Source of the DNA: Lachnospiraceae bacterium
GTDB lineage: Bacteria > Bacillota > Clostridia > Lachnospirales > Lachnospiraceae
Assembly: GCA_017623675.1 (NCBI GenBank)
Contig: JAGAOO010000024.1
Span: 1-64,000, forward strand
Direction: 5' to 3'
DNA: 64,000 nucleotides
The notes beneath the pieces were generated by a model. The model did not search any database. It was not told the DNA's origin and saw only the letters and a program-made list of their open reading frames with translations. The position numbers and the translations under genes are program-made. Positions 1 to 64,000 of this stretch are shown piece by piece (positions within the stretch are counted from its first letter, which is position 1; every line of letters starts with the position of its first letter).

Positions 1-138
1 AGCGTGAAGCCCCCCTCAAGATAAGATATCCCATTCGTAAGAAGTAAGACCCCTTGCAGACGACGAGGTTGATAGGCTTCGGGTGGAAGTGTGGCAACAC
101 ATGGAGCTGAGAAGTACTAATAGGTCGAGGGCTTGACC
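1..138 (+). rRNA. rrl: 23S ribosomal RNA, 3' end (partial)
   Basis: The first 138 bases match the conserved 3' terminal domain of bacterial 23S rRNA: a CCCCTCAAGATAAGATATCCC stretch, then GTAGACGACGAGGTTGATAGG-like sequence, and the terminal GTACTAATAGGTCGAGGGC-TTGACC that closes the 23S helix. The 5' part lies outside the window. The exact end is taken from the TTGACC that normally pairs with the 23S 5' end. Confidence 0.95.
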
Positions 139-256
139 AGAGAAGGAAGGAAGCGGTCACTGAGTATGCGAAGCATGCGAAGTGGACGGTTTCGGAAAAG
201 ACGGATTAGATGACTTAGATTTCTGTATGATGCTTTGAGGGTGTATACCTAAATAA
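139..256. other. 23S to tRNA spacer without 5S rRNA
   Basis: This 118-base spacer is the length of a 5S gene but carries none of the 5S signatures I know, such as the CCCGAACxxxGAAGTTAAG core. It holds a short tandem repeat (ATGCGAAGC followed by ATGCGAAGT near 167-182), which can also fold as a small GCATGC hairpin. Nothing else is recognisable. 5S is therefore either elsewhere in the operon or at another locus. Confidence 0.5.
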
Positions 257-328
257 TCCTCGATAGCTCAATGGTAGAGCACACGGCTGTTAACCGTGGG
301 GTTGTAGGTTCGAGCCCTACTCGGGGAG
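257..328 (+). tRNA. tRNA-Asn (GTT)
   Basis: Full cloverleaf: acceptor TCCTCGA pairs with TCGGGGA, the anticodon loop CTGTTAA sits on a CACGG/CCGTG stem, and the T arm has GTTCGAGCC. The discriminator is G. The 3' CCA is not encoded. It is the first tRNA after the rRNA operon and probably shares its transcript. Confidence 0.96.
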
Positions 329-339
329 TTAAATAATAA

Positions 340-411
340 GGCCCTATGGTCAAGCGGTTAAGACATCGCCCTTTCACGGCGGTAACACGGGTTCGAATCC
401 CGTTAGGGTCA
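340..411 (+). tRNA. tRNA-Glu (TTC)
   Basis: Acceptor GGCCCTA pairs with TAGGGTC (one G-T wobble), anticodon loop CTTTCAC gives TTC, T loop GGTTCGAATCC, discriminator A. CCA is not encoded. It follows tRNA-Asn by 11 bases. Confidence 0.96.
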
Positions 412-418
412 CTAGTAT

Positions 419-449
419 TTTAGTGGCGATAGCATAAATTGCCACTAAA
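419..449 (+). other. hairpin between tRNA-Glu and tRNA-Cys
   Basis: TTTAGTGGC (419-427) and GCCACTAAA (441-449) form a 9-bp stem with a 13-base loop. No T run follows, so it is more likely a processing structure or weak pause between tRNAs than a true terminator. Confidence 0.4.
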
Positions 450-466
450 TGCATATAATATGATAT

Positions 467-537
467 GGCGCGATGGCCAAGTGGTAAGGCATAGGTCTGC
501 AACACCTCTATCGCCGGTTCAAATCCGGCTCGTGCCT
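467..537 (+). tRNA. tRNA-Cys (GCA)
   Basis: Acceptor GGCGCGA pairs with TCGTGCC, anticodon loop CTGCAAC on an AGGT/ACCT stem gives GCA, T arm GGTTCAAATCC, discriminator T as usual for Cys. CCA is not encoded. Confidence 0.95.
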
Positions 538-540
538 CTC

Positions 541-566
541 AAAGACATCTGTATAGATGTCTTTTT
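541..566 (+). terminator. intrinsic terminator after tRNA-Cys
   Basis: AAAGACATCT and AGATGTCTTT form a 10-bp stem around a GTAT loop, ending in a TTTTT run. It lies between tRNA-Cys and tRNA-fMet, so the initiator tRNA may depend partly on readthrough. Confidence 0.75.
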
Positions 567-574
567 ACCCTTAA

Positions 575-648
575 CGCGGGGTGGAGCAGTCTGGAAGCTC
601 GCCGGGCTCATAACCCGGAGGTCATAGGTTCAAATCCTGTCCCCGCTA
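575..648 (+). tRNA. initiator tRNA-fMet (CAT)
   Basis: The anticodon loop CTCATAA is flanked by three consecutive G-C pairs (GGG/CCC), the hallmark of an initiator tRNA. Position 1 (C) does not pair with position 72, which is also an initiator feature, but residue 72 reads T where the usual bacterial initiator has A. CCA is not encoded. Confidence 0.95.
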
Positions 649-652
649 CTTT

Positions 653-681
653 AAGACGATTGCTTGCAATCGTCTTTTTTT
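653..681 (+). terminator. intrinsic terminator of the tRNA cluster
   Basis: AAGACGATTG (653-662) pairs with CAATCGTCTT (667-676) around a CTTG loop and is followed by a seven-base T run. It ends the rRNA/tRNA transcript. Confidence 0.85.
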
Positions 682-713
682 GTGGTAAAATTTTGTTAGG
701 AGGAAAATAAGGT

Positions 714-899
714 ATGGGAAACGATTACAAGTTAGGAGATATTATTAAATTAAAGAAAGCACACCCATGTGGTACAAATGCGTGGGAAATTCTTCGTGTA
801 GGTATGGACTTTCGTTTGAAATGTACTGGCTGTGGACACATGATTATGATAGCAAGAAAAGATGTGGAAAAGAATTTTAGAGGATTTGTGGAATCTTAA
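714..899 (+). CDS. DUF951 family small protein
   Basis: This 61-residue protein matches the DUF951 family (YyzM-like), small basic proteins thought to contact nucleic acid; function is not established. Visible features are an N-terminal YKLGDIIKLKKAHPCG segment, a central WEILRVGMDFRLKC strand pair, and a CTGCGH motif (residues 41-46) with CxxC spacing. Length is normal for the family. A TAGGAGG site lies ten bases before the ATG. It sits just upstream of rpsF-ssb-rpsR, as the homologue does in Bacillus, although rpsF appears to have its own promoter. Confidence 0.85.
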   Translation: MGNDYKLGDIIKLKKAHPCGTNAWEILRVGMDFRLKCTGCGHMIMIARKDVEKNFRGFVES

Positions 900-906
900 A
901 AAACAC

Positions 907-935
907 TTGCATTTTCTGCCGGGGTGTGATAAATT
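907..935 (+). promoter_or_regulatory. predicted sigma-A promoter for rpsF-ssb-rpsR
   Basis: TTGCAT (907-912) and TAAATT (930-935) are separated by 17 bases, placing a start near 942 and leaving a leader of about 70 bases before rpsF. I could not identify an S6:S18 binding leader in it with confidence. Confidence 0.55.
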
Positions 936-1013
936 AGTGTTCTGTGAGACATTACACAATTTCCTTGCTCTTTCAGGAAGAAAGGGCCAGAGACCATAAG
1001 GAGGTGCAAAGAC

Positions 1014-1301
1014 ATGAACAAATATGAATTAGCGTTGGTTGTTAGCGCAAAGCTTGAAGACGAGGCTCGTGTTGCTGCAGTTGATAAGGCAAAGGCTTAT
1101 ATCGAAAGATTTGGCGGAACAATCACAGAAGTTAAAGACGAAGGTAAGAAGAAGTTAGCTTACGAAATTCAGAAGATGACTGAAGCTTACTATTACTTCG
1201 TAACTTTCGAAGCAGAAGCTGATGTTCCAGCTCAGGTCGAAGCAAATGTTCGTATCATGGAGCCAGTAATTCGGTATTTGTGCGTACGTCAGGACGCGTA
1301 A
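1014..1301 (+). CDS. rpsF: 30S ribosomal protein S6
   Basis: This 95-residue protein is ribosomal protein S6, which binds the central domain of 16S rRNA together with S18. It begins MNKYELALVV, has the GKKKLAYEIQK segment (residues 44-54) and the YVTFEAEAD strand typical of the S6 ferredoxin-like fold. A GGAGG site precedes the ATG. It is first in an rpsF-ssb-rpsR operon, an arrangement widely conserved in Firmicutes, with 20 bases between rpsF and ssb. Confidence 0.97.
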   Translation: MNKYELALVVSAKLEDEARVAAVDKAKAYIERFGGTITEVKDEGKKKLAYEIQKMTEAYYYFVTFEAEADVPAQVEANVRIMEPVIRYLCVRQDA

Positions 1302-1321
1302 ATTGAAAGGGGTTTTCCGAT

Positions 1322-1768
1322 ATGAATAAAGTAATTATGATGGGTCGTTTAACCAGAGACCCGGAAGTTAGATACTCTCAGGGAGCAAGTCAGACTGCCA
1401 TTGCAAGATTTTCTCTTGCGGTAGACAGAAGATGGAAACGGGAAGGAGAGCCGGATGCGGACTTCTTCAATTGTACAGTATTTGGTAAGCAGGCTGATTT
1501 TGTTGAGAAGTATTTAAGACAAGGAACAAAAGTAGTAATTACCGGTCGGGTACAGAATGATAATTATACGAACAAAGAAGGACAGAAGGTATATTCCGTA
1601 CAGATTATTGTAGAAGAGATAGAATTTGCAGAGAGTAAGAATGCCGCAGCAGGTAATGTCGGTGGCTCTTCTTATCAGGCAGATTCCAGACCGTCTCCGA
1701 GTCAGGCTGCTGGTGATGGCTTTATGAGCATACCGGATGGTGCTGAAGAGGAGTTGCCATTTAACTAA
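1322..1768 (+). CDS. ssb: single-stranded DNA-binding protein
   Basis: This 148-residue protein is the replicative SSB. It has an N-terminal OB fold (residues 1-105) with the signature [18 protein letters not shown] and [24 protein letters not shown] (read in parts), a low-complexity Gly/Ser/Gln linker, and the acidic C-terminal tail ending EEELPFN, a close match to the DDDLPF tip that recruits replication and repair proteins. It lies between rpsF and rpsR, with the rpsR ATG 16 bases after its stop. Confidence 0.97.
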
Positions 1769-1784
1769 GTTGGAGGTAAAAATA

Positions 1785-2057
1785 ATGCCAGTAAATAAGA
1801 GCGACAAGGCTGAACGTTCTGAGGCTCCTATGAGAAGAAGAACTGTTCGCAGAAGAAAAAAAGTATGTGTATTTTGCGCAGATAAGAACGCAGTTATCGA
1901 TTATAAAGATGTAAATCGTTTAAAGAAGTTTGTATCTGAAAGAGGTAAGATTTTACCAAGAAGAATTACAGGTACATGCGCAAAGCATCAGAGAGCTTTG
2001 ACAGTTGCTATTAAGAGAGCACGTCACGTAGCTTTGATGCCATATGTACAGGATTAA
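1785..2057 (+). CDS. rpsR: 30S ribosomal protein S18
   Basis: This 90-residue protein is ribosomal protein S18, the partner of S6 on 16S rRNA. The [13 protein letters not shown] segment, [19 protein letters not shown] and the [15 protein letters not shown] motif are diagnostic. I chose the ATG at 1785 because TGGAGG lies eight bases upstream; an open frame extends further 5' but only inside ssb. It is the last gene of the operon and is followed directly by a terminator. Confidence 0.97.
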
Positions 2058-2070
2058 TAAGTTTTTTTAG

Positions 2071-2101
2071 GGACAAGTCATTTATGGCTTGTCCTTTTTT
2101 C
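2071..2101 (+). terminator. intrinsic terminator after rpsR
   Basis: GGACAAG and CTTGTCC form the base of a hairpin (an inner CAT/ATG pairing extends it) followed by a run of about seven T. It ends the rpsF-ssb-rpsR transcript. Confidence 0.85.
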
Positions 2102-2168
2102 ATTTTAATAGTATATTTAGTATGTATCTGTGTGAAGGTGCATATGTTTTACGAAAAGGAGAATGATT

Positions 2169-3500
2169 ATGAGTCGGTATACGAAACAAGACATTATGCG
2201 TAGAATTGAAGAGGAAGATATTGAATTTATCCGTTTACAGTTTACGGATATGTTTGGTTCTTTAAAGAATGTAGCGATAACATCCAGTCAGTTGGAGAAG
2301 GCTTTAGATAATAAATGTATGTTTGATGGTTCTTCTATTGAAGGCTTTGTGCGTATCGAGGAGTCTGATATGTATTTGTATCCGGATTTGGATACCTTTG
2401 AGACCTTCCCTTGGAGACCACAGCAGGGTAAGGTTGCACGTTTGATTTGTGATGTATATAAGGCAGATGGTACACCATTTGAGGGCGATCCAAGATATGT
2501 ATTAAGAAGAGTGTTACAGGAAGCTGCAGATATGGGATATCGATTTGATGTAGGTCCGGAGTGCGAATTCTTCTTATTCCATACGGATGACAATGGAATG
2601 CCGACTACGATTTCTCATGAGAAGGCAAGTTATTTTGATATTAGCCCGCTGGATTTAGGTGAAAATGCCCGTAGAGATATGGTTTTGACATTAGAGGAAA
2701 TGGGCTTTGAAATTGAGGCGTCTCACCATGAGGTGGCACCGGCACAGCATGAGATTGATTTTAAATATGGTCCGGCATTAGGAACGGCTGATAATATTAT
2801 GACTTTTAAGCTGGTCGTTAAGACAATGGCTAAGAGAAATGGTTTGTTTGCAAGCTTTATGCCAAAGCCAATTTATGGGATTGCCGGTTCCGGTATGCAT
2901 ACAAACATGTCATTGACAAAGGATGGGAAGAATATTTTCGATGATCCGAATGGTGAAAATGGATTGAGCAAGGAAGCATACTATTTCATTGCAGGTATTA
3001 TGAAGCACGCTAAGGGTATTACAGCAATTGCCAATCCGTTGGTAAATTCCTATAAGCGTTTGGTTCCGGGACATGAGGCACCGGTTTATATTGCGTGGTC
3101 TGCTACCAACCGCAGCCCGTTGATTCGTATTCCGGCATCCAGAGGAGCTGGAACAAGAGTAGAACTTCGGAGTCCGGATCCGGCAGCAAATCCATATTTG
3201 TTATTCGCACTTTGCTTAGCAGCCGGTTTGGACGGAATTAAGCACAAGATGGAACCACCAAAGTCTGTAAATGGCAATATTTTTGAAATGTCTGAGCGTG
3301 AAATGAAACGGGCAAAGATTGAGAGTCTTCCGGCTGATTTGAATCAGGCAATCATTGAGATGGAAAAAGACCCATTTATTAAAGAAGTATTAGGTAATCA
3401 TGTATTTTCGAAGTATGTGGAAGCAAAGAAGGTTGAATGGGATCATTACCGTATGCAGGTATCTCAGTGGGAAATTAGTGAATATTTATATAAGATTTAG
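2169..3500 (+). CDS. glnA: type I glutamine synthetase
   Basis: This 443-residue enzyme joins ammonia to glutamate using ATP. The length and sequence fit the Bacillus-type GSI-alpha class rather than the longer adenylylated class. Visible motifs are [10 protein letters not shown], the GPECEFFLF metal site, the [13 protein letters not shown] region, [10 protein letters not shown], and the [12 protein letters not shown]/glutamate loop. The start at 2169 puts AAGGAG seven bases upstream; the alternative ATG at 2163 would leave a single base. The next gene encodes an ANTAR protein, so nitrogen control by antitermination is likely in this region, although I did not find a convincing paired-hairpin target upstream. 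Confidence 0.96.
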
Positions 3501-3532
3501 TCACACTCTATAATTTTGAGGAGGAGTGCTCA

Positions 3533-4075
3533 ATGATAAATGTTATCGTTGTGTTTCCAAAGGCAGAAGAAGCGAAAGGGATTCGAAGTCTGTTAACTCG
3601 AAATGGAGTAAATGTTATAGCGGCAGTTACCACCGGTGCTCAGGCAATCACTTTTTTTGGCGATATGGATGAAGCGTTGGTAATCTGTGGTTATAAGTTT
3701 TCTGACATGATGTATACAGAATTATTAGAATACCTTCCGGATACATTTGAAATGCTGGTAGTGGCTCCGAGGAATCATTATGCGGAATGTGACCGAAGCA
3801 AGGTGGTATGTCTGTCCATGCCGATTAGGGCACAGGAATTAATAGAAACCACACGAATTCTTATAGAAGGACTTTATCAAAAGAGGAAGAAACGGAAAGC
3901 ACATCCAAGGCAATGGTCACAAGAAGAACGGGCAGTCATCGAAAGTGCAAAGCTACGCTTGGAACAGCAGAAAAAAATGACAGAAGAGGAAGCACATAAA
4001 TATTTGCAAAAGAGAAGCATGGATACCGGAGTAAATATGGTTGAAACTGCTCAAATGATTTTAGAAATATTCTAA
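3533..4075 (+). CDS. ANTAR-domain antiterminator with degenerate receiver domain
   Basis: This 180-residue protein has an N-terminal CheY-like fold (residues 1-115) and a C-terminal ANTAR domain (about 125-180, [18 protein letters not shown] then [13 protein letters not shown]). ANTAR domains bind paired hairpins in nascent RNA and block terminators, commonly for nitrogen genes. The receiver lacks the usual phospho-acceptor: where an Asp-x-x-x-P loop is expected the sequence reads [11 protein letters not shown]. It is therefore probably a pseudo-receiver that responds to protein or ligand binding rather than phosphorylation (inference). It lies 32 bases after glnA, and the dapF start is 17 bases further on. 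Confidence 0.85.
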
Positions 4076-4092
4076 TCATGGAGGAAATTGCT

Positions 4093-4923
4093 ATGAAGTT
4101 TACTAAAATGGAAGGGCTTGGAAATGATTATATCTATGTAAATTGTTTTCAGGAATCGGTAGAGCATCCCGAAGAACTGGCAATCCGGTATAGTGACCGC
4201 CATTTTGGAATAGGTTCCGATGGCTTGATACTCATATGTCCCTCTGATATAGCAGATTTTCGTATGGACATGTATAATTCAGATGGTTCTCAGGCAGAGA
4301 TGTGTGGGAATGGAATTCGTTGTGTTGGAAAATATGTATACGATTATGGTTTGACGAATAAAACGGAGCTTGCAATTGAAACACTGGCAGGTATTAAATA
4401 CTTGAAATTACAGGTGGAGAATGGCAAGGTTACCTTGGTTACGGTTGATATGGGAGCACCGGAGTTGTTGGCAAGACAAATACCGGTTGCGGTTGAGAAG
4501 GAACAGGTCGTGAGTGAACCCATTACGATAGACGGTACGGAATATCATATGACCTGTGTATCAATGGGAAATCCACATGCAGTTATGTTTGTGGATGATG
4601 TAAAGGAATTTCCGTTGGAAACAGTAGGACCACTGTTTGAACATCATCCTGTATTCCCAAGAAGGGTGAATGCAGAATTTGTAGAAGTGTTGAATTCCAA
4701 GGAAGTGAATATGCGTGTCTGGGAACGTGGTGCAGGTGAAACATTGGCTTGTGGAACCGGAGCCTGTGCCAGCACGGTAGCCTGTATTCTGAATCATAGA
4801 ACAGAGGATGAAATAACATTGCATCTTCTGGGCGGTGACCTTAAGGTAAAATGGGATAGAGCTACGAACAAGGTATATATGACAGGACCGGCAAAAGTGG
4901 TATTTGACGGAGAAATAAAGTAG
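4093..4923 (+). CDS. dapF: diaminopimelate epimerase
   Basis: This 276-residue enzyme converts LL- to meso-diaminopimelate for lysine and peptidoglycan. Both catalytic cysteines are present: in MCGNGIRC (about residue 73) and in [11 protein letters not shown] (about residue 220). The N-terminal [12 protein letters not shown] and the [11 protein letters not shown] segment are also typical. I chose the ATG at 4093, preceded by GGAGG; an upstream in-frame ATG at 4078 overlaps that site. The following gene is dapL, which supplies its substrate. Confidence 0.96.
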
Positions 4924-4985
4924 TGCATTACGGTATCTGTAAGTTAGGTACTGATTGATAAATCAGAAACTAGGAGGAAAACAGA

Positions 4986-6203
4986 ATGTTTAAAGTAAAC
5001 GAGAATTATTTGAAATTACCGGGAAGTTATTTATTTTCAACTATTGGGAAGAAAGTAAATGCTTATAAAAGCGAGCATCCGGACAAGCAGGTTATCAGTC
5101 TTGGAATTGGTGATGTTACCCAGCCATTAGCACCGGCTGTGATTGAACGTCTGCATTCTGCTGTGGATGAAATGGCAGATGCAAAGACCTTTAAGGGATA
5201 TGCACCGGATTTAGGATATGAATTTCTTAGAAATACCATTGCTGAAAATGATTATATAGCAAAAGGGGTACAGATAGCAGCAGATGAAATTTTTGTTAGT
5301 GATGGTGCCAAAAGTGATTCTGCCAATATTCAGGAGATTTTTAGTCTGGATAACAAGATTGCAGTTTGTGATCCGGTATATCCGGTATATGTGGATTCCA
5401 ATGTAATGGCAGGCAGAACCGGAACCTATGATGGGACAACCGGCTTATGGAGTGACGTTATCTATATGCCATGCAGTGCTGAAAATGGATTCGCACCGGA
5501 ATTTCCAAAGGAGAATCCGGATTTAATTTATCTGTGTTTCCCAAATAATCCGACAGGTGCTACAATCAGTAAGGCACAATTGCAGGAATGGGTAGATTAT
5601 GCCAATAAGATTGGTGCCGTCATTATTTATGATGCAGCCTATGAAGCCTATATCAGTGAAGCAGATGTGCCGCATTCCATTTATGAATGTGAGGGTGCCA
5701 GAACTTGTGCTATCGAGTTGAGAAGTTTTTCAAAGAATGCAGGCTTTACCGGAACCCGTCTTGGATTTACCGTGGTTCCAAAAGATTTGAAGAGTGCAGA
5801 TGGAGTGGCTTTGCATGGCTTATGGGCAAGAAGACATGGAACCAAATTTAATGGTGCTCCATATATTGTACAGGCAGCAGGAGATGCTGTGTATAGTGAA
5901 GAAGGCAGAAAACAGACTGCTGCACAGATTGCATACTATATGAATAATGCAAAGATAATTAAAGAGGGGCTTGCAGATATGGGATATACAGTATCCGGTG
6001 GCGTGAACGCTCCGTATATCTGGTTAAAGACACCGAACAATATGACTTCATGGGACTTTTTTGATTATTTATTGGAAAATGCAAATGTGGTAGGTACTCC
6101 TGGTTCCGGTTTTGGACCAAGTGGTGAAGGCTATTTCCGTCTGACTGCATTTGGCTCTTATGAGAATACATTGGCCGCAGTGGAACGGATTAAGAATTTG
6201 TAA
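4986..6203 (+). CDS. dapL: LL-diaminopimelate aminotransferase
   Basis: This 405-residue PLP enzyme makes LL-diaminopimelate directly from tetrahydrodipicolinate, bypassing the acylated intermediates. It is a fold-type I aminotransferase with SLGIGDVTQP near the N terminus, the FPNNPTGA loop, YDAAYEAY with the PLP-contacting Asp/Tyr, and the catalytic lysine in RSFSKNAGFTGTRLG. The DAPAT route is common in Clostridia. It lies 62 bases after dapF. A GGAGG site precedes the ATG. No terminator is evident after the stop; a promoter for the next cassette is. Confidence 0.95.
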   Translation: MFKVNENYLKLPGSYLFSTIGKKVNAYKSEHPDKQVISLGIGDVTQPLAPAVIERLHSAVDEMADAKTFKGYAPDLGYEFLRNTIAENDYIAKGVQIAADEIFVSDGAKSDSANIQEIFSLDNKIAVCDPVYPVYVDSNVMAGRTGTYDGTTGLWSDVIYMPCSAENGFAPEFPKENPDLIYLCFPNNPTGATISKAQLQEWVDYANKIGAVIIYDAAYEAYISEADVPHSIYECEGARTCAIELRSFSKNAGFTGTRLGFTVVPKDLKSADGVALHGLWARRHGTKFNGAPYIVQAAGDAVYSEEGRKQTAAQIAYYMNNAKIIKEGLADMGYTVSGGVNAPYIWLKTPNNMTSWDFFDYLLENANVVGTPGSGFGPSGEGYFRLTAFGSYENTLAAVERIKNL

Positions 6204-6218
6204 TCTGTGGAAAAAAGA

Positions 6219-6247
6219 TTGTAATTGTAAGAGATTCATATTAAAAT
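6219..6247 (+). promoter_or_regulatory. predicted promoter for the carrier-protein cassette
   Basis: TTGTAA (6219-6224) and TAAAAT (6242-6247) are 17 bases apart. It would start transcription near 6254, about 50 bases before the carrier-protein gene, making the three-gene cassette a separate unit from dapL. Confidence 0.45.
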
Positions 6248-6305
6248 AGAATTATGATGTGCAGGGAGAAGGCACAAGGGAAATAAGATGATTGGAGGAA
6301 ATAGA

Positions 6306-6557
6306 ATGGATAAGGAAACAATTAAGAAGCAGTCTTTGGAAGTAATTGAAGAAGTACTCCCGGAATTGGATGTTGCAACTGTAGATACTTCTGCATCGAT
6401 TACAGACGATTATGATGTGAATTCAGTATCAATCATTAAACTGTTGGTTGGGCTTGAAGACAAGTTTAATGTGGCGTTCGATGATAGTGAATTAGCATTG
6501 AATAAGTATTCCAGCTTTGATGATGTTATCGAATCTGTAGAAAAGAAAATGAACTAA
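6306..6557 (+). CDS. stand-alone acyl/peptidyl carrier protein
   Basis: This 83-residue protein has the four-helix carrier fold: an N-terminal helix, an attachment-site loop, and a C-terminal helix ending VIESVEKKMN. The usual DSL phosphopantetheine motif reads NSV (in YDVNSVSIIKLL, Ser at about residue 41), so the serine is kept but the Asp before it is Asn and Leu after it is Val. That is unlike a fatty-acid AcpP and suggests a dedicated carrier. The start has TTGGAGG upstream. It is followed by a possible BtrH-like protein and an Sfp-type transferase, which would load it. Confidence 0.85.
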   Translation: MDKETIKKQSLEVIEEVLPELDVATVDTSASITDDYDVNSVSIIKLLVGLEDKFNVAFDDSELALNKYSSFDDVIESVEKKMN

Positions 6558-6582
6558 TTTTTGGGAATTGGAGGATAAACAC

Positions 6583-7641
6583 ATGGCAAACGAAAAGATT
6601 TTGGATGTAACGTATCCGGGTATAACTTCTTGGCAGTGGCATGCAACATTATTTTCCATTTTAGGAAATGATGAGAATGCAAGAAAATGGATTTTCAGTA
6701 ACTATATTCAGTTACGGTGCTATACAATTAATGAGATTTTCACCGGTGATGATATGCTGTTTACAGATATGATGCCGGGTAGTAGTTCCTTAAAGGAGTG
6801 TCCGTATTTGATTTTCTCCTTAATGACAAAGGAACAGGTTGAAAACTATTGTGGTAACATTATTGACTTTGTAATTAAGACCATCGATTTGAACGGCTAT
6901 GTATATGGCGTATTCGATGAAGCAAAGATTCTTTGCAATGCTGAGGTAGATTATAAGTTCCCACACGAGCTGTTTATTTATGGTTACAATATTGAGAAGG
7001 AAATCTTCTATGTTGGTGACTTTACTTTTGGTGAGCATTATACATACTCTACGGTATCCTTTAGTGATGTAGAACGGGGATATGAAGTAATCAGTGCACC
7101 GGAAGATCATATGTTTAAGGATGATTACAAGGGGACCAGAGGATTATATGTAATTCTCAAGAATAATGAAACCACATATTATGATTTGGATATTACCCTG
7201 ATTAAGCAGACCTTAAGAGAGTATTTGAACTGTGAAGATACAAAGAATCATTTCAGAATGATGAGAAATCGGTTCAATGATACTACCTTTGGTGTAGATG
7301 TATATGACAAGGTAATTGAACAGATTGAGAAGCAGTTAGGTGCAGAAGAACCGGATTATGATATCCGTTCATTGCATTTGATTTATGACCATAAGGTATT
7401 GATGCTGGAGCGTATCAAATATCTGATGGCAAATGATTATCTGCCATTTAGTCAGGCAATTGTGGATGAGTATACAACCGTAGTTGAGAATACACAGACT
7501 GCAAGAAATCTGCTGGTTCGTATTTCTATTACGGAAGAAATTGAAAGAGCGGATCGTTTTAGAAAGTATTTAACTGCTGCAAAAGAAACTGAGATTAAGG
7601 TATTAACAAAGGTGTTAGAGCAGTTAGAACAGAACACTTAG
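6583..7641 (+). CDS. possible BtrH-like protein of a carrier-protein cassette
   Basis: This 352-residue cytosolic protein is not securely recognised. The pattern ITSWQWHATLFSILG near the N terminus, PHELFIYGYNIEKEIFYVGDF in the middle (about residues 125-145) and SFSDVERGY after it resemble the BtrH N-terminal fold found beside carrier proteins in peptide-antibiotic clusters. In that family a Cys-His pair is common; here the early position reads WH with no adjacent Cys, so catalysis is uncertain. The C-terminal half is helical and charged. The ATG at 6583 has GGAGG eight bases upstream. It lies 25 bases after the carrier gene and 13 before the transferase. Acyl transfer to or from the carrier is a guess from context. 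Confidence 0.45.
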   Translation: MANEKILDVTYPGITSWQWHATLFSILGNDENARKWIFSNYIQLRCYTINEIFTGDDMLFTDMMPGSSSLKECPYLIFSLMTKEQVENYCGNIIDFVIKTIDLNGYVYGVFDEAKILCNAEVDYKFPHELFIYGYNIEKEIFYVGDFTFGEHYTYSTVSFSDVERGYEVISAPEDHMFKDDYKGTRGLYVILKNNETTYYDLDITLIKQTLREYLNCEDTKNHFRMMRNRFNDTTFGVDVYDKVIEQIEKQLGAEEPDYDIRSLHLIYDHKVLMLERIKYLMANDYLPFSQAIVDEYTTVVENTQTARNLLVRISITEEIERADRFRKYLTAAKETEIKVLTKVLEQLEQNT

Positions 7642-7654
7642 AAATGAGTTAATT

Positions 7655-8380
7655 ATGATACGAATATATTCTTTGAAATTGGAACGGGAACTGAATGAAA
7701 GGGAACGACAACAGGCATTGGATATATTAACACCGGAACGCAAGGCGAAAGCCCTGCGTTTTCGGCGTTTAGAGGACCAATCCAAGGGAATGGCAACAGG
7801 GCTGTTAGAGGAATATGTACTTTGGAAGGAATATGGTATCTCAGCAGATAAAATAAGAATAGGACAAGGCACACAAGGCAAACCATTTCTAATCGGACAA
7901 GAAAATGTACATTATAACTTAAGTCATGCAGGAAACTGGATTGTTTGTGGTGTGGGTGACGTTTCTCTTGGCATTGATGTTGAACAGGAAAAAAAATACA
8001 GTGAACGATTGGTAAGACGATTCTTTCATGAAGAGGAGGTAGCGGATATTCTTTCTAGCTCTGAAGAAGAAAGATCCAAGGTATTTGCCATGTATTGGAC
8101 CATGAAAGAAAGCTTTATGAAATTATGCGGATTGGGATTTTCGTTACCGCTGAGCAGTTTTCAAACCAATCGAAAAACGGGTGAAATTACCATATTGCCA
8201 TTGGTTAGTAAGGAAAATAAGCAGGTGCTTTTGGAGCAAGGATTGTTGGGTAATCAAAAACCTGTCTGCCAATGGATACCATTAGAGACAGGTTATCAAT
8301 GCTGTATATGCACAAAGAAATTACAGCCGATAGAAGTGTGCAAAGTTTCGCTGGAAGATTGTATGAATCATCCGGGTTAA
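7655..8380 (+). CDS. Sfp-type 4'-phosphopantetheinyl transferase
   Basis: This 241-residue enzyme moves the phosphopantetheine arm from CoA to a carrier-protein serine. The core motifs are in order: GKPFL (about residue 75), NLSHAGNWIVCGV, the metal-binding GIDVE, RFFHEEE, and WTMKESFMKLCGLG, where WxxKES is the family signature. Length fits the Sfp class. It is the third gene of the carrier cassette and presumably activates that carrier. Its last four bases overlap the end of the convergent SDR gene, so the two transcripts collide. Confidence 0.92.
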   Translation: MIRIYSLKLERELNERERQQALDILTPERKAKALRFRRLEDQSKGMATGLLEEYVLWKEYGISADKIRIGQGTQGKPFLIGQENVHYNLSHAGNWIVCGVGDVSLGIDVEQEKKYSERLVRRFFHEEEVADILSSSEEERSKVFAMYWTMKESFMKLCGLGFSLPLSSFQTNRKTGEITILPLVSKENKQVLLEQGLLGNQKPVCQWIPLETGYQCCICTKKLQPIEVCKVSLEDCMNHPG

Positions 8381-9105
8381 ATCCATCCGCCGTCAAATCG
8401 AATCACCTGACCGGTTAGGTAGATAGGAGATTCTAATATTCTGGCAGCGAAAGAGGCAACCTCCTCAGGCGTAGCCATTCGGCCAATCGAAATGGATTCT
8501 TCTAATGCTGCAATCTCTTCTTGGGAAAAGCAGGCATTCATTTTTGTTTGAACAGCACCACAGGATATAGCATTAACGGCAATTCCGCTAGGGGCTAATT
8601 CTTTTCCCAAAGACTGGGTAAGAGCATTAATTCCTCCTTTGCTGGCCGAATAAGCCGCTTCACATGAGGCGCCTACCTCGCCCCAGACAGAAGAAATATT
8701 CAGAATACGTCCGGTGTGCTCATGTACCATATGCGGGACAACTTCATGGCAGTAATAGAATACAGAAGAAAGATTCGTATTAATTATATGGTGCCATTCA
8801 TCAATTGTCATGTCGGTAAGAAGGCCAACATATGAAATTCCGGCGTTGTTAACAAGAGTATCAATTTGTCCCCAGGTGGAAATAATAGTAGAGACAAAAT
8901 TTTGAACAAATGAAGCATCACTGCTGTCCCCGGAAAGGGCAATGCATTCCACACCCAAATCGGTTAGTATTTTTTTGGTATTCATAAGCTCTTCTGTGTG
9001 GTGGCAGGAGGTAATGGCAAGCCGGTCGTAGGTGTTTGCCAGTTGCAAAGCAATGGATTTTCCGATGCCGCTGGAAGCACCGGTAATAATAGCTGATTTT
9101 GACAT
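8377..9105 (-). CDS. FabG-like short-chain dehydrogenase/reductase
   Basis: This 242-residue protein is a classical SDR. It has the NADP(H) loop TGASSGIG (residues 8-15), NNAGISYVG, the catalytic Ser in ISSVWGEVG, and YSASKGG (YxxxK). The C terminus GQVIRFDGGWI is FabG-like. Substrate is unknown; related Clostridia proteins are often named after YmfI, the EF-P 5-aminopentanone reductase, but I cannot separate that from other FabG paralogues. I chose the ATG at 9105, with CGGAG eight bases upstream; the frame extends further but lacks a site. It converges on the transferase gene with a 4-base overlap. Confidence 0.85.
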   Translation of the reverse strand: MSKSAIITGASSGIGKSIALQLANTYDRLAITSCHHTEELMNTKKILTDLGVECIALSGDSSDASFVQNFVSTIISTWGQIDTLVNNAGISYVGLLTDMTIDEWHHIINTNLSSVFYYCHEVVPHMVHEHTGRILNISSVWGEVGASCEAAYSASKGGINALTQSLGKELAPSGIAVNAISCGAVQTKMNACFSQEEIAALEESISIGRMATPEEVASFAARILESPIYLTGQVIRFDGGWI

Positions 9106-9198
9106 ATGGAAGTCTCCGTTCTGTTCCTTATTTTGCAGCTCCATAAGAATAAAACTGCAAGAAATTCTTAAAAATAATATAACATAGAATCAATAGAC

Positions 9199-9227
9199 TT
9201 GAAAATGAAAGTTTTGTCTGATATACT
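9199..9227 (+). promoter_or_regulatory. predicted promoter for the LytR_C operon
   Basis: TTGAAA (9199-9204) and TATACT (9222-9227) are 17 bases apart. The start would be near 9234, about 45 bases before the TTG start codon of the next gene. Confidence 0.6.
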
Positions 9228-9278
9228 CAGTTACAGAGTTTTTTCGACAAGTGATAAATGTGTTGGGAGGTTTTTGAG

Positions 9279-9800
9279 TTGAATAAGAAGATGTTAAAAG
9301 TATTTGGTGAAGCGTTTTTAAAGACATTAATTGTAATTTTAGGTGTTGCAATTGTAATATTTGCAATATATTTTATGATACAGGTATTTGGTGGTGGAAA
9401 AAGTAATAAGAATTCTACCGAGGATACACCGATTTCCACGGAAGATATTAATTCCGGCGATACATTAGAACCTGCATCTGACACAGCAGAACCAACAAGT
9501 GAAGAACCGACAACAGTAGAACCGATTTCCTCTGTTGGACATTCCATAGAAGTATTAAACAGCACGGATACAGCGGGAGTTGCAGCCGGCTGGCAGGAAA
9601 AATTGAATGGAGAAGGCTTTACAGTATCTCAGATTGGAAACTACGAGACAGAAACCTTAACCAGTACCAAAATCATTGTATCCCAAGATGGCATGGGTCA
9701 GGATTTGGTAGGATACTTCCAGAATGCAACAGTAGAAGTTGGAACCATTAGCAGTGGGGCAGAGATTCAGATTATTATTGGTACAGAGGATGTACAATAA
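9279..9800 (+). CDS. membrane-anchored LytR C-terminal domain protein
   Basis: This 173-residue protein has one transmembrane segment (about residues 13-35), a Ser/Thr/Glu/Pro-rich linker (36-85) and a C-terminal LytR_C domain (about 87-170, beginning HSIEVLNSTDTAGVAAGWQEKL). LytR_C domains occur outside the membrane, usually fused to LytR-CpsA-Psr wall ligases; here the ligase domain is absent. I chose the TTG at 9279 because GGGAGG lies eight bases upstream; an ATG at 9258 overlaps that site. It heads a short operon with a WecG-like protein and YitT. Confidence 0.82.
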   Translation: MNKKMLKVFGEAFLKTLIVILGVAIVIFAIYFMIQVFGGGKSNKNSTEDTPISTEDINSGDTLEPASDTAEPTSEEPTTVEPISSVGHSIEVLNSTDTAGVAAGWQEKLNGEGFTVSQIGNYETETLTSTKIIVSQDGMGQDLVGYFQNATVEVGTISSGAEIQIIIGTEDVQ

Positions 9801-9806
9801 TACTTT

Positions 9807-10505
9807 GTGGATTTGATGAAAAGCATGAACAATCAAGGAAAGCTATTTGGTATACCATTTCAAATATATAGTGAACAACAGGCGTATCAGGGAAGTTGTG
9901 ATTTTTTGGAAGAACCGGCGCTGTACACAATATCTTTCATAGGTGCAGAGCAATGTGGAGTTATGGCAGATGCCAAAGAAACCTTGAAACAGAATCCACA
10001 GATGATTTGGCTTCCGGGCGACGATGCAGTTCGTTCCCTGTTCCCTAAAAAGGAACGACATGAAAAGATGGAATTCTCGGTTCAAAACTATATAATGAAA
10101 ATGTGTGAGTATGCCGCAGACATGGGATTAGATATATGCTTTTTGATGGAGAATGGAAAAGAGTTAGACTTTGTGACAAGTGGAATCCGCAAAACTTATC
10201 CGTATCTGGCGATTCATGGTATATGCTTAAATGATATGCAATCATCTGAAATGATGATTAATGAAATTAATTCCATTGCACCGGAAATTCTGATTTTGTG
10301 TGTCCATGCCGGTGAATTGCGACGGTATTTGGAGTGCGATAGGAATAAAACGAATGCAAGACTTTGCATTTGCGTCGGTCAGCTTCTGATGGATGAAATG
10401 TCTAAAAAGCAAAAATTGTTCCATACTATAACTATGAGCAGAGTGTTAAAACAACGTCTGCACAAATATAGCTTAAAGGAACAGAAAAAGGATGAACGTA
10501 TTTAG
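9807..10505 (+). CDS. divergent WecG/TagA/CpsF-like protein
   Basis: This 232-residue protein resembles WecG/TagA glycosyltransferases in outline: GIPFQIYSEQQA at the start, QNPQMIWLPGDDAV where the family has its LPDG loop, MGLDICFLMENGKELD (usually a GG-rich strand), YLAIHGICLND (usually HGYF) and INSIAPEILILCV (usually PDILFVGLG). The TPN and PKQE motifs are missing, so it may be inactive or have changed substrate. It starts with GTG at 9807, six bases after the previous stop, without a clear ribosome site; internal ATGs at 9816 and 9825 are possible. Its end overlaps yitT by 14 bases. Confidence 0.6.
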   Translation: MDLMKSMNNQGKLFGIPFQIYSEQQAYQGSCDFLEEPALYTISFIGAEQCGVMADAKETLKQNPQMIWLPGDDAVRSLFPKKERHEKMEFSVQNYIMKMCEYAADMGLDICFLMENGKELDFVTSGIRKTYPYLAIHGICLNDMQSSEMMINEINSIAPEILILCVHAGELRRYLECDRNKTNARLCICVGQLLMDEMSKKQKLFHTITMSRVLKQRLHKYSLKEQKKDERI

Positions 10506-11394
10506 AAATAAAAATCAGGTGCTCAGTGGACTTATGATTTTGGTTGGTACCGGTTTGATGGCAGTGGCAGTAAATTGTGTGTTTGAGCCAATGCAGTTAG
10601 TAACTGGTGGAGTGACTGGTATCGGAATTATTATAAAAGAATTGACAAGGAATATTGTGGGTAAAGAAGGGATTCCGCTTTGGATGACCAATCTAATCTG
10701 CAATGTTCCTTTGTTTTTGTTTGCATATCATTATATGGGTGGGCGGTTTGTGAAGAAGGGGCTGCTTTCCATGTTGGTCTTCACCGGATACCTGGGGGTG
10801 ATACCAATCACACCACTACCGACACAGGATGCATTATTGAATACTATTTCCGGTGCGGTTTTAATGGGGTTAGGCTTAGGTTTGGTTTTTGCAGCAGGCA
10901 CAACGACCGGAGGGACAGATTTGCTGGCTATTTTGCTGCAACAGAGATTTCGCCATTTGTCAGAGGCACAAATATTGGCAGTGGTTGATGGAAGTATTGT
11001 AATAGTTGGTGCGTTGATTTTTGGATTGGAACATGCCCTATATGCACTGGTGGCTATTTTTATTGTTACCAAAGTATCAGATGGAATCATGAATGGGCTG
11101 AAGTTCTCAAGAGTAAGCTATGTGATTTCTGATAAGGCATTGGAAATCAGTCGATGTTTTATGGAACGGGTTCGGCGGGGCGTAACGGGTATTGAAGTGA
11201 CGGGCATGCACACAGGGAAAAAGCGAAATATGCTGATGTGTGTGGTTTCCAGAAAAGAAATTGTGGAATTGAAAGAAATTGTGTTTGACATTGATCCGAA
11301 CGCCTTTGTGATTGTAACAAATGCTGCCGAAACGGTAGGCGAGGGGTTTGCAAACTATAGGGCAGAATATACGATAAATAGTAAGAAAAGTTAA
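10492..11394 (+). CDS. YitT family membrane protein
   Basis: This 300-residue protein has about six hydrophobic segments in the first 205 residues, including the glycine-rich TGGVTGIGIIIKEL and AAGTTTGGTDLLAILL motifs of the YitT family, and a C-terminal cytosolic DUF2179 domain (about 220-290, MERVRRGVTGIEVTGMHTG). Function is unknown; proteins of this family are abundant in Firmicutes. The ATG lies inside the end of the previous gene, implying coupled translation. Confidence 0.9.
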   Translation: MNVFRNKNQVLSGLMILVGTGLMAVAVNCVFEPMQLVTGGVTGIGIIIKELTRNIVGKEGIPLWMTNLICNVPLFLFAYHYMGGRFVKKGLLSMLVFTGYLGVIPITPLPTQDALLNTISGAVLMGLGLGLVFAAGTTTGGTDLLAILLQQRFRHLSEAQILAVVDGSIVIVGALIFGLEHALYALVAIFIVTKVSDGIMNGLKFSRVSYVISDKALEISRCFMERVRRGVTGIEVTGMHTGKKRNMLMCVVSRKEIVELKEIVFDIDPNAFVIVTNAAETVGEGFANYRAEYTINSKKS

Positions 11395-11429
11395 TAGATT
11401 TGCATAAAAAAAAAAACCATTATACAGAA

Positions 11430-11459
11430 TCCACAAATTAAGGAAAATTTATTTGTGGA
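11430..11459 (+). other. hairpin in the msmX upstream region
   Basis: The 153 bases between yitT and msmX hold an A11 run (11406-11416) and a 9-bp inverted repeat, TCCACAAAT (11430-11438) with ATTTGTGGA (11451-11459). It is not followed by a T run, so it is more likely an operator or leader element than a terminator. I found no promoter I trust for the following gene. Confidence 0.3.
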
Positions 11460-11547
11460 ATAGTAATATGGTATTTACGGGGCAAATGAGGTATCATAGG
11501 ACTATCGTTAGTCAGAATATTAAGCATAATCCAAGGAGGAATTTTGA

Positions 11548-12660
11548 ATGGCTAGTTTATCACTGAAGAATATTTACAAGATTTATCCAAACGGCTTTAA
11601 CGCAGTTAAGGATTTTAATCTTGAAATTGAAGACAAGGAGTTTATCATTTTCGTAGGACCATCTGGTTGTGGTAAGTCTACTACATTACGTATGATTGCT
11701 GGTTTGGAAGACATTACTCAGGGTGAGTTGTGGATTGGCGACAGATTAGTAAATGACGTAGAACCAAAGGATAGAGATATTGCAATGGTATTCCAGAACT
11801 ACGCTTTGTATCCACACATGAGTGTATTTGATAACATGGCATTTGGTTTGAAGTTAAGAAAGGTTCCTGCTGAGAAAATCAGCAAGCAGGTACATGAAGC
11901 TGCTAAGATTCTTGACATTGAACATTTGTTAGATCGTAAGCCAAAGGCTTTATCTGGTGGTCAGAGACAGCGTGTTGCTATGGGACGTGCAATCGTACGT
12001 GAGCCAAAGGTATTCTTGATGGATGAGCCTTTGTCAAACTTGGATGCTAAGTTGCGTGTTCAGATGCGTGTTGAGATTTCTAAGTTGCATCAGAGATTAC
12101 AGACAACGATTATCTACGTAACACATGACCAGACAGAAGCTATGACGCTGGGTACCAGAATCGTAGTTATGAAGGATGGTATTATTCAGCAGGTAGATAC
12201 TCCACAGAACTTATACGATAAGCCATGTAACTTATTCGTAGCTGGTTTCATGGGTATGCCTCCAATGAACTTCATTGATTGTAAGGTAGTTAAGTCTGGT
12301 TCAGATGTATTATTAATGTTTGGTTCACATTCAATTAAGGTACCTGATACAAAGGCTGCTAAGTTAATTGAAATGAACTACATTGATAAGGAAGTTATTC
12401 TTGGTATTCGTCCAGAGAACATTCATGATGAGCAGTTGTTCATCGAGTCTTCTCCAGAAAGTATCATTGATGCTAAGATTAACATTTATGAAATGTTAGG
12501 TGCAGAAGTTTACTTATACTTCACCATTGACCAGTTCGACATTACTGCAAGAGTAAATGCTCGTACAACTGCAAGACCTGGTGATACTGTTCAGTTAGCA
12601 TTTGACTTAAGCAAGATTCATATCTTCGATAAGGAAACAGAGCAGGTAGTAGTTAACTAG
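11548..12660 (+). CDS. sugar ABC transporter ATPase, MsmX/UgpC type
   Basis: This 370-residue protein is the CUT1-family ATPase that powers sugar importers. It has Walker A GPSGCGKST (about residues 37-45), the LSGGQRQRVAMGRA signature, Walker B VFLMDEPLSNLDAKL, and the switch HDQTEA, followed by a C-terminal TOBE/MalK regulatory domain (about 240-370). No permease or binding protein is nearby; like MsmX of Bacillus it may serve several importers. Codons are strongly biased to CGT, GGT, GCT and AAG compared with its neighbours, which suggests high expression. A strong terminator follows, making it monocistronic. Confidence 0.92.
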   Translation: MASLSLKNIYKIYPNGFNAVKDFNLEIEDKEFIIFVGPSGCGKSTTLRMIAGLEDITQGELWIGDRLVNDVEPKDRDIAMVFQNYALYPHMSVFDNMAFGLKLRKVPAEKISKQVHEAAKILDIEHLLDRKPKALSGGQRQRVAMGRAIVREPKVFLMDEPLSNLDAKLRVQMRVEISKLHQRLQTTIIYVTHDQTEAMTLGTRIVVMKDGIIQQVDTPQNLYDKPCNLFVAGFMGMPPMNFIDCKVVKSGSDVLLMFGSHSIKVPDTKAAKLIEMNYIDKEVILGIRPENIHDEQLFIESSPESIIDAKINIYEMLGAEVYLYFTIDQFDITARVNARTTARPGDTVQLAFDLSKIHIFDKETEQVVVN

Positions 12661-12694
12661 TCTAAATGAAAGTTTGTCTAAACTATGAACTTTT

Positions 12695-12736
12695 AGAGGA
12701 AATACAGAAAAAATCTGTATTTCCTCTTTTTTTTTT
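12695..12736 (+). terminator. strong intrinsic terminator after msmX
   Basis: AGAGGAAATACAG (12695-12707) pairs perfectly with CTGTATTTCCTCT (12715-12727) and is followed by a T run of about ten bases. Confidence 0.93.
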
Positions 12737-12835
12737 GCCCAACTTAATATATATTATTAAGTAATAGGCCAACATATGGTTTGGCTTGAAACAAGGTATT
12801 GGTGTAGTAAAATAATATGTAAAGGAGTGGATAAG

Positions 12836-13924
12836 ATGATTTCAAATCAAATCCTTCAAGATACAATCGAAGGGATAAAGTCCATTACACGAATTGATTT
12901 ATGTGTCATGGATACGGAGGGGAAAATATTGGCATCAACCTTACGGGATGCTGACGAGTACGAACAGGAAGTATTAGCGTTTGTAGAATCACCGGCAGAG
13001 AGCCAGGTGTTAAAGGGCTACCAGTTTTTTAAAGTGTTTGATGATAACCAGTTGGAATACATCATCCTTGCAAAGGGAGAGACCGATGATGTGTATATGA
13101 TTGGAAAAATTGCAGCATTTCAGATGCAAAATTTATTAATTGCATATAAGGAGAGATTTGATAAGGATAACTTTATTAAAAATCTTCTTCTGGATAATTT
13201 ATTATTGGTTGATATTTATAATCGTGCAAAGAAGCTTCATATTGACACAGATGTACGTAGAATTGTTTTCATTATTGAAACAAAGAATGAAAAGGATAAT
13301 AATGCATTAGAAACGGTACGTAATATTTTCTCTGCAAAGTCTAAGGATTTTATCACTGCTGTAGATGAGAAGAATATTATTCTTGTAAAAGAAGTAAAAG
13401 CAAATGAAACCTATGAGGATTTGAATAAGACTGCAAAAGTAATTGTAGATATGTTGAATACGGAAGCCATGTCTACCGTTCATGTAGCATATGGAACCAT
13501 TGTAAATGAAATCAAGGAGGTTTCCAGATCCTATAAAGAAGCAAAAATGGCTTTGGATGTAGGAAAGATTTTCTATGGAAACCGTAATATAATTGCATAT
13601 GGCAATTTGGGAATCGGACGTTTGATTTATCAGTTGCCAATTCCTCTTTGCAAAATGTTTATTAAGGAGATTTTTGATGGAAAGTCTCCAGATGAATTTG
13701 ATGAGGAAACCTTGGGAACAATTAACAAGTTTTTTGAGAATAGCTTGAATGTTTCAGAAACTTCCCGTCAGTTATATATTCATCGTAACACACTGGTATA
13801 CCGACTGGATAAGTTGCAGAAGAGTACCGGATTAGACTTGCGTGTGTTTGAAGATGCCATTACGTTTAAAATTGCATTGATGGTTGTAAAATATATGAAA
13901 TATATGGAGTCATTAGATTATTAG
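12836..13924 (+). CDS. PucR/CdaR-type transcriptional regulator
   Basis: This 362-residue protein has an N-terminal sensor region (residues 1-130, with DTEGKILAST typical of CdaR/sugar-diacid recognition folds), a GGDEF-like middle segment, and a C-terminal PucR helix-turn-helix (about 300-355) with NVSETSRQLYIHRNTLVYRLDKL, the family signature. These regulators typically control purine, sugar-acid or amino-acid use. The start at 12836 has AAAGGAG eight bases upstream. It sits between msmX and ftsE; whether it controls either is not shown by the sequence. Confidence 0.85.
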   Translation: MISNQILQDTIEGIKSITRIDLCVMDTEGKILASTLRDADEYEQEVLAFVESPAESQVLKGYQFFKVFDDNQLEYIILAKGETDDVYMIGKIAAFQMQNLLIAYKERFDKDNFIKNLLLDNLLLVDIYNRAKKLHIDTDVRRIVFIIETKNEKDNNALETVRNIFSAKSKDFITAVDEKNIILVKEVKANETYEDLNKTAKVIVDMLNTEAMSTVHVAYGTIVNEIKEVSRSYKEAKMALDVGKIFYGNRNIIAYGNLGIGRLIYQLPIPLCKMFIKEIFDGKSPDEFDEETLGTINKFFENSLNVSETSRQLYIHRNTLVYRLDKLQKSTGLDLRVFEDAITFKIALMVVKYMKYMESLDY

Positions 13925-13964
13925 GCAGAAGGACTTACATTAAATAGCGAAAGGGGCACAAGAT

Positions 13965-14651
13965 ATGTTAGTGCTTGACCATGTAACAATGAAATATCCT
14001 ACCGGAACAACTGCATTAAATGATGTCAGTATTACCATTGAAAAGGGCGAATTTGTATTCATCGTCGGCAGTAGCGGTTCCGGTAAAACAACATTAATGA
14101 AGCTTTTATTAAAAGAGTTGGATCCTACAGCAGGAACCATTATGATAAACGGAAAAGATTATTCGAAAGTGAAGCGGAAAGATATTCCGAAAATTCGACG
14201 GGATATTGGAGTAGTATTCCAGAATTTCCGATTGTTAAAGGATAGAAATGTATATGAGAATGTTGCTTTTGCACAAAGAATAGTAGAAACACCACCACGG
14301 TATATCCGCCGACAGGTGCCTTCTATGTTGACTATGGTAGGTCTGGGAGATAAATATAAGTCGTTTCCAAAGGAGCTTTCCGGTGGTGAGCAGCAGAGGG
14401 TTGCTTTGGCAAGGGCATTGGTGAATAATCCATCCATTTTATTAGCGGACGAGCCAACCGGTAATTTGGATCCAAAGAATTCCTGGGATATTATGAACCT
14501 ATTGGAAGAAGTTAATAAAAGGGGCACAACGGTTGTCGTAGTAACCCATAATCGGGAAATTGTAAATGCAATGAAAAAAAGAGTCGTAACTTTGAAAAAA
14601 GGTACGATTATTAGTGATGAGAAAAAGGGTGGATATATAGATGAAGATTAG
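13965..14651 (+). CDS. ftsE: cell division ATP-binding protein FtsE
   Basis: This 228-residue ATPase works with FtsX to switch on peptidoglycan hydrolases. Visible are Walker A VGSSGSGKTTLMKLL, the Q-loop VVFQNFRLL, the signature LSGGEQQRVALARALV, and Walker B ILLADEPTGNLDP. Length fits FtsE. The ftsX ATG overlaps its end by 11 bases, so translation is coupled. The following M23 hydrolase with a coiled coil is the expected target of FtsEX. Confidence 0.95.
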   Translation: MLVLDHVTMKYPTGTTALNDVSITIEKGEFVFIVGSSGSGKTTLMKLLLKELDPTAGTIMINGKDYSKVKRKDIPKIRRDIGVVFQNFRLLKDRNVYENVAFAQRIVETPPRYIRRQVPSMLTMVGLGDKYKSFPKELSGGEQQRVALARALVNNPSILLADEPTGNLDPKNSWDIMNLLEEVNKRGTTVVVVTHNREIVNAMKKRVVTLKKGTIISDEKKGGYIDED

Positions 14652-15552
14652 TACATTGTGGTATTGCTTTTTGCAAGGACTAAAAAATATTAAGAGAAAT
14701 TTATTATTCTCGCTGGCGTCTGTTGGTACCATAGTAGCTTGTCTGTTTCTTTTTGGTACTTTTTATGCTATTGTTATGAATTTTGAAGCGATTATGCAAC
14801 AGATGGAGGAATCGGTTGCAGTTACGGTCTTTTTTGATTCGGGAATTTCTCAGGAGAAGATTGACGAAATAGGAGAAGCAATTCGGGTTCGACCAGAGGT
14901 CAACACCATGGATTTTATGTCCGCAGAGGATGCATGGAAACAGTATTCCAATGAATTATTCCATGGCGATCAGGAAAAGATTGACGCTGCCTTTGGTACA
15001 GATAATCCGCTGGCAGACTACGCTTCTTATAACATAACGATTACAGAAGTAGAGAAGCAGGTAGAATTCGTAGAATTCTTAGAGGGCTTGGACGGCGTGC
15101 GGAAGGTAAAGAGTTCGGAAGCCACTGCCAAACAGTTAGAATCTATTAATGCATTGGTTGGTTATGCATCTGTAGGCGTCATTGTAATTCTGTTATTGGT
15201 TTCCATTTTCTTGATTAGCAATACGATTACCATAGGTATTACAATTCGAAAAGAGGAAATTTCCATTATGAAATTAATTGGAGCAACTGATTTCTTTGTT
15301 CGAACTCCATTTATTGTAGAAGGTATTACCATTGGTTTGGTAGGTTCTGCCATTCCTTGTGTATTTTTATTTTTCATGTATAAGATGGTAACAGACTTTT
15401 TAACAAATACGTTTTCAGATTTGGCAAGCTGGTTGAAATTTTTACCAAGAAATGAAGTGTTCCAGGTATTGGTGCCGGTTTGCCTGCTGATTGGTGTGGG
15501 TATAGGATTTGTAGGTAGTTTAATAACAACAAGGAAGCATTTGAAGGTCTAG
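14641..15552 (+). CDS. ftsX: cell division permease-like protein FtsX
   Basis: This 303-residue protein has one transmembrane segment near residues 23-45, an extracellular loop (about 46-170) that in the family contacts the hydrolase, and three more segments toward the C terminus (about 175-200, 220-250, 275-295). FtsX transmits FtsE ATPase action across the membrane rather than moving a solute. It overlaps ftsE by 11 bases and the downstream hydrolase starts ten bases after its stop codon. Confidence 0.94.
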   Translation: MKISTLWYCFLQGLKNIKRNLLFSLASVGTIVACLFLFGTFYAIVMNFEAIMQQMEESVAVTVFFDSGISQEKIDEIGEAIRVRPEVNTMDFMSAEDAWKQYSNELFHGDQEKIDAAFGTDNPLADYASYNITITEVEKQVEFVEFLEGLDGVRKVKSSEATAKQLESINALVGYASVGVIVILLLVSIFLISNTITIGITIRKEEISIMKLIGATDFFVRTPFIVEGITIGLVGSAIPCVFLFFMYKMVTDFLTNTFSDLASWLKFLPRNEVFQVLVPVCLLIGVGIGFVGSLITTRKHLKV

Positions 15553-15561
15553 GTGATTAAT

Positions 15562-16722
15562 ATGAAGAAATGGTTACATGTTATAAAAGGTGCGGTTGCC
15601 CTGTTGATGGTTTGTCTGCTTTCGACGCAGGTGTATGCAGGCTCCATGGAGGACGCACAGCAGGATAAAGAGGATGCAGAGAACAAGAAAGAGGATGCGG
15701 AATCGATTCTTGCCGGATTGGAAAGTAAAAAGAGTGATATAGAAGCCTGGATTACCGAGTTAGATACACAATTAGCAGATATCCAAGCGGATATTACGGA
15801 TTTGAATAATCAGAAGGCAGATTTGGAAGTACAAATCACAAAAAAACAGGAAGAATTAGTAGTTGCAAAGGAAAAAGAACAGCAGCAGTATGCGGATATG
15901 TGTAGCCGGATTCAGTTTATGTATGAAAATGATGGCGCCAATTATGCAGATGCGTTGTTGAACTCTCAATCCATGAGTGATATTTTGAATCAGCCGGAAT
16001 ATGTTTCTGCAATGGCTGATTATGATTATAAAATGCTGGAACAACTGGTGGCAACCAGAGAACAGATTGCCAATGATGAACAGCTTTTACAGATGGATTT
16101 GACTGCGGTAGAACAATTGACAGAACAGGCACAGGAAAAAGAAGCAACGGTGAATACATTGATCGATGAAAAGGCACAGGAAGTTGCAGAATATGAGGAT
16201 TTAATCAGCAGGCAGGAACAATTAATTGCACAATATGATGCTGAAGTACAGGCGGCAGCCACTCGAATTGCAGAACTGGAACGGGCGGCACAAAACAATT
16301 CGGAATTTGTTCCGTATTCTGGAGGTGCATTATTATGGCCATGCCCATCCAGCACTAGAATTACTTCGTATTTTGGATATCGAACACCGGACGGTGGATA
16401 TGTAAATGCAAATCATAAGGGTATTGATATTGGTGCTCCTACCGGTACCCCGGCAGTTGCTGCAGCAAGTGGTGTGGTTGTTATTGCCCGCTATAGTGTT
16501 TCTGCGGGTAACTGGGTTGTTATCAGTCATGGTAATGGACTGTATACGATATATATGCATGCTTCGTCCCTTTGTGTAACGGAAGGACAGTATGTAAATG
16601 CCGGTGATACCATTTTGCTGATTGGGTCTACTGGCTGGTCAACGGGGCCGCATTTGCATTTTGGTGTGGGCGTAGGTGGTTATACATCTGCATATAATGT
16701 GGATCCGCTTCAATATTATTAA
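15562..16722 (+). CDS. secreted coiled-coil M23 peptidoglycan hydrolase (EnvC/PcsB-like)
   Basis: This 386-residue protein has a signal peptide (MKKWLHVIK then a hydrophobic stretch ending VYAG, residues 1-27), long coiled coils (about 30-240, rich in Glu, Lys, Gln), and a C-terminal LytM/M23 endopeptidase domain (about 265-386). The zinc ligands are present: HKGIDIGAP and PHLHFGV, with the conserved YMHAS loop. Position after ftsEX and the coiled coil fit the FtsEX-controlled hydrolase role of EnvC, PcsB or CwlO. I chose the ATG at 15562, with AGGTGA upstream; a GTG at 15553 is possible. Confidence 0.9.
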   Translation: MKKWLHVIKGAVALLMVCLLSTQVYAGSMEDAQQDKEDAENKKEDAESILAGLESKKSDIEAWITELDTQLADIQADITDLNNQKADLEVQITKKQEELVVAKEKEQQQYADMCSRIQFMYENDGANYADALLNSQSMSDILNQPEYVSAMADYDYKMLEQLVATREQIANDEQLLQMDLTAVEQLTEQAQEKEATVNTLIDEKAQEVAEYEDLISRQEQLIAQYDAEVQAAATRIAELERAAQNNSEFVPYSGGALLWPCPSSTRITSYFGYRTPDGGYVNANHKGIDIGAPTGTPAVAAASGVVVIARYSVSAGNWVVISHGNGLYTIYMHASSLCVTEGQYVNAGDTILLIGSTGWSTGPHLHFGVGVGGYTSAYNVDPLQYY

Positions 16723-16773
16723 TAGGGGAATAGGAATGATACTGATAAGATCAGTTCAGAGAGGATTTTCTGT

Positions 16774-18048
16774 ATGAACGGAAAATTTCAATTGAAAGGA
16801 ATAGGAAGTATGAGAAAGTATATAAAAGCCGGGTTAGGTTTATCAATGATATCCTTGCTCTGTACCGGATGTTTTTCCAATTATAATTTGTGGCAAAATG
16901 GTCAATCTACAGGCAACACTCAGAGTGGAGCATGGGGAAGTGGTAGTGGAACCGGCACCTCCATATATTCAGATGAAGTAGAAGATAAAATAGATTGTAT
17001 TAATGAAATTATTGACGAAAATTTCTATTTTGAAGCCAGCGATGATGAAGAACGGGAAGAGTATATCTACAAAGGAATTATGGAGAGTCTGGATGACCCA
17101 TATTCTGTTTATTATACGGCTGAGGAATATGCTGATATGATGGAGTCTTCGAGTGGTTCTTATCAAGGAATTGGAGTTTCAATTCAACAGGACGTTGAAA
17201 CGAAAACATTGACAGTTATTCGTGTATTCCAAGGTAGCGGTGCAGAAGACGCAGGAATGCTTCCAAAGGATATTATCACAGGTGTAGATGGACGTGAACT
17301 AAATGGAGAAGACGTTTCTGAAGTAGTTACCTGGATTAAAGGCGAACCGGGAACAACAGTTGATGTAACGGTATATCGTCCAAGTACGGAAGAAGAATTG
17401 ACCCTGACGATAGAACGACGTACCATTGAAAATTCATCCATCAGCTATAGTATGAAAGAAAATCAAATTGGTTACATAGAGGTAACGGAGTTTTGTGAGG
17501 TTACGTCAGAACAATTTCGTATTGCAATTGATGATTTACAGGCACAAGGAATGAATGGCTTAATTGTAGATTTACGAAATAATCCTGGCGGTTATGTAAA
17601 TGTTGCTACTGATATGTGTAATCGGATATTGGATGGTGGAACAATTGTTTATACTGAAGACAAGGATGGAAATACGCTGGAGATTTATGAAGCGGATAGT
17701 GAAGATTCTTTAGATATCCCAATCGTAGTATTGGTAAATGGTAACAGCGCCAGTGCTTCAGAAATATTTGCCGGATGTTTGAAAGACTATGGTAGGGCAA
17801 CGCTTGTAGGAACCACTACCTTTGGAAAGGGAATTGTACAGCAGGTAATTCCATTAAGTGATGGTTCTGCTATTAAGCTGACCATTGCAAAATACTTTAC
17901 TCCAAATGGCAATGATATTCATAAGATAGGAATAGAACCGGATGTAGTCGTTGAGTTACCGGAAGAATTACGGTATGAACCGGTAATCCCGGAGGAGCAG
18001 GATACTCAATTACAAAAGGCAATTGAAATTCTGACAACCAATGAATGA
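16774..18048 (+). CDS. S41 family carboxy-terminal processing peptidase (CtpA/CtpB type), lipoprotein
   Basis: This 424-residue protein has a lipoprotein-like signal (SMISLLCTGC, Cys about residue 33 from 16774), a PDZ domain (about 125-215, GVSIQQDVETKTLTV), and an S41 protease domain with the nucleophile in NGNSASASEIFAG and the lysine in TFGKGIVQQ. An in-frame ATG at 16810 would give a more compact signal peptide and has AAAGGA nine bases upstream; the ATG at 16774 has AGAGGA eight bases upstream. Neighbouring ftsEX and an M23 hydrolase suggest it trims wall hydrolases or related proteins (inference). Confidence 0.92.
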   Translation: MNGKFQLKGIGSMRKYIKAGLGLSMISLLCTGCFSNYNLWQNGQSTGNTQSGAWGSGSGTGTSIYSDEVEDKIDCINEIIDENFYFEASDDEEREEYIYKGIMESLDDPYSVYYTAEEYADMMESSSGSYQGIGVSIQQDVETKTLTVIRVFQGSGAEDAGMLPKDIITGVDGRELNGEDVSEVVTWIKGEPGTTVDVTVYRPSTEEELTLTIERRTIENSSISYSMKENQIGYIEVTEFCEVTSEQFRIAIDDLQAQGMNGLIVDLRNNPGGYVNVATDMCNRILDGGTIVYTEDKDGNTLEIYEADSEDSLDIPIVVLVNGNSASASEIFAGCLKDYGRATLVGTTTFGKGIVQQVIPLSDGSAIKLTIAKYFTPNGNDIHKIGIEPDVVVELPEELRYEPVIPEEQDTQLQKAIEILTTNE

Positions 18049-18063
18049 TAGGAAAGAGCAAGT

Positions 18064-19014
18064 ATGACAAGGATTAAGGCAGATAGAAATAAGACGATTG
18101 ATTTTCCGATAGATGAAGGAACGGAATATTTGAAGCGTTGTATCCGTGTAAACGAAGATGTAGATGTTGCAGTAATTCAGAACCAGATAATAGTTGGAGA
18201 TACCTTTCAGATATTATCGCACCTGCCACAAGGCTTTGTCGACCTGTTAATTGTAGACCCACCTTATAATCTGTCAAAGAATTATCATGGAAATTCTTTT
18301 TCAAAAAAGAAAGAAACAGAGTATCGGGAATACACAAAAGCATGGCTGGAGTTGGTTCTTCCATTGTTAAAGTCTACTGCAAGTATCTATGTATGCTGTG
18401 ACTGGAAAAGCAGTATCGTAATAGGTGAAGTTCTGCGGGAATATAGTTGTCTGCGTAATCGTATTACCTGGCAGAGAGAAAAGGGAAGAGGAGCAAAAGA
18501 AAACTGGAAGAATGGCATGGAGGATATCTGGTTTTCTACTGTGTCGGAGCAATATACGTTTAACGTTGATGCAGTAAAAATTCGAAGAAAAGTAGTGGCT
18601 CCATATCGAGAAAACGGAACTCCGAAAGATTGGGAGGAAACCGAAGCAGGGAAGTTTCGTAATACCTGTCCTTCTAATTTCTGGGATGATATTACTATTC
18701 CTTACTGGTCGATGGCAGAAAATACAGCGCATCCAACACAGAAGCCGGAAAAATTGATGGCAAAACTGATATTAGCAAGTAGTAATCCCGGAGATATTAT
18801 CTTAGACCCCTTTTCCGGAGCCGGAACCACTGCTGTTACAGCAAAGAAATTGGGACGTAATTTCGTAGGAATTGAACTAAACGAATTGTATTGTGCATGG
18901 ACACAAAAACGGCTGGAAATGGCAGAAGAAGACAAAACCATTCAAGGCTATCGAGATGGGGTGTTCTGGGAACGGAATACTTCTACACTACAAAGTAAAA
19001 GCACCGATATTTGA
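18064..19014 (+). CDS. DNA methyltransferase (adenine-N6 or cytosine-N4, beta class)
   Basis: This 316-residue enzyme has the catalytic motif DPPYNLSKNYHG (about residues 67-78) before the S-adenosylmethionine motif ILDPFSGAGTTAV (about 256-268), which is beta-class order. AHPTQKPEKLM precedes motif I as in type II and orphan N6-adenine enzymes. No restriction gene is nearby, so it may be a solitary regulatory methylase. The target site cannot be read from sequence. It starts 15 bases after ctpA, in the same direction. Its stop codon falls inside the stem of the terminator that follows. Confidence 0.9.
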   Translation: MTRIKADRNKTIDFPIDEGTEYLKRCIRVNEDVDVAVIQNQIIVGDTFQILSHLPQGFVDLLIVDPPYNLSKNYHGNSFSKKKETEYREYTKAWLELVLPLLKSTASIYVCCDWKSSIVIGEVLREYSCLRNRITWQREKGRGAKENWKNGMEDIWFSTVSEQYTFNVDAVKIRRKVVAPYRENGTPKDWEETEAGKFRNTCPSNFWDDITIPYWSMAENTAHPTQKPEKLMAKLILASSNPGDIILDPFSGAGTTAVTAKKLGRNFVGIELNELYCAWTQKRLEMAEEDKTIQGYRDGVFWERNTSTLQSKSTDI

Positions 19015-19041
19015 AACGGTTTCAAATATCGGTGCTTTTAC
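18995..19041. terminator. bidirectional terminator between methyltransferase and convergent gene
   Basis: A perfect 23-base inverted repeat (18995-19017 with 19019-19041) begins GTAAAAGCACC and ends GGTGCTTTTAC. The A and T flanks allow termination on either strand. It lies between two convergent genes and includes the methyltransferase stop codon (19012-19014). Confidence 0.88.
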
Positions 19042-19055
19042 CGTATCTTGTATAT

Positions 19056-19988
19056 TTAACCTAAGGCAGCAAATAATGCCGCAATTTCATCCGCAGATAG
19101 CTGTTTGTTTGGATCATCAGAAATGATAGAGGAGATGTCAGTCGGCTCTTCGGCAGTCGGTTTCTCTGTAACAGCTTCTTCAGTGACAGCAACCTCGTCT
19201 ACATTCTCAGGTTCTGTTATGTTGGAAGGTTCTTGAACAGAAGTTGCTGTGCCCATATTCGGAGTAGTCTCAAAAGAGGTTTCAATGCCTGCCGACATTG
19301 GTTGTGGCTGTACAGGGGCGTACATAATCGGCTGTTGAACGGAAGCGGTCAATTGTAGCTGCAGCGCTTGAATACTGTTATTGATGCAGGCCAATTCCTT
19401 GGATAAATCAGTTAATGAAGTGGCAATGCTGTCATTGGAGGCAGAACTTGTTTCCGGCTTCCGGCTTGCAATAGCTTGAATACATTTATCTAGATTCTCG
19501 TTTATCTGTGAAAAGTTCGCAGTTAATGTGGCAATCACCTTTGAGGTGTCATCCTGTTTATATTTTACTTGGAACTTTGCAGCCTTTGTCTGCTCCTGCA
19601 TTAATGACTGGATAAGGGCTTCATTTGCCTGCTGGTTCTGTGTAATCTGACTAAGGAGTTCCTCTAAATGCTCGGAAGAACGCTTGCTATACACATAAGT
19701 ACCTTTTCCTAATGTGTTTACCAGACGAATTAATTCCTCACCCTGTAATTTCATACCTTCATAATTCATGCGCTCCCGCTGTTCTTCTCCAACAGAAGGT
19801 GTTGGTATGTTCTTTTCCAGTTTGGAAAGACTAAGAAATAGCCAGAAAGCAGAAGCCAGCAAGAATAAGCTGGAAATGCCGACCATCAAAACGGAGCTTC
19901 GGTATTCCAGTAAACAGTATATAGTGGTTATGGTTGCGGCAATGGTGAGTAGTCCTGCGGCAATCCATGATTTTGACGTTTTTTTCAT
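19056..19988 (-). CDS. membrane protein with coiled coil and C-terminal DPNK/DEIAALF motif
   Basis: This 310-residue protein is not recognised as a named family. It has two transmembrane segments (about residues 9-30 and 34-55), a cytosolic helical region with likely coiled coils (about 60-215, many Gln, Leu, Glu), a Pro/Thr/Glu-rich linker (220-290), and the tail DPNKQLSADEIAALFAALG at the very end. The tail resembles short peptide motifs such as the EIDALL segment of FliM/FliN and probably docks a partner (inference). I chose the ATG at 19988, with AAGGGG eight bases upstream. An extended -10 (TGTTATACT on this strand, 20136-20128) may be its promoter. Confidence 0.6.
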   Translation of the reverse strand: MKKTSKSWIAAGLLTIAATITTIYCLLEYRSSVLMVGISSLFLLASAFWLFLSLSKLEKNIPTPSVGEEQRERMNYEGMKLQGEELIRLVNTLGKGTYVYSKRSSEHLEELLSQITQNQQANEALIQSLMQEQTKAAKFQVKYKQDDTSKVIATLTANFSQINENLDKCIQAIASRKPETSSASNDSIATSLTDLSKELACINNSIQALQLQLTASVQQPIMYAPVQPQPMSAGIETSFETTPNMGTATSVQEPSNITEPENVDEVAVTEEAVTEKPTAEEPTDISSIISDDPNKQLSADEIAALFAALG

Positions 19989-20196
19989 AATGTATCCCCT
20001 TACAATACTTGGCATGAGGTGTCATCGTAGATGGCAGAGTCCTGATGCCGTTCTTTTATATTTGATTTTGCACGATCCAATAGTTTGCGTATGTATGAAT
20101 GTTATTTCGTACCTTAATATAGGTATAAGTATAACACAAAATGTCAGATTAATATAGTAAAATACCAGATTTTTGAAGTATTATATAAAACAAGAA

Positions 20197-20210
20197 TGAA
20201 CAAATGTTCG
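20197..20210. promoter_or_regulatory. LexA-like SOS box upstream of uvrBA
   Basis: TGAACAAATGTTCG contains the palindrome GAAC-N4-GTTC, the core of the Gram-positive LexA/DinR box. It lies just upstream of the predicted uvrB promoter. uvrBA is SOS-controlled in Firmicutes, which fits. Confidence 0.75.
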
Positions 20211-20217
20211 AAAATGC

Positions 20218-20246
20218 TGTACTTATAAAAAAAATTATGGTATAGT
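20218..20246 (+). promoter_or_regulatory. predicted uvrBA promoter
   Basis: TGTACT (20218-20223) and TATAGT (20241-20246) are 17 bases apart, and TGG directly before TATAGT makes an extended -10. Transcription would start within the first bases of the duplicated hairpin element, so the RNA leader begins with that structure. Confidence 0.6.
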
Positions 20247-20297
20247 ATGACCTGAGGAGGGACCCACCGAAGGTGGGAGGAGTCCTTAGGTCGGATT
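20247..20297 (+). repeat. hairpin element, copy 1, uvrB leader
   Basis: A 51-base unit starting ATGACCTGAGG and ending TAGGTCGGATT. GACCTGAGGA pairs with TCCTTAGGTC (ten pairs, one wobble), enclosing an inner CCCACC-GAA-GGTGGG hairpin separated by a purine-rich internal loop (GGGA opposite AGGAG). An identical copy lies 87 bases downstream. Confidence 0.85.
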
Positions 20298-20333
20298 ATA
20301 GAAAAGAATAAAATAGTTAGTATAAGTATGGAC

Positions 20334-20384
20334 ATGACCTGAGGAGGGACCCACCGAAGGTGGGAGGAGTCCTTAGGTCGGATT
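20334..20384 (+). repeat. hairpin element, copy 2, uvrB leader
   Basis: Identical over 51 bases to the copy at 20247. The 36 bases between copies are A/T-rich and unrelated apart from a TAGTATAAGTATG stretch that echoes the -10 region before copy 1, so the duplication may have included part of the promoter. It ends 27 bases before the uvrB ATG. Confidence 0.85.
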
Positions 20385-20411
20385 GAAATATGCATTAGTG
20401 AGAGGTGTAGC

Positions 20412-22397
20412 ATGGATCATTTTGAATTAGTATCTGAATATGAACCAACCGGCGACCAGCCACAGGCTATTGAACAATTAGTAAAAGGCTTTCAGGAGGG
20501 GAATCAATTTGAAACGCTTCTGGGTGTAACCGGTTCCGGTAAGACATTTACCATGGCAAATGTGATTGCACAATTGAATAAGCCAACCTTGATTATCGCA
20601 CACAATAAGACATTAGCTGCGCAGCTTTACAGTGAATTTAAGGCGTTTTTTCCTCACAATGCGGTAGAATATTTTGTGTCCTATTATGATTATTATCAGC
20701 CGGAGGCATATGTACCTTCTACGGATACGTATATTGCAAAGGATTCTTCTGTGAATGACGAGATAGATAAGTTGCGACATAGTGCAACAGCGGCTCTGAT
20801 TGAGCGAAGGGATGTTATAGTTGTATCATCCGTGTCCTGTATTTACGGTATCGGTGATCCGGATGATTACCGGGAAATGATGATTTCCTTGCGTCCGGGT
20901 ATGAATAAAGACAGAGATGATGTTATTCGGGAACTGATTAATATTCAGTATGTAAGAAATGATATGGATTTCAAACGAGGTACTTTCCGTGTGAAGGGGG
21001 ATGTATTGGAAATTATTCCGGTATCCACCTTTGAAAATGCGGTGCGGGTAGAATTCTTCGGAGATGAAATTGACCGGATTACAGAATTCGACCCTTTGAC
21101 CGGAGAGATTCACAAGTCCTTAAATTTTACCTGTATTTTTCCGGCATCTCACTATGTAGTAGCGAAGGAAAAGATGAATCATGCCATCCGGGAGATTGAA
21201 GCAGAACTGGCAGAACGGGTAACATATTTTAAGGAAAGAGAGAAATTAATTGAGGCACAGAGGATTGCTGAACGAACCAATTTTGATATGGAAATGTTAC
21301 GAGAAACGGGTTTTTGTTCGGGAATTGAGAATTATTCCCGTCCATTGGCAGGGTTAGCACCCGGAGCCACACCGAATACATTATTGGAATTCTTTAAAGA
21401 TGATTTTCTGATGATTATTGACGAGTCTCATATAACAGTTCCACAGATTCGTGGCATGTATGCAGGAGACCGTTCCAGAAAATCAACGTTGGTAGATTAT
21501 GGTTTTCGATTGCCGTCAGCAATGGATAACCGGCCATTGAATTTTGAGGAATTTGAAACAAAAATAGACCAGCTTTTATTCGTTTCGGCTACTCCGTCTG
21601 TTTATGAAACGGAGCATGAAATGCTGCGGGCAGAGCAGATTATTCGTCCAACCGGATTGTTGGATCCGAAGATTGATGTCAGACCGGTAGAGGGACAGAT
21701 TGATGATTTGATTTCAGAAGTCAATAAAGAAGTCGAGCAAGGGCATAAGATTCTGGTTACGACTTTGACAAAACGGATGGCAGAGGATTTGACAGATTAT
21801 ATGCGAGAGGTAGGAATTAAGGTAAAATACCTGCATTCGGATATTGACACGCTTGAACGAATTGAAATCGTGCGGGATTTACGTCTGGGTGTCTTTGACG
21901 TACTGGTAGGAATTAATTTATTACGGGAAGGTCTGGATATACCGGAAATCACTTTGGTTGCTATCCTGGATGCAGATAAGGAGGGATTCCTTCGTTCGGA
22001 AACTTCTTTGATTCAGACTATCGGGCGGGCAGCGCGGAACAGTGAAGGACGGGTGATTATGTATGCGGATACCGTTACCCAGTCTATGCAGGTCGCTATT
22101 ACAGAGACGAATCGGCGTCGGGAGATACAGGATGCTTATAATCAGGAGCATGGCATTATTCCAAAGACCATTGTGAAGGAGATTCGAGATGTTATCAGCA
22201 ATGAGAATAATTTGGAAGAGCTTCAGGAAGCTACCAAGGATGCAGAATCTATGACCAAGAAGGAATTAGAGGAAGCCATTGCAAAGAAAACCAAGAAGAT
22301 GAATCAGGCAGCAGCAGAATTGAACTTTGAACTGGCGGCGATGCTGCGTGATGAGTTAAAGGAATTGAAGATTACATTGCGAGATATTGATGCATAA
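20412..22397 (+). CDS. uvrB: excinuclease ABC subunit B
   Basis: This 661-residue helicase-like protein receives damaged DNA from UvrA and recruits UvrC in nucleotide excision repair. It has Walker [14 protein letters not shown] (about residues 38-50), the beta-hairpin region [12 protein letters not shown], the DESH box ([11 protein letters not shown]), helicase motifs V and VI ([16 protein letters not shown]), and a C-terminal UvrB/UvrC motif (about 625-660). Length is normal. It is followed by uvrA in the same direction, 81 bases on, and preceded by a LexA-like box and duplicated hairpins. Confidence 0.97.
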
Positions 22398-22478
22398 TGG
22401 GAAAGACAGAAAAGAGTGAAGAAGGAATGGCATACATGCCACCCTGAGGTAGCTTGGAATGACAGAAGGAGATAAATG

Positions 22479-25307
22479 ATGGCAGAGAAGAAAGAGTTTA
22501 TTAAAATACGTGGAGCAAACGAACACAATTTGAAACATATTGATATTGATATTCCGAGAAATGAGCTGGTGGTTATGACCGGTTTATCCGGTTCGGGAAA
22601 GTCTTCTTTGGCTTTCGATACCATATATGCAGAAGGACAAAGAAGATATATGGAATCTTTGTCTTCGTATGCAAGGCAATTCTTAGGGCAGGCAGAAAAA
22701 CCGGACGTAGAGTTGATTGAAGGTCTATCACCGGCAATTTCCATTGATCAGAAGTCTACGAATCGGAATCCACGTTCTACAGTGGGAACAGTAACAGAGA
22801 TTTATGATTATTTTCGTTTGTTGTATGCAAGAATTGGTGTGCCGCATTGCCCAAAATGCGGAAAGGAAATCGCAAAACAAACGGTAGACCAGATGGTAGA
22901 TGCTATTATGGAACTGGAACCGGGAACGAAGTTCCAATTGTTGGCTCCTGTGGTTAAGGGGCGAAAGGGTCGACATGAGAAGTTATTGGCAAGTGTGAAA
23001 AAGAGTGGTTTTGTCCGTGTTATTGTGGATGGTAATTTGTATGATTTGTCCGAAGAGATTACCTTGGATAAGAATATTAAGCATGCCATTGATGTTGTGG
23101 TAGACCGTTTAATTGTAAAGGAAGGAATCGAACAACGACTGGCAGATTCTATTGAGACAACGTTGAAGCTGGCAGAGGGCACCATGACAGTGGACATTAT
23201 TGGCGGAGAACCGATGAATTTCAGCGAAAGCTTTTCCTGCCCGGATTGTGGTGTCAGCATAGAAGAAATTGAGCCAAGAAGTTTCTCATTTAATAATCCT
23301 TTTGGTGCCTGCCCGGTATGTCATGGACTGGGATATAAGATGGAATTCGACGTCGATATGATGATTCCGGATCGAAGCTTGAGCATAAATGAAGGCTGTA
23401 TACAGGTAATGGGTTGGCAGTCTGTAGCAAAGGAAGGAAGTTTTTCCAGAGCGATTTTAGATGCTTTAGCGGAAGAGTATGGATTTGATATGGATACACC
23501 ATTTCAGGATTATTCTCAGGAGATTCAGGACTTATTGCTTTATGGAGTCGGCAGTCATTCGGTAAAGGTATTTTATAAAGGACAGCGTGGAGAGGGTGTA
23601 TATGATATCACCTTTGAAGGCTTATTTGAGAATGTGAAACGGAGATACCGGGAGTCCTCCCAATCCATGCGGGAAGAGTACGAGTCTTACATGTCGATTA
23701 CACCGTGTGAGGAGTGTCATGGCAAGCGGTTAAAGGCGGAATCATTAGCTGTTACCATTGATGATAAAAATATCGCAGAGATTACAGAAATGTCTATTGC
23801 CGATTTGCATGGATACTTACAGAATCTAACGATTACAGAGCGGCAGCAGTTGATTGGTGGCATGATACTAAAAGAAATTCGTGCAAGAATCCGCTTTTTA
23901 ATGGATGTAGGACTGGATTATCTGGCATTGTATCGCCCTACAGCAACTTTGTCCGGTGGCGAGGCACAGAGAATTCGTCTGGCTACCCAGATTGGTTCCG
24001 GTTTGGTAGGTGTGGCATATATTTTGGACGAGCCAAGTATTGGTTTGCATCAGAGAGATAATGATAAGCTGATTGCAACCTTGAAGCGGTTGCGGGATTT
24101 GGGTAATTCTTTAATTGTGGTAGAGCATGATGAGGATACTATGCTGGCAGCAGATTTTATTGTGGATATCGGACCCGGAGCCGGTGACTATGGCGGTGAA
24201 GTGGTTGCCAGTGGTACGGCAAAGGATATTATGAATTGCAAGGAATCTATTACCGGAGCTTATTTAAGTGGAAGAAAGAAAATTCCGGTTCCCCCGGTGC
24301 GGAGAACCCCAAGCGGCTGGCTGGAGGTAGTAGGAGCCAGAGAGAATAATTTGAAGAATATTAATGTGAGATTCCCACTAGGTGTTATGACTTGCGTAAC
24401 CGGTGTATCCGGTTCCGGTAAGAGTTCTTTAGTAAATGAGATTCTATATAAGCATCTGGCAAGAGATTTGAATCGTGCAAAAGAGAAACCGGGAAAGCAT
24501 AAGGAAATCCGGGGAATGGAGCAATTAGATAAAGTAATTAACATTGACCAGTCTCCAATAGGAAGAACCTCCCGTTCAAATCCGGCTACCTATACCGGCG
24601 TGTTTGATATGATTCGGGATCTATTTGCATCTTCGAAGGATGCCAAAGCAAAGGGATATAACAAAGGACGCTTTAGTTTTAATGTATCCGGCGGACGCTG
24701 CGAGGCATGTAAAGGTGATGGTATTATTAAGATTGAAATGCATTTCTTACCGGATGTATATGTACCTTGTGAGGTGTGTCACGGAAAGCGGTATAACCGG
24801 GAAACCTTAGAGGTGAAATATAAGGGCAAGAGTATTTCGGATGTACTGGATATGACGGTGGATGAAGCCTGCATATTCTTTGAGAATCTTCCGTCCATTT
24901 TGCGAAAGATTGAAACCCTGCGGGATGTGGGATTGGGATATATTAAGTTGGGACAGCCTTCCACAGCCTTATCCGGTGGTGAGGCACAACGGATTAAGCT
25001 GGCAACAGAATTGAGTAAGAGGAGTACCGGAAAGACCATATATATTCTGGATGAACCTACAACCGGACTTCATTTTGCAGATGTGCATAAGCTGATTGAT
25101 ATTTTACAGCGGTTGACAGAAGGCGGTAATACGGTTGTTGTAATCGAGCATAATTTGGATGTGATTAAGACGGCAGATTATATTATTGACATTGGACCGG
25201 AAGGTGGTGTCCGGGGTGGTACGGTCGAAACACAGGGAACGCCGGAGGAAGTAGTACAGTGTTCGGAAAGCTATACCGGCAAGTATTTGAAGAAGTATTT
25301 GAAATAG
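22479..25307 (+). CDS. uvrA: excinuclease ABC subunit A
   Basis: This 942-residue protein finds DNA lesions. It has two ABC ATPase modules: Walker [16 protein letters not shown] (about 31-45) and [15 protein letters not shown] (about 640-655), each with its LSGGEAQRI signature and Walker B. Zinc-finger cysteines are intact (CPDC...CPVC near 252-285 and CEAC...CEVC near 745-770). I chose the ATG at 22479, seven bases after AAGGAG; the preceding ATG is only four bases away. A small TGGCAT-AC-ATGCCA hairpin lies in the uvrB-uvrA gap (22428-22441 region). Confidence 0.97.
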
Positions 25308-25377
25308 GATGCGGAATCAATAAGGGTAGGAGATAAATATATGATGCGGAACCGGATAAGGGGGAAGATAGATTTAT
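25308..25377 (+). repeat. imperfect 35-base tandem repeat carrying a 12-codon leader ORF
   Basis: Two adjacent 35-base units (25308-25342 and 25343-25377), both starting GATGCGGAA, match at about 24 positions. Copy 1 carries GGAG eight bases before an ATG at 25341, which opens a 12-codon frame (MMRNRIRGKIDL) ending in TGA at 25377-25379. That stop overlaps the acetyltransferase ATG (25376) as ATGA, so the short frame could couple or gate its translation. Confidence 0.5.
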
Positions 25378-25816
25378 GATTCGTGAAATAATGAATAATG
25401 AGAATGATTTTGATGGACTGATGAAGTTGTATATGCAGCTTCATGATAATCCTTTTGTGGAAAAGGAAGGTGAAGTTGAAAAGGTATGGAATAAGATTAT
25501 GAATGACAAAGACCATCATATTATTGTGGCAGAGGAAGATGGAAAGATTGTTGCCTCCTGTGTGTGCGTAATCATTCCGAATTTGACACATAATCAACAA
25601 CCATATGCATTTGTGGAAAATGTAATCACAGATAAAAAATATAGAAAAAAAGGATTGGCAACTGCATGTTTGAATTATGCGAGGAAAATAGCAAAAAAAG
25701 AGCATTGTTATAAGCTGATGTTATTAACTGGTTCGAAATTGGAGAGTACATTACATTTTTATGAACAGGCTGGTTATAACAGAAACGATAAAACGGCATT
25801 TATCCAATGGATATAA
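25376..25816 (+). CDS. GNAT family N-acetyltransferase
   Basis: This 146-residue protein has the GNAT fold: an IIVAEEDGKIVASCVCVII strand pair (about 52-70), the acetyl-CoA loop ITDKKYRKKGLATACLNYA (motif A, R/Q-x-x-G-x-G/A at KYRKKGLA), and the C-terminal STLHFYEQAGY segment. The substrate is unknown. It starts right after uvrA behind an unusual repeated leader and is followed 12 bases later by a second GNAT gene. It marks the start of the accessory stretch. Confidence 0.88.
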   Translation: MIREIMNNENDFDGLMKLYMQLHDNPFVEKEGEVEKVWNKIMNDKDHHIIVAEEDGKIVASCVCVIIPNLTHNQQPYAFVENVITDKKYRKKGLATACLNYARKIAKKEHCYKLMLLTGSKLESTLHFYEQAGYNRNDKTAFIQWI

Positions 25817-25828
25817 AAGGAGAATTCT

Positions 25829-26368
25829 ATGATACTGGAAACAGAACGATTAATATTACGTCCTTGGAGTGAGGACGATGCAGAAGCGTTATATGAGTAT
25901 GCAAAGCATCCTGAGGTAGGACCGATTGCAGGATGGCCGATTCATACATCGGTGGAGAATAGCAGGGATATTATACGAGAGGTATTATCTGCACCGGGTA
26001 TATATGCGGTGGTATTGAAAGATGAAAATAAACCGGTTGGAAGTGTTGGATTGACTATAGGAGAGGCAAGTAATTTGGATATTCCGGATACAGAAGGAGA
26101 AATCGGTTATTGGATTGGTGTACCATACTGGGGGCAGGGATTGATACCGGAAGCTGTCCGAGAACTTATGCGTTATGGCTTTGAAACATTACATATGGAA
26201 AAACTGTGGTGTGGATATTTTGATGGAAATATCAAGTCAAAGCGGGCACAGGAGAAATGTGGATTTCGTTACCATCACACAAATGAAAATATCCATTGGG
26301 CACTTATGGATGATATTCGTACCGAGCATGTTACGTGTATGACAAGAGAAGAGTGGATGAAAAAGTGA
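25829..26368 (+). CDS. GNAT family acetyltransferase, RimJ/RimL type
   Basis: This 179-residue protein is of the ribosomal-protein-acetylating subfamily in sequence (ETERLILRPWSEDDAEALYEYA at the start, IGYWIGVPYWGQGLIPEAVRELMRYGF in the middle, SKRAQEKCGFRYH near the end). Many members modify other substrates, so the target is open. It lies 12 bases after the previous acetyltransferase, with AAGGAGAA before the ATG. Confidence 0.9.
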   Translation: MILETERLILRPWSEDDAEALYEYAKHPEVGPIAGWPIHTSVENSRDIIREVLSAPGIYAVVLKDENKPVGSVGLTIGEASNLDIPDTEGEIGYWIGVPYWGQGLIPEAVRELMRYGFETLHMEKLWCGYFDGNIKSKRAQEKCGFRYHHTNENIHWALMDDIRTEHVTCMTREEWMKK

Positions 26369-26400
26369 AGTTTGTGGTGGCATGTAAAAGCCAATTTTTT

Positions 26401-26437
26401 AATATGACACAGGGTGTCATATTATGTGTGGTATGAT
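26401..26437 (+). promoter_or_regulatory. palindromic operator and promoter of the ClbS-WYL operon
   Basis: AATATGACAC (26401-26410) and GTGTCATATT (26414-26423) are perfect 10-base half-sites around AGG. Nine bases after the palindrome is TATGAT (26432-26437) with TGG before it, an extended -10. The palindrome occupies the -35/spacer side of this promoter, so a bound protein would block it. The WYL regulator two genes on is the obvious candidate. Confidence 0.65.
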
Positions 26438-26493
26438 CAATGCGGAATGAAGAGGCAAACATATTCGCACGATGGTGCGAGAAGGAGGAACGT

Positions 26494-27036
26494 ATGGGAA
26501 GACCACAGAACAAAGCAGAGCTAATTGATGCAGCTAACACAAATTATGAAAAGTTGTTTCAGATTATTGATTCTATGACAGAGGAAGAACTGAATACGCC
26601 GTTTGATTTTTCGGATGATGATAAGAAAAAGGAAGCTCATTGGAAAAGAGACAAGAATCTTCGGGATGTGCTTATGCATTTGCATGAGTGGCACAAATTA
26701 GTTTTGGATTGGGTAGAAAACAACAGAGCAGGTATCAAAAAGCCATTCTTACCGGAAGGTTATAACTGGAGAACATATGGAGATATGAATATCCTGTTTT
26801 GGAAGAATTGCCAGAATGTCAGCCTTGAAGAAGCAAAGAAGTTGTTTCAGGAGTCACACGAAAAAGTTATGACAGCAATAGAAGCCATGACATCAGAGGA
26901 GTTATTTTCGAAAAGCGTTTATGATTGGGTGGGTGGAAGCACGCTTGGTTCTTACTATATCAGTACAACAAGCAGCCACTATGATTGGGCAATCAAGAAA
27001 ATAAAAGCACATAGGAAGCGTTTAAATGGTAAATAG
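26494..27036 (+). CDS. ClbS/DfsB family four-helix bundle protein
   Basis: This 180-residue protein matches the ClbS/DfsB (DUF1706) family, four-helix DinB-like proteins; ClbS itself protects against colibactin, but most members have unknown roles. Visible are RPQNKAELIDAANTNYEKLF, the RDVLMHLHEWHKLVLDWV segment with a family histidine, YNWRTYGDMN, and a terminal SSHYDWAIKKIKAH. I chose the ATG at 26494, with AAGGAGG upstream; the open frame extends 18 codons earlier across a TTCGCAC/GTGCGA hairpin. It overlaps the WYL gene by 11 bases. Confidence 0.88.
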   Translation: MGRPQNKAELIDAANTNYEKLFQIIDSMTEEELNTPFDFSDDDKKKEAHWKRDKNLRDVLMHLHEWHKLVLDWVENNRAGIKKPFLPEGYNWRTYGDMNILFWKNCQNVSLEEAKKLFQESHEKVMTAIEAMTSEELFSKSVYDWVGGSTLGSYYISTTSSHYDWAIKKIKAHRKRLNGK

Positions 27037-27937
27037 ATTATTTCAAATGGTATACCTTCTTTTGGAAAAACCATATATGACGGCAAATGAATTATCAGAA
27101 AAGCTTGAAGTTTCGAAGCGAACCATATATAGGGATTTGGATCAATTGTCGGCAGCAGGTATTCCGGTTTATACAAATCGTGGTAAAAATGGTGGGATCT
27201 CTTTGCTTTCGGATTATGTTCTGGATAGAACAGTATTAACCCATGATGAAAGAAACAAAATACTGGAATCGTTGCAGGCACTTGGAGAAATTAGTTTTGA
27301 AGAAGAACAGGCTATGTATGACAAACTGCAGAGCTTTTTGGGAAATGAGACACAGGATTGGCTGGAAGTGTCATTTTCTACTTGGGGGGATAATGGAAAA
27401 GCGGCAGAATGGTTTCGACAGATCAAACATGCAATTTTGCAGCACAAATTCATAGAAATAGAATATGCAGGAGCAAATCAGAATGTAACAGTTCGTTGTA
27501 TAAGACCGTTAAAGCTCTGTTTTAAAGATCAGGCATGGTATGTATATGGATTCTGTCAATTAAGAGAGGATTATCGTTTTTTCAAATTAAGTCGTATTTC
27601 AAAACTCTGTGTATTAGAAAAACAGTTTGAAAGGGAATATGTTGGAAAAGTATTAACGAATTCATATGCGAAAGATATACAGGGACGAGAACCGGTTACA
27701 GTAGTAGTAGAGATAAAAAAAGAAATGGCATTTCGTGTTTATGATGAACTGACCAATGTTATCACGAATAACAATGGAGACTTAATATGCACCTTTGAAA
27801 TTAGGGAGATGGAATGGTTTTTGGCGCATGTTATTTCTTATGGTGAATATGCAAAGGTACTTGAACCGGAGAGTGTAAGAGAGCTTGTAAAGCAAAAGGT
27901 AAAAGAAATTGCTATGCGATATGAGCAGGAAGGATAA
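27026..27937 (+). CDS. WYL-domain transcriptional regulator (YafY/DeoR-like)
   Basis: This 303-residue protein has an N-terminal winged helix (residues 1-60; MTANELSEKLEVSKRTIYRDLDQLS) and a WYL effector-sensing domain (about 135-215, with RPLKLCFKDQAWYVYGFC and DYRFFKLSRI), then a WCX-type C-terminal extension. Such proteins often repress or activate adjacent genes in response to a ligand. Its start overlaps the ClbS-like gene, so both share a promoter and the palindromic operator upstream. A broken GyrI-like gene follows 20 bases later. Confidence 0.9.
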   Translation: MVNRLFQMVYLLLEKPYMTANELSEKLEVSKRTIYRDLDQLSAAGIPVYTNRGKNGGISLLSDYVLDRTVLTHDERNKILESLQALGEISFEEEQAMYDKLQSFLGNETQDWLEVSFSTWGDNGKAAEWFRQIKHAILQHKFIEIEYAGANQNVTVRCIRPLKLCFKDQAWYVYGFCQLREDYRFFKLSRISKLCVLEKQFEREYVGKVLTNSYAKDIQGREPVTVVVEIKKEMAFRVYDELTNVITNNNGDLICTFEIREMEWFLAHVISYGEYAKVLEPESVRELVKQKVKEIAMRYEQEG

Positions 27938-27957
27938 AAGGAATGGAGGGATAAAGG

Positions 27958-28403
27958 ATGGCATTTGATTACAAAAAGGAATATAAAGAATTCTATTTGC
28001 CTAAGAATTCACCTACAATTGTTGAAGTTCCGCCAATGAACTATATTGCAGTAAGAGGAAAGAGGACTTTCAATTTATTTCGGTGATTCGTCTGCCTGAC
28101 TTTGTGACCAAAAAGGATTTTGAGTGGGCAGTGCAAGAAGCAACAAGAAAGAAGAAAGAAGATTTTTCAAAGGTCGAATTTTTTACTTATTCTGAAGGAC
28201 TGTGTGTACAGATGATGCATATTGGTGCTTATGATGATGAACCAAGTTCCATAAAGCAAATGGATGATTTTCTTGATGTAAATGGATATGTGAATGATAT
28301 TACTGACCAAAGATTCCATCATGAGATTTATTTGTCAGATGCAAGAAGAGTTCCACCTGAAAAATGTAAGACGGTCATTCGACATCCGATTAAAAAGAAG
28401 TAG
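27958..28403 (+). pseudogene. GyrI-like small-molecule-binding protein, broken by an out-of-frame deletion
   Basis: From the ATG at 27958 the frame reads MAFDYKKEYKEFYLPKNS, then VPPMNYIAVRGK, which is the N terminus of a GyrI-like protein. After GK it runs into a stop at 28084-28086. Reading from 28062 in another frame gives EDFQFISVIRLPDFVTKKDF and on to KCKTVIRHPIKKK at 28403, the rest of the same family. Family members are about 205-210 residues; about 50-60 codons between the GK and the EDFQF strand are missing. Both sides of the joint carry AAAG (near 28059-28063), which suggests a slippage deletion. A GGAGGG site precedes the ATG. The gene probably once belonged to the ClbS-WYL operon. 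Confidence 0.82.
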
Positions 28404-28500
28404 GGGATTAAAATTTGAAATCGCCATGGAAGCTAACATTGAATGGTATAGCCAAGGAAATACCAGTGCGGCTGATTATGAAAGCGATATCTAGATTTCC
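28404..28500 (+). pseudogene. remnant of an AraC-type effector-binding domain C terminus
   Basis: Starting GGATTAAAATTTGAAATC, this stretch reads KFEIAMEANIEWYSQGNTS then AADYESDI followed by TAG. The pattern (E-x-Y...DYESDIWIPI) matches the C-terminal strand of AraC effector-binding/GyrI-like domains, with TGG changed to TAG at 28492-28494 and the following Pro codon changed to Ser. No start or N-terminal part remains. It follows directly on the broken GyrI-like gene. Confidence 0.5.
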
Positions 28501-28596
28501 TTTTTATGCATTTATATTACCACAAATCTGACATTTTTTTCAGTCTTGTAATGAAGAAATATTTGTAGTATTAAGAATCAGAAAGGTGGTAGGAAG

Positions 28597-29076
28597 ATGG
28601 AGATTTCATTCGCAAACATAAACACGTTACAAGCAGTAAGAAGGAAAGAAGAATTAAAGGAATGTAATCAGATTTCTGAAAGATTTGGATTGTTCCTATC
28701 AGAGCAGGAAATGGAATGGCTCATGCAGAATCGTTATGAAAGTCTGAAATCTACAGGAAGAATGGAGTTTGGGGAAGGAATTATAAGAAAACTAGTTTTT
28801 ACTTTTTGCGATTCGGCGTACTTAGAGCAGGAGGAATATGCAACTCTTCTTATGGAGCTACAGGAACTGTTTTATACTCTGAAAAAGGAAACGTTGGAGC
28901 AACTGACAGATGATGAATTACTTTATGCCATGAGGATTATATTTGACCATTCGGGGGGCTCTTTGGAACATTTGAGAAGCATTGACCGGGGGACACTCTA
29001 CCGTATTGCCTGTTCCGGCACCGTAGATGGGACATATTTGGAACAGGTGAGGAGATGGGAAAATGAATATGAATAA
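28597..29076 (+). CDS. DUF6323 family protein
   Basis: This 159-residue protein is uncharacterised and matches my memory of DUF6323: ERFGLFLSEQEMEWLMQNRYESLKSTGRMEFGEGIIRKL, FCDSAYLEQEEYA, LQELFYTLKKETLEQLTDDELLYAMR, and GGSLEHLRSI. It looks cytosolic and helical, with no enzyme motif. It overlaps the next gene (DUF6179) by 14 bases; the two families occur together in Clostridia, so they probably act as a pair. An AGGTGGTAGGA site precedes the ATG. Confidence 0.72.
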   Translation: MEISFANINTLQAVRRKEELKECNQISERFGLFLSEQEMEWLMQNRYESLKSTGRMEFGEGIIRKLVFTFCDSAYLEQEEYATLLMELQELFYTLKKETLEQLTDDELLYAMRIIFDHSGGSLEHLRSIDRGTLYRIACSGTVDGTYLEQVRRWENEYE

Positions 29077-29956
29077 ACCAATGCAGACGCTGTTAAGTGA
29101 AGAGGAACAGATGATTGTGCAGATGAAATTATTGGAATTATTGGAGCAACAGACAAAGAAGTATACTTCGGGAGAAAGTACTTCCATTCCGGTGGAGCTG
29201 GGACAGGAGCTTATGAATTCTATTATGTTCTGCATGGGAGTATCTGTTTATGGTTTGGATTACAAAGGACAGATGGATTGGAAAAGGATTCTTCATGCTG
29301 AATTTGCTGACATTTTTCAGAGGGGAATAGCATTTATTCAAGAAAAAATGAGTTATGGAGAGGCATTGTGGGAAAAGATATGTATGCATTTGCCGGAAGT
29401 GGAAAATCAGTCGATGCTGGATACACTGGGAAGTCTCGGAGCATTTTGGAAGAAATATGACTATCGGTTCTTTGCCCATGAAATTCCCTGTGATATTGAC
29501 TATCAGCTTTGTATTCCTATTGCAGAGGAGAAGCAGGGAATTGTATATGTATTATCTTATCTGGAGCAATTGGCAACAGAGAATCTCTTTTTGTCCTGTT
29601 TTGAAAAAGAGGCTATGAGGGCTGTGCTAAATCGCTATTGCCCGGATTACAGAGGTTTGTTAATTAACCTATATGAGCCGATTGTTTCCAATGCCATTGG
29701 TTGTGCTTTACTGAACAAAGGGTTTCATGAATTGGTATGCTCGGAGAAAGAACAGGAAGCTTTAACATCATTGTTTGAAAATCTTACCGGAGAGGAGATA
29801 ATTGATTGCATACGGAATGGAGCAGCGACTGTGTTGAAACAGATATCTTGTGAGAACCGGAGGGAAGAAGAGTTGATAGAACGGTATGGGAGAGAGCTGG
29901 CGGCAAGGATTGCAGGTGTGAAGGATGTGGGTGGAATGGCTGGAATCTTTTTGTAG
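29063..29956 (+). CDS. DUF6179 family protein
   Basis: This 297-residue protein is of unknown function and fits DUF6179 by the segment LLEQQTKKYTSGESTSIPVE followed by LGQELMNSIMFCM near the N terminus. The rest is helical with scattered aromatic residues and no recognised catalytic or membrane motif. Translation is probably coupled to DUF6323 through the 14-base overlap. The pair lies in a stretch otherwise full of decayed genes but is itself intact. Confidence 0.68.
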   Translation: MNMNKPMQTLLSEEEQMIVQMKLLELLEQQTKKYTSGESTSIPVELGQELMNSIMFCMGVSVYGLDYKGQMDWKRILHAEFADIFQRGIAFIQEKMSYGEALWEKICMHLPEVENQSMLDTLGSLGAFWKKYDYRFFAHEIPCDIDYQLCIPIAEEKQGIVYVLSYLEQLATENLFLSCFEKEAMRAVLNRYCPDYRGLLINLYEPIVSNAIGCALLNKGFHELVCSEKEQEALTSLFENLTGEEIIDCIRNGAATVLKQISCENRREEELIERYGRELAARIAGVKDVGGMAGIFL

Positions 29957-30059
29957 AGTTTGCTGGTTGGTAGAGAAGGCTTAGAAAATACAAATGAGGG
30001 AAAAATATGAAATACCAAAAAATGATATTTTTTTAAAAAGTGGGAATAGGGTGAGAAAT

Positions 30060-30575
30060 ATGCGTCATATTCAAAGAAACCAATATCTAAATCAATTGAT
30101 TCATCTGAATAATACTCCTGATATAAAAGTTGTTACGGGTATTCGAAGAAGTGGAAAATCTATGCTACTTCAGGATATGGAACATTATGTTTCCGGTGTT
30201 CATAATGTATTGGTTATTGATGAAATTCAACTGTGTGAAAAATTTGAACTGGCGATTAACAGTATTTATTCAAAAGGCATTTATGATATTTATATTACCG
30301 GCTCAAATGCATTTTGCTTGGTTCAGATTTAGCAACTATTTTTACAGGGCGAACAATGGAAGTACAAGTTTATCCATTCTCTTTTTCAGAATATTTGGAG
30401 TATTATGAAATATCTGATGATTATGACAAAGCATTTGATAATTATGTTCGATACGGTGGTATGCCGGGTGCTTATGAATATGATGACAACCCAAAATATG
30501 ATTATGTGCAAGATGTATTTCAAACAGTATTGATTCGTGATTTGGTTGCAAAATATAAAATCCGTAATAAATCAT
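30060..30575 (+). pseudogene. AAA-family ATPase (DUF4143-type), frameshifted and truncated
   Basis: The frame from 30060 reads [14 protein letters not shown], then [19 protein letters not shown] with Walker A, and [17 protein letters not shown] with Walker B. The usual 40-odd residues between these motifs are absent. After YITGSNAF the frame breaks: restoring one T in the TTTT run at 30312-30315 would continue [13 protein letters not shown] and FSFSEYLEYYE to about 30570 (RDLVAKYKIRNKS), after which about 200 residues of the family are missing. So there are three lesions: an internal deletion, a one-base loss and a 3' truncation. Confidence 0.82.
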
Positions 30576-30675
30576 TTTTCATAATCCACAATACAAGAAA
30601 AGTTGCGATAATAATGGTAAAAGGCGCAGTTATTGGGATACTCCCGAGTTCGTTTTTCATATATAATTTTTTCAT
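30520..30675 (-). pseudogene. truncated membrane-protein start downstream of the TetR gene
   Basis: On the minus strand a 51-residue frame starts at 30675 with AGGAGGGG ten bases upstream. It reads MKKLYMKNELGSIPI followed by TAPFTIIIATFLVLWIM, a clear hydrophobic segment, then becomes the antisense of the truncated AAA ATPase and stops at 30520. Its ATG overlaps the TetR stop as ATGA, so it was the second gene of that operon. The natural product is likely longer and was cut at about 30580, where the two remnants meet. I do not recognise the family. Confidence 0.55.
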
Positions 30676-31268
30676 TGTATTTCCCCTCCTATATTACCGG
30701 TGTTGCTCATTTTTGCAACACATATTGCACCTTGAAATGCTTTTTCCAAGTGAGAAGCAATAGATGCTTCATCGTATTCCATGGAATTATTTGCAAGCAT
30801 ACTTGCATATCCGTGAACCGGAAGAAAAATGGAAAGAAAGATATCTTTAGCCTGTTCTCGGTCAGTTTGTGTTGCTTGTTGTAAAACTGCTAAAACCGGT
30901 TCTAATTCTTCTGCATCAATCAAATCAAAAAAGCTTTGCTTTGAAAATTGGTTCGATTGAAAGAGAAAGCGGAATAAATGCTGTTCTTCAACGGCAAACC
31001 GAATATAAAGCAAGCCAATACTTAGCATCGGATTGTTTGAGGAATCAGGGACATTTGTAATATAAGTAGAATGGTAGGCATCTGCTTTTGCATATACTTC
31101 TCGTTTTATATCTTCCATTTTAGGGAAAAGGTACATGACAGGCTGGGTAGAACAACCGAGTTGTTTGGAAATTGCTCTGGCATTGATGTGCTCTGCCCCC
31201 TCTGTTCTTGCAATTTCAAAAGCAGCATTCACAACCATGTCCTTTGTAATTTTAGGCTTTGGTGGCAT
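30672..31268 (-). CDS. TetR/AcrR family transcriptional regulator
   Basis: This 198-residue protein has an N-terminal TetR DNA-binding domain (residues 8-55; KDMVVNAAFEIARTEGAEHINARAISKQLGCSTQPVMYLF read in parts) and a C-terminal helical ligand domain. The NARAISKQLGCSTQPV helix-turn-helix is typical. I chose the ATG at 31268, with GAGGAG six bases upstream. The following gene in its operon is a truncated membrane protein, so its original target may be lost. Inverted repeats just upstream suggest autoregulation. Confidence 0.9.
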   Translation of the reverse strand: MPPKPKITKDMVVNAAFEIARTEGAEHINARAISKQLGCSTQPVMYLFPKMEDIKREVYAKADAYHSTYITNVPDSSNNPMLSIGLLYIRFAVEEQHLFRFLFQSNQFSKQSFFDLIDAEELEPVLAVLQQATQTDREQAKDIFLSIFLPVHGYASMLANNSMEYDEASIASHLEKAFQGAICVAKMSNTGNIGGEIQ

Positions 31269-31298
31269 TTTTATCTCCTCACACATATTATAATTTAT

Positions 31299-31317
31299 GT
31301 TATATAACAATAGTTAT
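31299..31317. promoter_or_regulatory. candidate TetR operator
   Basis: GTTATATAAC (31299-31308) is a perfect palindrome and overlaps ATAAC-AATA-GTTAT (31304-31317), a second inverted repeat. They lie about 35 bases upstream of the TetR start codon where its promoter should be. Confidence 0.4.
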
Positions 31318-31394
31318 AATACGATATGCCAGATGTAATGTCAATAATAATTCATAAGTTTTTACTGATGTACATGTTTTTTCTATAATTGCAC

Positions 31395-31423
31395 TTGTCC
31401 ATGGAACAGACCTCAATTATAAT
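31395..31423 (+). promoter_or_regulatory. predicted promoter for the small-protein/phosphatase pair
   Basis: TTGTCC (31395-31400) and TATAAT (31418-31423) are 17 bases apart. It would start transcription near 31430, about 55 bases before the small gene at 31486. Confidence 0.6.
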
Positions 31424-31485
31424 TAATTTATATAGGAACCGGCATGAAAGACTCATAATAAGAATGCGAAACGGAGGCGATGAAT

Positions 31486-31689
31486 ATGTCAGAAGAGAAG
31501 GATATACAGGCAATTATTGACTTGCTGGATCATAAAACTCAGTCCGGCATCAGTCGAATCCACATTGATGTGGAAGAACAGTCTAAGGAAGAGACGGAGA
31601 ATGCTTCTAAGATGAAAGAACAGTATCATCATGGACGGTGTGATGTGGGAAGTCCTTGGGCAACGGGTACTGTACGGAATTTTGATTAG
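31486..31689 (+). CDS. small uncharacterised protein with HHGRCDVGSPWA motif
   Basis: This 67-residue protein is not recognised. The first 45 residues are charged (MSEEKDIQAIIDLLDHK, then an Glu/Lys-rich stretch); the C terminus is YHHGRCDVGSPWATGTVRNFD in part, with His-His, Cys and Asp that look conserved enough to be a metal or cofactor site. I chose the ATG at 31486 because CGGAGG lies eight bases before it; the ATG at 31480 is too close. It is followed 34 bases later by the histidine phosphatase. Confidence 0.55.
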   Translation: MSEEKDIQAIIDLLDHKTQSGISRIHIDVEEQSKEETENASKMKEQYHHGRCDVGSPWATGTVRNFD

Positions 31690-31723
31690 ATAAATACGCG
31701 AAGAACAAGAAGGAGAACATGGA

Positions 31724-32263
31724 ATGGGATATGTATATTTTGTCAGACATGGGCAAAGTGATTGGAATGTAGAGAATAAAATCTGTGGTGCAACGGATAT
31801 TCCTTTGACAGAGTTGGGACATCAACAGGCAATAGAAACCGGAAAACAGCTTATCGAACAAGGGATACAAGCGGATGAAATACTCTATTCTCCGCTACTC
31901 CGTGCGGCAGAAACCGCCAGACACATTTCCGAAATGACGGGAATCCCGGCTCGGGTAGAGGAACGCCTTCGAGAGCAGAATTTTGGGAAATATGAGGGTA
32001 CTGCCAGAGATGGTGCAGAATTCAAGGAAGCAAAAAAGCAGTTTGTATGCAGATATGAGGGTGGAGAATCTATGCTCCATCTTGCACAACGAATCTATAA
32101 TCTTCTGGATGAAATCAAGTCGGAATCATCAGAAAAGACATATATATTAGTTGCGCATAATGGAATTGCAAGAGTTATTCAATCTTATTTTTATGAAATG
32201 ACCAATGAAGAATACGCAGCCTTTGGGGTGCCAAACTGTACAATCATGCGGTATGAACTGTAA
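31724..32263 (+). CDS. histidine phosphatase family protein
   Basis: This 179-residue protein belongs to the phosphoglycerate-mutase-like superfamily. VYFVRHGQSDWN (residues 4-15) carries the RHG catalytic motif; YSPLLRAAETARH and RLREQNFGKYEG follow; the second histidine is in ILVAHNGIARVI. Substrate is unknown: members include cofactor-dependent mutase, CobC-type and broad-range phosphatases. It has AAGGAGAACATGG before the ATG, and a short tandem repeat begins at its stop codon. Confidence 0.9.
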   Translation: MGYVYFVRHGQSDWNVENKICGATDIPLTELGHQQAIETGKQLIEQGIQADEILYSPLLRAAETARHISEMTGIPARVEERLREQNFGKYEGTARDGAEFKEAKKQFVCRYEGGESMLHLAQRIYNLLDEIKSESSEKTYILVAHNGIARVIQSYFYEMTNEEYAAFGVPNCTIMRYEL

Positions 32264-32303
32264 GTGCAAGGATTTAGTGCAAGGATTCTAGTGCAAAGAT
32301 TCT
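32263..32303 (+). repeat. three short tandem repeats after the phosphatase gene
   Basis: Three units of 13-14 bases follow the stop codon: AGTGCAAGGATTT, AGTGCAAGGATTCT and AGTGCAAAGATTCT. They lie between convergent genes and show no hairpin or T run, so the convergent pair has no obvious terminator here. Confidence 0.7.
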
Positions 32304-32343
32304 AAGGCGTGATTTTTAAGGTATGAATAATTATCAACTTCAT

Positions 32344-34725
32344 TTATTTCCAAGTTGGAATCTCTTTTAGGATACTATAAAGTTCACTTTTTGCAGTTTC
32401 CAACTCTGCCCCCTTTAGTCGCCAGCCCACAACGCTGTTTAGCACACGTTCCAAATCGAAATATGGGGTGTAGACTGCAAAGCCTTGGAAGTCTGATTCC
32501 GTAATTTGATATCTCCCACAGTATTCCAATAAAGTTTTATAAGCAGTCGGATGCTCCAGAATCCGAATAAATGGCGTATCTGCCTGAAAATCATAGCGAC
32601 TGTGACCAGTGACCGTAACGGAAACAGGCTCTTGCAATTCACGGGAGGACTGGCCAACGTAAAAACGGTATTCTCCGGGTTCCACCTCCCAGGAATGAAA
32701 GGCAGGGTCATAAGAAGCAAGCGTTTGTACCGGTAACCGGAAGGTAATGATTTTGGATTCCCCTGCTTCCAGACAAACCTTTTCAAATGCCTTCAATTCA
32801 CGCAAAGGTTTATCTAAGGTGGATACCACATCATTGACATATAATTGTACCACTTCTTTTCCGGTACAATGTCCTGTATTCGTAATGCGACAGCGAATCT
32901 GAATTTCGTCTGTCATGGAGATTTCCTCCTCACACACCCTCTGTATTTCACTAATCTGGAAAGAAGTATAACTTAATCCGTGACCAAATGGATAAAGAGG
33001 TGCTATATCCTTCTTATCATAATAACGATATCCTACATAAATTCCTTCACCATAATTCAGGGTCCAATCCGGAGACGGAGGATTCAGATAGGTTGGGCAA
33101 TCTTCCAATCGCATAGGGAAGGTGAGAGGCAGTTTTCCGGAAGGGTTAATTGTTCCGGTCAAGATGTCCTTAACACCCCTGCCACCTTCCATGCCGGGGA
33201 AGAAAATGCAAAGGATAGCGTCCAAATCCGCTTCACAAAAACGTAAATCCACAGGGCCACATACATTTAAAATCAATATTAGTCGGGTTTGGCTTTCCTG
33301 TGCTTCCTGAATGGCATCTGTAATCTGCTTCTTTTGACAGAAGGGTAACTCTAAGTCAGAGCGGTCCCGCCCCTCCTGACCTTGGACAAAAACGGTCAGA
33401 ATGGCATAATCATAGCCGGACAAAGCACCTTCGCAAATCTGTTCCATATAGCAGCATTCATAATCAGAATCCTTGGACAGCTCTGTTACTAAGCTTGTGG
33501 TTTTATTGGTATAAACTCTGGCACTTCCATCCCCGCAATCGTGAAAATGAGCAGTTGTCTCTCCGATTAATGCAATACGGCTGTGCTTTGCTAATGGTAA
33601 TACAGCATCTCGGTTCTTTAACAATACAGCACCTTCGGTAATGGCATCATAAGCAGCATCTGCATAATTACAAGAAGCAGATGGCATAGTTTGAGTAGTT
33701 CCGGATGGAGAAGTTTCCGACTGATTCTGCCCTGTCGGAGAACTGAAGATGGCATGAAGCATATGGCTGACTGCCAGATTCAAGGCATCTTCCGTCAGGG
33801 TTCCGTCTTCAAGGGCTTGATAGACTGCCTCCTGATTGCGAGGTCCCGGCATATCAACATCATTACCTGCGGCAATGGCAACAGGCTGGTTATAGACGGC
33901 ACCCCAGTCGGAAATGATGAGATTATCGCCAAAACCCCATTCCTTCCGAAGGGTATCCTGAAGCAGACCCCGATTTTCCGTACAAGCCACTCCGTTAATT
34001 TTATTATAAGCAGTCATCAATGTTTTTACATGTCCCTGTTCTACACAGGCACGAAAACCGGGAAGATAAAGTTCTTGTAACACCCGTTCCGGAATATGCT
34101 CGTCTACACCCTGACGATAGGCTTCCAGATTATTGGCAGCAAAGTGTTTCACATTTGCCAGCACGCCGGATTCCTGTACACCTTTCACAAGCTGAGGAGC
34201 CAGTGCTGTAATCAGGAATGGGTCTTCCGAATATCCTTCGAAAAAGCGACCGTTCAGAGGGTCGCGGAGAAGATTTACATTTGGAGTACCAAGGAGAATA
34301 TCTACATTATATTCGATAGCCTCCTGACCCAAAGCCTGTCCGCATTGATATACTACATCCGGATTCCATGTTGCACCCAACAGAATTCCCGGAGGATAGC
34401 AACCGGGCTGTTCGGTAGAACAGCCATGTTCTTTTAATAATTCCAGAAATTTTTCCCGAATCGTTTTCTGCTCCGGTGATAAACAATCCGGCTCGTTAAA
34501 ATGAGATAAGACTTCCCGAACCGTTCCGGTATCTACGCTCATCCAGTCTCCCATTAGTTGCTCCCAGTTCATGCCGGTGCCACCGTCCAGAAATTGAATT
34601 CTTGGAATGCCAAGACGTTCAATTGGAAAACTGCCAAAAGAACTGCCTCCATTTAGTAACTGTACTTTTTCTTCCGGTGTCATCTGTTGTATCAATTCCT
34701 GAATATTAACAGTAGAATGCTTCAT
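32344..34725 (-). CDS. GH3 family beta-glycosidase, cytosolic
   Basis: This 793-residue enzyme is a glycoside hydrolase family 3 protein: an N-terminal TIM-barrel domain (about 1-330) with GCYPPGILLGATWN, VKHFAANN and the nucleophile Asp in LIISDWGAV (about residue 275), an alpha/beta sandwich domain (about 370-560) with GQEGRDRSDLELP, and a C-terminal fibronectin-III-like domain (about 640-720, TNTGHCTGKEVVQLYV). No signal peptide, so it acts on imported oligosaccharides. Substrate may be beta-glucoside or beta-xyloside. A possible promoter lies just upstream (TTGTGA-N17-TACAGT on this strand). It is separated from other sugar genes. Confidence 0.92.
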   Translation of the reverse strand: MKHSTVNIQELIQQMTPEEKVQLLNGGSSFGSFPIERLGIPRIQFLDGGTGMNWEQLMGDWMSVDTGTVREVLSHFNEPDCLSPEQKTIREKFLELLKEHGCSTEQPGCYPPGILLGATWNPDVVYQCGQALGQEAIEYNVDILLGTPNVNLLRDPLNGRFFEGYSEDPFLITALAPQLVKGVQESGVLANVKHFAANNLEAYRQGVDEHIPERVLQELYLPGFRACVEQGHVKTLMTAYNKINGVACTENRGLLQDTLRKEWGFGDNLIISDWGAVYNQPVAIAAGNDVDMPGPRNQEAVYQALEDGTLTEDALNLAVSHMLHAIFSSPTGQNQSETSPSGTTQTMPSASCNYADAAYDAITEGAVLLKNRDAVLPLAKHSRIALIGETTAHFHDCGDGSARVYTNKTTSLVTELSKDSDYECCYMEQICEGALSGYDYAILTVFVQGQEGRDRSDLELPFCQKKQITDAIQEAQESQTRLILILNVCGPVDLRFCEADLDAILCIFFPGMEGGRGVKDILTGTINPSGKLPLTFPMRLEDCPTYLNPPSPDWTLNYGEGIYVGYRYYDKKDIAPLYPFGHGLSYTSFQISEIQRVCEEEISMTDEIQIRCRITNTGHCTGKEVVQLYVNDVVSTLDKPLRELKAFEKVCLEAGESKIITFRLPVQTLASYDPAFHSWEVEPGEYRFYVGQSSRELQEPVSVTVTGHSRYDFQADTPFIRILEHPTAYKTLLEYCGRYQITESDFQGFAVYTPYFDLERVLNSVVGWRLKGAELETAKSELYSILKEIPTWK

Positions 34726-34857
34726 AATAATACCTCGCTTGATTTCCTTAAATAATACTGTAACACAAAGAAATGGGAATCACAATTCAGAATTCTAAGG
34801 TTCTAAACGATATAACTCGGCATAAGATTTAGTATATGAGGAAAGGCGGGTTGTAGC

Positions 34858-35220
34858 ATGTCAAAATCAATGAAGATACTGGAAGTAATTAAATCTCTGG
34901 TGGCAGCCTATGTATTTACGGGAATTGCACTTGCTGCATTGGCATTTGCAATATATGAATGGAATCTAAATGAGACGGTTGTCAACATTGTTATCATGGT
35001 AATTTATGTAATTGCTTCATTTATAGGTGGTTTTATTACAGGAAAACGAGTGAAGGAGCGGAAATTTTTCTGGGGCTTGCTTCTGGGCGGTTTGTACATA
35101 TTGATTATATATGGCGTGTCCATAATTATGAGTGCCAGTCTGGATATGATTTCCACTGCCGGTATAGCAGCGTGCCTGTTATGTCTGGGTGGAGGAATGC
35201 TGGGCGGAATGGTGAGCTAA
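34858..35220 (+). CDS. TIGR04086 family membrane protein
   Basis: This 120-residue protein has four hydrophobic segments (about residues 13-32, 38-60, 68-90, 97-118), with the family-like SFIGGFITGKRVKERKFFWGLLLGG between the second and third. TIGR04086 proteins are small clostridial membrane proteins commonly found near the SCIFF gene, as here; function is unknown. AAAGGCGG lies before the ATG. The gap to scfA (112 bases) holds a separate promoter. Confidence 0.82.
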   Translation: MSKSMKILEVIKSLVAAYVFTGIALAALAFAIYEWNLNETVVNIVIMVIYVIASFIGGFITGKRVKERKFFWGLLLGGLYILIIYGVSIIMSASLDMISTAGIAACLLCLGGGMLGGMVS

Positions 35221-35270
35221 ACATCATAATGAATGGGATATTTGATGTATAGAATGGTGTACTTGAGTGC

Positions 35271-35299
35271 TTGCATGGTGTGAAAATATGTGGTATACT
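35271..35299 (+). promoter_or_regulatory. predicted promoter for scfA
   Basis: TTGCAT (35271-35276) and TATACT (35294-35299) are 17 bases apart and TGG precedes TATACT, giving an extended -10. The start would be about 28 bases before the scfA ATG. Confidence 0.65.
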
Positions 35300-35332
35300 T
35301 GTTTGAGTTATGAAAAAAAGGAGGATTTTTCG

Positions 35333-35476
35333 ATGAAGCACGTTAAGACATTAACCAATAAGACATTAAAGAGTACCATGGAAAAAGGCGGCTGTGGCGA
35401 GTGTCAGACCTCTTGCCAGTCAGCATGCAAGACCTCTTGTACCGTTGGTAATCAGACTTGCGAGAACAAGAGATAA
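35333..35476 (+). CDS. scfA: SCIFF ribosomal peptide precursor (six cysteines in forty-five residues)
   Basis: This 47-residue peptide begins MKHVKTLTNKTLKSTMEKGG and carries six cysteines in CGECQTSCQSACKTSC and VGNQTC. It is the SCIFF precursor, in which the maturase ScfB forms sulfur-to-alpha-carbon thioether links. SCIFF is near universal in Clostridia and its final role is unknown. I chose the ATG at 35333, preceded by AAAGGAGGA; the longer open frame has no ribosome site. A terminator-like hairpin separates it from scfB. Confidence 0.95.
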   Translation: MKHVKTLTNKTLKSTMEKGGCGECQTSCQSACKTSCTVGNQTCENKR

Positions 35477-35500
35477 TCCGTGTTAGATTAAGCTAAGTAG

Positions 35501-35536
35501 AAAAGAGGACGCAGATTTAGCTGTCCTCTTTTCTAT
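35501..35536 (+). terminator. terminator or attenuator between scfA and scfB
   Basis: AAAAGAGGAC (35501-35510) pairs with GTCCTCTTTT (35523-35532) and is followed by CTATT, a short T-poor tail. It probably stops most transcripts after scfA and lets some continue into scfB, giving more precursor than enzyme (inference). Confidence 0.72.
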
Positions 35537-35557
35537 TGAAAAAGTAGGAGAAAAATT

Positions 35558-36955
35558 GTGATTCACCAGTATAAAAGTAATGGCTATAATATTGTGATGG
35601 ATGTATGTAGTGGTGCGGTACATGTAGTGGATGACATTACATATGATGTTATAGCAGTTTATGAAGAGAATAATGAAAAGAATATAGAGACGAATTTGGA
35701 ACTGTTACAGGACAAGCTTCCACAGTATTCTAAGGAAGAATTACAGGAATCTTTAGAAGAAGTAGAAGAATTGAAAAGCAATGGTGAACTGTTTGCTGAA
35801 GATGTTTACAAGGAATTCGTCATGGACTTTAAGAAACGGAAGACAGTGGTAAAAGCCTTGTGTCTGCATATTGCTCATGATTGTAATCTGGGCTGTCGGT
35901 ATTGCTTTGCAGAAGAAGGGGAATATCATGGAGACCGTTCCTTAATGAGCTTAGAGGTCGGGAAACAGGCGTTAGACTTTTTGGTAGCCAATTCCGGCAA
36001 CCGCAGGAATCTGGAGGTGGATTTCTTCGGTGGTGAGCCAACCATGAATTTTGAAGTGGTAAAGGAACTGGTTCGTTATGGAAGAAGCTTAGAGGAACCA
36101 TATAATAAGAATTTCCGTTTTACGTTGACCACCAATGGAATCCTGTTAAATGATGAGATTATGGAATTTGCCAACAAAGAGATGGCAAATGTAGTGCTTA
36201 GTATTGACGGAAGAAAATCCGTGAATGATTATATGAGACCTGCCCGAAATGGGAAAAGCACTTATGACATTATTGTTCCGAAATTCCGGAAATTTGCAAA
36301 TCTGAGAAATCAGACCAATTATTATGTGAGAGGAACCTTTACCCATCATAATCTGGACTTTTCGGAGGATGTTCTCCACTTGGCAGATTTAGGGTTCCGG
36401 CAGATATCCGTTGAACCGGTAGTTGCACCTCCGGAAGCTCCATATGCAATTCAAGAGGAAGATTTACCACAGCTTATGGAGGAATATGATAAGCTGGCAA
36501 AAGAAATGATAAAGCGGGAAAAGGAAGGAAATGGATTTAATTTCTTCCACTTTATGATAGATTTAACACAGGGACCATGTGTGGCAAAACGGTTGTCCGG
36601 CTGTGGTTCCGGTACAGAATATCTTGCAGTGACACCATGGGGAGACTTGTATCCGTGTCATCAGTTTGTGGGACAGGAAGAGTTTAAGCTTGGCAATGTT
36701 TATGATGGTATTCAGGCAGAAGAGATTCGGGATGAATTCAAGCTCTGCAATGTATATGCAAAGGAGAAATGCAGGAATTGTTTTGCACGGTTTTATTGCA
36801 GTGGCGGATGTGCCGCAAATTCCTACAATTTCCATGGCAGCATATTAGATGCTTATGACATTGGATGTGAGTTGCAGAAGAAACGAATTGAATGTGCCAT
36901 TATGATAAAGGCTGCGTTAGCAGACCAAGAAGAAAAGGAGAAAGAAGAAGCATGA
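35558..36955 (+). CDS. scfB: SCIFF radical SAM thioether maturase
   Basis: This 465-residue enzyme has a precursor-recognition N terminus, a radical SAM core with CNLGCRYC (CxxxCxxC, about residues 112-119) and GGEPTMNF, and a C-terminal SPASM domain (CGSGTEYLAVTPWGDLYPC, then CNVYAKEKCRNC and YCSGGCAAN) that binds two further iron-sulfur clusters. It starts with GTG, seven bases after AGGAG. Its stop overlaps the secDF ATG as ATGA, so the maturase is coupled to secDF translation. Confidence 0.95.
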   Translation: MIHQYKSNGYNIVMDVCSGAVHVVDDITYDVIAVYEENNEKNIETNLELLQDKLPQYSKEELQESLEEVEELKSNGELFAEDVYKEFVMDFKKRKTVVKALCLHIAHDCNLGCRYCFAEEGEYHGDRSLMSLEVGKQALDFLVANSGNRRNLEVDFFGGEPTMNFEVVKELVRYGRSLEEPYNKNFRFTLTTNGILLNDEIMEFANKEMANVVLSIDGRKSVNDYMRPARNGKSTYDIIVPKFRKFANLRNQTNYYVRGTFTHHNLDFSEDVLHLADLGFRQISVEPVVAPPEAPYAIQEEDLPQLMEEYDKLAKEMIKREKEGNGFNFFHFMIDLTQGPCVAKRLSGCGSGTEYLAVTPWGDLYPCHQFVGQEEFKLGNVYDGIQAEEIRDEFKLCNVYAKEKCRNCFARFYCSGGCAANSYNFHGSILDAYDIGCELQKKRIECAIMIKAALADQEEKEKEEA

Positions 36956-39141
36956 AGAATCAAAAAGCAAAAGGAATACTGGTAATCGTGCTGTTCTTAC
37001 TGATAACTGTAGGTATTGCCTACATTGACATGTACGGATTAATGGGCTCTGGTAAGGCAGAAGATATTACACTGGGTTTGGATTTGGCAGGTGGTGTCAG
37101 CATTACCTATCAGATTGAAGATGAAAATGCATCTGCGGATGATGTGGCGGATACTGTTTATCGGTTACAGAAGCGTGTGGAGGAGTACAGCAAGGAAGGC
37201 GAAGTATATAAGCAGGGAGATAATCGAATTGCAATCGAAATTCCCGGTGTAGAGAACGCCAATGAGATTCTGGAGGAGCTGGGAAAACCGGGTGCAATTG
37301 AATTCATGGATCCGGACAATTACAGCCTGTACGTGGCCGGCGAGGAATATGAACCTGTATTAACCGGTGCGGATATTGAACTTGCACAGGCCCGCATTGA
37401 TACCTCCAGTGGTGTAAATGAGTATCTGGTACAACTGGAATTCGGCGATGCCGGTGCACAGCGGTTTGCTGAGGCAACCTCTGCTAATATTGGAAAACCG
37501 ATATATATTGTTTATAATGGACAGATGATTAATGCTCCAACAGTAAAGAGTGCAATTACGGATGGTGCATGTGTCATTGATAATATGGAAAGCTATGAAG
37601 AGGCTGACAATCTGGCAACAACTATTCGAATTGGAGCACTGCCATTGGAGTTGACAGAGCTGCAGTCCAATATTGTAGGAGCTAAATTAGGTGAGGATGC
37701 CATTGAGACTTCTTTATTGGCAGGTTTAATTGGTTTGGCACTGATTGCAATTATTATGATTATTGTATACCGGTTCCCTGGCTTGGTTTCCGTATTCTCC
37801 TTAATCAGTTATACAGCATTGATGATTTTATGCCTGAACCTGTTTGAAGTGACGTTAACCTTGCCGGGTATTGCAGGTATTCTGTTATCCATAGGTATGG
37901 CGGTGGATGCCAATGTTATTATCTTTACCCGTATAAAAGAGGAAATCTCAGCAGGTAAATCTGTGAAACTGGCAGTACAGGGTGGTTTCAAAAAGGCAAT
38001 GTCTGCTATTTTGGACGGTAATATTACTACCTTAATTGCAGCAGCAGTATTATGGTGGCTGGCATCCGGCTCTGTGAAAGGATTTGCACAGACACTGGCA
38101 TTAGGTATTGTGTTGTCCATGTTTACAGCATTGGTAGTAACCAAATTATTATTAAATGCATTTGTAAATCTGGGAGCTGAGAATCCGAAGCTCTTTGGTA
38201 AGATAAAGGAACGTAAGGTTCGGAACTATGTAAAGAACAGTAGGATTTGTTTCGCTATCTCCGCAGTAATTATAATTGCAGGCTTCGTGTTCCTGCCAAT
38301 TAATAAGAACAATGAGAATGTTGGTCATGTGTTGAATTTTAGTATGGAATTCATGGGTGGTACTTCCATGACAGTGGAATTCGATAAGACCTATACCTTA
38401 ACAGAAGCAGAAGATGAGATTCTTCCGGTATTGACAGAAGCAACAGGAATTGCCGGCTCGGAGATTCAGTTACAGAATGTGCAGAATTCTAACTCCATGG
38501 TAATCAAGACACCACAGATGAGTCTGGATCAGCGGCAGGCAGCAGAGGAAGCATTGACAAGCAACTTTACGGTGAATAATTTCTCCGTTGAGAATATCAG
38601 CTCGACCGTAAGTAAGGAAATGCAAAGAGATGCAATTATATCCGTTACATTAGCAGCATTGGCTATGCTGGTTTATATTGCATTACGGTTCCGGGATATC
38701 CGCTTTGGTGCCAGTGCCGTATTAGCATTAATTCATGATGTATTGTTTGTATTTACCTTATATGCAGTAGCACATTTGTCTGTGGGTAACACCTTTATTG
38801 CATGTATGCTGACCATTGTAGGTTATTCCATTAATGCAACCATCATTATCTTTGACCGTATCCGTGAGAATATGAAGGTGATGGATGAAAAGAAGGTTGG
38901 GTTAAAGACAATTGTGAATACCAGTATTGCACAGACCTTTACCCGAAGCATTTATACCAACTTAACTACATTTGTGATGGTATTGGTATTGTATATTCTG
39001 GGTGTATCTGCAATTAAGGAATTTGCACTTGCCCTGATGGTTGGTGTATTAGGTGGTACGTATTCTTCCATCTGTATTACAGGACCGCTGTGGTATTTTA
39101 TGAAATCAAAACTTGGCAAAAAGGAACAGGCAGAAAAATAA
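36952..39141 (+). CDS. secDF: fused protein translocase subunit SecDF
   Basis: This 729-residue membrane protein drives proton-powered late steps of protein export through SecYEG. The SecD half (about 1-430) has one N-terminal segment, the P1 domain with LGLDLAGGVSITYQI, and five C-terminal segments; the SecF half (about 440-729) repeats this with FMGGTSMTVEF and YSINATIIIFDRIRENM. The charged residues VDANVIIF and SINATIIIFDRI of the proton path are present. It starts within the scfB stop codon, so SCIFF maturation and export genes are co-expressed. recJ follows. Confidence 0.95.
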   Translation: MKNQKAKGILVIVLFLLITVGIAYIDMYGLMGSGKAEDITLGLDLAGGVSITYQIEDENASADDVADTVYRLQKRVEEYSKEGEVYKQGDNRIAIEIPGVENANEILEELGKPGAIEFMDPDNYSLYVAGEEYEPVLTGADIELAQARIDTSSGVNEYLVQLEFGDAGAQRFAEATSANIGKPIYIVYNGQMINAPTVKSAITDGACVIDNMESYEEADNLATTIRIGALPLELTELQSNIVGAKLGEDAIETSLLAGLIGLALIAIIMIIVYRFPGLVSVFSLISYTALMILCLNLFEVTLTLPGIAGILLSIGMAVDANVIIFTRIKEEISAGKSVKLAVQGGFKKAMSAILDGNITTLIAAAVLWWLASGSVKGFAQTLALGIVLSMFTALVVTKLLLNAFVNLGAENPKLFGKIKERKVRNYVKNSRICFAISAVIIIAGFVFLPINKNNENVGHVLNFSMEFMGGTSMTVEFDKTYTLTEAEDEILPVLTEATGIAGSEIQLQNVQNSNSMVIKTPQMSLDQRQAAEEALTSNFTVNNFSVENISSTVSKEMQRDAIISVTLAALAMLVYIALRFRDIRFGASAVLALIHDVLFVFTLYAVAHLSVGNTFIACMLTIVGYSINATIIIFDRIRENMKVMDEKKVGLKTIVNTSIAQTFTRSIYTNLTTFVMVLVLYILGVSAIKEFALALMVGVLGGTYSSICITGPLWYFMKSKLGKKEQAEK

Positions 39142-39204
39142 TTGAGAGAAGCAAGGCTGTTCGGATGGGGGAACTTATCTGGGCAGCCTTGTAAGGTTTT
39201 AGAC

Positions 39205-41022
39205 ATGAATGAGAAATGGATAGTATTGAATAAGAAAGCTGATTTTTATCAATTGGCAGAACAATTTCATATTGATCCGGTGATAGCAAGAGTGATACGT
39301 AACCGAGGCATGATAACACCGGAAGACTTTGAAGGGTATCTGGGTTCCGATGGGAAACTATATGATCCGCATTTGATGAAGGATATGGAGAAAGGTGTGG
39401 AACTGATAAAAGAAGCAATTACCCAGCAGGAACAGATTCGGATTATATCCGATTATGATGTGGATGGGATTATGTCTAATTACATCTTGTACAAAGCACT
39501 TAAGCGTTGTAATGCCAAGGTGGATTATCGGGTGCCGGATCGTATTGCAGACGGCTATGGGATGAATGAAGGAATGGTCAGAGAAGCATATGATGCAGGA
39601 GTTCGTGTGCTTTTGACCTGTGATAATGGAATATCAGCCTTACTACCAATTGCTTATGCTAAGAATCTGGGGATGACTGTGGTAGTTACCGATCATCATG
39701 ATGTTCCCTTTGAATATGATGAAGACGGCAAGAAAGAATATATTCAATCCGTGGCAGATGCAGTTATAGATCCGAAGCAGCCGGAATGTAAATATCCGTT
39801 TAAGGAGCTTTGTGGTGCGGGAGTGGCATATAAATTCGTTCAAATGCTTTATGAAGCCTGTGAAATTGGGGCGGTTGAAGCAGAAGAGTTTATTGAATTC
39901 GTAGCTATCGCAACGGTGTGTGATGTTATGAGTCTCATAGATGAGAACCGGACTCTGGTTCGCCGGGGATTAGAGGAATTGAACCGAACCGGTAATTATG
40001 GACTGCGTGCATTGATGAAGGTAAATGATTTGGGAGCCCAAAAGGTGAAATCTTATCATCTGGGTTTTGTATTAGGACCTTGTATTAATGCAACCGGGCG
40101 TTTGGAAAATGCCAGACTGGCATTAGAATTATTACTGGAAGAAAACTATGATCAGGCGTTAAAACAGGCAGAACGCCTGAAGGAATTAAATAATGAGCGA
40201 AAGGAAATGACTCAAAGGGGTATTGATGCTGCCATAAATCAGGTTGAGACAACAACATTGGCAGAGGATAAGGTTCTGGTGATTTATTTGCCGGATACCC
40301 ATGAAAGTCTGGCAGGAATTATTGCCGGACGGGTACGGGAACGATTTTATCGTCCAACCTTAATTCTGACAGATTCCGAAGATGGTATGTTAAAAGGCTC
40401 CGGACGTTCCATTGAAGGATATCACATGTATGATGCTCTGACAGAATGTAAAGACTTATTAGTAAAATATGGCGGTCATCCTATGGCAGCAGGATTTTCC
40501 ATACAGGCAAAGGATTTGGAATATTTTCGACATAAATTAAACCTGCTATGTGATTTGACAGAGGATGACTTGATTCCGAAACTGTATATTGATGTGCCTA
40601 TGCCAATTGATTATATTCATTTTGATTTGATTGAACAGTTGGAATTATTAGAGCCTTTTGGCAAGGGGAATGAAAAGCCGGTTTTTGCACAGAAGAATCT
40701 AAAGATTCGTTCTGCGAAAGTGTTGGGACGCAATGCCAACCTTCTTAAGTTAGAACTGGAAAGTGAAAATGGTGCCAGAATGGAAGGAATCTACTTTGAA
40801 GTAGAGGAGTTTTTGGAAAACATCAAGCTGTGGTTTGGAGAAGCGGAATTGGATCAAATGATGAAAGGCTGGCTGAATAACGTAGCTCTGGATATTGCAT
40901 ATTATCCTACAACGAATGAATTTAACGGTATGCGTGCAATGCAGGTGGTAGTGAAAAGCTATTTACCACATGCCCTTGATTTTTCAAAGGAATCACCGTA
41001 TACTGATACAAACGAAAGATAG
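39205..41022 (+). CDS. recJ: single-stranded-DNA-specific exonuclease RecJ
   Basis: This 605-residue nuclease degrades single-stranded DNA 5' to 3' in recombination and mismatch repair. The DHH motifs are visible: SDYDVDGIMSN (about residues 80-90), a further Asp region with LLTCDNGIS, and TDHHDVP; the DHHA1 domain carries GSGRSIEGYHMYDAL and GGHPMAAGFS. An OB-fold C terminus follows. I chose the ATG at 39205 with AAGG eight bases upstream; the open frame begins at a TTG directly after secDF. Confidence 0.93.
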   Translation: MNEKWIVLNKKADFYQLAEQFHIDPVIARVIRNRGMITPEDFEGYLGSDGKLYDPHLMKDMEKGVELIKEAITQQEQIRIISDYDVDGIMSNYILYKALKRCNAKVDYRVPDRIADGYGMNEGMVREAYDAGVRVLLTCDNGISALLPIAYAKNLGMTVVVTDHHDVPFEYDEDGKKEYIQSVADAVIDPKQPECKYPFKELCGAGVAYKFVQMLYEACEIGAVEAEEFIEFVAIATVCDVMSLIDENRTLVRRGLEELNRTGNYGLRALMKVNDLGAQKVKSYHLGFVLGPCINATGRLENARLALELLLEENYDQALKQAERLKELNNERKEMTQRGIDAAINQVETTTLAEDKVLVIYLPDTHESLAGIIAGRVRERFYRPTLILTDSEDGMLKGSGRSIEGYHMYDALTECKDLLVKYGGHPMAAGFSIQAKDLEYFRHKLNLLCDLTEDDLIPKLYIDVPMPIDYIHFDLIEQLELLEPFGKGNEKPVFAQKNLKIRSAKVLGRNANLLKLELESENGARMEGIYFEVEEFLENIKLWFGEAELDQMMKGWLNNVALDIAYYPTTNEFNGMRAMQVVVKSYLPHALDFSKESPYTDTNER

Positions 41023-41054
41023 ACTGAATCCTGGGAAAGCGTGGTGACAATCCA

Positions 41055-43409
41055 ATGGAAGAAAAGACAGTAAAACACGATATATTGAATGAAGCTCCGG
41101 TAGAATTTCCGAATCTGAAGAATCCCCTGGTAGGTGGTGCAACAGTTGGCAAAAAGAAGGAGAAGAACTTAAGTACTCCTGCTGATTTCACGCCGCCGGA
41201 GGAACTGTTTCAGGATCTGATACAGCATATTCGTCAATATCATCCGTCTACGGATACGACAATGATTGAAAAGGCGTATCGGGTTGCAGATGAAGCACAT
41301 AAGGAACAGAAACGGAAATCAGGAGAACCATATATTATTCACCCTCTTTGTGTAGCCATTATTCTGGCTGAACTGGAGATGGATAAAGAAACCATTGTTG
41401 CCGGAATTCTTCATGATGTAGTGGAAGATACAATCATGACAACAGAAGAACTGTCAGAGGAATTTTCACCGGAAATTGCTTTGTTGGTAGATGGTGTTAC
41501 AAAACTGACAAAGTTGAATTTTTCACAGGATAAAATGGAACTACAGGCAGAGAACCTTCGTAAGATGTTCCTTGCCATGGCAAAGGATATCCGGGTAATT
41601 ATTATTAAGCTGGCGGACCGCTTGCACAATCTGCGTACCATGCAGTACCAGTCACCACAAAAGCAGATTGAAAAAAGCCGTGAAACCATGGATATTTATG
41701 CACCGATTGCACATCGATTGGGTATTTCCAAAATCAAGGTGGAATTAGATGATTTATCTCTGAAATATCTGATGCCGGATGTTTATGAGGACCTGACCCG
41801 TCAGATTAACGAACGGATTACGGAACGGGAAGCCTTTATTAACGAGATTGTAAAGGATGTACAGCGTCATATCAGCAATGCGAATATTGAAGCTGAAATT
41901 GACGGAAGAGTCAAGCATTTCTTCAGTATTTATAAAAAGATGGTGAATCAGCATAAGACCTTAGACCAGATTTATGATATTTTTGCGGTGCGTATTAAGG
42001 TGGAAACAGTGCGGGATTGTTATGCGGCACTGGGTGTCATTCATGAGATGTATACGCCAATACCGGGACGGTTTAAGGACTATATTGCCATGCCAAAGGC
42101 AAATATGTATCAGTCGCTGCATACAACCTTAATTGGACCTTCCGGTCAGCCATTTGAGATACAGATTCGTACCTTTGATATGCACAGAACAGCAGAATAT
42201 GGTATTGCTGCCCATTGGAAATATAAGGAAAACATGCAGGGTGGTACCGGTGAAGAACGGGAAGAAGCCAAGCTTGCATGGCTGCGACAGATTCTGGAGT
42301 GGCAGCAGGATACAGATGATAACAAGGAATTCATGAGCGCCATTAAGACGGACTTGGATTTGTTTGCGGAACAGGTATACTGCTTTACTCCTGCAGGAGA
42401 TGTAAAATCTCTGCCGTCAGGCTCTACCCCGATTGATTTTGCTTACAGTATTCACACCGCAGTAGGGAACCGCATGATAGGTGCCAGAGTAAACGGAAGA
42501 CAGGTTACCATTGACTATAAGCTGCAAAATGGTGACCGAATAGAGATTATTACCTCCCAGAATGCGAAGGGACCAAGCCGGGATTGGCTTAGCATTGTTA
42601 AGAGCACTCAGGCAAAGACCAAGATTAATCAATGGTTCCGACAGGAATATAAGGAAGATAACATCACCAGAGGAAAAGAACTCTTAAATGCTTATTGTAA
42701 AACCAAGGGAATTCAGTTAAGTGACTATACAAAACCGGAGTATATTGCAAAGGTAACAGAAAAGTATAATTTCAGAGACTGGGAATCTGTCTGTGCAGCA
42801 ATCGGACATGGCGGCTTAAAAGAAGGTCAGGTCATGAATCGTCTGGTGGAAGAGTATGAACGGGATCATTGCCATCAGATTAGTGATGAGGAATTATTAT
42901 CTCAGATATCTACGGAATCACAGGAGGTAGTACGACGCCCAAGACATTCCAGAGGAGGAATTATTGTAAAGGGTATTGATGATGTAGCAGTACATTTTTC
43001 AAAGTGTTGTAGTCCGGTTCCCGGCGATAAGATTGTAGGTTATGTTACCAGAGGAAGAGGTGTTTCCATTCATCGAAGCGATTGTGTGAATGTAATCGGC
43101 ATGACAGATGAAGAGAAGGAACGGTTAATCGAGGCAGAATGGCAGAAACAGGAAGAGAGCAAAGACGCTCTGTATGTAACAGATATTAAAATATATGCAA
43201 TCGACCGAAGGAATATAGTATTTGATATTACCAAGATATTCACAGAGATGCTGATTAATGTTACCAGCATGACTCTGCGGACGAATCGGCAGGGAAAGGC
43301 TACCATTAATGTAGCATTTGAAATCCGCAGTGTGGAGCAGTTGAATAAGGTCATTGCCAAGATACGAAATATCGATGATATCATTGATATTGAACGAACC
43401 ATGGGATAA
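41055..43409 (+). CDS. relA: bifunctional (p)ppGpp synthetase/hydrolase (RelA/SpoT, Rsh)
   Basis: This 784-residue protein makes and degrades the starvation signal (p)ppGpp. The HD hydrolase domain has HDVVEDT (about residues 118-124) and LADRLHNLRTMQ; the synthetase domain has RFKDYIAMPKANMYQSLHTT; then come the TGS domain (VYCFTPAGDVKSLPSGSTPIDFAY in part), a conserved CCSPVPGDKIVGYVTRGRGVS region, and a C-terminal ACT domain. The intact HD motif suggests hydrolase activity is retained. It is 32 bases after recJ. Confidence 0.95.
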   Translation: MEEKTVKHDILNEAPVEFPNLKNPLVGGATVGKKKEKNLSTPADFTPPEELFQDLIQHIRQYHPSTDTTMIEKAYRVADEAHKEQKRKSGEPYIIHPLCVAIILAELEMDKETIVAGILHDVVEDTIMTTEELSEEFSPEIALLVDGVTKLTKLNFSQDKMELQAENLRKMFLAMAKDIRVIIIKLADRLHNLRTMQYQSPQKQIEKSRETMDIYAPIAHRLGISKIKVELDDLSLKYLMPDVYEDLTRQINERITEREAFINEIVKDVQRHISNANIEAEIDGRVKHFFSIYKKMVNQHKTLDQIYDIFAVRIKVETVRDCYAALGVIHEMYTPIPGRFKDYIAMPKANMYQSLHTTLIGPSGQPFEIQIRTFDMHRTAEYGIAAHWKYKENMQGGTGEEREEAKLAWLRQILEWQQDTDDNKEFMSAIKTDLDLFAEQVYCFTPAGDVKSLPSGSTPIDFAYSIHTAVGNRMIGARVNGRQVTIDYKLQNGDRIEIITSQNAKGPSRDWLSIVKSTQAKTKINQWFRQEYKEDNITRGKELLNAYCKTKGIQLSDYTKPEYIAKVTEKYNFRDWESVCAAIGHGGLKEGQVMNRLVEEYERDHCHQISDEELLSQISTESQEVVRRPRHSRGGIIVKGIDDVAVHFSKCCSPVPGDKIVGYVTRGRGVSIHRSDCVNVIGMTDEEKERLIEAEWQKQEESKDALYVTDIKIYAIDRRNIVFDITKIFTEMLINVTSMTLRTNRQGKATINVAFEIRSVEQLNKVIAKIRNIDDIIDIERTMG

Positions 43410-43453
43410 GGATAGAATAATTGCAGAAGTTAGATAAGGAATGAGGAAACGAC

Positions 43454-44101
43454 ATGGAAAACATTATTGTAATTACCAATCAATTAGGTGATTTTATGAC
43501 AAATTGCTATACAGTCTATAATTCTCAAACAAGAGAAGCGGTTATTATTGATCCTGCAAGTAATGCACGGTTTCTGAATAACACGCTGATTAATCAGCAG
43601 TTAAATTGTGTGGCAGTTCTTTTGACCCATGGTCATATTGACCATATGGGAGCAGTTCCGGAATTAATGGAACTGATTGGACATAAGATTCCGGTGTATG
43701 CAGCAACAGAGGAACAGGATGTGTTGAATGATCCAAGGAAGAATCTGTCTGCAATGCTTTGCGATCAGGTTGTTACCCTAAAGCCGGATATTCTGCTGGA
43801 AGATGGTCAGGTCATTGAAATGCTGGGCACGAAGATTACCTGTATTCATGTGCCGGGACACACCAAGGGTGGTATGTGCTATTATCTGGAGGAGAATCAG
43901 ATGTTATTTTCCGGTGATACCTTATTCGCAAGAAGCATTGGACGTTCAGATTTCCCAACGGGTAACGGAATCGAACTGGTGAATAAGATTAAAGAGAAGT
44001 TAATGGTTCTGCCAAATGTGACGACGGTTTATCCGGGACATAATGAACGGACAACCATTGGAAAAGAACGGGAGACCAACCCATTTCTGGCAGATTTTTA
44101 A
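43454..44101 (+). CDS. MBL-fold hydrolase, glyoxalase II-like
   Basis: This 215-residue protein has the metallo-beta-lactamase metal motif THGHIDHMG (HxHxDH, residues 55-63), VPGHTKGGMCYYL, FSGDTLFARSIGRSDFP and a final PGHNERTTIG histidine. Length and motifs fit short glyoxalase II-like or YcbL-type hydrolases. Substrate unknown. It sits between relA and hemZ, an arrangement common in Clostridia, with 15 bases before the next start. Confidence 0.9.
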   Translation: MENIIVITNQLGDFMTNCYTVYNSQTREAVIIDPASNARFLNNTLINQQLNCVAVLLTHGHIDHMGAVPELMELIGHKIPVYAATEEQDVLNDPRKNLSAMLCDQVVTLKPDILLEDGQVIEMLGTKITCIHVPGHTKGGMCYYLEENQMLFSGDTLFARSIGRSDFPTGNGIELVNKIKEKLMVLPNVTTVYPGHNERTTIGKERETNPFLADF

Positions 44102-44116
44102 GACAGGAGAATTGAT

Positions 44117-45559
44117 TTGATATACTTAGATCAAAACGTCAGCGATTATGACAATGATTTTCGCACCATGATACAGGCATTTATACCAAGAGAAAAAATC
44201 GTGCTTTCAGAGGAAGGCACCCGTTTGACGTTTCGGGCAAGACTTACAGAGGAACAGGTAGAATTATCTCTCTGGGAAAATGGTGAGAAAATAGGAGAAG
44301 AACGGGCAGACTGCTATTATCCGGATAAGAAGACTGCCAGAAATCCAATTAAAGCGGCAGCCTATTATTTATTAAGCCGATATTGTAACAAAAGCCTGCC
44401 GTGGGGAAGTATGACAGGGGTTCGGCCAACGAAATTTGCAACTGCAAGATTAGAGGAAGGCTGGACGGAAGAAGAAGTCATACAGGAATATGAAAAACAG
44501 TATTTAACCACCCGTCAGAAGGGTGAAATCTGTTATCGGGTTGCAAAACGGGAACAGGAGTTGTTGCAATCCTTTCATTTTCAAGAGGAATACTGCTTAT
44601 ATGTGGGGATTCCTTTTTGTCTGTCCAGATGCTTATATTGCTCTTTTGCGGCATATCCGGTAAGTCAGTATCAGAATCGGATTGAGGACTATCTTGCAGC
44701 CCTGTTTCATGAGATAGAATATGTGGCACAGGCATATAAGAACAAAAGACTGGTTGCCGTGTACATGGGAGGGGGAACGCCTACTTCCTTGAGTGCAGAA
44801 CAATTGGGCAGAGTGATTGATAAGATATATAAAGAATTTGATACCCAATTTGTAAGGGAATTTACAGTGGAAGCAGGAAGGCCGGACAGCCTGAATCGAG
44901 AGAAATTCATGGTGATGAAGGAACGGCCGGTAACGAGAATCAGCATCAATCCACAGACCATGAATGATAAAACCCTACAGTTTATCGGGAGAAATCACAC
45001 GGCACAGATGACCGTGGATGCCTTCTATCAGGCAAGAGAGTGTGGGATGGATAACATCAACATGGATATGATTGTAGGACTTCCAAAGGAAGGAATTGAG
45101 GATATCCGATATACCTTAGATGTAATTCGTGAATTGAATCCGGAAAGCCTGACGGTACATTCCCTGGCGATTAAACGAGCAGCAGAGTTAAACATACAGA
45201 TGCAGCAATATCAGGACAGTATTAAGGGCAGTACCAATGAAATGCTGACGCTGGCAGACCAATATGCCTCTGAACTTGGTATGCAGCCATATTATCTGTA
45301 CAGACAGAAGAATATACCGGGCAATCTGGAGAATGTAGGCTATGCAAAGCCGGGAAAAGAATGTCTCTATAATGTCTTGATTATGGAAGAAAAAATGGAT
45401 ATTATAGCTGTAGGTGCGGGTACTTCTACGAAGCTGACATTCCCGGAGGAAAACCGAATTGAACGGGTGGAAAATGTAAAGAATGTAGAAGAGTATATTC
45501 ATCGGGTAGATGAAATGATTGCACGAAAAGAAGCAGGGTTTCAGGAAAAGCAGTTTTGA
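44117..45559 (+). CDS. hemZ: coproporphyrinogen dehydrogenase HemZ (HemN-like radical SAM)
   Basis: This 480-residue protein has an N-terminal domain of about 155 residues, then a radical SAM core with PFCLSRCLYC (CxxxCxxC), MGGGTPTSL, EFTVEAGRPD and NMDMIVGLP, as in HemZ/HemW relatives. True coproporphyrinogen activity is not proven for all such homologues and no other heme genes are near. It starts with TTG at 44117, seven bases after AGGAG; this is the only in-frame start at a good site. Confidence 0.88.
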   Translation: MIYLDQNVSDYDNDFRTMIQAFIPREKIVLSEEGTRLTFRARLTEEQVELSLWENGEKIGEERADCYYPDKKTARNPIKAAAYYLLSRYCNKSLPWGSMTGVRPTKFATARLEEGWTEEEVIQEYEKQYLTTRQKGEICYRVAKREQELLQSFHFQEEYCLYVGIPFCLSRCLYCSFAAYPVSQYQNRIEDYLAALFHEIEYVAQAYKNKRLVAVYMGGGTPTSLSAEQLGRVIDKIYKEFDTQFVREFTVEAGRPDSLNREKFMVMKERPVTRISINPQTMNDKTLQFIGRNHTAQMTVDAFYQARECGMDNINMDMIVGLPKEGIEDIRYTLDVIRELNPESLTVHSLAIKRAAELNIQMQQYQDSIKGSTNEMLTLADQYASELGMQPYYLYRQKNIPGNLENVGYAKPGKECLYNVLIMEEKMDIIAVGAGTSTKLTFPEENRIERVENVKNVEEYIHRVDEMIARKEAGFQEKQF

Positions 45560-45572
45560 TGAGGGTTAAAAA

Positions 45573-46232
45573 GTGGCAAGAGATATTTTCGTAGGAGAAA
45601 CGGTAAATGAATATTTAAGTGAAGATTTCAGCTCCGGCTTGACCCATGCCATGTGTGTCAGTGACCTGGCAGGAAAGCTGGCACGGGAATTAGGCTTACC
45701 GGAAGAGGAAGTGCAGGAAATAGCACTTGCCGGTATGCTTCATGACATCGGGAAGTTGAAAATCAGCCGGTACATTTATGGCAGACAGGAAGATACCATG
45801 AAGATAGAAGAAACCCGATACATCCGCCGTCATGCCCAGTTAGGGGAACAGATTCTAAGAAAACAGGGGATGTCAGATAATATCTGTGAAATGGTACTGT
45901 ATCATCATGAGAATTTTGACGGCTCCGGTTATCCCTTTAATCTGCGGGGAGAAGAGATTCCTCTGGGAGCCAGAATTCTGCGGGTGTGTGATGTATTTGC
46001 GGCGTTAATCTCTGACCGCCCTTATCGGAAAGCATTTGATATTAATACAGCCATTTTACTGTTGATTGATGAGGTGAAGAATTTTGATATGCGTGTATTT
46101 CTGGCATTTCAGAGTGTGATACATACGGAAAGCACTTTGGCGGAAATAGCAGAAATTGATATGCTGCAGGTTCATAATAATATTACACCGGAATCGGTGA
46201 AAGCGTTGTTATGGGAAGAGAGAGAAGCATAA
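45573..46232 (+). CDS. HD-GYP domain phosphohydrolase
   Basis: This 219-residue protein is mainly an HD-GYP domain (about residues 15-175): MLHDIGKLK (metal HD), YHHENFDGSGYP, then GEEIPLGARILRVCDVFAAL and SDRPYR. These motifs are those of cyclic di-GMP phosphodiesterases, and the GYP is intact (SGYP). It has no receiver or sensor domain. It starts with GTG at 45573 after a GAGGG site, 13 bases after hemZ, and is followed by an unusual AT-rich repeat before hisS. Confidence 0.87.
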   Translation: MARDIFVGETVNEYLSEDFSSGLTHAMCVSDLAGKLARELGLPEEEVQEIALAGMLHDIGKLKISRYIYGRQEDTMKIEETRYIRRHAQLGEQILRKQGMSDNICEMVLYHHENFDGSGYPFNLRGEEIPLGARILRVCDVFAALISDRPYRKAFDINTAILLLIDEVKNFDMRVFLAFQSVIHTESTLAEIAEIDMLQVHNNITPESVKALLWEEREA

Positions 46233-46249
46233 GAAACGGTATTGAGAAC

Positions 46250-46286
46250 GATATAGAAAATGATATAAAAGTGATATAGAAAATGA
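46250..46286 (+). repeat. short AT-rich tandem repeat upstream of hisS
   Basis: GATATAGAAAATGA occurs at 46250-46263 and again at 46273-46286, with a partial GATATAAAAGT copy between. It lies between the HD-GYP gene and hisS. A small GGCT-AATC-AGCC hairpin follows (46290-46301). No T-box features are present. Confidence 0.5.
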
Positions 46287-46321
46287 ATGGCTAATCAGCC
46301 GTGATGTGGAGGATATGATAT

Positions 46322-47578
46322 ATGGCAATGAAGAAAAAGCCGGTTACCGGTATGAAGGACATAATGCCGAGAGAAATGGAAATACGGGATTATGTAATTG
46401 GATTGATTAAGGAAACCTATAAGACCTTTGGATTTACCTCGGTAGAAACCCCTTGTGTGGAGCATATTGAGAACCTGAGCAGCAATCAGGGTGGCGAAAA
46501 TGAAAAACTGATATTTAAGATTTTAAAACGAGGTGAAAAACTGAAGCTGGAGGAAGCGTCCTCTGAAGCAGATTTAGTAGATGGCGGTTTACGATATGAT
46601 TTGACACTTCCCCTTTCCAGATATTATTCCAATAATGCCAATGATTTGCCTAGTCCTTTCAAAGCATTGCAGATGGGAAATGTATGGCGGGCAGACCGTC
46701 CACAGCGTGGCCGTTATCGACAGTTCATGCAGTGTGATATTGATATTTTAGGTGAACCGACCTATCTGGCAGAAATTGAATTAATTCAGGCAACGACTAC
46801 CTTGCTTGGAAAGCTGGATTTTCAGAATTTTACCATTCGAATTAACGACAGAAGAATTTTGAAAGCTATGGCAGCTTATAGTGGATTCGCACCGGAAAGC
46901 TATGATACGGTATTCATCATTTTAGATAAGATGGATAAAATCGGTTTGGAGGGTGTTGCTGAGGAATTAGCAGGTGCAGGATTTGCACAGGAATCGGTTG
47001 ATAAATATCTGGAATTATTCCGAATTGTAAGTAATGATACAGCCGGAGTTGCTTTGTTAAAGGAGAAGCTGGAGGGCTTCCTGGAGCCAAAGGTGGCAGA
47101 GGATTTAACAACTATCATTGCAAGTGTGGATAAAGTTAAAACGGCTGATTTCAAGATGAGCTTTGACCCAACCTTAGTACGGGGAATGTCCTATTATACA
47201 GGACCGATTTTCGAAATCTCCATGGACGAGTATGGCGGTTCCGTTGGCGGCGGTGGCCGTTACGATGAAATGATTGGAAAATTCACCGGACAGGATACCA
47301 GTGCCTGTGGTTTTTCTATTGGCTTTGAGCGTATTATCATGTTACTGTTGGAACGTGATTTTAAGGTGCCGACATCAGGTGCCAAGGTGGCATTTTTGAT
47401 TGAGAAAAACATGCCGGCAGATAAGATGCTGACGATTTTTGAAGAAGCAAAAGCAGAACGTCAATCCGGAAAACAGGTAAATATCGTTATGATGAAGAAG
47501 AATAAGAAGTTCCAGAAAGAACAGATGCAGGCAGAGGGATACGAGGAATTCAGGGAATTCTTTGTAGACCGGATGTAG
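46322..47578 (+). CDS. hisS: histidyl-tRNA synthetase
   Basis: This 418-residue class II aminoacyl-tRNA synthetase charges tRNA-His. Motif 1 lies near PCVEHIENLSS, motif 2 in NVWRADRPQRGRYRQFMQCDIDIL, the histidine-binding loop in RGMSYYTGPIFEI, and motif 3 in CGFSIGFERIIML. A C-terminal anticodon-binding domain follows. It starts with ATG at 46322, nine bases after GGAGG, and is paired with aspS 58 bases on, a common arrangement. Confidence 0.95.
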   Translation: MAMKKKPVTGMKDIMPREMEIRDYVIGLIKETYKTFGFTSVETPCVEHIENLSSNQGGENEKLIFKILKRGEKLKLEEASSEADLVDGGLRYDLTLPLSRYYSNNANDLPSPFKALQMGNVWRADRPQRGRYRQFMQCDIDILGEPTYLAEIELIQATTTLLGKLDFQNFTIRINDRRILKAMAAYSGFAPESYDTVFIILDKMDKIGLEGVAEELAGAGFAQESVDKYLELFRIVSNDTAGVALLKEKLEGFLEPKVAEDLTTIIASVDKVKTADFKMSFDPTLVRGMSYYTGPIFEISMDEYGGSVGGGGRYDEMIGKFTGQDTSACGFSIGFERIIMLLLERDFKVPTSGAKVAFLIEKNMPADKMLTIFEEAKAERQSGKQVNIVMMKKNKKFQKEQMQAEGYEEFREFFVDRM

Positions 47579-47636
47579 CTTATATCAGCATTTGTCGATA
47601 GAGTAAGGGAAAGAACTGATTCAAGGAGGAAGAACA

Positions 47637-49433
47637 ATGGCAGAATCAATGCAGGGCTTGAAGAGAAGCCATAGATGTGCAGAATTAAGCAAGAAGAATG
47701 TAGGAGAGCAGGTAACGGTGATGGGCTGGGTTCAGAAGACCCGTAATACCGGTGGATTGATATTCGCTGATTTACGTGACCGCAGTGGCTTGTTACAGAT
47801 TACCTTTAACAGTGATAAATTATCAGAAGAAGCCTTTAACAAGGCATACAAGTTAAGAAGTGAATTCGTAATTGCAGTTACCGGTACCGTTGTAGAACGG
47901 GAAGGTGGCGTGAATCAGAATCTGGTGACCGGTGAAATCGAAGTGGTAGCAGATTCCTTACGGGTATTGTCAGAAGCAGAAACCCCGCCATTTCCAATTG
48001 AGGAGAACAGTAAGACGAAGGAAGAACTTCGGTTGAAGTATCGATATCTGGACTTACGGCGTCCAGACTTACAGGCAAACCTTATGCTTCGTAGTAAGGT
48101 TTGTATGCTGACCCGTGCCTTTTTGTCAGAAGAGGGCTTTTTAGAGATTGAAACCCCGATGCTAACGAAATCAACACCGGAAGGTGCCAGAGATTATCTG
48201 GTTCCAAGCCGTGTGCATCCGGGAAGCTTTTATGCATTGCCACAGTCTCCTCAGATTTTTAAGCAGTTATTAATGTGTTCCGGTTATGACCGTTATTTTC
48301 AGATTGCCAGATGTTTTCGGGATGAGGATTTGCGTGCAGACCGTCAGCCGGAATTCACCCAGATTGATATGGAATTATCCTTTGTGGATGTAGATGATGT
48401 CATTGATGTAAATGAACGGTTGATGGCAAAGGTATTCAAGGAAGCTATTGGAGTTGAAGTACCCCTTCCAATTCAGAGAATGACCTGGCAGGAAGCAATG
48501 GATCGTTTTGGTTCTGACAAGCCGGATTTACGGTTTGGTATGGAATTACACAATGTGACAGAGGTTGTTAAGGATTGTGAATTCGTGGTATTCAAGAGTG
48601 CCATTGAGAATGGTGGAAGTGTGCGGGGTATTAATGCAGAAGGCCAGGGAGCAATGCCAAGAAAGAAGATTGATGCTTTGGTAGACTTTGCAAAGGGATA
48701 CGGTGCAAAGGGCTTGGCTTATGTGGCAATCAATGAGGATGGTACCTATAAATCATCCTTTGCAAAATTCATGAAGCCGGAGGAAATGGATGCATTAGTA
48801 GCAGCTATGGACGGTAAGCCGGGAGATTTATTACTCTTTGCAGCAGATAAGAATAAATTAGTATATGATGTGTTAGGTGCATTACGTCTGGAATTGGCCA
48901 ATCAGATGGGTATTCTGGATAAAAATGAATATCGTTTTGTATGGATTACGGAATTCCCGTTGTTAGAGTGGAGTGAAGAACAGGGACGATATCTGGCAAT
49001 GCATCATCCATTTACCATGCCGATGGAGGAGGACTTGCAGTATCTGGAAACGGAACCGGGCAGAGTTCGTGCAAAGGCATATGATATTGTATTAAACGGT
49101 ACGGAAATCGGAGGTGGCTCTGTCCGTATTCATCAGGATGATATTCAGGAGCGTATGTTTGCGGCTCTTGGATTTACCAAAGAGGCTGCCTACGAGCAGT
49201 TTGGTTTCCTGTTAAATGCGTTCAAGTATGGTGTTCCACCACATGCCGGTCTGGCATATGGCTTAGATCGTCTGGTTATGTTAATGGCAAAAGAGGATTC
49301 TATCCGGGATGTCATCGCATTTCCAAAGGTAAAGGATGCTTCCTGTCTGATGTCAGAGGCACCGAATGTTGTGGATGCAAAGCAGTTAGAGGAATTGGAA
49401 ATAGCAGTTGTAAAGAATGAGGCTATAGAATAA
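47637..49433 (+). CDS. aspS: aspartyl-tRNA synthetase
   Basis: This 598-residue class II enzyme is of the bacterial type: an N-terminal OB domain (about 1-115, GWVQKTRNTGGLIFADLRDR), the catalytic core with motif 2 in ARCFRDEDLRADRQPEFTQ, a GAD insertion domain (about 300-420), and motif 3 in AYGLDRLVMLM. It charges tRNA-Asp and possibly tRNA-Asn, depending on whether Asn-specific charging exists elsewhere. AAGGAGG precedes the ATG. Confidence 0.96.
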   Translation: MAESMQGLKRSHRCAELSKKNVGEQVTVMGWVQKTRNTGGLIFADLRDRSGLLQITFNSDKLSEEAFNKAYKLRSEFVIAVTGTVVEREGGVNQNLVTGEIEVVADSLRVLSEAETPPFPIEENSKTKEELRLKYRYLDLRRPDLQANLMLRSKVCMLTRAFLSEEGFLEIETPMLTKSTPEGARDYLVPSRVHPGSFYALPQSPQIFKQLLMCSGYDRYFQIARCFRDEDLRADRQPEFTQIDMELSFVDVDDVIDVNERLMAKVFKEAIGVEVPLPIQRMTWQEAMDRFGSDKPDLRFGMELHNVTEVVKDCEFVVFKSAIENGGSVRGINAEGQGAMPRKKIDALVDFAKGYGAKGLAYVAINEDGTYKSSFAKFMKPEEMDALVAAMDGKPGDLLLFAADKNKLVYDVLGALRLELANQMGILDKNEYRFVWITEFPLLEWSEEQGRYLAMHHPFTMPMEEDLQYLETEPGRVRAKAYDIVLNGTEIGGGSVRIHQDDIQERMFAALGFTKEAAYEQFGFLLNAFKYGVPPHAGLAYGLDRLVMLMAKEDSIRDVIAFPKVKDASCLMSEAPNVVDAKQLEELEIAVVKNEAIE

Positions 49434-49458
49434 TATTGTTTTGGCGAGGTATGAGGGT

Positions 49459-50508
49459 TTGAAAAGGAATCATAAATCTTGGAAATTATTAAGTATATGC
49501 CTGTTGGTATGTCTGGCGGCTTCCGGTTGCGGAAAGTCAGTTGAAACCATGCAAAGTGAAACCGAGGAGACAGCATCTTCTACGGAAGGAACAACGGAAA
49601 TGGTATTGCCAACCGGCCATGATGAATATCGTAAGGTATTAGAGGAGCTTCCTGCGGTACAGGAGCCTGCGAAGAACCCGGGAACCAGAGAACATTTTTC
49701 ATTTGTTGAAAACGATAAAACCTATGTATTCACGGAGACGGAGAATCTCTGGTTATATAGTCAGTCGTTAACCGGTACCTTAAAAACTACCTTTGTATTA
49801 AATGAGAAAGACTATAAGGTAGTAATCAGTATCCCGGAGCAGGAGAAACTGGCTGAGTGGAAGCCGGAAGAGTACACTTCGGTTTATAAAGATGATTCTG
49901 TGGAAATCTATCGGCAGGAGGATACAGAGGAAGTAAGCGAAGAAGAACCTATGTATGTCACTGTGTTGGATCTGACTTATGAAGTGACCGGCTGGCAGGA
50001 ATTAGTGAATAAAAAGGTTCTTACACTAAGTCAGTTATATGAAGATTTGGCACAGCTGGGGACTGCAATTGTTCCCACAGAAGAAAAGGAAGCAGTGAGT
50101 GATGTATTGACTGCCATGGGAGCAGTACCGGTATTTGAAGACTATTGTATTGCTTTTCGGGAGGATATGGCCTATTCCGGTTATATCTTCTGTTCGCCCA
50201 ACAAAGGAAATCTGGATTATGATGATGTGGATATTCTGTTATCCTTTGTTATTCCGGAGTGGAAGGATTATGCAACCATATGTATAGAAGATGTTCCGGA
50301 TTATCAGGATCGGTTAGAGGATACCGGTGAAAGCTTTGACGGGCATCCGATTCTGGCTGATTATAATGGGGAATTGAAATATTTCCTGATTGGCGAGGAC
50401 GGTAAGTGTATTTATTTATATGGAGTGCCAAAGAATACAGAAGGATATTCCAATAATTTTTCGGCAAAAGAAGCTGCATATATTTTTGAAGTAGTATTAA
50501 CAAAGTAA
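49459..50508 (+). CDS. uncharacterised lipoprotein
   Basis: This protein of about 349 residues is not recognised. It has a lipoprotein signal (MKRNHKSWKLLSICLL, then CLAASGC as lipobox, Cys about residue 24), a Ser/Thr/Glu-rich linker, and two mixed alpha/beta regions (about 65-170 and 185-345) with many acidic residues. I chose the TTG at 49459 because it gives a compact signal and a GAGG about nine bases upstream; a TTG at 49441 is possible. It follows aspS and precedes a terminator at the convergent border with GH26. Confidence 0.6.
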   Translation: MKRNHKSWKLLSICLLVCLAASGCGKSVETMQSETEETASSTEGTTEMVLPTGHDEYRKVLEELPAVQEPAKNPGTREHFSFVENDKTYVFTETENLWLYSQSLTGTLKTTFVLNEKDYKVVISIPEQEKLAEWKPEEYTSVYKDDSVEIYRQEDTEEVSEEEPMYVTVLDLTYEVTGWQELVNKKVLTLSQLYEDLAQLGTAIVPTEEKEAVSDVLTAMGAVPVFEDYCIAFREDMAYSGYIFCSPNKGNLDYDDVDILLSFVIPEWKDYATICIEDVPDYQDRLEDTGESFDGHPILADYNGELKYFLIGEDGKCIYLYGVPKNTEGYSNNFSAKEAAYIFEVVLTK

Positions 50509-50528
50509 AAATTAAAATTATGATAGAA

Positions 50529-50556
50529 CAGGGGCTGTGCAAATACACAGCCCCTG
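50529..50556. terminator. hairpin at the lipoprotein/GH26 convergent border
   Basis: CAGGGGCTGTG (50529-50539) and CACAGCCCCTG (50546-50556) form an 11-bp stem. The T runs on either side are weak, but position between convergent genes fits a shared terminator. Confidence 0.65.
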
Positions 50557-50563
50557 AAACTAT

Positions 50564-51499
50564 TTACATTTTAATAGAATAATTACTTTGATACATATCC
50601 CTCAGACAGGTATCATAATTGTGTTCTTCGGTCAGGCAGAATTCCTTGGACCATGTCATATAATATGCCCAAGGAATCCGGCTTTTTTCCAACATGGATA
50701 TATCAGGAATGACACCTACCTCAGCCAGAGCAGCTACCTTATGACAGCCGGTATTGGCAATTAATTCTTCATATTCTTCCTTATAATCCGTGATGGTATG
50801 GGGCGACACATAGACATCCCGACTGATTACATCCACATAGTCATCTCCGGGATATCCCTCCTTGGCAGGAGAATTCCATACCCATAACAGATGATTTAAC
50901 TGCTTCTCATGAACATAATAATCAAACATTAACTTATATAATTCTCTGCCAACAGCATCTCCTTTGGAACCCCACCAGAACCAGTCACCATCTGCTTCGT
51001 GAAAAGGTCTCCAAAGAACAGGAATCTGTTCCTGCTGGAATCGTCGGAGCTCCTCAGCAATGATATCTAAGTCATGGAAGAAGGCTTCCCGTTCCGGTGT
51101 GTCGTCAATCAGTACTTGGCTTGGATCAAAGTCCGTATGCCGGGAATAAAAACTTTTATCTCGTCCACCGATAGGAGAGAACCAGTGAAAGCAGATACTT
51201 ACAATTCCATTGGTAGTTTTTGCCCATTCAATAGCAGTTTCTACCGTGTGTTTATTTTCTTCCACTTCCGTCAGACATTCTTCGGAAGCATCTTCATAGT
51301 TAATATTAGGAGAATAGGATAACAGCTCAAATCCCTGCAGCTTCGGGTATGCTCCGGTTAATTCATAAATGTGTGTCCGTTCTTCCATTGGAACCGTTTG
51401 GGTATGTTGTCCGGTAATAATCTTGTTTCCGGCTGTGTCATATAGATATTGAAGCAGTTCACAGGCTTCCTTTGTTGCATGTTTGTTTACAGGCATCAT
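50564..51499 (-). CDS. GH26 family beta-mannan hydrolase, cytosolic
   Basis: This 311-residue enzyme is a GH26 protein. The acid/base Glu is in VLWRPFHEADGDWFWWG (about residue 165), and the nucleophile Glu in ALAEVGVIPD (about residue 255). There is no signal peptide, so it acts on imported oligosaccharides, probably cutting manno-oligosaccharides to mannobiose. I chose the ATG at 51499, eight bases after GGAGG. It follows the epimerase gene by 16 bases in one operon, a pairing known for mannan catabolism: GH26 with a cellobiose 2-epimerase making mannosyl-glucose. Confidence 0.88.
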   Translation of the reverse strand: MMPVNKHATKEACELLQYLYDTAGNKIITGQHTQTVPMEERTHIYELTGAYPKLQGFELLSYSPNINYEDASEECLTEVEENKHTVETAIEWAKTTNGIVSICFHWFSPIGGRDKSFYSRHTDFDPSQVLIDDTPEREAFFHDLDIIAEELRRFQQEQIPVLWRPFHEADGDWFWWGSKGDAVGRELYKLMFDYYVHEKQLNHLLWVWNSPAKEGYPGDDYVDVISRDVYVSPHTITDYKEEYEELIANTGCHKVAALAEVGVIPDISMLEKSRIPWAYYMTWSKEFCLTEEHNYDTCLRDMYQSNYSIKM

Positions 51500-51515
51500 A
51501 ATAGTTTCCTCCATC

Positions 51516-52679
51516 TTATGATATACGCTGAATGATTTCTAAGCACATTCTTCCGTTGTGATATGGACATTTCCAAGGCTCAACGATTGGTAAACGATTG
51601 GAAGGCATACCGTCTGCATCTACCTCAGAATACCATTCAGAATTCGGTCTTGGGTCAATGAGATGGTCTTCAATGTATTGCCAGATATCCTCGGCAGCCT
51701 GTTTGAAACGGACATCTCCGCATTTCTGATAAGCATTGTAGAAGCCAATAATTGATTCGCACTGTACCCACCAGATACGGCTGGTTAATACAACACCCTT
51801 TTCACATTCAGCCATAACAGAATGGTTTTCGTAAGCAACCTTGTAGATTTGTTCTGTTAAATCCATAATCATTGGTGCCATTCGGTCAGACAGTTCTTTA
51901 TCATTTAATACGCTTAAGGCACGGTCAATCAGCCAGGTTGCTTCAATGTCATGTCCATAAGAATGCAGGTCAATAATGGAATTCATATCAGCATCAAAGA
52001 ATACTTCCAGACGGTGTAATTCAGGGTTATATACTGTATTTAAGAATTCAGCAGTTGACCAGTATAACCGTTCCCGTACCTCCTGATTCTTGCTGACGCG
52101 GTACAACTCGGTATAGGCTTCACAAACGTGGAGCAGAGTATTCATGGTCTTGTCAGCAATTACATTGTTCTCGGATAATTTATCATTTACATTTGGAACA
52201 AAGTCCTTGGTATAGGATTCTCCATAGCCATCTCCCAATCGGCACTTGCTTTCAATTACATGGAATAAATCCATTGCAAGCTCTAAAGCTTCTTTATTGC
52301 CGGAAGCATCATAGTAAGAAGACAGGGCATAGATTGCAAATGCCTGATTATAGGTATGTTTGGTAGAATCGTCGATTTTTCCGTCGTAGGTCATAGACCA
52401 GTAGATGCCACCCTGTTCCTGATCCAGACAATAGGTTTTCAAAAAGGCATAAGCATGGTCTGCATATGGCAGGACAGAAGAATCTTTCGTGGTTAAATAC
52501 ACATTGGAAAAGAACCACAAAATTCGGCTGTTTAAGATGCAGCCCTTGATTGCTTTCTTATCTAATTTCAAATCAAAGTCCAGCAAACCATAGTATCCGC
52601 CATATTCCTTATCAATCATTCCCTTCCAGAAAGGAAGAATACAGGTATTCAGATTATTTGTAACACGTTCTTTTAACAT
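51516..52679 (-). CDS. cellobiose 2-epimerase-like (AGE family) enzyme
   Basis: This 387-residue protein has the AGE family (alpha/alpha)6-barrel pattern: FWKGMIDKEYGGYYGLLDFD at the start, CILNSRILWFFSNVY, KHTYNQAFAIYALS with the catalytic-type His/Tyr, HSYGHDIEATWLI, and WWVQCESIIGFYNAY, with a terminal EPWKCPYHNGRMCLEI. These signatures match cellobiose/mannobiose 2-epimerases rather than renin-binding proteins. It is first in its operon, divergent from the AraC regulator, with GGAGG eight bases before the ATG. Confidence 0.9.
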   Translation of the reverse strand: MLKERVTNNLNTCILPFWKGMIDKEYGGYYGLLDFDLKLDKKAIKGCILNSRILWFFSNVYLTTKDSSVLPYADHAYAFLKTYCLDQEQGGIYWSMTYDGKIDDSTKHTYNQAFAIYALSSYYDASGNKEALELAMDLFHVIESKCRLGDGYGESYTKDFVPNVNDKLSENNVIADKTMNTLLHVCEAYTELYRVSKNQEVRERLYWSTAEFLNTVYNPELHRLEVFFDADMNSIIDLHSYGHDIEATWLIDRALSVLNDKELSDRMAPMIMDLTEQIYKVAYENHSVMAECEKGVVLTSRIWWVQCESIIGFYNAYQKCGDVRFKQAAEDIWQYIEDHLIDPRPNSEWYSEVDADGMPSNRLPIVEPWKCPYHNGRMCLEIIQRIS

Positions 52680-52864
52680 AATTATTTCCTCCGTTGTTTA
52701 TTATTTATTTTCATTATAATCCCAGAGAATGGAATATCTATAACAGAAGAATCAAAAAATAGAACAAATCTCTATTTTTAAAATTGATATTCTGCATAAT
52801 TATTGATAAAATATATAAAACCAAAGAAAAAATCACATGAAAGAAAATAGGGAGAAAATATTAT

Positions 52865-53734
52865 ATGGCTGGATTGTTTGAATATATTGATGTTATGAAT
52901 ACAAGCTATCAGATTTATATGGAGGAGGTGCCGAATCGGGAGTTTCGGGTGACGGGACACTGGCACTACTTTGTAGAGATTCTTTTTGTCACTAAGGGGG
53001 AAATTCAGGTGGATTGTGGAAATTATCGGTATACCCTTCATGTAGGAGATGTAATCGTTCTTCCACCTAAGATGTTGCATAGAATTCAGCCCTGTGGAGA
53101 ATTGCCGATTCATTATGCAGTTGTTAAGTTTGATTTGAATGCAATTCGGATTCCGGGGGTATATCTGCCTAAGATACGGAAAACATTGTCTGGTGTGCAG
53201 GAAAAGCATGCAATGCTTTTTCTGGAGGCAGAACAGCGTCGTTATGGTTTGGGAGCCTGTATATTACATTGTTTAGAGGAATTGCAAGAGAAACAGTTTG
53301 GTTACGAGCTGAATATCTATTCTTATTTGTCAACGATGCTGGTACAGATGATACGATTATGGGAAGAACAGGGGAATGGCGATGTGATTGGAGAAGAGAA
53401 GGAAATGCCGGAAACCTTCTTTGATAATCTCCTGGAATATATGGATGCACATGCCTATGAGAATATTCGTGTGCAGGAATTAGCGAATCGCTGTGGCATG
53501 AGTTATTCTAATTTTGCAAAAGTATTTAAACAGCAATTTGGGCGTTCCTGCAAAGAATATATCGAATATATTCGTATCTCTAAAGCAGAGGAGCTGGTGT
53601 TGTATAGTGATTATGAAATCAGCTACATTGCACAGGAAACCGGCTTCGCCGATACCAGCCATTTTATCCGAATCTATAAGAAATTCAAAGGAGAAACGCC
53701 CAAACAGGCCAGAATGAAAGCTTCCGGCAAATGA
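52865..53734 (+). CDS. AraC family transcriptional regulator with cupin domain
   Basis: This 289-residue protein has an N-terminal AraC-type cupin (about residues 25-100, HWHYFVEILFVTKGEIQVDCG) that senses sugar and two C-terminal helix-turn-helix motifs (about 190-285, RVQELANRCGMSYSNFAKVFKQ and IAQETGFADTSHFIRIYKKF). It is divergent from the epimerase-GH26 operon, so it is the likely activator. The 185-base shared region is AT-rich; on the minus side a TATAAT (in GGGATTATAATG) suits an activator-dependent promoter without a good -35. Confidence 0.92.
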   Translation: MAGLFEYIDVMNTSYQIYMEEVPNREFRVTGHWHYFVEILFVTKGEIQVDCGNYRYTLHVGDVIVLPPKMLHRIQPCGELPIHYAVVKFDLNAIRIPGVYLPKIRKTLSGVQEKHAMLFLEAEQRRYGLGACILHCLEELQEKQFGYELNIYSYLSTMLVQMIRLWEEQGNGDVIGEEKEMPETFFDNLLEYMDAHAYENIRVQELANRCGMSYSNFAKVFKQQFGRSCKEYIEYIRISKAEELVLYSDYEISYIAQETGFADTSHFIRIYKKFKGETPKQARMKASGK

Positions 53735-53746
53735 AACGGTTCAATA

Positions 53747-54841
53747 CTATATAATTTCCAACAAGGTGTTAACCAATTTATCATCATCCTCCGGTTTCAG
53801 GAAACAGAACCGAATGTAGTCCGGTCCTAATCCTATGAAATTAGAACAATCCCGAATCATGAGGCCTTTCTTGATACAGTGTTCAAACACCATTGCAGAG
53901 GTCAGTCCTTCTTTCTGAAGCTTTATTAATACAAAGTTAGTTGCCGGAGGAATGATTTGAATGGTTTTTCTGGTTTTTAATGCGGAACAAACCAGACTTT
54001 GCTCCTGTAATATTAAGTCTCTGGTTGCCTGCATATAATCGGTATCTGTGAACATCACCGTACCTGCATAAGCAGCAAGGGAGCTGACAGACCATGGATT
54101 GGCATGCTTCTTTATAAAACGCAGCAGTTTGTCATTGGAAGTGCAGGCATAACCGAATCGCAGTCCCGGAGCGGCGAAGAACTTGGAAACACCGCGAAGT
54201 ACAATCAAATTGTTGAATTTCTTTACCAATGGGGTGGCAGAAATCGTAGGCACATCCTTGACAAATTCCACATAAGTTTCGTCAATCAGAACAAAAGTAG
54301 AAGTTTCCTTACATTTTTCAACAATTTCCTGTATCTGGCTGATGGTGATGCAGGTAGAGGTTGGGTTGTTTGGATTGCAGAGAATGACCATATCAACGGA
54401 ATCATCTATTTGTTTACATAAGTCCTTCGGGTCTAATTGAAAATTAGTATCCTCCGTCAGTACATAGTCAATGACTTCACTTTTGATTGCTTTTAAATCC
54501 CGTTTATATTCGGAATAAGTCGGCTCCACCACAATGGTTTTCTTCGGTTTTACGGTGGTAATAAAGGTTACAATTAATTCGGTTGCACCACTGCCGGGAA
54601 GAACATGGGCGGCGTCTACGCCGGTATAAGCATGAATGGCTTCCCGTAATTTCGTATATTCCCGATCCGGGTATTCGGTCAGGATATCCAGATTTGCCTG
54701 TAAAGCTTCCTTTAATTTCGGTGATAATCCAAGCGGATTTACATTAGAAGCAAATGGACGAATCTCTTCTCTGCGAATATGATATAACTTTTCTACTTTC
54801 TCTAAATCACTACCATGAAATTGATCGGTTGGCTGTAACAT
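53747..54841 (-). CDS. HisC/CobD-like class I/II aminotransferase
   Basis: This 364-residue PLP enzyme begins QFHGSDLEKVEKLY and has FASNVNPLGLSP, TEYPDREYTKLR, LCNPNNPTSTCI and VLIDETYVEF, with the Schiff-base lysine in RGVSKFFAAPGLRFGY. It is close to histidinol-phosphate aminotransferases and L-threonine-O-3-phosphate decarboxylases (CobD). No histidine or cobalamin genes are near, so the substrate is open. It converges on the AraC gene, 12 bases apart. Confidence 0.85.
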   Translation of the reverse strand: MLQPTDQFHGSDLEKVEKLYHIRREEIRPFASNVNPLGLSPKLKEALQANLDILTEYPDREYTKLREAIHAYTGVDAAHVLPGSGATELIVTFITTVKPKKTIVVEPTYSEYKRDLKAIKSEVIDYVLTEDTNFQLDPKDLCKQIDDSVDMVILCNPNNPTSTCITISQIQEIVEKCKETSTFVLIDETYVEFVKDVPTISATPLVKKFNNLIVLRGVSKFFAAPGLRFGYACTSNDKLLRFIKKHANPWSVSSLAAYAGTVMFTDTDYMQATRDLILQEQSLVCSALKTRKTIQIIPPATNFVLIKLQKEGLTSAMVFEHCIKKGLMIRDCSNFIGLGPDYIRFCFLKPEDDDKLVNTLLEII

Positions 54842-54881
54842 AAAAATATCCCCTCTCCTTCTTTCCTAATTCGACAAACTC

Positions 54882-54890
54882 TGTTATAAT
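54882..54890 (+). promoter_or_regulatory. predicted extended -10 promoter for the DUF5717 operon
   Basis: TGTTATAAT matches an extended -10 (TGn-TATAAT); the -35 position, TTTCCT 17 bases upstream, is weak. A start near 54897 would leave a leader of about 50 bases. Confidence 0.5.
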
Positions 54891-54947
54891 CATTTATAGT
54901 TGTTATTATTATATCCAGTGAAGGAAGGATTGGCAAGGGTGTTGTAG

Positions 54948-57900
54948 ATGAAAGAGAAAGTAGAACAGTATGCAAAAGGCGAATACAATGTGAGTCGTCC
55001 TAAGGTGGTTGTATCCGCCGATCATTTACAACTGAATATAGAGGCAGGCTCTGTTTATCAGGGAACTATTGAAGTACATACCGACAATGATCGACGTATC
55101 AAGGGAATGATTTATGATAATCGGTACTTATTCAAGATAGAACCTCATAATTTTATTGGTAAAGCCCAGACGGTTGAATTAACCTTTGATGCAAGAAAAT
55201 GGGAAAAGGGTGAGAAGCTGTCAGGAATCATTTATCTGGTGACAGATGGAGGAGAATTTCGAATCCCATACGAAATTGAAATAACAGCACCGGCAGTGGA
55301 TACTTCCATTGGTGAACTGAGTGATATGTTTCAATTTGCCAGTTTAGCAGAAAGTAATTGGAATGAAGCAGTACGTATCTTTACCTCGCCGGAATTCAAG
55401 AGGACGTTCTTAGAACGGGAGCCGATGTACGCAAGGGTATATGAAAGCCTTACCAGAAGCCTTTCAGCCAGTCAGGCAATGGAAGAGTTTTTAATCTATA
55501 CACATAAGAAGCGTTCCTTGTCTCTTGAGGTGACAGACCGCAAACAGCAGCTTTCCTTTCATCCGGCAGCAGAAAAGCACAGCGTTACAGTAAGCCGGAA
55601 TACATGGGGATATTTGAATGCAGAAGTGCATTCGGATGCCCGGTTTTTACAACCAATTAAGCGTTATATCAGTACAGAAGATTTCATTGGCAATAAATAC
55701 GCACTGGAATATATGATTTTTCCTGAACTGATGGAAGAAGGCACCAACACCGGACATATTACCATTGAGAATATATATCAGAAGATAGTGATAGATGTGG
55801 TGGTGAATCAGGCGGCAGAACATCGTGTAGAACCGCCACGATTATTTACCAATCATCACATGATAAAGGTACATCAGCATAGTCTGATAACAAACTATCT
55901 GGATTTTCGAACCGGCAAATTAGAATTGGACAGCTATGTGGATAAGACTCTGTATGCCCTGCGGAATCTGGTGCAGTATTGTCGGGAGGAGCCAATTTAC
56001 CGGTTGGGAATTCTCCATATGAATATTCTTGCCGGTAATGAAAGCATGGCAGAAGAGGAATTTAAGAGAATTGATGCGGACAAGGATAAGATGGTGTCAG
56101 GCACCAGGGAAGCTTGTTATTATGCATATCTGAAAGCATTGGCATTCAAGGATACTGCTACGATTGAACAGGCAAAACAGCAGATTCGTGCAACCTTTGA
56201 AGCAGAAGATGAAAAATTATTCTATTTCTGGCTGTTAATCTTTCTGGATACCTCAGAGGATACTGAAAAGGGACCGATTTATGCAGAAATACAAAGAATG
56301 TATGATAAGGGAATTCATAGCCCGATATTATATTATGAAATCTGTGATATATTGAATCATGAGCCACTGATGCTTCGGAGATTAAGCGGACTGGAAATTG
56401 CCTCAATTCGCTGGGGGATGCAGCATGATTATGTGTCGGAGGACGTGATACGGATTTGCGTGGATTTGGCAGGAAAAGAACATGGATTCCAGCCGAATCT
56501 GTTCCGGTTATTACAGGTAATAGATAAGCAGACACCATCGGAAGATGCACTGCGAACCATTTGTGGAATGCTGATTCGGGCAAATAAGGCAGAATCGGAG
56601 TATCATGATTATTTTGTCCGCGGTGTGGAGCAGGGCTTTAAGTTAATTGGTATTTATGAATGTTATATCCGCAGTATGGATATGAAGAAGTATGCACCGA
56701 TACCGGAGCCGGTACTTCGATATCTGGCATATAACAATACCTTAACTGATTATGAACAAGGGTATGTATATGCCAACCTCATTAAGAATAAGAGTCTGTA
56801 TTCGGGTCTCTACGGCGAGCTGGCACCGACCATTGAGAATTATATGGAAAGTCAGATTGTAAAAGGAGTTATCCATGAATTCTTATTGGTGATTTATAAG
56901 GAGTTCTTACATCCTGACCATGTGAATCCGAAGTATGCGGCCAGACTGACCAACATTATGTTCAAACGGAGACTGACTTGCAGTAATTCGAATATGAAAG
57001 CAGTTATTGTGAGTCACAGGGAACTGGTGGAGGAACAGCAGGTACCGATTGTGGATGAAACTGCCTATATAGATGTTGTAACGGATTCTGCGGTTATTAC
57101 TTTAATTGATACCAAGGGCAACCGATACACCAGTACAGTATCCTATCGGTTAGAACGTCTGGTGGATGCAAAGATATATCTGGATACCTGTCATCGGTAT
57201 AATCCTTCCGATGCAAAGGTATTAGCCTATATTTACAGTCATATGGACCACAAGCATCTGCAGGATGCGAGAGATGTGAATCAGGCAAGAGATGTATTGG
57301 AATGCAATGATATCAGTTATGAAATCCGGCAGCAGGCATTGCTTCAGATTATTGAATATTATCTGGAGAACTACGATGGAGACATTCTGGAAAAATATCT
57401 GTTACAGGTAGATTTGGAATATTTAGATAAGCTGCATAGTGCAGAAATTATCTCCGGTTATATCATGCGGGGGATGAATCGAAAGGCATTTGAAGCAATT
57501 AAGCGGTTCGGGTATGGTGATGTGGAGATTTCCCGCTTGCTTCGATTGGCTTCTTATATTGTGACAGATACGGATATTTTAGGAGATGAAGCTTTAACGT
57601 CTTTGTGTGTTTATCTGTATCAGAAGGGACAGTATAACGACAGAACCATTCAATATCTGGTATTCCAGTATAAGGCAGACACCAAGGAACTTTCGAAGCT
57701 GTGGGAAACGGCTATGGTGGTTCTGGGAGAGGCAAGAGAATTAGAAGAAAATATTCTGGCACAACTGATTTTCTCGGATGAGAATCTGGATAATGCCATG
57801 GATATCTTCCGGTCTTATTATCAGGGAAGACATCGGGGAATGGTAACCAAGGCATTTCTACGGAAGATGGCATATCAGTATTTTATCCGGGAAGAATGGG

Positions 57901-58517
57901 TACCGGATTCTGTATTTGACTATCTGATGCAGGAAATTGCCAAGGGAGAAATAGAGGATGATATCAGTCATGGAGCAGTACTATGGCATTTATCAAAAAT
58001 CGTACGGTTAAATGAGGAAGAGACTGCATATGTGACAAAGACGGTCAAACGGTTCTTGAATCGGGGAATTGTCCTTCCGTTCTTTAAATCCTTTTTGGAG
58101 TTTGTGGACTTGCCACAGGAGGTATTCTTAAAAACCTATCTTGTTTACAAGGGTGAAGAACGACAGAACGTTGTGGTCAATTACAGTGTGGGAACCAGTG
58201 AATTACAGACTCTGGATTTCAAACCTTGCCGTATGGAGGAGCGAATACCGGGTTACTATGTACAGGAATTCATTGTATTCCACGGAGAGCAACTGTTGTA
58301 TCATTTCAGTCAGGAGTATACCGGGCCGGTAACCCTGATGGAAAGCGATAGTATTCGAAGCGATGCATACAGTCAGGAGGAACCGGAGAGTCGGTTTGAA
58401 CGTTTGAATCAGATGTTAATCAGTCAGGAAATGCGGGATGCAGAAACGCTGACCGAATCCATGGAGGACTATATGAAGTATAGTCATGTGTTTGAAGAAA
58501 TGATGCGGATATTGTAA
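54948..58517 (+). CDS. DUF5717 family large solenoid protein
   Basis: This 1189-residue cytosolic protein matches the DUF5717 family of Lachnospiraceae and has no known function. It has two N-terminal beta-sandwich, Ig-like regions (about 15-120 and 195-300, e.g. VSADHLQLNIEAGSVYQG and KLSGIIYLVTDGGEFRI), a long all-helical part (about 330-1040) with TPR/HAT-like repeating units, and a C-terminal beta domain (about 1050-1140). No signal peptide or membrane segment. It heads a four-gene operon; DUF5716 starts 14 bases after its stop. The fold suggests a scaffold or client-binding partner for the Hsp70-like protein (inference). Confidence 0.8.
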   Translation: MKEKVEQYAKGEYNVSRPKVVVSADHLQLNIEAGSVYQGTIEVHTDNDRRIKGMIYDNRYLFKIEPHNFIGKAQTVELTFDARKWEKGEKLSGIIYLVTDGGEFRIPYEIEITAPAVDTSIGELSDMFQFASLAESNWNEAVRIFTSPEFKRTFLEREPMYARVYESLTRSLSASQAMEEFLIYTHKKRSLSLEVTDRKQQLSFHPAAEKHSVTVSRNTWGYLNAEVHSDARFLQPIKRYISTEDFIGNKYALEYMIFPELMEEGTNTGHITIENIYQKIVIDVVVNQAAEHRVEPPRLFTNHHMIKVHQHSLITNYLDFRTGKLELDSYVDKTLYALRNLVQYCREEPIYRLGILHMNILAGNESMAEEEFKRIDADKDKMVSGTREACYYAYLKALAFKDTATIEQAKQQIRATFEAEDEKLFYFWLLIFLDTSEDTEKGPIYAEIQRMYDKGIHSPILYYEICDILNHEPLMLRRLSGLEIASIRWGMQHDYVSEDVIRICVDLAGKEHGFQPNLFRLLQVIDKQTPSEDALRTICGMLIRANKAESEYHDYFVRGVEQGFKLIGIYECYIRSMDMKKYAPIPEPVLRYLAYNNTLTDYEQGYVYANLIKNKSLYSGLYGELAPTIENYMESQIVKGVIHEFLLVIYKEFLHPDHVNPKYAARLTNIMFKRRLTCSNSNMKAVIVSHRELVEEQQVPIVDETAYIDVVTDSAVITLIDTKGNRYTSTVSYRLERLVDAKIYLDTCHRYNPSDAKVLAYIYSHMDHKHLQDARDVNQARDVLECNDISYEIRQQALLQIIEYYLENYDGDILEKYLLQVDLEYLDKLHSAEIISGYIMRGMNRKAFEAIKRFGYGDVEISRLLRLASYIVTDTDILGDEALTSLCVYLYQKGQYNDRTIQYLVFQYKADTKELSKLWETAMVVLGEARELEENILAQLIFSDENLDNAMDIFRSYYQGRHRGMVTKAFLRKMAYQYFIREEWVPDSVFDYLMQEIAKGEIEDDISHGAVLWHLSKIVRLNEEETAYVTKTVKRFLNRGIVLPFFKSFLEFVDLPQEVFLKTYLVYKGEERQNVVVNYSVGTSELQTLDFKPCRMEERIPGYYVQEFIVFHGEQLLYHFSQEYTGPVTLMESDSIRSDAYSQEEPESRFERLNQMLISQEMRDAETLTESMEDYMKYSHVFEEMMRIL

Positions 58518-58531
58518 ATAGGAGAGTAGAC

Positions 58532-59794
58532 ATGCAGAAATTTTATTTGGGTATGGATGTCTGTGCTGAAAACACCCAGTTGAGTTTTTTTAATCAGCAG
58601 ACAAAGGAACCGGAATCTATTTGTCAATTGAATACAGTCGATACATATCTGCTTCCGAATGTGGCATTTTTTGGTGAAGAAACAAAACGCTGGTATATTG
58701 GAAGTGAAGCACTGGAACATCGGTTTCATCAAAAAGGAACCATGTTAGAACAGGTAGTGGAGAAATTGGAATCTACGGAACGTATGATATTCCAGGAGGA
58801 AACCTATACCTATGAGGATGTGCTGCTGGTAATTCTGAAAGGGCATATTATGGATTTTCTGAACCGGTATGAGGATGCCCAGATTGAACGACTGGTAATC
58901 GCTGTTTATAAATATTCCAATGCCCTGTTTCGGGTTCTTCATATGTTACAGGATGAATTGGGGTTATACGAGGATAAGTTTTTTATTATCGGACACACCA
59001 GTGCCTATCTGCATTTTATCTTCCAGCAGCCGGAGAGTCTGCGAAATAACAGTGTAGGTTTGTTTGATTACGGTCCGGAAGGACTGGATTTTTACCGGGT
59101 AGATATTGCCAGACGGACAACGCCACAGGTAGTAACTGTGGTTCATAAAGATTTTCGGAATCGTATGGGATATTACCGCGTTTATGATGATAAAAAGGAA
59201 CTGGATCAACGGTTTTTAGAGGTGGTTCAGGAGGTTTTGAAGGAAGTTTACATGTCGGCGGTATATTTGACAGGCTGTGGCTTCACAGAGATGTGGGCAA
59301 ATGCTTCCCAGAACGCATTGTGTAATGGCAGAAGGGTGTTTGTAGGACAGAACATCTATACGAAAGGCGCCTGCTATGCGGCATACATCGGCTCGCATGT
59401 CATTAATCCAAACAAGTATATTGTAAATGCGGAGGACATGGTGCATAGTGATGTGGGAATTTTAAGTGGTGGTACTTCCAATACCTTTATTCCTATTGCC
59501 CGGGGGGGCAGGGAATGGTATAACATGCGTGGGAGAATTCAGGTCTGCTTAGATGATACCAATCGTGTAGAATTAGTATATAAAAACCACTACAATCAGG
59601 AAGCTATGCGGGAAATTATTGAAATTCATGGACTGCCTTCCAGACCGAATAAGACAACAAGGCTTTCTCTGGAGGTAGAAATGTATAGTGGAACAAGAGG
59701 TGCAGTGGTAATTCGGGATGAGGGCTTTGGTAAGCTGTATCCCACAACCAATAAGATATACCGGAAAGAATTTTCACTGGAAAGGGAAGGATAA
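58532..59794 (+). CDS. DUF5716 family Hsp70/actin-like protein
   Basis: This 420-residue protein matches DUF5716 and keeps the plan of the Hsp70/actin ATPase fold: a phosphate-1-like loop YLGMDVCAENTQLSFF (residues 4-19), a phosphate-2-like loop VGLFDYGPEGLDFYRVD (about 175-191) and an adenosine-like loop VYLTGCGFTEMW (about 245-256). All three are divergent from DnaK, and it stops after the ATPase domain, without a classical peptide-binding domain. A short C-terminal beta region follows (RIQVCLDDTNRVELVYKN). It is 14 bases after DUF5717 and 5 before the next gene. Confidence 0.8.
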   Translation: MQKFYLGMDVCAENTQLSFFNQQTKEPESICQLNTVDTYLLPNVAFFGEETKRWYIGSEALEHRFHQKGTMLEQVVEKLESTERMIFQEETYTYEDVLLVILKGHIMDFLNRYEDAQIERLVIAVYKYSNALFRVLHMLQDELGLYEDKFFIIGHTSAYLHFIFQQPESLRNNSVGLFDYGPEGLDFYRVDIARRTTPQVVTVVHKDFRNRMGYYRVYDDKKELDQRFLEVVQEVLKEVYMSAVYLTGCGFTEMWANASQNALCNGRRVFVGQNIYTKGACYAAYIGSHVINPNKYIVNAEDMVHSDVGILSGGTSNTFIPIARGGREWYNMRGRIQVCLDDTNRVELVYKNHYNQEAMREIIEIHGLPSRPNKTTRLSLEVEMYSGTRGAVVIRDEGFGKLYPTTNKIYRKEFSLEREG

Positions 59795-59799
59795 CACTT

Positions 59800-60633
59800 A
59801 TGGGAAAGATAATACTTTGTGAAGCAAGACAAGCTGTAATTCCATATGTATTCACGAATACCAAGGTAGAAGTATATTCCTATGAAGAACTTTGCTTTTA
59901 CATTTATAATAATGTGGCATTGCTAAACCCGGAACAGTTTCAGGGAAAGCTGGTACAATGGCTGAAAACAGAGCTTGGTATGGAGGAACTGGCCAATAAA
60001 GTGATGGAACAGTTGGCGACAGAAGCACCTTTCATGGATATTCTGGTTACAATCCTGTCTGCAGGGGAATATTATGAGACTGCAGAAATTCGCCAGTTTG
60101 TGGATAAGCAGGAATTGGTCGCACTGTTGCCTCAAGAGGAGAAGGTTAAGCTGAAAGCAGACAGTTTTTTGATGTATAAGCGCTTGTTGAAAGCTATTTC
60201 CTATTATGATGAGATTCTGAGACAGCAGGATTCCATTGAGGATAAGAGGTTCTTAGGGGATGTCTATCATAACAAGGGCGTGGCATTGGCGAAGAATATG
60301 GAATTGACGAAGGCAAAGCTGTGCTTTTTGGAAGCTTATAATCACAATGAGAAGAAGAGCTCATTAGAGGCATATATTACCTTGCGGTTGTTGGAAGAGT
60401 CCAGAGATATAGTGGCACAGGAAGCAGCGACACTGGGTATGGAGGAAGTAGATTTTGCACGGATTGCCATGCTGACGGAGGATGCAGTAGAGGATTCTAT
60501 GAATACAGCAGTGTATACCCGTTACCGCAAGGCGATTTATAATATGGAACACGGAGATCAGGAAGCATTTAATCAGAGAGTGGATATGCTGTTAAACCAA
60601 TGGAAAGAAGAATTCCGTGAACAGGTGATTTAA
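59800..60633 (+). CDS. helical-repeat protein of the DUF5716/5717 operon
   Basis: This 277-residue protein is not recognised by name. It is almost all helical, with TPR-like units around 120-200 (LLKAISYYDEILRQ, LGDVYHNKGVALAKN, AKLCFLEAYNHN). The N-terminal third has a mixed region. No membrane or signal segment. It starts 5 bases after DUF5716 and its TAA directly abuts the next ATG, so the four proteins are probably made in fixed ratio. An adaptor role is inferred from fold and context. Confidence 0.6.
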   Translation: MGKIILCEARQAVIPYVFTNTKVEVYSYEELCFYIYNNVALLNPEQFQGKLVQWLKTELGMEELANKVMEQLATEAPFMDILVTILSAGEYYETAEIRQFVDKQELVALLPQEEKVKLKADSFLMYKRLLKAISYYDEILRQQDSIEDKRFLGDVYHNKGVALAKNMELTKAKLCFLEAYNHNEKKSSLEAYITLRLLEESRDIVAQEAATLGMEEVDFARIAMLTEDAVEDSMNTAVYTRYRKAIYNMEHGDQEAFNQRVDMLLNQWKEEFREQVI

Positions 60634-61791
60634 ATGGGATTATGGAAACAGTTGAGCCGTTTATGGAAACGGTCGGGAAAACAATCAGATACAGAATTAG
60701 AATCCATGGATGATTCTGAACAGGAAAGACAGATAGAAGAATCAGAGCTGGCACATCATTTAAGTCAAATTGTGGATTCTACTTATGAGATGGAGGATTT
60801 GAAACGGGAATATGAGCTTGTGACCTCCTACTTTTCGGATATTCAGAAAATCGAGCAAATGGAACCAATGCAACAGCGGAGGCTGGAGGATGATGCCGGA
60901 AAAATCCTGATGCTGGAGAAGAACCGGAAGGAATACCAGCATGCACCAAAGAGGATATCATCGGAACGGTATCAGTTATTTATGCGGTTAGAAGAGGAAG
61001 TGCCCAATGCCATTCACAGACTTGAGGAATTAGAAGATATGCGGAGCAAGATTAAGCGGGACTTAGAATATCTGGAAGGGGAAAAGGGAGCAATCAAATA
61101 TGAGGAAGAAGAACTGCAAAACCGGCAGACGACCTTGCGGAATATTGCAGTTGTTATTGGCGTGCTTACTGTTCTTACAGTAATAGCCTGTCTGTTCCTG
61201 AATCTTCAATACGAACTTGAACTGGCTGGTGCCGGAGCAGGAATTGCTATTGTTGCAGTGATTGTTGAATTCTTCCTGTTTCTTGGTTATAATCGTGCCA
61301 ATTATGACAGAAAGGTTTGTTATCAAAAGCATAATCGGGCAATCCAGTTACAGAATAAGGTAAAGATTAAATGGTTAAACAATACCAATAATTTGGATTT
61401 TCTTTATACAAAGTATGAGATAAACAGCCGCAAGGAACTGGAATATGAATGGGAGCAATATCGGCTGACAGTAGAGGAAGAAGAACGTTACCAGAAGAAT
61501 ATCGGGGACCTACGGGTATATCAGGAAGAAGTAGTAGCGAATCTGAAGCAGGCCGGTGTATGGGATGCTGAAATCTGGCTCCAGCAGATTCTGGCACTGG
61601 TAGATAAACGGGAAATGGTTGAGGTAAAGCATTCTCTGAATGTCCGTCGGCAAAAGCTACGGGAACGAATGAAACAGAACGAAGAAGCCAGACAAAACAG
61701 TCTGGTTTGTGTAAAGGGTATTCTGACAGAACATCCGGAATTAAAGGAACAGGCAAGAGAAGTGCTGACCTCTTATCATATTGCAGTATAA
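60634..61791 (+). CDS. coiled-coil membrane protein of the DUF5716/5717 operon
   Basis: This 385-residue protein has coiled coils (about residues 20-170), two adjacent transmembrane segments (about 172-190, VVIGVLTVLTVIACLFL; and 197-218, GAGAGIAIVAVIVEFFLFL) and a second coiled-coil region (about 225-385). Both coiled parts would face the same side, most likely the cytosol. It abuts the previous stop and is followed by a terminator-like hairpin. It would tether the operon's soluble parts to the membrane (inference). I do not recognise a named family. Confidence 0.6.
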   Translation: MGLWKQLSRLWKRSGKQSDTELESMDDSEQERQIEESELAHHLSQIVDSTYEMEDLKREYELVTSYFSDIQKIEQMEPMQQRRLEDDAGKILMLEKNRKEYQHAPKRISSERYQLFMRLEEEVPNAIHRLEELEDMRSKIKRDLEYLEGEKGAIKYEEEELQNRQTTLRNIAVVIGVLTVLTVIACLFLNLQYELELAGAGAGIAIVAVIVEFFLFLGYNRANYDRKVCYQKHNRAIQLQNKVKIKWLNNTNNLDFLYTKYEINSRKELEYEWEQYRLTVEEEERYQKNIGDLRVYQEEVVANLKQAGVWDAEIWLQQILALVDKREMVEVKHSLNVRRQKLRERMKQNEEARQNSLVCVKGILTEHPELKEQAREVLTSYHIAV

Positions 61792-61820
61792 ATGGGTGCA
61801 TAATGAGTATGCACTCATTT
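61790..61820 (+). terminator. hairpin ending the DUF5716/5717 operon
   Basis: AAATGGGTGCAT (61790-61801) pairs with ATGCACTCATTT (61809-61820), one wobble, overlapping the stop codon. The T run is short (TTTGTT), so it is a moderate terminator. Confidence 0.6.
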
Positions 61821-61847
61821 GTTATGTCAGGAAGAACAAAAGCTTGC

Positions 61848-61876
61848 TTGACAATTGATAAGGTACGATATATAAT
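61848..61876 (+). promoter_or_regulatory. consensus sigma-A promoter of the thiamine uptake operon
   Basis: TTGACA (61848-61853) and TATAAT (61871-61876) are exact consensus hexamers with the ideal 17-base spacer. Transcription would begin near 61883, at the 5' edge of the riboswitch. Confidence 0.92.
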
Positions 61877-61885
61877 TGCCTAGAA

Positions 61886-61994
61886 ATCAGGAGTGCTTAA
61901 GGAATTAGGCTGAGAAATGACATAATCCTGTCATTAATCCTTTGGGGAAACCCATGACCTGATCCGGATAATGCTGGCGGAGGGAGATGTTGAT
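61886..61994 (+). ncRNA. TPP riboswitch (THI element)
   Basis: The aptamer has GGCTGAGA (61908-61915), which binds the pyrimidine ring of thiamine pyrophosphate, and ACCTGATCCGGATAAT (61957-61972) followed by GGCGGAGGGA, the pyrophosphate-binding arm. ATCA (61886-61889) and TGAT (61991-61994) can close P1. A terminator hairpin follows, so high TPP should stop transcription before the uptake genes. Confidence 0.94.
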
Positions 61995-62018
61995 AAGCAA
62001 ATAATGTGCGATTTTTTC

Positions 62019-62052
62019 ATCCCCTTTCAAAGCAGTTTGGAAGGGATTTTTT
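62019..62052 (+). terminator. riboswitch expression-platform terminator
   Basis: ATCCCCTTTCAAA (62019-62031) pairs with TTTGGAAGGGAT (62036-62047), with one bulged C and one wobble, followed by a T run to 62052. It is the likely off-switch of the TPP riboswitch. Confidence 0.85.
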
Positions 62053-62130
62053 AATGCATTAGAGTAGTGGTTTCATTTGGTACTTGTGCACAGGACCAAA
62101 CAAAGTGAAATCTTAAAGGAGGAAATGAAG

Positions 62131-62427
62131 ATGAATGCAAATGTAGCCATTCAGGTATTGCCGGGTGTGTCAACGGATAAAGAAGTTGTACGGATTGTGG
62201 ATGAAGTCATTGACTATATCAAAAGTACCGGAGTTACCTACTATGTTGGTCCTTGCGAAACTGCAATGGAGGGTGACTATGAAGAATTAATGGAAATTGT
62301 GAAGCAATGTCAATATATTGCGATTCAGGCTGGCTGTCCAAGTGTGATGAGCTATGTAAAAATCACATATAAGCCGGAGGGAGAGGTATTGACCATAGAT
62401 GAAAAGACAACGAAGCATCATCAGTAA
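62131..62427 (+). CDS. thiamine-binding protein, YkoF/MTH1187 (DUF77) type
   Basis: This 98-residue protein has the MTH1187/DUF77 pattern (VAIQVLPGVSTDKEVVRIVDEVIDYIKSTG read in parts, YVGPCETAMEGDYEELMEIVKQC). Such proteins bind thiamine or a pyrimidine precursor and occur with HMP ABC transporters. It is the first gene after the TPP riboswitch. I chose the ATG at 62131, with AAAGGAGG eight bases upstream; an ATG at 62125 is too close. It overlaps the permease gene by 29 bases. Confidence 0.85.
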   Translation: MNANVAIQVLPGVSTDKEVVRIVDEVIDYIKSTGVTYYVGPCETAMEGDYEELMEIVKQCQYIAIQAGCPSVMSYVKITYKPEGEVLTIDEKTTKHHQ

Positions 62428-63169
62428 TTGCATACCGGTATTTGTCATTTTGGGAATTCTGGTGATATGGCAAATGATTTGTATCACTGGTCTGGTACCG
62501 GGCTATATGCTGCCTTCTCCAATTGAAGTGATACAGGCATTTATTGCGGATTTTCCGGCATTAATGAGGCATTCCAGAGTAACCTTACTGGAAGCAGCAT
62601 TGGGCTTAGTCTGCGGTGTGACCTTGGGCTTCCTGTGTGCAGCATTGATGGATAGCTTTGAACCGGTAAGAAAAGGGTTATATCCGATTCTGGTTCTGAC
62701 ACAGACGGTACCGCCGGTTGCCATAGCCCCACTTTTAATTTTGTGGTTTTCCTATGGGATTGCACCGAAGGTAGTGTTAGTGGTATTGGTATCATTTTTC
62801 CCAATTGCAGTTGGACTGTTAGAAGGATTTCAATCCGTAGACCCGGATATGATTCGTCTTATGCGTTCCATGAAAGCCAATCGGTGGCAGATTTTCTGGC
62901 ATGTGAAATTTCCCAATGCCTTAGGAGAATTCTTTTCCGGCTTGAAGATTGCGGTTTCCTATTCTGTGGTTGGTGCTGTGATTGCAGAATGGCTGGGTGG
63001 CTTGGAAGGACTGGGCGTATACATGACACGTGTGAAAAAGGCCTATGCTTATGATAGAATGTTTGCTGTTATTTTTCTGGTATCGGCGATTAGCTTATTG
63101 CTGATGGCGATTGTTAAGGTGGCACAGTATCAGGCTATGCCTTGGACTCATTGCCAAAAGGAAATTTGA
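62399..63169 (+). CDS. ABC transporter permease, ThiX-like
   Basis: This 256-residue membrane protein has about six transmembrane segments and the binding-protein-dependent permease (EAA) motif near FWHVKFPNALGEFFSGLKIAVSYS. It belongs to the SsuC/TauC/ThiX-like family and, by context, imports the HMP precursor of thiamine. It overlaps the DUF77 gene by 29 bases and precedes the binding-protein gene. No ATPase lies in the window; the ThiZ-type gene is expected just beyond the end. Confidence 0.86.
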   Translation: MKRQRSIISNCIPVFVILGILVIWQMICITGLVPGYMLPSPIEVIQAFIADFPALMRHSRVTLLEAALGLVCGVTLGFLCAALMDSFEPVRKGLYPILVLTQTVPPVAIAPLLILWFSYGIAPKVVLVVLVSFFPIAVGLLEGFQSVDPDMIRLMRSMKANRWQIFWHVKFPNALGEFFSGLKIAVSYSVVGAVIAEWLGGLEGLGVYMTRVKKAYAYDRMFAVIFLVSAISLLLMAIVKVAQYQAMPWTHCQKEI

Positions 63170-63247
63170 ACAGACAAACGAAGAAACAAATAGATGTCAC
63201 TACGATAAGTGGTAGGGATATGAATGAGAAAAGGAGATTGAGACGAA

Positions 63248-64000
63248 ATGAAACGATTCAAAAAAATAGTAAGCGCAGTGTTAGTGACAGCATTAGCATT
63301 TTCATTATGTGCTTGTAGTGGTAATGCAGAAAGCAATAATGCGGGTGAGAATAATGCGGGTGATGGCGAAAAGACGGAGATTACATTCGTGTTAGACTGG
63401 GCACCGAATACAAACCACACAGGCTTGTATGTTGCACAGGAACTTGGATACTATGAAGAGGCAGGCTTGGATGTAACAATTGTTCAGCCACCGGAGGATG
63501 GAGCAACCATGATGGTAGCTTCCGGACAGGCACAATTCGGTATTGATTTTCAGGATTATTTAGCACCGGTATTTACTTCTGAGGACGAAATGCCTGTAAC
63601 AGCAGTAGCAGCGATTATCCAGCATAATACCTCCGGTATTATTTCCCTGAAGGAAGACGGAATTACCTCTCCGGCAGGAATGGAAGGCAAGAATTATGCA
63701 ACCTGGGGCTTGGAGCTTGAACAGGCAATGATAAAGAATGTTGTAGAAGCAGACGGTGGAGATTATGATAAGGTGAATCTGATTCCGGAATACGTGACAG
63801 ATGTTCCATCAGCATTGCAGCAGGACATTGATGCAGTCTGGGTATATTATGCATGGGATGGTATCTCTACAAAGCAGGCAGGATTAGAAACCAATATGTT
63901 TTATTTTAAGGATATTACACCGGAATTTGATTATTACAGTCCTGTAATTATCGCTAATACGGATTTTCTGGAAGAAGATGAAGAAGCTGCAAAGGCATTC
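63248..64000 (+). CDS. ABC transporter substrate-binding lipoprotein, ThiY/NMT1-like (partial)
   Basis: The frame is open from the ATG at 63248 to the window end (251 residues, 3' end missing). It has a lipoprotein signal (LAFSLCAC, Cys about residue 21), a Gly/Asn/Glu linker, and the NMT1/THI5-like start FVLDWAPNTNHTGLYVAQELGYY, with QFGIDFQDYLAPVF and the WGLELEQAMIKN segment. NMT1-like proteins bind the pyrimidine HMP or its formyl precursor. AAGGAG lies 11 bases before the ATG. It completes the riboswitch-controlled import operon with the permease upstream. Confidence 0.9.
   Translation, partial: MKRFKKIVSAVLVTALAFSLCACSGNAESNNAGENNAGDGEKTEITFVLDWAPNTNHTGLYVAQELGYYEEAGLDVTIVQPPEDGATMMVASGQAQFGIDFQDYLAPVFTSEDEMPVTAVAAIIQHNTSGIISLKEDGITSPAGMEGKNYATWGLELEQAMIKNVVEADGGDYDKVNLIPEYVTDVPSALQQDIDAVWVYYAWDGISTKQAGLETNMFYFKDITPEFDYYSPVIIANTDFLEEDEEAAKAF

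What the first reader, a model, noticed from the sequence alone, without database searches (positions are those of the whole stretch)
54948..61791. Four-gene operon built on an Hsp70/actin-like ATPase with unknown function
Seen: four genes in line with gaps of 14, 5 and 0 bases, encoding a 1189-residue beta-sandwich and solenoid protein (DUF5717), a stand-alone Hsp70/actin-like ATPase domain lacking a peptide-binding domain (DUF5716), a helical-repeat protein and a coiled-coil protein with two central membrane segments. Known: DUF5716 and DUF5717 are uncharacterised families that I recall from Lachnospiraceae. Inference: the large protein supplies the client- or scaffold-binding part the Hsp70 lacks, the repeat protein is the adaptor, and the last gene anchors the assembly at the membrane. 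The near-zero spacing argues for a fixed-ratio complex. No known chaperone or cytoskeletal gene is adjacent.
Basis: partly seen in the sequence, partly recalled or inferred. Interest (0 to 1): 0.72.

Follow-up and report, generated by a model that had tools for sequence, protein, structure and literature searches.

The report
Decayed Hsp70 operon of Lachnospiraceae
A row of genes carried by almost every sampled member of one large family of gut bacteria appears to be the shrunken remnant of a second Hsp70 chaperone machine, in which the Hsp70 kept a client-binding part but lost the residues that burn ATP.

Summary
The DUF5716 protein (gene B) is not an ATPase domain without a peptide-binding domain: profile comparison aligns it end to end with Hsp70, nucleotide-binding domain plus the beta part of the substrate-binding domain, without the lid. 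And it is probably no ATPase: K70 and E171 are missing in 141 of 141 homologues, T199 in 139.

Its origin can be traced. In other families of the order, homologues of DUF5717 (gene A, usually split in two genes) open a longer cluster: A1, A2, Hsp70-1, a GrpE-fusion, Hsp70-2, Hsp70-3, an Hsp70 with a vWA domain, and TPR gene C. B groups with Hsp70-2, which also lacks K70 and T199.

The operon is near-universal in its family (DUF5716 in 145 of 150 genomes). Order A-B-C is nearly fixed, B and C are one reading frame in 5 of 141 loci, and D follows C in only 67 of 125. Best reading: a non-cycling, Hsp70-derived client-binding scaffold. No structure could be computed (server busy in every attempt), and function is untested.

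The parts
54948..58517 (+). Gene A, 1189 aa: DUF5717_N (residues 1-876) and DUF5717 (880-1185); large protein without membrane segment; made of two separate genes (about 400 + 900 aa) in most loci read from other families
58532..59794 (+). Gene B, 420 aa: DUF5716; lidless Hsp70-like protein, probable pseudo-ATPase
58541..59428 (+). Part of B aligned with the Hsp70 nucleotide-binding domain (about residues 4-299; inner border approximate)
   Evidence: profile alignments
59429..59740 (+). Part of B aligned with the Hsp70 SBD-beta, ending in D-E-G-F-G (about residues 300-403; inner border approximate)
59800..60633 (+). Gene C, 277 aa: N-terminal part of about 100 aa without known family, then TPR repeats
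60634..61791 (+). Gene D, 385 aa: no known family, two central hydrophobic segments
61144..61284 (+). The two hydrophobic segments of D (residues 171-189 and 199-217)

Best explanation
The operon is the reduced, family-wide descendant of a second Hsp70 machine separate from DnaK. In other families of the order that machine has four Hsp70s, a GrpE-fusion (presumed exchange factor), a TPR protein and the two halves of DUF5717. In the window's family the DUF5717 halves are one gene (A), the Hsp70s with intact catalytic residues and the GrpE-fusion are not at the locus, and one decayed Hsp70 (B) remains with the TPR protein (C), in about half of the loci with a membrane protein (D). Shown by sequence: B is Hsp70-derived (NBD + SBD-beta, no lid), groups with Hsp70-2, lacks residues needed for hydrolysis, yet is under strong purifying selection; A-B-C stay together; B and C can be one reading frame. 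Inferred: B no longer cycles with ATP but is a constitutive, lidless binder of a peptide or partner protein; C's TPRs dock B onto the A solenoid; A is the large cytosolic scaffold; where D exists it ties the assembly to the inner face of the membrane. The client is unknown.
For: Hsp70 origin of B: profile of 34 B against PDB finds DnaK first, E 1.8e-5, with a second collinear piece in the SBD-beta in three of the five alignments shown; profile-profile with 11 Hsp70s probability 97.3, 390 columns, through the SBD-beta, TPR control 0.2; Hsp70-2 of G432 matches DUF5716_C (E 1.5e-26) and HSP70 (E 1.4e-17). Orthology: B and G400's Hsp70-2 form a clade 100/100 in two trees, next to the other Hsp70-2; a clade of B with own DnaK and two further own Hsp70s is rejected, p-AU 4e-6. 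Loss of catalysis: K70 and E171 in 0 of 141, T199 in 2, D201 in 7. Constraint: dN/dS of B 0.011-0.041 in the nine of ten pairs where it could be computed. Togetherness. Ancestral-type cluster: eight of ten extended loci show the whole series, GrpE in G432 and five of six further proteins tested, vWA in both Hsp70-4 tested. No second GrpE in the own genome.
Against: No structure model could be made. Nucleotide binding is not excluded, and ATP hydrolysis by other residues is not excluded. The SBD-beta pieces are only 2.8-4.1 bits each. B branches are long and the tree program warns of that. Direction of change (large cluster to small operon) is inferred, not rooted. G146 has A without B and C beside it, L126 (G020) has B without A and C beside it, G029 and G091 have neither domain. 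That A, B and C touch each other is inferred from gene order and fusions.
Confidence: 0.6

Rival explanations
1. B is a working ATP-driven Hsp70-like chaperone with unusual catalytic residues, A or C supplying what is missing.
For: D8 kept in 131, D194 in 95 and the first glycine of the adenosine motif in 140 of 141 B; strong constraint on B.
Against: K70 and E171 in 0 of 141, T199 in 2, D201 in 7; the GGG of the second phosphate loop is not conserved. No GrpE at the locus, one GrpE in the own genome, beside DnaK.
Confidence: 0.17
2. B is an actin-like filament or membrane-linker protein (MreB/FtsA/PilM kind) that organises a structure at the membrane through D.
For: Shared actin-like fold class; D is a membrane protein in about half of the loci; Hsp70-3 of G400 gives a weak PilM_2 match, E 0.004, below the cut-off.
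Against: Profile of B scores own DnaK at E 4e-12 while the two own MreB are not listed even at E 100; SBD-beta present; B groups with Hsp70-2; D absent from 58 of 125 loci.
Confidence: 0.07
3. The operon is a conflict or defence system of the Hsp70-bearing kind (as in Kaur et al. 2020).
For: Hsp70, GrpE, vWA and TPR parts occur together in the larger cluster, parts of which also occur in GAP1-N2 systems (passages of PMC7159879). In two of the ten extended loci CRISPR genes lie a few genes downstream: Cas3/Cas5/Csd1 in G442, Cmr2/Cmr3/RAMP in G432. Weak PADLOC hits for Hsp70-4 (PDC-M61B, E 4e-7) and for C of G432 (best E 4e-6).
Against: Near-universal distribution, one match in nearly all genomes (145 of 150), and divergence that tracks valyl-tRNA synthetase (Mantel r 0.59-0.60, 59 loci) point to vertical core inheritance; no PADLOC hit at E 0.01 for the four window proteins; no GTPase, nuclease or other effector domain among the seven G432 cluster proteins.
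Confidence: 0.08

Closest known systems
Hsp70/DnaK with GrpE
   Same: B aligns over NBD and SBD-beta; the related clusters of other families carry Hsp70s with intact residues and a GrpE domain.
   Different: B lacks the lid and hydrolysis residues. Four Hsp70s in one cluster, GrpE at the end of a 565-644 aa protein, no J-domain among the seven G432 cluster proteins, DUF5717 partner.
Pfam DUF5716_C (PF18980), DUF5717_N (PF18984), DUF5717 (PF18983)
   Same: These are the families of B and A.
   Different: Here DUF5716 is linked to Hsp70, and DUF5717_N is found beyond the window's family, usually split in two genes.
GAP1-N2 GTPase-centric systems with HSP70/GrpE (Kaur et al. 2020, PMC7159879; passages seen)
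   Same: HSP70 and GrpE next to TPR proteins; a subset with a second HSP70 described as lacking its peptide-binding domain.
   Different: No GTPase among the seven cluster proteins scanned; near-universal and vertical in one family rather than patchy; B retains an SBD-beta.
Lidless or non-canonical Hsp70 relatives (Hsp110-type, HscC, eukaryotic Stch; recalled, no call)
   Same: Hsp70-derived proteins that dropped parts or changed the cycle.
   Different: B also lost K70, E171 and T199 and is locked to DUF5717 and a TPR partner.

Membership tests
Hsp70 (by descent) | Sequence homology over the nucleotide-binding domain | tested here: met
Hsp70 (by descent) | Substrate-binding domain, beta part | tested here: met
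   profile-profile alignment runs to the end of the SBD-beta; weak second pieces; Hsp70-2 and Hsp70-3 of G432 match DUF5716_C there. Sequence level only
Hsp70 (by descent) | C-terminal helical lid | tested here: not met
   unfused B ends 14-33 (median 16) residues after the end motif, own DnaK 149
ATP-cycling chaperone | Catalytic residues D8, K70, E171, D194, T199, D201 (E. coli numbering, recalled) | tested here: not met
   131, 0, 0, 95, 2, 7 of 141
ATP-cycling chaperone | ATP binding and hydrolysis | not testable with these tools
   needs purified protein
DnaK-DnaJ-GrpE machine | GrpE partner at the locus | tested here: not met
   none of the four window proteins matches GrpE; one GrpE in the own genome, beside DnaK. 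Met in clusters of other families
actin-like filament protein (MreB/FtsA/PilM) | Closer to these than to Hsp70 | tested here: not met
   own MreB not listed at E 100, own DnaK E 4e-12; FtsA and PilM not tested directly
GAP1-N2 / MoxR-vWA conflict systems | GTPase or MoxR ATPase core with effector genes | tested here: not met
   no such Pfam match in the four window proteins or the seven G432 cluster proteins; genes further away not searched systematically

The most novel reading that the evidence does not exclude
One order of Firmicutes carries a second Hsp70 machine (four Hsp70s, one with a vWA domain, a GrpE-fusion, a TPR protein and the DUF5717 scaffold). In its largest sampled family the machine lost its motors and survives as a nearly universal pseudo-Hsp70 complex: an Hsp70 turned into a structural, ATP-independent client binder that became part of the family's core genome.
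Probability: 0.55. Interest if true: 0.8.

Novelty: new variant of a known kind. Interest (0 to 1): 0.67.

Why it matters
A near-universal operon of an abundant gut family is unannotated; such conserved, family-restricted genes are candidates for a lineage-specific core function. The larger cluster gives a handle that DUF5716 alone did not: Hsp70s with intact residues and their own GrpE domain, whose nucleotide cycle and clients can be assayed, next to the decayed relative. It also offers a natural series (Hsp70-1, -3, -4 intact; Hsp70-2 partly decayed; B more decayed) for asking what an Hsp70 does once its ATP cycle is gone.

Tried and rejected
Tried without result: profiles of A and D against PDB chains found nothing credible (best E 0.015 and 0.073). 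Literature, open-licence PMC only: DUF5716 gives one unrelated paper, a motif hit in human Max (passage seen); DUF5717 none; Lachnospiraceae signature proteins, one unrelated paper (listing seen); Hsp70/GrpE/vWA clusters (63), inactive Hsp70 paralogues (64) and DnaK/GrpE/Lachnospirales (93) none.

Rejected: that the longer A of some D-less loci holds D. In the six such A proteins looked at in this group (L040, L049, L052, L061, L081, L091) the extra 74-171 residues after residue 527 are an insert, acidic by eye, and no hydrophobic segment was found in these A proteins. D read through into glutamyl-tRNA synthetase in G626: taken as an accident of adjacency. The class-level DUF5717_N hit in G786 (E 8e-5, under the curated cut-off): its contig has no match to the A, B, C, D, GrpE-fusion or Hsp70-1, -3, -4 profiles at E 1e-5. 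Promoter-like sites: as many as in shuffles (21 against 21.2), so no promoter is claimed.

Not achieved: AlphaFold models of B (alignment A6) and A (alignment A7), and so no fold search.
Full report
1. What is there. Four genes in line on the + strand, A 54948-58517, B 58532-59794, C 59800-60633, D 60634-61791, with gaps of 14, 5 and 0 bases. A is DUF5717_N + DUF5717, B is DUF5716_C. Upstream and divergent is an aminotransferase gene near CobD/HisC; downstream follow a Thiamine_BP protein, a permease and an NMT1-like protein. No Rfam family reaches its gathering score in 50000-64000.

2. How widespread. DUF5716_C is in 145 of 150 sampled genomes of the window's own family (123 of 126 of the more complete ones), with one match in all but two of the 145 (G129, G137), and in none of 14 control genomes. 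In a phylum sample it is in 4 of 249, all four of the own family. Of the five family genomes without it, three (G098, G128, G146) have DUF5717_N and two (G029, G091) do not. In G098 and G128 gene A runs to the end of the contig; in G146 it stands without B and C next to it.

3. How conserved the order is. A lies directly before B in 136 of 141, and C directly after B, or fused to it, in 137 of 141. The four without C are three whose contig ends after B (L046, L054, L113) and L126, where B stands without A and C. B and C form one open frame of 684-723 aa in five loci (L116, L120-L123). B and C overlap in 88 of 132 unfused cases; median gaps are A-B 16.5, B-C -1, C-D 3. D follows C directly in 67 of 125 loci with at least 1.3 kb after C. 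In ten close pairs dN/dS is below 0.1 for every gene where it could be computed; for B it is 0.011-0.041 in nine pairs, many with near-saturated dS. Divergence of A, B and C follows that of a neighbouring valyl-tRNA synthetase (Mantel r 0.59-0.60, 59 loci, 0 of 999 permutations as high; such a gene was found near 64 of 141).

4. B is an Hsp70 without lid. A profile of 34 B proteins finds DnaK chains first in the PDB (best E 1.8e-5), and in three of the five alignments shown a second collinear piece lies in the SBD-beta (2.8-4.1 bits each, weak alone). Profile-profile comparison with 11 Hsp70s (three of the own genome, four Hsp70-1 and four Hsp70-4 of other families) gives probability 97.3, E 1.6e-11, over 390 columns, to the end of the SBD-beta; C against the same Hsp70s gives 0.2. 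A profile of the 141 B scores own DnaK at E 4e-12 (database size set to 10000), two window reading frames at E 16, and the two own MreB proteins not at all up to E 100. The lid is gone: the motif D-x-G-[FLY]-G is in 139 of 141 B, and unfused B end 14-33 residues (median 16) after it; own DnaK goes on for 149. So 'lacking a peptide-binding domain' does not hold at sequence level.

5. B lacks ATPase residues. On a MAFFT alignment with own DnaK (E. coli numbering recalled), of 141 B: D8 131, K70 0, E171 0, D194 95, T199 2, D201 7; all six in none (columns). Hsp70-1 (9 of 9), Hsp70-3 (9 of 9) and Hsp70-4 (7 of 7) keep all six. The nine Hsp70-2, G400's included, keep D8 in 9, D194 in 8, E171 in 1, and K70, T199 and D201 in 0. 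The K70 column is the least certain: 46 of 141 B have some lysine within three columns of it. Nucleotide binding may remain.

6. Where it comes from. DUF5717_N in the order: 145 of 295 genomes, 48 of them of the own family by my count of the listing, 97 of other families. In the class sample 10 of 245, nine of the own family and one weak hit under the cut-off; in the phylum sample 4 of 249, all own family. Twenty loci of other families were read. In 17 the two halves of DUF5717 are separate genes of roughly 400 and 900 aa (in L198 with other frames between them); in three (L192, L193, L195) they are one gene. In 19 of 20 at least one gene matching the B profile follows; L198 has none. For ten the downstream stretch was added. 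Eight show the whole series: A1-A2 (or fused), Hsp70-1 (557-561 aa), a 565-644 aa protein, Hsp70-2 (496-528), Hsp70-3 (542-551), Hsp70-4 (691-696), C (386-390); two of these, G432 and G463, are close relatives. G577 stops after Hsp70-3. G400 has the series with a short fourth protein (279 aa), Hsp70-4 and C each in two frames, then D and a valyl-tRNA synthetase. The 565-644 aa protein ends in a GrpE domain: E 3e-13 in G432, and four of five further ones; G496's gives no Pfam match, though it aligns with the rest. G400's 279 aa protein also matches GrpE. Hsp70-4 carries a vWA domain in both copies tested, G432 and G438, and C of G432 is a clear TPR protein (E 5e-26). Hsp70-2 of G432 matches both DUF5716_C (E 1.5e-26) and HSP70 (E 1.4e-17); G400's Hsp70-2 matches DUF5716_C at E 3e-74 and not HSP70 at E 0.01.

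7. Trees. In trees of 55 and 24 rows B and G400's Hsp70-2 form a clade with 100/100 support; the split of B plus all Hsp70-2 from the other Hsp70s has 100/100 and 100/99. The trees are unrooted. A clade of B with own DnaK and the two further own Hsp70s is rejected, p-AU 4e-6. Branches in B are long and the program warns of that. In the 55-row tree no own Hsp70 groups with Hsp70-1, -3 or -4, and the own genome has a single GrpE, beside DnaK. A gene like the window's aminotransferase lies directly upstream in 90 of 131 own-family loci tested and in six of the ten other-family clusters, so the place in the genome is probably old. One genome of another family, G556, has A-B-C without Hsp70s between them.

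8. How it may work (inference). An Hsp70 without lid and without hydrolysis should not trap clients in a nucleotide-timed way; an SBD-beta on a non-cycling NBD would be a constitutive, exchangeable binder of an extended segment, possibly of one partner rather than of many clients. C's TPRs, in one frame with B in five loci, would hold B to A. By hydropathy A has no membrane segment in 131 of 138 copies, B in 138 of 141, C in 135 of 137, and D has one or two in 68 of 68, so the assembly is probably cytosolic with an optional membrane tie. The GrpE-fusion and three intact Hsp70s of the other families suggest that the ancestral machine cycled. What it acts on is unknown.

9. Against a defence role stand the near-universal distribution and vertical signal; for it stand the kind of domains and the CRISPR genes found a few genes downstream of the cluster in G442 (Cas3, Cas5, Csd1) and G432 (Cmr2, Cmr3, RAMP), two of ten extended loci; the other eight were not scanned for such genes. 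PADLOC gave nothing at E 0.01 for the four window proteins; of four cluster proteins two gave weak hits.

10. Known or new. The parts are known kinds (Hsp70, GrpE, TPR, vWA). In the searches I found no description of the cluster or of DUF5716 as an Hsp70. The nearest published arrangement that I saw, in passages only, is the HSP70/GrpE theme of GAP1-N2 systems in Kaur et al. 2020, which differs in core and distribution. I file it as a new variant of a known kind: membership of B among Hsp70s by descent is supported; membership among ATP-cycling chaperones was tested on residues and not met.

Noticed in passing
L189-L208 with downstream stretches L209-L218: Clusters of four Hsp70s, a GrpE-fusion and a TPR gene next to split DUF5717 in other families of the order; a subject in itself.
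   Followed up: partly
L218 4741-9703 (-) and L209 6238-9764 (-): CRISPR genes (Cas3/Cas5/Csd1; Cmr2/Cmr3/RAMP) a few genes downstream of the Hsp70 cluster in two of the ten extended loci.
   Followed up: partly
L040, L049, L052, L061, L081, L091 (gene A): Gene A carries a 74-171 residue insert, acidic by eye, after residue 527 of the window's A; these loci have no D detected.
   Followed up: partly
L231 2261-5113 (-): D is in one reading frame with glutamyl-tRNA synthetase (950 aa).
   Followed up: partly
L063, L080: Records titled Bacteroidales and Bacteroides carry the operon at 45-46% identity in B; probably misnamed bins.
   Followed up: no
G000:C77:26237-27904 and G000:C22:90430-92079: Two further Hsp70s in the own genome; by eye a TPR-like gene lies before the first and a J-domain-like gene by the second.
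   Followed up: no
window 50564-52679 (-): Glycosyl hydrolase family 26 and GlcNAc 2-epimerase family genes, divergent from an AraC-type regulator at 52865-53734.
   Followed up: no
window 61792-62076: 285-base gap before the Thiamine_BP/permease/NMT1-like group, with a 12-of-12 promoter-like match at 61848-61876 and a terminator-like hairpin at 62022-62045 but no Rfam riboswitch at the gathering score.
   Followed up: no
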